Of a stretch of 5,401 nt of DNA, positions 1-5,401 are shown one piece after another. A program made the position numbers and the translations under genes. Location: contig JAGAUM010000003.1 in the NCBI GenBank assembly GCA_017620795.1, forward strand, positions 1 to 5,401, read 5' to 3'. The notes under the pieces are model-generated. The model was not told where the DNA came from. It searched no databases and saw only the letters and a program-made list of their open reading frames with translations. How positions within the stretch are numbered: the first letter of the stretch is position 1; each line of letters opens with the position of its first letter. This DNA is from Clostridia bacterium (GTDB lineage Bacteria > Bacillota > Clostridia > RGIG8785).

Positions 1-552
1 GCGTTCCTTCTTGGTGGTGATCAGCATGATTACCGGAGGCTGGATTATCGGTACCAGAGCCATGTAAGAATATGCCGCAACCGTAATGGCACCCATGTAG
101 TTGGAGCCAAAGTGGTTGGCAACGAAGATGGACGTGGGGCCGTCCGCCGCACCGATAATGGCGATGGAAGCCGCATCCTTTAACTCAAAACCAAAGAGGG
201 ATGCCAAGGACAGGGTCAAAAAGATACCGAACTGGGCTGCCGCACCGAAAAGCATCAGCTTGGGGTTGGACAGCAAGGGCCCGAAGTCAATCATGGCACC
301 GATACCGATGAACAGTAATAAGGGGAACAGCTCGTTGGCGATACCTGCGTTAAAGAGTACCGTCAAAGGCCCCGTCTCGGTCACTGCGCCCGATAACGGC
401 AGGTTGGCTAAAATAGCACCGAAACCGATGGGAAGCAGTAAGGTAGGCTCCATGTCACGGGCAATGGCTAAGTAAATTAAAACGCCACCAATCGCCCACA
501 TGACCACCATCTGCCAGGTCAGCTCTGATACTGCGGTTAATAAGAATTCCAT
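1..552 (-). CDS. oadB: Sodium-translocating decarboxylase beta subunit (OadB/GcdB/MmdB family), 5' part
   Basis: The first 184 codons are present and the gene runs off the left edge of the window. This integral membrane subunit couples decarboxylation of carboxybiotin to Na+ export in oxaloacetate, glutaconyl-CoA or methylmalonyl-CoA decarboxylases. Visible support: several hydrophobic segments (about residues 13-32, 36-52, 74-90, 100-121), the loop MIDFGPLLSNPKL (about 87-99), and the family signature IIGAADGPTSIFVA (about 132-145). The Asp of that signature is the conserved membrane Asp implicated in Na+ transport in the Klebsiella enzyme. Full-length family members are roughly 370-430 aa, so about half is visible. 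Start: ATG with GGAGGAG (558-564) 5 nt upstream. The substrate cannot be assigned because the alpha/biotin subunits lie outside, so oadB is a family-level label. It is the first gene of its transcript, behind a riboswitch-like leader. Confidence 0.93.
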   Translation of the reverse strand, partial: MEFLLTAVSELTWQMVVMWAIGGVLIYLAIARDMEPTLLLPIGFGAILANLPLSGAVTETGPLTVLFNAGIANELFPLLLFIGIGAMIDFGPLLSNPKLMLFGAAAQFGIFLTLSLASLFGFELKDAASIAIIGAADGPTSIFVANHFGSNYMGAITVAAYSYMALVPIIQPPVIMLITTKKER

Positions 553-568
553 CCAAACTCCTCCACTC

Positions 569-610
569 AAAAAAATAAAGACCTCCACCGCCCAAAGCGG
601 TAAAAGTCTT
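569..610 (-). terminator. Intrinsic terminator in the decarboxylase leader (riboswitch expression platform)
   Basis: On the minus strand, 14 consecutive pairs (including G-U) join 597-610 with 578-591 around a 5-nt loop (592-596). A U-rich tract (569-577, read TATTTTTTT) follows. The 5' arm uses the bases CTTTTAC (600-606), which are also the 3' half of the proposed aptamer's P1 helix. P1 and the terminator are therefore mutually exclusive: ligand-stabilised P1 would free transcription (an ON switch). The hairpin sits just upstream of the ribosome-binding site of the decarboxylase gene. Confidence 0.88.
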
Positions 611-689
611 GTCACTTGGTGCAACAGCGGGCAAAATGCCGTTTTGACGCCGTTTGCAACGGAAACTCCGTTGACTACTCCCTTTTACT
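600..689 (-). promoter_or_regulatory. yybP-ykoY-like (manganese) riboswitch aptamer
   Basis: The leader begins almost at the predicted transcription start. Elements in 5' to 3' order on the minus strand: GTAAAAG (682-688), the 5' half of P1; GGGAGTAG (675-682), which matches the conserved L1 strand; a perfect 7-bp hairpin (657-673); an irregular P3 stem enclosing GTCAAAAC, comparable to the L3 strand (GUCAAUUC) recalled from the Lactococcus lactis aptamer, with a small GGCA/TGCC hairpin at its tip; a minimal CAC-CAA-GTG P4 hairpin; then ACAAGAC running into CTTTTAC (600-606), which closes P1 with 7 pairs. The order of helices and conserved strands matches the yybP-ykoY class, which usually controls Mn2+ exporters. 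The ligand is inferred from this resemblance; a relative with altered ion specificity, or another cation class, is possible. Confidence 0.78.
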
Positions 690-695
690 GTTGGT

Positions 696-724
696 ATTAT
701 ACCATGACTTTTTCCCAAAGTCAA
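696..724 (-). promoter_or_regulatory. Sigma-A-type promoter for the decarboxylase leader
   Basis: On the minus strand TTGACT (719-724) is followed after exactly 17 nt by TATAAT (696-701), with an extended TG (TGG, 702-704) directly before the -10 box. The predicted start is near 689, which places the aptamer's first helix at the 5' end of the RNA. The near-consensus match means basal initiation should be strong, so control probably lies in the leader. Confidence 0.85.
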
Positions 725-762
725 GAATCAAAAAAGATGACCAAAAATGAACAAAAGAATCG

Positions 763-771
763 TGCTATACT
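763..771 (+). promoter_or_regulatory. Extended -10 promoter for the DnaD-like gene
   Basis: TGCTATACT gives an extended -10 element (TG at 763-764, TATACT at 766-771). No convincing -35 hexamer lies 16-18 nt upstream. The predicted start near 778 leaves a leader of about 17 nt carrying the AAAGGAAG ribosome-binding site, and it excludes the upstream ATG at 747 as the translation start. Confidence 0.5.
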
Positions 772-794
772 GGTTTCGAAAGGAAGTGTTTTAT

Positions 795-1298
795 ATGATT
801 TATGCAAGCGAAGGATGGGTCAAACTCCCCCACGCCATCTTACATGAACCGGTGTTTCAGGACGAGTCCCTGTTTCACCTTTATGCCTGGTTATTATTGC
901 GTTCTACTTACAAAGCGAAAGAAATTTTGGTAGGCAAGCAAAAGGTGTCTTTGGAGGTGGGCGAACTGGTTTGCGGTGTGCATCAGATTGTCGAACAGTT
1001 GGGCTTCAAACGAACCACCGCACAACGGTACTTAAAAAAGTTGGAAGAGTGGGGCTACATCAGCATCTCTCCCCAGCATAATTTCTCGGTCATTAAAGTC
1101 AATTCGGTTCTCGAATGGGCTCCCGATGAACCTTCAATGGGCACAAATAAGAAAGAAAAGAAGGATAATAAAGAAAAGAACTATACTCGCCCGCGCAAGC
1201 GCAATGGTTTTTTTAACTACACCGACGAAAATGCAGACTACTCCGCCTATGATACCCAAGCCATTCTCCGTCGAAGAAAAATCAAGCAAAGTACTTAA
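795..1298 (+). CDS. DnaD-like / phage replisome-organizer type winged-helix protein
   Basis: 167 aa. The N-terminal domain (about 7-108) has the pattern of DnaD-like or phage replisome-organizer N-terminal domains: GWVKLPHAILHEPVFQD, a helix LYAWLLLRSTYKA, a short wing around VGKQKVSLEVGELVCG, then a helix-turn-helix in which KRTTAQRYLKKLEEWG (72-87) is the recognition helix, followed by a beta wing ending VIKVNSV. A lysine-rich linker (about 118-137) leads to a short tail (FFNYTDENADYS) resembling the C-terminal tails of such proteins; no full DnaD C-terminal domain is present. It probably binds DNA, perhaps in replication initiation or as a regulator. Start: I chose ATG 795 over ATG 747 because AAAGGAAG lies 8 nt upstream of 795, the domain begins there, and 747 precedes the likely promoter. 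Proteins of this kind are common on phages and integrative elements. Confidence 0.8.
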   Translation: MIYASEGWVKLPHAILHEPVFQDESLFHLYAWLLLRSTYKAKEILVGKQKVSLEVGELVCGVHQIVEQLGFKRTTAQRYLKKLEEWGYISISPQHNFSVIKVNSVLEWAPDEPSMGTNKKEKKDNKEKNYTRPRKRNGFFNYTDENADYSAYDTQAILRRRKIKQST

Positions 1299-1323
1299 CA
1301 ACAATCGCAACCTATGCTACAAT
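1295..1323 (+). promoter_or_regulatory. Sigma-A-type promoter for the 180-aa/33-aa operon
   Basis: TTAACA (1295-1300), a 17-nt spacer, then TACAAT (1318-1323) preceded by TG at 1315-1316 (extended -10). The -35 box overlaps the stop codon of the DnaD-like gene, so the following genes have their own promoter. The predicted start near 1330 gives either a leader of about 140 nt or a leaderless small ORF beginning at 1328. Confidence 0.65.
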
Positions 1324-1327
1324 TGTT

Positions 1328-1411
1328 ATGAGCAAAAGAAACCCGACTGGAGAAAAATGGAATGCAGATTTAAAACACAAAGACCGCAGACAGTCCTGCT
1401 GTAGAAATTAA
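1328..1411 (+). CDS. Possible 27-aa leaderless ORF (doubtful)
   Basis: An ATG at 1328 coincides with the predicted transcription start and opens a 27-codon basic reading frame starting MSKRNPTGEKWNADLK. There is no ribosome-binding site, so it would have to be translated leaderless. From about 1373 the +1 frame is open up to TAA at 1464-1466, and this reads like a lysine-rich protein tail (KTADSPAVEIKVTAPKKV). That stop abuts the ribosome-binding site of the next gene. Together the two frames could be one roughly 45-aa gene broken by a one-base indel. Both are short and in A-rich sequence, so chance remains likely. Confidence 0.2.
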   Translation: MSKRNPTGEKWNADLKHKDRRQSCCRN

Positions 1412-1470
1412 AGTGACCGCTCCAAAAAAGGTAAAGTCGCAAAAAATCCATTTTATAAAGGAGTAATCTC

Positions 1471-2013
1471 ATGACAAATTTAACCTTTACCCCTGACATG
1501 ATTGACTTATTACGCACATTCAAATCAGCGCAGTTGCTTTCTTACGAGTGTGTCGAAACCTATAATTGCATCTATGGTAATTTGCGAATCAATACCAGCC
1601 AAGGGGCAATTGAACTGACAAACCTGGAGCGAACCACACCCTTTTTCGACGATGAAGAGGAGCTTTCCTGCTTTGAGTGTACTTCTGTAGCCCCTGCCAC
1701 TCCCTTCAAACCCCTAATCAACGATTCCGCTGTTACCCATCCCATCTGCGAAAAAATCGTTGGCATTGACCTTATTCGTGACTATGTCACAGTAAATGAT
1801 GGAGAGTATGAATTACTTTTCGATCAAGCCGTGGTCTTTCATACTGAAACCAAAACCGTAATGTTTTCAAGACATGTTTGGTTTTCAGAGGATATCATGG
1901 TCTCTGACAACAATGACTACGATACATTGTTCCCTATTGAAGAAGTTATCGATACCCTATCCAACGAAGGGGAATACAAAGTTCGTGTCTCCAGAACGAT
2001 AGAAGTTCTTTAA
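1471..2013 (+). CDS. Hypothetical acidic protein, 180 aa, unrecognised family
   Basis: I do not recognise this protein. Start: ATG preceded by AAAGGAG with a 7-nt spacer, and a good promoter lies upstream. It has no signal peptide and no convincing membrane segment, so it is probably cytoplasmic. The N-terminal part (about 1-65) contains a helix-like stretch and an acidic run FFDDEEEL. The middle is Cys-containing (C68, C70) and proline-rich (73-95). The C-terminal half (about 96-180) reads as alternating beta strands (IVGIDLIRDYVTV, YELLFDQAVVFHT, KTVMFSRHVWFSEDIMV) and an acidic helix, then VRVSRTIEVL. The coding sequence is visibly more A+T-rich than the cwlJ-gerQ or isomerase genes. Its TAA stop overlaps the ribosome-binding site of the next ORF, so the two are probably co-translated. 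Association with a DnaD-like protein suggests mobile-element or phage ancestry, but the role is unknown. Confidence 0.8.
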   Translation: MTNLTFTPDMIDLLRTFKSAQLLSYECVETYNCIYGNLRINTSQGAIELTNLERTTPFFDDEEELSCFECTSVAPATPFKPLINDSAVTHPICEKIVGIDLIRDYVTVNDGEYELLFDQAVVFHTETKTVMFSRHVWFSEDIMVSDNNDYDTLFPIEEVIDTLSNEGEYKVRVSRTIEVL

Positions 2014-2026
2014 GGAGTGTATTTTA

Positions 2027-2128
2027 ATGAACGCATATCAGTTATTTACTCTTTTGTTTGATGCTCTTGATACTGCATGGTGGACAGAAGTCTTTTGTGA
2101 ATCATTATCCGAAAAGGACGAGGAATAG
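2027..2128 (+). CDS. 33-aa acidic microprotein
   Basis: ATG at 2027 is preceded by AAGGAG (2012-2017) with a 9-nt spacer; that site overlaps the TAA of the upstream 180-aa gene, so translation is probably coupled. The peptide starts MNAYQLFTLLFDALDTAWWT and ends in an acidic tail (ESLSEKDEE). Its first 25 residues could form one amphipathic helix with an aromatic WW pair; it is not long or hydrophobic enough to be a clear transmembrane segment. A bidirectional terminator follows about 35 nt after the stop. No family is recognised. The good ribosome-binding site and operon position support translation. Confidence 0.6.
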   Translation: MNAYQLFTLLFDALDTAWWTEVFCESLSEKDEE

Positions 2129-2161
2129 TCTTACCTTTAGTTAACTTAAATTAACCAAATC

Positions 2162-2198
2162 AAAAAGGACTTGGTTTTCCAAGTCCTTTAATCTTTTT
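2162..2198. terminator. Bidirectional intrinsic terminator between convergent transcripts
   Basis: A perfect 11-bp inverted repeat, AAAGGACTTGG (2164-2174) with CCAAGTCCTTT (2179-2189), encloses a TTTT loop. On the plus strand it is followed by a T-rich tract reading AATCTTTTT. On the minus strand it is followed by TTTTT (2162-2166). It ends the plus-strand operon and overlaps the stop codon of the convergent 65-aa minus-strand ORF, so it can serve both. Confidence 0.88.
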
Positions 2199-2385
2199 GT
2201 GAAAGTTCCTCTTGTTGCTCTTGTCGGAATTCGGCAGCAAGGGCATTAATCTCATCCCGTTCTTTCTCTAACCGCTTGCGATTCCGTCTGCCCAGATGCC
2301 CTGCCAAAAGCTCATTGGTCGCCACAGCCGTAACATCAAACAGCCGTAAAAACAGATTCCGATAAATCTCTACATAATCCTTCAT
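2188..2385 (-). CDS. Hypothetical 65-aa protein with charged coiled-coil-like tail
   Basis: Start chosen at ATG 2385 (MKDYVEIYRNLFLRLFDVT...) because GGGGTG lies 6 nt upstream. The longer in-frame opening to 2484 would translate through a terminator hairpin and a structured RNA, so it is rejected. The first half (about 3-30) looks like an amphipathic or hydrophobic helix typical of small Firmicute proteins that begin with a YxxLYxxLF-like pattern. The second half (about 33-65) is strongly charged (RRNRKRLEKERDEI), then Glu/Gln-rich, and could form a coiled coil. No catalytic motif or confident family is seen. The upstream terminator's U-tract ends only about 15 nt before the start codon, so expression probably depends on readthrough from the RNA2 promoter at 2571-2599. 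Its stop codon is inside the bidirectional terminator. Confidence 0.55.
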   Translation of the reverse strand: MKDYVEIYRNLFLRLFDVTAVATNELLAGHLGRRNRKRLEKERDEINALAAEFRQEQQEELSQKD

Positions 2386-2394
2386 CTTTTTCAC

Positions 2395-2436
2395 CCCAAT
2401 AAAAAAGTGCATGACCGAAATCATGCACCGAAAAAC
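2395..2436 (-). repeat. 42-bp direct repeat, copy 1 (terminator of RNA2)
   Basis: Identical over 42 bp to 2600-2641. On the minus strand it contains an 8-bp hairpin GTGCATGA/TCATGCAC (2421-2428 with 2407-2414) with a 6-nt loop, followed by TTTTTT (2401-2406). It is thus an intrinsic terminator on the minus strand only; on the plus strand the hairpin is followed by CCGAAAAA and cannot terminate. Confidence 0.9.
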
Positions 2437-2564
2437 ACATGACTTCGCTCTGTTGTCACACAGCAATCCCATACATTCGCACAAGAAAGAAAAGCCAAGT
2501 CTGCGTTTTTACCAAACACAAACTCGTGCGAATTTAATTATGGGATTTTAAAAAGCTATGTGAC
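2401..2564 (-). ncRNA. RNA2: predicted structured small RNA or leader, unrecognised
   Basis: A promoter at 2571-2599 predicts a start at G2564, and an intrinsic terminator ends the RNA at about 2401 (about 164 nt). The RNA folds as a long rod. P1 is 2555-2564 with 2455-2464, 10 pairs beginning at the first nucleotide. P2 is 2539-2547 with 2465-2473, 9 perfect pairs. P3 is 2523-2533 with 2475-2485, 11 pairs. A terminal hairpin is 2514-2522 with 2500-2508, 9 pairs with G-U, loop GGTAA. A pyrimidine-rich strand (2486-2499) lies between P3 and the terminal hairpin. An 18-nt single strand separates P1 from the terminator. About 39 pairs over 110 nt are not expected by chance and no long ORF explains them. 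It may act as a free sRNA or as an attenuating leader of the 65-aa ORF. I recognise no Rfam family. Confidence 0.68.
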
Positions 2565-2570
2565 GAAATT

Positions 2571-2599
2571 AGTATAACACAAATAACGAATCTCGTCAA
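2571..2599 (-). promoter_or_regulatory. Sigma-A-type promoter of RNA2
   Basis: On the minus strand TTGACG (2594-2599) is followed after 17 nt by TATACT (2571-2576). It begins directly after the upstream terminator repeat, so the two RNA units are back to back. The predicted start, 7 nt after the -10 box, is the first base of helix P1 of RNA2. Confidence 0.82.
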
Positions 2600-2641
2600 C
2601 CCAATAAAAAAGTGCATGACCGAAATCATGCACCGAAAAAC
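2600..2641 (-). repeat. 42-bp direct repeat, copy 2 (terminator of RNA1)
   Basis: Second identical copy, 205 bp from the first. The hairpin arms are 2626-2633 and 2612-2619, and the U-tract is 2606-2611 on the minus strand. A separate 5-bp hairpin CGTAG/CTACG with a G-rich loop (2641-2656) sits immediately upstream of it in RNA1. Confidence 0.9.
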
Positions 2642-2780
2642 GTAGCCCCCTCTACGGTTGCGATCCAGCAGAACAAGAACACAGAATAAGAGACCTTACA
2701 GTGTGCCTCAGGAGCGTACATTTTTACCAAATGGTATTATGCACTGCTCTGTAAGAATATTTACTTGTAGATTGTTTGGC
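2606..2780 (-). ncRNA. RNA1: predicted small RNA, tandem relative of RNA2
   Basis: The promoter at 2788-2816 predicts a start near 2780, and the terminator ends the RNA at about 2606 (about 175 nt). A long stem joins CTTACAG (2749-2755) to CTGTAAG (2695-2701). It continues as AGC, a bulged A, and GTGCAT (2739-2748) pairing with 2713-2721, leaving a 10-12-nt bulge on the 3' side. The apical loop contains TACC-ATTT-GGTA. A hairpin with a GGGGG loop (2641-2656) precedes the terminator. RNA1 shares with RNA2 the TTGACGAG promoter start, the 42-bp terminator block and TTTGGTAAAAA (2721-2731; in RNA2 2506-2516) at almost the same distance from the start. It has no ORF with a ribosome-binding site. 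The function is unknown. Confidence 0.6.
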
Positions 2781-2787
2781 AATTTTT

Positions 2788-2816
2788 ATTCTATCACAAT
2801 CTTTTCCCCTCGTCAA
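2788..2816 (-). promoter_or_regulatory. Sigma-A-type promoter of RNA1
   Basis: On the minus strand TTGACG (2811-2816), a 17-nt spacer and TAGAAT (2788-2793). It has the same -35 box, the same following AG and the same spacer length as the RNA2 promoter, consistent with a duplicated unit. It diverges from cwlJ. Confidence 0.75.
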
Positions 2817-2846
2817 CACAAAAGAACGCCGACTTTAATATCCTGT

Positions 2847-2875
2847 TCTAATCCGTCCCCCGACCTTCATACACT
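2847..2875 (+). promoter_or_regulatory. Possible sigma-E-type promoter of cwlJ
   Basis: CATACACT (2868-2875) matches the Bacillus sigma-E -10 consensus CATACAHT at all positions. Fourteen nt upstream TCTAATC (2847-2853) agrees with the -35 consensus KMATATT at 4 of 7 positions. B. subtilis cwlJ is transcribed in the mother cell by sigma-E, so the match is biologically sensible. One doubt: the start would fall near 2882, at the edge of the AAGGAGG ribosome-binding site, leaving almost no leader. Confidence 0.35.
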
Positions 2876-2893
2876 CTACCAAGGAGGGGTTTT

Positions 2894-3331
2894 ATGGCAT
2901 TATCCGAGCGAGAGCTTTTGGCGCGCATCATCCTCTGTGAAGCAGGGGGCGAAGGGGACGACGGCATGAAAGCGGTGGCATCGGTGGTCATGAACCGTGT
3001 TCATGTCACCTACGGAGAGTATGGTCGGTTACAGCCCACCATCCGTGCCACCCTGTTTCAGGAGGGGCAGTTCGACTGTGTCCGTGAAACCTTAAACGGA
3101 CGCTACAACCCCCAAAACATCTATAACATGCGCCCCACCGATGTGCACTTGAACATTGCCGACTGGGCGATTGCAGGAAACCGCCTGCCCAACTTAGGCT
3201 ATGCCCTATGGTACTTCAACCCCTTTTCCCCGTCCTGCCGACAGTTCTTTCCCTCGGAGGTGGGGCAGTTTGTCATCCGCATCGGCGACCATTGCTTTTA
3301 CAATCCAACGGAAGCTTATGCCAATACCTAA
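2894..3331 (+). CDS. cwlJ: CwlJ-type spore cortex hydrolase
   Basis: 145 aa, almost the length of B. subtilis CwlJ (142 aa), and formed entirely of one SleB/CwlJ hydrolase domain (Hydrolase_2). The conserved first block LLARIILCEAGGEGDDGMKA (about 8-27) carries the catalytic-type Glu (E16), followed by VVMNRV; later blocks are LWYFNP (105-110) and the C-terminal GDHCFYNPT (131-139). These enzymes degrade the muramic-lactam peptidoglycan of the spore cortex during germination. Like CwlJ and unlike SleB, it has no signal peptide or peptidoglycan-binding domain, consistent with synthesis in the mother cell and deposition in the coat. Start: ATG with AAGGAGG (2881-2887) 6 nt upstream. gerQ follows after 11 nt, as in the Bacillus cwlJ-gerQ operon, which strongly supports the identity over sleB. 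Confidence 0.93.
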   Translation: MALSERELLARIILCEAGGEGDDGMKAVASVVMNRVHVTYGEYGRLQPTIRATLFQEGQFDCVRETLNGRYNPQNIYNMRPTDVHLNIADWAIAGNRLPNLGYALWYFNPFSPSCRQFFPSEVGQFVIRIGDHCFYNPTEAYANT

Positions 3332-3342
3332 AGGAGGTTTAT

Positions 3343-3831
3343 ATGAACGAGATTTCCAGTCCCAACAGCCCGTCCTATTCGGTCAACCAGGACGGAAGCT
3401 GGTCTCTCAACGGCAATCAGGAGCCTTACCAAGCCCCCACCATTGCCCCCAACAGTGACGGCACCTATCGGGTCATGGGCTTTGTCACGCCACCGCCCAT
3501 TGACTTTGATACCGAGGAGATGCGTGGCTCCATCCAGTACATCTTATCCAAAAACATTGGCGAGTATGTACTGGTGGAATTTCTAATCGGCACCCAGGAA
3601 ATCACCCGTAAGCAGGGGATTTTATTCTATGTAGGCACCAGTTTTATCACCCTTTATGATGACGAGCGGAATAACTTCATTGTCTGTGATGTGTTCTCGG
3701 TAAAGTTTGTCTACTTCTACCTGCCGGGACAGCGTCCCGACTTCAATGTCAACGCCGTTCCCGAGCCGACCCGAACCACAACAGGCGGCATGGCAGCAGG
3801 GCTCTCCCCCAACTCGGTTCGAAGAAGATAA
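3343..3831 (+). CDS. gerQ: Spore coat protein GerQ
   Basis: 162 aa. In Bacillus, GerQ is a coat protein required for CwlJ localisation and activity in Ca-DPA-triggered germination, and it is cross-linked by transglutaminase Tgl. The N-terminal 55 residues are low-complexity, rich in Asn, Ser, Pro and Gln, as usual. The conserved GerQ domain follows (about 62-128): SIQYILSKNIGEYVLVEF, a central strand pair with GILFYVGTSFITLYDDE, then NNFIVCDVFSVKFVYFYLPG, matching the order of the Bacillus C-terminal domain. A Pro/Thr/Gly-rich basic tail ends VRRR. Start: ATG 3343 with AAGGAGG 5 nt upstream; the in-frame ATG 3208 lies inside cwlJ and has no such site. The stop TAA overlaps the TA border of a MITE-like element. 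If the element is removed the stop is still TAA, so the insertion did not alter the protein. Confidence 0.92.
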   Translation: MNEISSPNSPSYSVNQDGSWSLNGNQEPYQAPTIAPNSDGTYRVMGFVTPPPIDFDTEEMRGSIQYILSKNIGEYVLVEFLIGTQEITRKQGILFYVGTSFITLYDDERNNFIVCDVFSVKFVYFYLPGQRPDFNVNAVPEPTRTTTGGMAAGLSPNSVRRR

Positions 3832-4107
3832 GCCGAAGGGAGTCGAACACAATAGGGTTTTAATCGGCATATTTTTCGTAATCATTCGTTGAAATGCTCG
3901 CGAATATGGTCGATATTCGCTCCGCTTTCGCCTTTGCTTGCCAAAAAATCTGCTCGTTTAAAACGCTTCGCCTCTATTCACCGAGAAATTTTATGGATTT
4001 CCGGTGCGGCAGGATGCAGTAAGGCTGACGCCTTACAAAGACGACAATCCGGAAAGACGGAAATTTCGCATGAATAGAGCCTATGGGGTTCAACTCCCTT
4101 CGGCTTA
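3829..4107. mobile_element. MITE-like foldback element with TA target duplication
   Basis: Terminal inverted repeats of 27 bp (3830-3856 and 4080-4106) match at 24 of 27 positions and begin AAGCCGAAGGGAGT. TA at 3829-3830 and at 4106-4107 is consistent with a TA target duplication, as in IS630/Tc1-mariner-related MITEs, leaving a 275-bp element (3831-4105). Inside is nested symmetry: GCGAATAT/ATATTCGC (3900-3907 with 3913-3920), CTCTATTC/GAATAGAG (3972-3979 with 4072-4079), GAAATTT/AAATTTC (3985-3991 with 4061-4067), TTTCCGG/CCGGAAA (3998-4004 with 4049-4055), and a hairpin GTAAGGC-TGAC-GCCTTAC (4019-4036). No transposase or credible ORF is present, so it would move in trans or is inert. It also fills the 300-bp gap between gerQ and the next gene. 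Confidence 0.75.
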
Positions 4108-4137
4108 AAAAAGCACCCCAAAAGGGGTGCTTTTTTT
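4108..4137. terminator. Bidirectional intrinsic terminator
   Basis: GCACCCC (4113-4119) and GGGGTGC (4124-4130) pair around AAAA, extended by the flanking A and T runs. T7 (4131-4137) follows on the plus strand and T6 (4107-4112 complement) on the minus strand. It serves gerQ transcripts and the convergent isomerase gene, whose stop codon starts inside the T-run. Removing the MITE would place this hairpin a few nt after the gerQ stop. Confidence 0.9.
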
Positions 4138-4972
4138 ATTCGCCTAAAATCTCGTTTAAGTGGGCAATGCAGGCGTCAGTCTCGCTCATCCCCTCCTCAC
4201 GGGGGTTGTACTCGATGCTGTAGGGTCCGTCATAGCCGAAGTCCTTTAAGTACGCAATCGCCTCGGCAATGGGCACAATGCCCTGACCGAACAGTACCTC
4301 GGTCATGTATCCGCCACTCTTTATGGGATAGCCGTAGCCCAGCTCATTTTCGGGGGTTAAGATGATGTCCTTGATATGGACATGGCAAACCTTATCCGCA
4401 AACGCCTTGACAAAGGGCATAGCGGTCTCGCCATACTCGTACATATTCCCCACGTCACAAACGATGCCGATGTCGCGGTCCACCTCTTTTAATAAGCGAC
4501 CGATGCCCTCGACCCCGTTGAAGATGTAACCCTGAGGCTCGTAGATGGCTTTGACCCCCACCGTCTCGGCATAGTCATAGACCTCACGGACGGCACGGAT
4601 GCCTAATTGGAAATATTCTTCTTTGTGGGCAAGAACACGCTCGAAATCCTCGCACTCGCCAATGATGGTGTGGTGCAGGTAGGGACAGCCCAGCGCCGCC
4701 GTGACGTCGGCATAGCGCTTTAGCAGTTCAATCTGCGCGTCCGCATCCCCGACCGACAGGTCGATGAAGATAGAAAAGCAGTTGAACTTCACGCCCTTTT
4801 GGTCGGCATACGCCTTAAGCTTCTTTGCAGCCTCCACATCGGGGGTCGCAAACTCGAACATGGCATAGCCCTCCACCGTCTCGTGACCGTATTGGGCGGA
4901 CAGGTCCACCATCTCGTAATAAGAGCTCATCCCCTTTTTGGGTGCAGAATAAAACGCCAGCTTCTTGCTCAT
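4136..4972 (-). CDS. Sugar phosphate isomerase/epimerase (xylose isomerase-like TIM barrel)
   Basis: 278 aa, a full-length single TIM-barrel domain of the AP_endonuc_2 / xylose-isomerase-like superfamily, cytoplasmic. Such enzymes interconvert ketoses or inositol derivatives using a divalent metal. Candidate metal ligands at the expected strand ends: E145 (AIYEPQGY), D173 (IVCDVGN), H199 (CHVHIKD) and E254 (YSIEYNP). H100-H101 (YLHHTI) and K201-D202 are probable active-site residues. The second ligand motif usually reads DxGH; here it is D173-V-G-N176, so Asn replaces His. Start: ATG 4972 with AAAGGAG 8 nt upstream. The start overlaps the stop of the upstream glycoside hydrolase gene by 4 bp (ATGA), so translation is coupled and the enzyme likely processes a sugar released by that hydrolase. 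The exact substrate is not readable from sequence. Confidence 0.87.
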   Translation of the reverse strand: MSKKLAFYSAPKKGMSSYYEMVDLSAQYGHETVEGYAMFEFATPDVEAAKKLKAYADQKGVKFNCFSIFIDLSVGDADAQIELLKRYADVTAALGCPYLHHTIIGECEDFERVLAHKEEYFQLGIRAVREVYDYAETVGVKAIYEPQGYIFNGVEGIGRLLKEVDRDIGIVCDVGNMYEYGETAMPFVKAFADKVCHVHIKDIILTPENELGYGYPIKSGGYMTEVLFGQGIVPIAEAIAYLKDFGYDGPYSIEYNPREEGMSETDACIAHLNEILGE

Positions 4973-5401
4973 GACAATTTCTCCTTTATGGTTATTTTTC
5001 CTTTATCGTAAACGATGGCAAAGCACCGTTTTTCAATCCATAGATTGTCTACTTCAAAATGGGTCCAGTTCGCAGGCACCCGAGGATGTACGGAAAGTTC
5101 CCCATCCTCAACACGAATTCCTAACAAACCGCCCAAGACCAAATCACAAAAGGTAGAATGGTTATAGTCCCGCCCCCGTTCTACTCCGCCCTTGGCTTCA
5201 GGCCAACCCCAACGCTCCAACACCGCCCGACTGCTCCATTCCCCCGTTTCAGGGTGCATGACCTCGTCAATCCACGGCTGACCCTGATGGGTATGCATCT
5301 TGGCATAGGTGTGTAGCATCTGGTAAAAATCCTCGTTGGTCAGGACGTCCTGCTCGGTATCCAAAAGCTTTAAGACCGCATTTAAGGTCTGGGCGGTGGC
5401 A
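4969..5401 (-). CDS. Glycoside hydrolase, (alpha/alpha)6-barrel type (GH63/MGH1-like), C-terminal part
   Basis: 143 C-terminal residues; the frame stays open to the right edge of the window (first full codon at 5400), so the gene continues beyond it. The internal TTG at 5364 is not a start. The sequence resembles the C-terminal end of (alpha/alpha)6-barrel glycosidases of the GH63 / mannosylglycerate-hydrolase-like group: MHPETGEWSSRAVLERWGWP, then GRDYNHSTFCDLVLGGLLGI, then a small beta domain EDGELSVHPRVPANWTHFEV ending in WIEKRCFAIVYDKGKITI. The YNHSTF...GLLGI and HPRVPANW patterns are typical of these families and are also seen in related GH78/GH15-like enzymes, so the family number is uncertain. 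TGA overlaps the isomerase ATG, indicating one operon for uptake or degradation of a plant or host glycan. Confidence 0.8.
   Translation of the reverse strand, partial: ATAQTLNAVLKLLDTEQDVLTNEDFYQMLHTYAKMHTHQGQPWIDEVMHPETGEWSSRAVLERWGWPEAKGGVERGRDYNHSTFCDLVLGGLLGIRVEDGELSVHPRVPANWTHFEVDNLWIEKRCFAIVYDKGKITIKEKLS

What the first reader, a model, noticed from the sequence alone, without database searches (positions are those of the whole stretch)
2395..2816. Two tandem small-RNA units with identical terminators and a shared TTTGGTAAAAA motif
Back to back on the minus strand lie two units, each with a TTGACG-17-TAxAxT promoter and ending in the same 42-bp terminator block (2600-2641 and 2395-2436, 205 bp apart). 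Both contain TTTGGTAAAAA (2721-2731 and 2506-2516), about 50 and 48 nt from their predicted starts. Otherwise the bodies have diverged, yet each retains long stems that put this motif in or beside the apical loop. This looks like duplication followed by divergence of a regulatory RNA. I recognise no described family. The conserved apical motif could be the target-pairing or protein-binding part.
Basis: partly seen in the sequence, partly recalled or inferred. Interest (0 to 1): 0.7.

Follow-up and report, generated by a model that had tools for sequence, protein, structure and literature searches.

The report
RNA leader switches of gut Clostridia
The two neighbouring units belong to a family of RNA leaders, without a match in the Rfam catalogue and found in a quarter of the sampled genomes of this bacterial class, that likely switch the gene behind them on or off by choosing between two foldings, while some copies without a gene may make an RNA that would control the others.

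Summary
The window's genome (63% complete) holds at least four units. A model built from 57 units finds the family in 98 of 391 sampled genomes of the class, with up to 25 copies in one genome, and only in the window's own genome in a phylum sample of 398. No tested unit matches Rfam. Each unit is promoter, P1/P2 rod, apical motif, linker, terminator. The -10 box ends 6 nt before P1 in 86 of 99 units. The apical AAAAAYGYR pairs with the linker before the terminator (pseudoknot, compensatory changes); the same linker can pair with the terminator's 5' arm (antiterminator, weaker support). In 81 of 123 pattern-found units an ORF starts 15-40 nt after the terminator, against 8 of 132 control terminators. 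Best reading: a transcription attenuator, signal unknown. u2 is an intact leader of a 65-aa ORF; u1 has no ORF and a nearly lost antiterminator. Of 34 ORF-less units examined, 15 carry downstream a stretch antisense to the family's P1 3' strand and spacer (0 of 81 ORF-led): a possible trans-acting RNA layer. No expression data.

The parts
2788..2816 (-). u1 promoter: -35 TTGACG (2816-2811), 17 nt, -10 TAGAAT (2793-2788)
   Evidence: 10/12
2606..2781 (-). u1 RNA (predicted start near 2781): ORF-less member of the family
   Evidence: R1 match 64.9 bits at 2607-2776; fold z -3.1
2772..2780 (-). u1 P1 5' strand GCCAAACAA; its 3' partner is interrupted by a 4-nt bulge (read by eye)
   Evidence: coordinates; sequence
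2712..2731 (-). u1 apical motif TTTGGTAAAAA (2731-2721) and pseudoknot strand AAAAATGTACGCTC (2725-2712)
   Evidence: duplex with linker -13.9 kcal/mol
2636..2650 (-). u1 linker GGGGGCTACGTTTTT: can pair with the apical strand; pairing with terminator 5' arm nearly lost
   Evidence: pseudoknot -13.9, antiterminator -2.9
2606..2633 (-). u1 terminator hairpin and T-run
2571..2599 (-). u2 promoter: -35 TTGACG (2599-2594), 17 nt, -10 TATACT (2576-2571); 6 nt to P1, as in 86 of 99 family members
2401..2564 (-). u2 RNA (predicted start 2564): intact leader, R1 109.4 bits at 2402-2565
2455..2564 (-). u2 P1: GTCACATAGC (2564-2555) with GCTGTGTGAC (2464-2455)
   Evidence: P1 covariation in family
2467..2545 (-). 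u2 P2 rod: TCCCATA (2545-2539)/TATGGGA (2473-2467) and ATTCGCAC (2533-2526)/GTGCGAAT (2482-2475)
2496..2525 (-). u2 P3 hairpin GAGTTTGTG/CGCAGACTTG with loop TTTGGTAAAAA (2516-2506)
2497..2510 (-). u2 pseudoknot strand s2 AAAAACGCAGACTT
   Evidence: duplex with linker -14.7 kcal/mol; family covariation
2431..2445 (-). u2 linker s4 AAGTCATGTGTTTTT: predicted to pair with s2 (pseudoknot) or with terminator 5' arm (antiterminator, -15.5 kcal/mol)
   Evidence: family
2401..2428 (-). u2 terminator hairpin and T-run
2188..2385 (-). 65-aa ORF predicted to be controlled by u2; start codon 2385-2383, GGGG at 2397-2394 as likely ribosome-binding site
   Evidence: (frame); two database entries (one identical, one 97%), no family

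Best explanation
The units are members of a leader-RNA family of Clostridia, without a match in Rfam, that likely act as transcription attenuators: the linker before the terminator would pair in the predicted OFF state with the conserved apical loop (pseudoknot), which leaves the terminator free to form, and in the predicted ON state with the terminator's own 5' arm (antiterminator), which would let transcription run into the gene that starts about 20 nt further on. Shown by comparison: P1, P2, the pseudoknot and the terminator are kept by compensatory changes, the antiterminator with weaker support; the start of P1 has a fixed distance from the -10 box; an ORF with a ribosome-binding site follows 81 of 123 pattern-found units at a narrow spacing. 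Predicted: which folding is ON or OFF. Unknown: the signal that decides (metabolite, protein, or RNA). In this window u2 would be a working switch for the 65-aa ORF, and u1 a diverged, ORF-less copy that most likely always terminates.
For: At least four units in the genome. Alignment A1 of 57 units (54 of the 60 short-type units with a clear P1, plus three from this genome; 131 units in hand): P1 + pseudoknot + terminator, 97.8% of cells paired against 87.1% shuffled, 192 double-changed cells against 56.5, 0 of 500 shuffles as high; slid controls 30-57%. In 47 model-found rows, not chosen by the motif, 96.8% against 82.4%, 171 against 43.6 (the model's structure did not contain the pseudoknot). 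Antiterminator on A1: 94.2% against 90.8%, 27 double-changed cells against 11.0, 0 of 500. Swapping partners between units: pseudoknot z -9.5 and -5.5 (short and long type), antiterminator -7.1 and -2.5, P2 -30 and -18; negative controls -0.4 to -1.9 within types, -0.5 and -2.6 over all units. 45 model-found units: pseudoknot -9.5, antiterminator -5.9, control -1.6. Blocking the linker raises mean terminator pairs from 4.2 to 9.6 over 127 units. ORF start within 15-40 nt in 81 of 123 units against 8 of 132 other terminators of loci L035-L153. Promoter of at least 9 of 12 in 81 of 99, against 4% of shuffles; -10 exactly 6 nt before P1 in 86 of 99.
Against: No transcript or reporter data. For the antiterminator two of five measures do not exceed shuffles (pairs with double change 5 against 3.7, 112 of 500 as high; further pair types 18 against 17.0, 132 of 500), and support is weak in the long type (z -2.5). 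ORF-less units keep the antiterminator as well as ORF-led ones (-11.5 kcal/mol in both, p = 0.68), so its upkeep does not by itself depend on a downstream ORF. Of 45 model-found units only 22 have an ORF within 40 nt and 31 within 150 nt. Downstream genes share no function (44 Pfam families over 96 proteins, the commonest in 7), so no ligand suggests itself. With a free linker the antiterminator dominates in 74 and the terminator in 53 of 127 at equilibrium. Shuffle controls ignore relatedness. The invariance of TTTGGTAAAAA and TTTTTCGG in A1 comes from the search pattern; in model-found units the loop varies while A5 stays.
Confidence: 0.75

Rival explanations
1. The units are genes for stand-alone trans-acting small RNAs that simply end at their terminators; the ORF behind them is incidental.
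For: Own promoter with fixed distance to P1; 24 of 131 pattern-found units have no ORF, 3 not evaluable, and 14 of 45 model-found units have none; u1 and u3 have none; ORF-less units keep the switch pairings.
Against: ORF start at 15-40 nt in 81 of 123 units against 8 of 132 control terminators; the antiterminator pairing has no purpose in an RNA that always ends there.
Confidence: 0.13
2. It is a metabolite-binding riboswitch class in the strict sense: P1/P2, the internal ATA, the spacer CA and the pseudoknot form a pocket for a small molecule. (A special case of the best explanation.)
For: Nearly invariant patches outside the stems, ATA after P1 and CA in the spacer; pseudoknot plus terminator platform; many copies per genome, as for second-messenger riboswitches (recalled).
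Against: No coherent gene function behind the units; the loop UUUGG is not conserved in model-found units; the fixed transcription start at P1 is unusual for riboswitches (recalled); no ligand tested.
Confidence: 0.35
3. The downstream antisense stretches of ORF-less units are relics of inverted half-copies that arose by template switching at the palindromic terminator, without function.
For: Some lie right behind the terminator in the order expected of an inverted 3' half (L149, L223); the anti-linker part is on average weak (-7.8 against -6.4 shuffled).
Against: They are not matched to their own unit (mean percentile 0.53 of the family, 16 elements), while the 10-nt core stays recognisable in 15 of 34 ORF-less units and 0 of 81 ORF-led; 11 of 16 are followed by a second terminator by a simple rule.
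Confidence: 0.3
4. A type III toxin-antitoxin arrangement: an RNA antitoxin, a terminator, and a toxin gene.
For: Same order of parts (recalled): RNA, terminator, ORF; pseudoknotted RNA.
Against: Downstream proteins are diverse, many with signal-peptide-like N-termini, some with leucine-rich repeats; the RNA is one structured unit, not repeats of an antitoxin.
Confidence: 0.02

Closest known systems
Transcription-terminating riboswitches and orphan riboswitch candidates (as a kind)
   Same: Structured leader, terminator against antiterminator, short distance to the ORF, many loci per genome
   Different: No ligand known, downstream genes without common function, transcription start predicted at a fixed place at P1, no Rfam 15 match on tested units
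pT181/pIP501-type antisense transcription attenuators (recalled; for pT181 passages of PMC3753616 were seen; pIP501 only in a listing)
   Same: A leader with terminator and antiterminator; a possible antisense RNA in trans
   Different: A family of many genomic loci; the antisense stretch would come from read-through of ORF-less family members, not from the opposite strand of the target; one unit searched in plasmid records gave no match
SLH motif, riboswitch candidate of Stav et al. 2019 (PMC6429828, passages seen)
   Same: Clostridia among its hosts; surface-protein genes downstream
   Different: About 60% of SLH motifs precede S-layer-homology genes; here the SLH domain is in 1 of 96 downstream proteins.
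Type III toxin-antitoxin loci (ToxIN, CptIN; starts of abstracts seen in a listing)
   Same: RNA, terminator, ORF order (recalled); pseudoknots
   Different: No repeats, no common toxin family among the downstream families shown

Membership tests
Known Rfam family | Score at or above a family's gathering cut-off | tested here: not met
   Window: 5 matches up to E 1, all outside 2395-2816 and below gathering; 18 and 20 loci with units, gathering: 0 matches and 5 matches, none on a unit; 7 loci at E up to 5: 4 matches, none on a unit
Transcription attenuator leader | Terminator followed closely by an ORF on the same strand | tested here: met
   81 of 123 against 8 of 132 controls; 22 of 45 in the model-found set; u2 yes, u1 no
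Transcription attenuator leader | Mutually exclusive antiterminator supported by comparison | tested here: met
   two of five measures not above shuffles; weak in the long type
Transcription attenuator leader | Conditional read-through | not testable with these tools
   No transcript data
Metabolite riboswitch | Binds a small molecule | not testable with these tools
   -
Metabolite riboswitch | Downstream genes share a pathway | tested here: not met
   44 Pfam families over 96 proteins
Antisense-controlled attenuator (pT181-like) | A trans RNA complementary to the leader | tested here: inconclusive
   Antisense stretch in 15 of 34 ORF-less units; RNA not shown to exist
Type III toxin-antitoxin | Antitoxin RNA made of tandem repeats | tested here: not met
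   Within 2150-2900 the only long repeat is the terminator block; aligned units are single structures
Type III toxin-antitoxin | Downstream endoribonuclease toxin | tested here: inconclusive
   None among the 25 Pfam families shown of 44

The most novel reading that the evidence does not exclude
An RNA-only regulon: up to dozens of genes per genome in gut Clostridia carry the same strand-exchange leader, and ORF-less copies of that leader make antisense RNAs, by read-through, that invade the P1 3' strand and spacer of the other leaders and so set the whole regulon, including themselves.
Probability: 0.3. Interest if true: 0.92.

Novelty: new variant of a known kind. Interest (0 to 1): 0.75.

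Why it matters
A structured leader present in 98 of 391 sampled genomes of the class, in up to 25 copies, with no Rfam match would be a sizeable gap in what is known of gene control in gut bacteria. It offers a natural example of strand exchange (apical loop, linker, terminator) and, if the antisense layer is real, a genomic RNA network that controls unrelated accessory and surface genes together. The fixed promoter-to-P1 distance and the conserved spacer give direct handles for experiments.

Tried and rejected
Stand-alone sRNA as the whole answer: set aside after the ORF-spacing test. An upstream peptide starting at the AAAAATG of the apical motif: rejected by eye, since many members read AAAAACG. 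DNA-DNA search in genus, family and order: only the window's own genome is held there. Viral contigs: 5 pattern hits; four were judged by eye not to be units and dropped, L031 was kept. L132 was dropped as a false hit. For the type sets, 30 of 131 units were left out because the script found no clear P1 or no terminator, and 6 of the 60 short-type units (long inserts) were not aligned. Two weak rows of A3 were kept and dropped. Of 14 ORF-less model-found units 10 went into the antisense count; L221 first copy and L214 repeat units already counted, and L208 first unit and L184 first unit run into a second unit. In one search, L240 was left out and L172 was replaced by L017 (same place), because their loci are cut short by a contig end. 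Phage records: 3 matches to one unit, but L224 and L226 look to me like bacterial DNA (ORFs read by eye), so no claim that phages carry the family. Plasmids: none with the same one unit. Similarity of the window ORF (searched without its first codon) to the u4 ORF: none; its likeness to recurrent 60-67-aa ORFs (YKxLYFHLFGKVADVIEEY) is by eye only, and Pfam and NCBIfam give the window ORF nothing. Duplex energies of long downstream stretches were too noisy to show the antisense; the motif count was used instead. That motif was thought of after seeing the sequences, on the same units, so its p value (8e-10) is optimistic. Papers: listings; passages by word search only in PMC8040213, PMC11109978, PMC8632094, PMC6429828, PMC3753616; no mention of this family seen. 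PMC8040213 lists thousands of candidates in supplements that could not be read, so an earlier prediction there is not excluded.

Full report
What is there. On the minus strand lie two units, u1 (promoter 2816-2788, RNA to about 2606) and u2 (promoter 2599-2571, RNA to about 2401). u2 folds far better than shuffles (z -7.5), u1 less so (z -3.1). A 65-aa frame starts at 2385, 8 nt behind a GGGG and 15 nt behind the T-run of u2's terminator (sequence). A protein search that needs shared exact words found two entries, one identical (perhaps this genome's own) and one 97% identical; no family matches.

More than two. The genome is a 63%-complete MAG of 1.2 Mb, the only held genome of its order. Its terminator and motif led to two more units: u3 on contig C145 (L002) and u4 on contig C66 (L004), each with promoter, motif and terminator. 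The titles shown for 80 of these name Clostridia, Oscillospiraceae, Ruminococcaceae and the like, by their sample names mostly gut MAGs; the only isolate among the 80 is Pseudoflavonifractor sp. MSJ-30. After dropping four of five viral-contig hits and L132, 131 distinct units were in hand.

Architecture. P1 pairs the very start of the RNA with the strand before the spacer and linker; its types covary (GCCAAACAA/UUGUUUGGC, GCGACACAA/UUGUGUCGC, GCUACACAA/UUGUGUAGC and others). Alignment A1 (57 sequences: 54 of 60 short-type units with clear P1, plus u2, u3, u4) gives 15 of 21 predicted pairs with double changes. Adding the pseudoknot between the apical AAAAAYGYR and the linker YRYRUUUUU, 97.8% of cells pair (87.1% when shuffled) with 192 doubly changed cells (56.5 shuffled); no slid version exceeds 58%. 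The first base beyond the A5 run pairs in 128 of 128 distinct units (shuffled mean 110), as CG, UA or UG; further out the excess shrinks and some positions show none. Because the pattern forced part of these sequences, model R1 (structure P1 and terminator only) was used to collect 47 rows without the motif requirement: 96.8% paired against 82.4%, 171 double changes against 43.6, with new pseudoknot pairs such as AU for GC. There the A5 run stays (43 of 44 at its first position) while the loop before it varies (UCGG, UUGA and so on). Two of the 47 rows are weak and probably spurious; they were kept and dropped.

The switch. The same linker can pair with the terminator's 5' arm: 94.2% of cells against 90.8%, 27 double-changed cells against 11.0, both above all 500 shuffles; but the number of pairs with a double change (5 against 3.7) and of further pair types (18 against 17.0) are not above shuffles. 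Swapping partners between units weakens the pseudoknot (z -9.5 short type, -5.5 long type), the antiterminator (-7.1, -2.5), P2 (-30, -18) and, in the short type only, a local hairpin P3 (-9.8; long type -0.5); controls give -0.4 to -1.9 within types and -0.5 and -2.6 over all units. In 45 model-found units the values are -9.5, -5.9, -15 and, for P3, -8.3, control -1.6. With the linker free the antiterminator outweighs the terminator in 74 of 127 units, the reverse in 53, and blocking the linker, as a pseudoknot would, raises the mean terminator pairs from 4.2 to 9.6. From this I infer: pseudoknot = terminator = OFF, antiterminator = ON. The direction and the signal are untested.

A leader. 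In 97 of 123 evaluable pattern-found units an ORF of at least 40 aa (or open at the end of held DNA) with a ribosome-binding site starts within 150 nt, counted from the fourth T of the T-run, and in 81 within 15-40 nt (median 22); for 132 other terminators of loci L035-L153 the numbers are 28 and 8. In 45 model-found units on 40 stretches chosen from six genomes the numbers are 31 and 22. The -10 box ends exactly 6 nt before P1 in 86 of 99 units, so the RNA likely begins with P1. Downstream proteins are diverse: of 96 scanned, 7 have BspA-type leucine-rich repeats, others zinc ribbons, SHOCT, WG repeats, SLOG, helix-turn-helix; 44 families in all, 25 shown. 48 of 97 look like signal-peptide or membrane N-termini by a crude rule.

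Spread. R1 finds the family in 98 of 391 class genomes, 56 of 222 genera, and in a phylum sample of 398 only in the window's genome (at least 14 of that sample belong to the class, the rest of its make-up is not shown, and weak matches are lost by the filters). In 18 genomes examined more fully, 14 of them chosen because they had the pattern, 17 match, with 2 to 25 copies. Tandem pairs like the window's recur: seven full pairs less than 350 nt apart can be read from the listings (G362:C33, G202:C1, G202:C13, G323:C18, G340:C115, G257:C80, G181:C14).

u1 against u2. In u2 pseudoknot and antiterminator are both strong (-14.7 and -15.5 kcal/mol). In u1 the pseudoknot remains (-13.9), the antiterminator is nearly gone (-2.9), P1 has a bulge by eye, and no ORF follows, only u2's promoter. 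u1 most likely always terminates. But this is not a rule for ORF-less units: across the family they keep the antiterminator (-11.5 in both groups) and the pseudoknot (-15.6 against -16.3, p = 0.29) as well as leaders do, while their terminators are somewhat weaker (-11.6 against -13.6, p = 0.001; 24 and 81 units).

An antisense layer. Reading the DNA behind ORF-less units, I saw stretches like GTCGCCAAAC, the reverse complement of P1 3' plus spacer. The motif GTYGCNDNAC occurs within 160 nt in 15 of 34 ORF-less units (24 pattern-found, 10 of 14 model-found), 0 of 81 ORF-led, 2 of 18 others; background 0.018 per 160 nt; reversed motif 0 of 34. In some (L149, L215, L042, L017) an anti-linker part precedes it, but on average that part is weak (-7.8 against -6.4 shuffled), and 11 of 16 have a second terminator by a simple rule. 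The stretch fits its own unit no better than a random family member (mean percentile 0.53 over 16). In two genomes 10 of 11 elements fit some other unit of the same genome better than their own and one ties (for example L228 to L242: 16 against 5), but the best of 11 to 13 others against one own is a lenient comparison: against the mean of the others, own is lower in 7 and higher in 4; units of other genomes often fit as well; two of the 11 elements are identical and one, L246, is ORF-led and may be chance. In the window's genome u3 carries such an element and fits only itself among the four (10 against 5.5-6). This points to RNAs acting in trans, but no RNA has been seen, the sign of the effect is open, and relic inverted half-copies remain possible.

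Known or new. No Rfam match on any tested unit. No paper found names it, within the searches listed; one large set of predicted RNAs from human microbiomes could not be checked because its supplements were out of reach (passages). I file it as a new class of a known kind, the attenuator leader, with an unusual strand-exchange design.

Noticed in passing
window 3831-4106: A stretch of about 275 nt with inverted ends (AGCCGAAGGGAGTCGAAC... / ...GTTCAACTCCCTTCGGCTT) between an ORF and a terminator; may be a small mobile or repeated element.
   Followed up: no
L002 1690-1730; L004 1340-1412 and 1825-1890: TGATATCA palindrome arrays upstream of the promoters of u3 and u4, and a second near-identical copy behind the ORF of u4; possible protein-binding or repeat element of this genome.
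   Followed up: no
L209, L198, L199, L200, L211: Recurrent 60-67-aa ORFs (YKxLYFHLFGKVADVIEEY...) behind members of the RNA family; no significant Pfam family for the two tested.
   Followed up: partly
L043, L051, L061, L064, L086, L114, L197, L206, L208: Recurrent small Cys-rich ORFs (GIELxPG...GNGE...CCCDEC) behind members of the RNA family in several genomes; no Pfam family for the two tested.
   Followed up: partly
L224 2076-2235 (MT835845.1): A member with a UACG loop in place of UUUG (TTTTTACTACGGTAAAAG), in a fecal 'phage' scaffold that looks bacterial to me.
   Followed up: partly
window 2894-3331: Cell-wall hydrolase gene (PF07486) divergent from u1; the ORF after it (3343-3831) matches no Pfam or NCBIfam family.
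   Followed up: no
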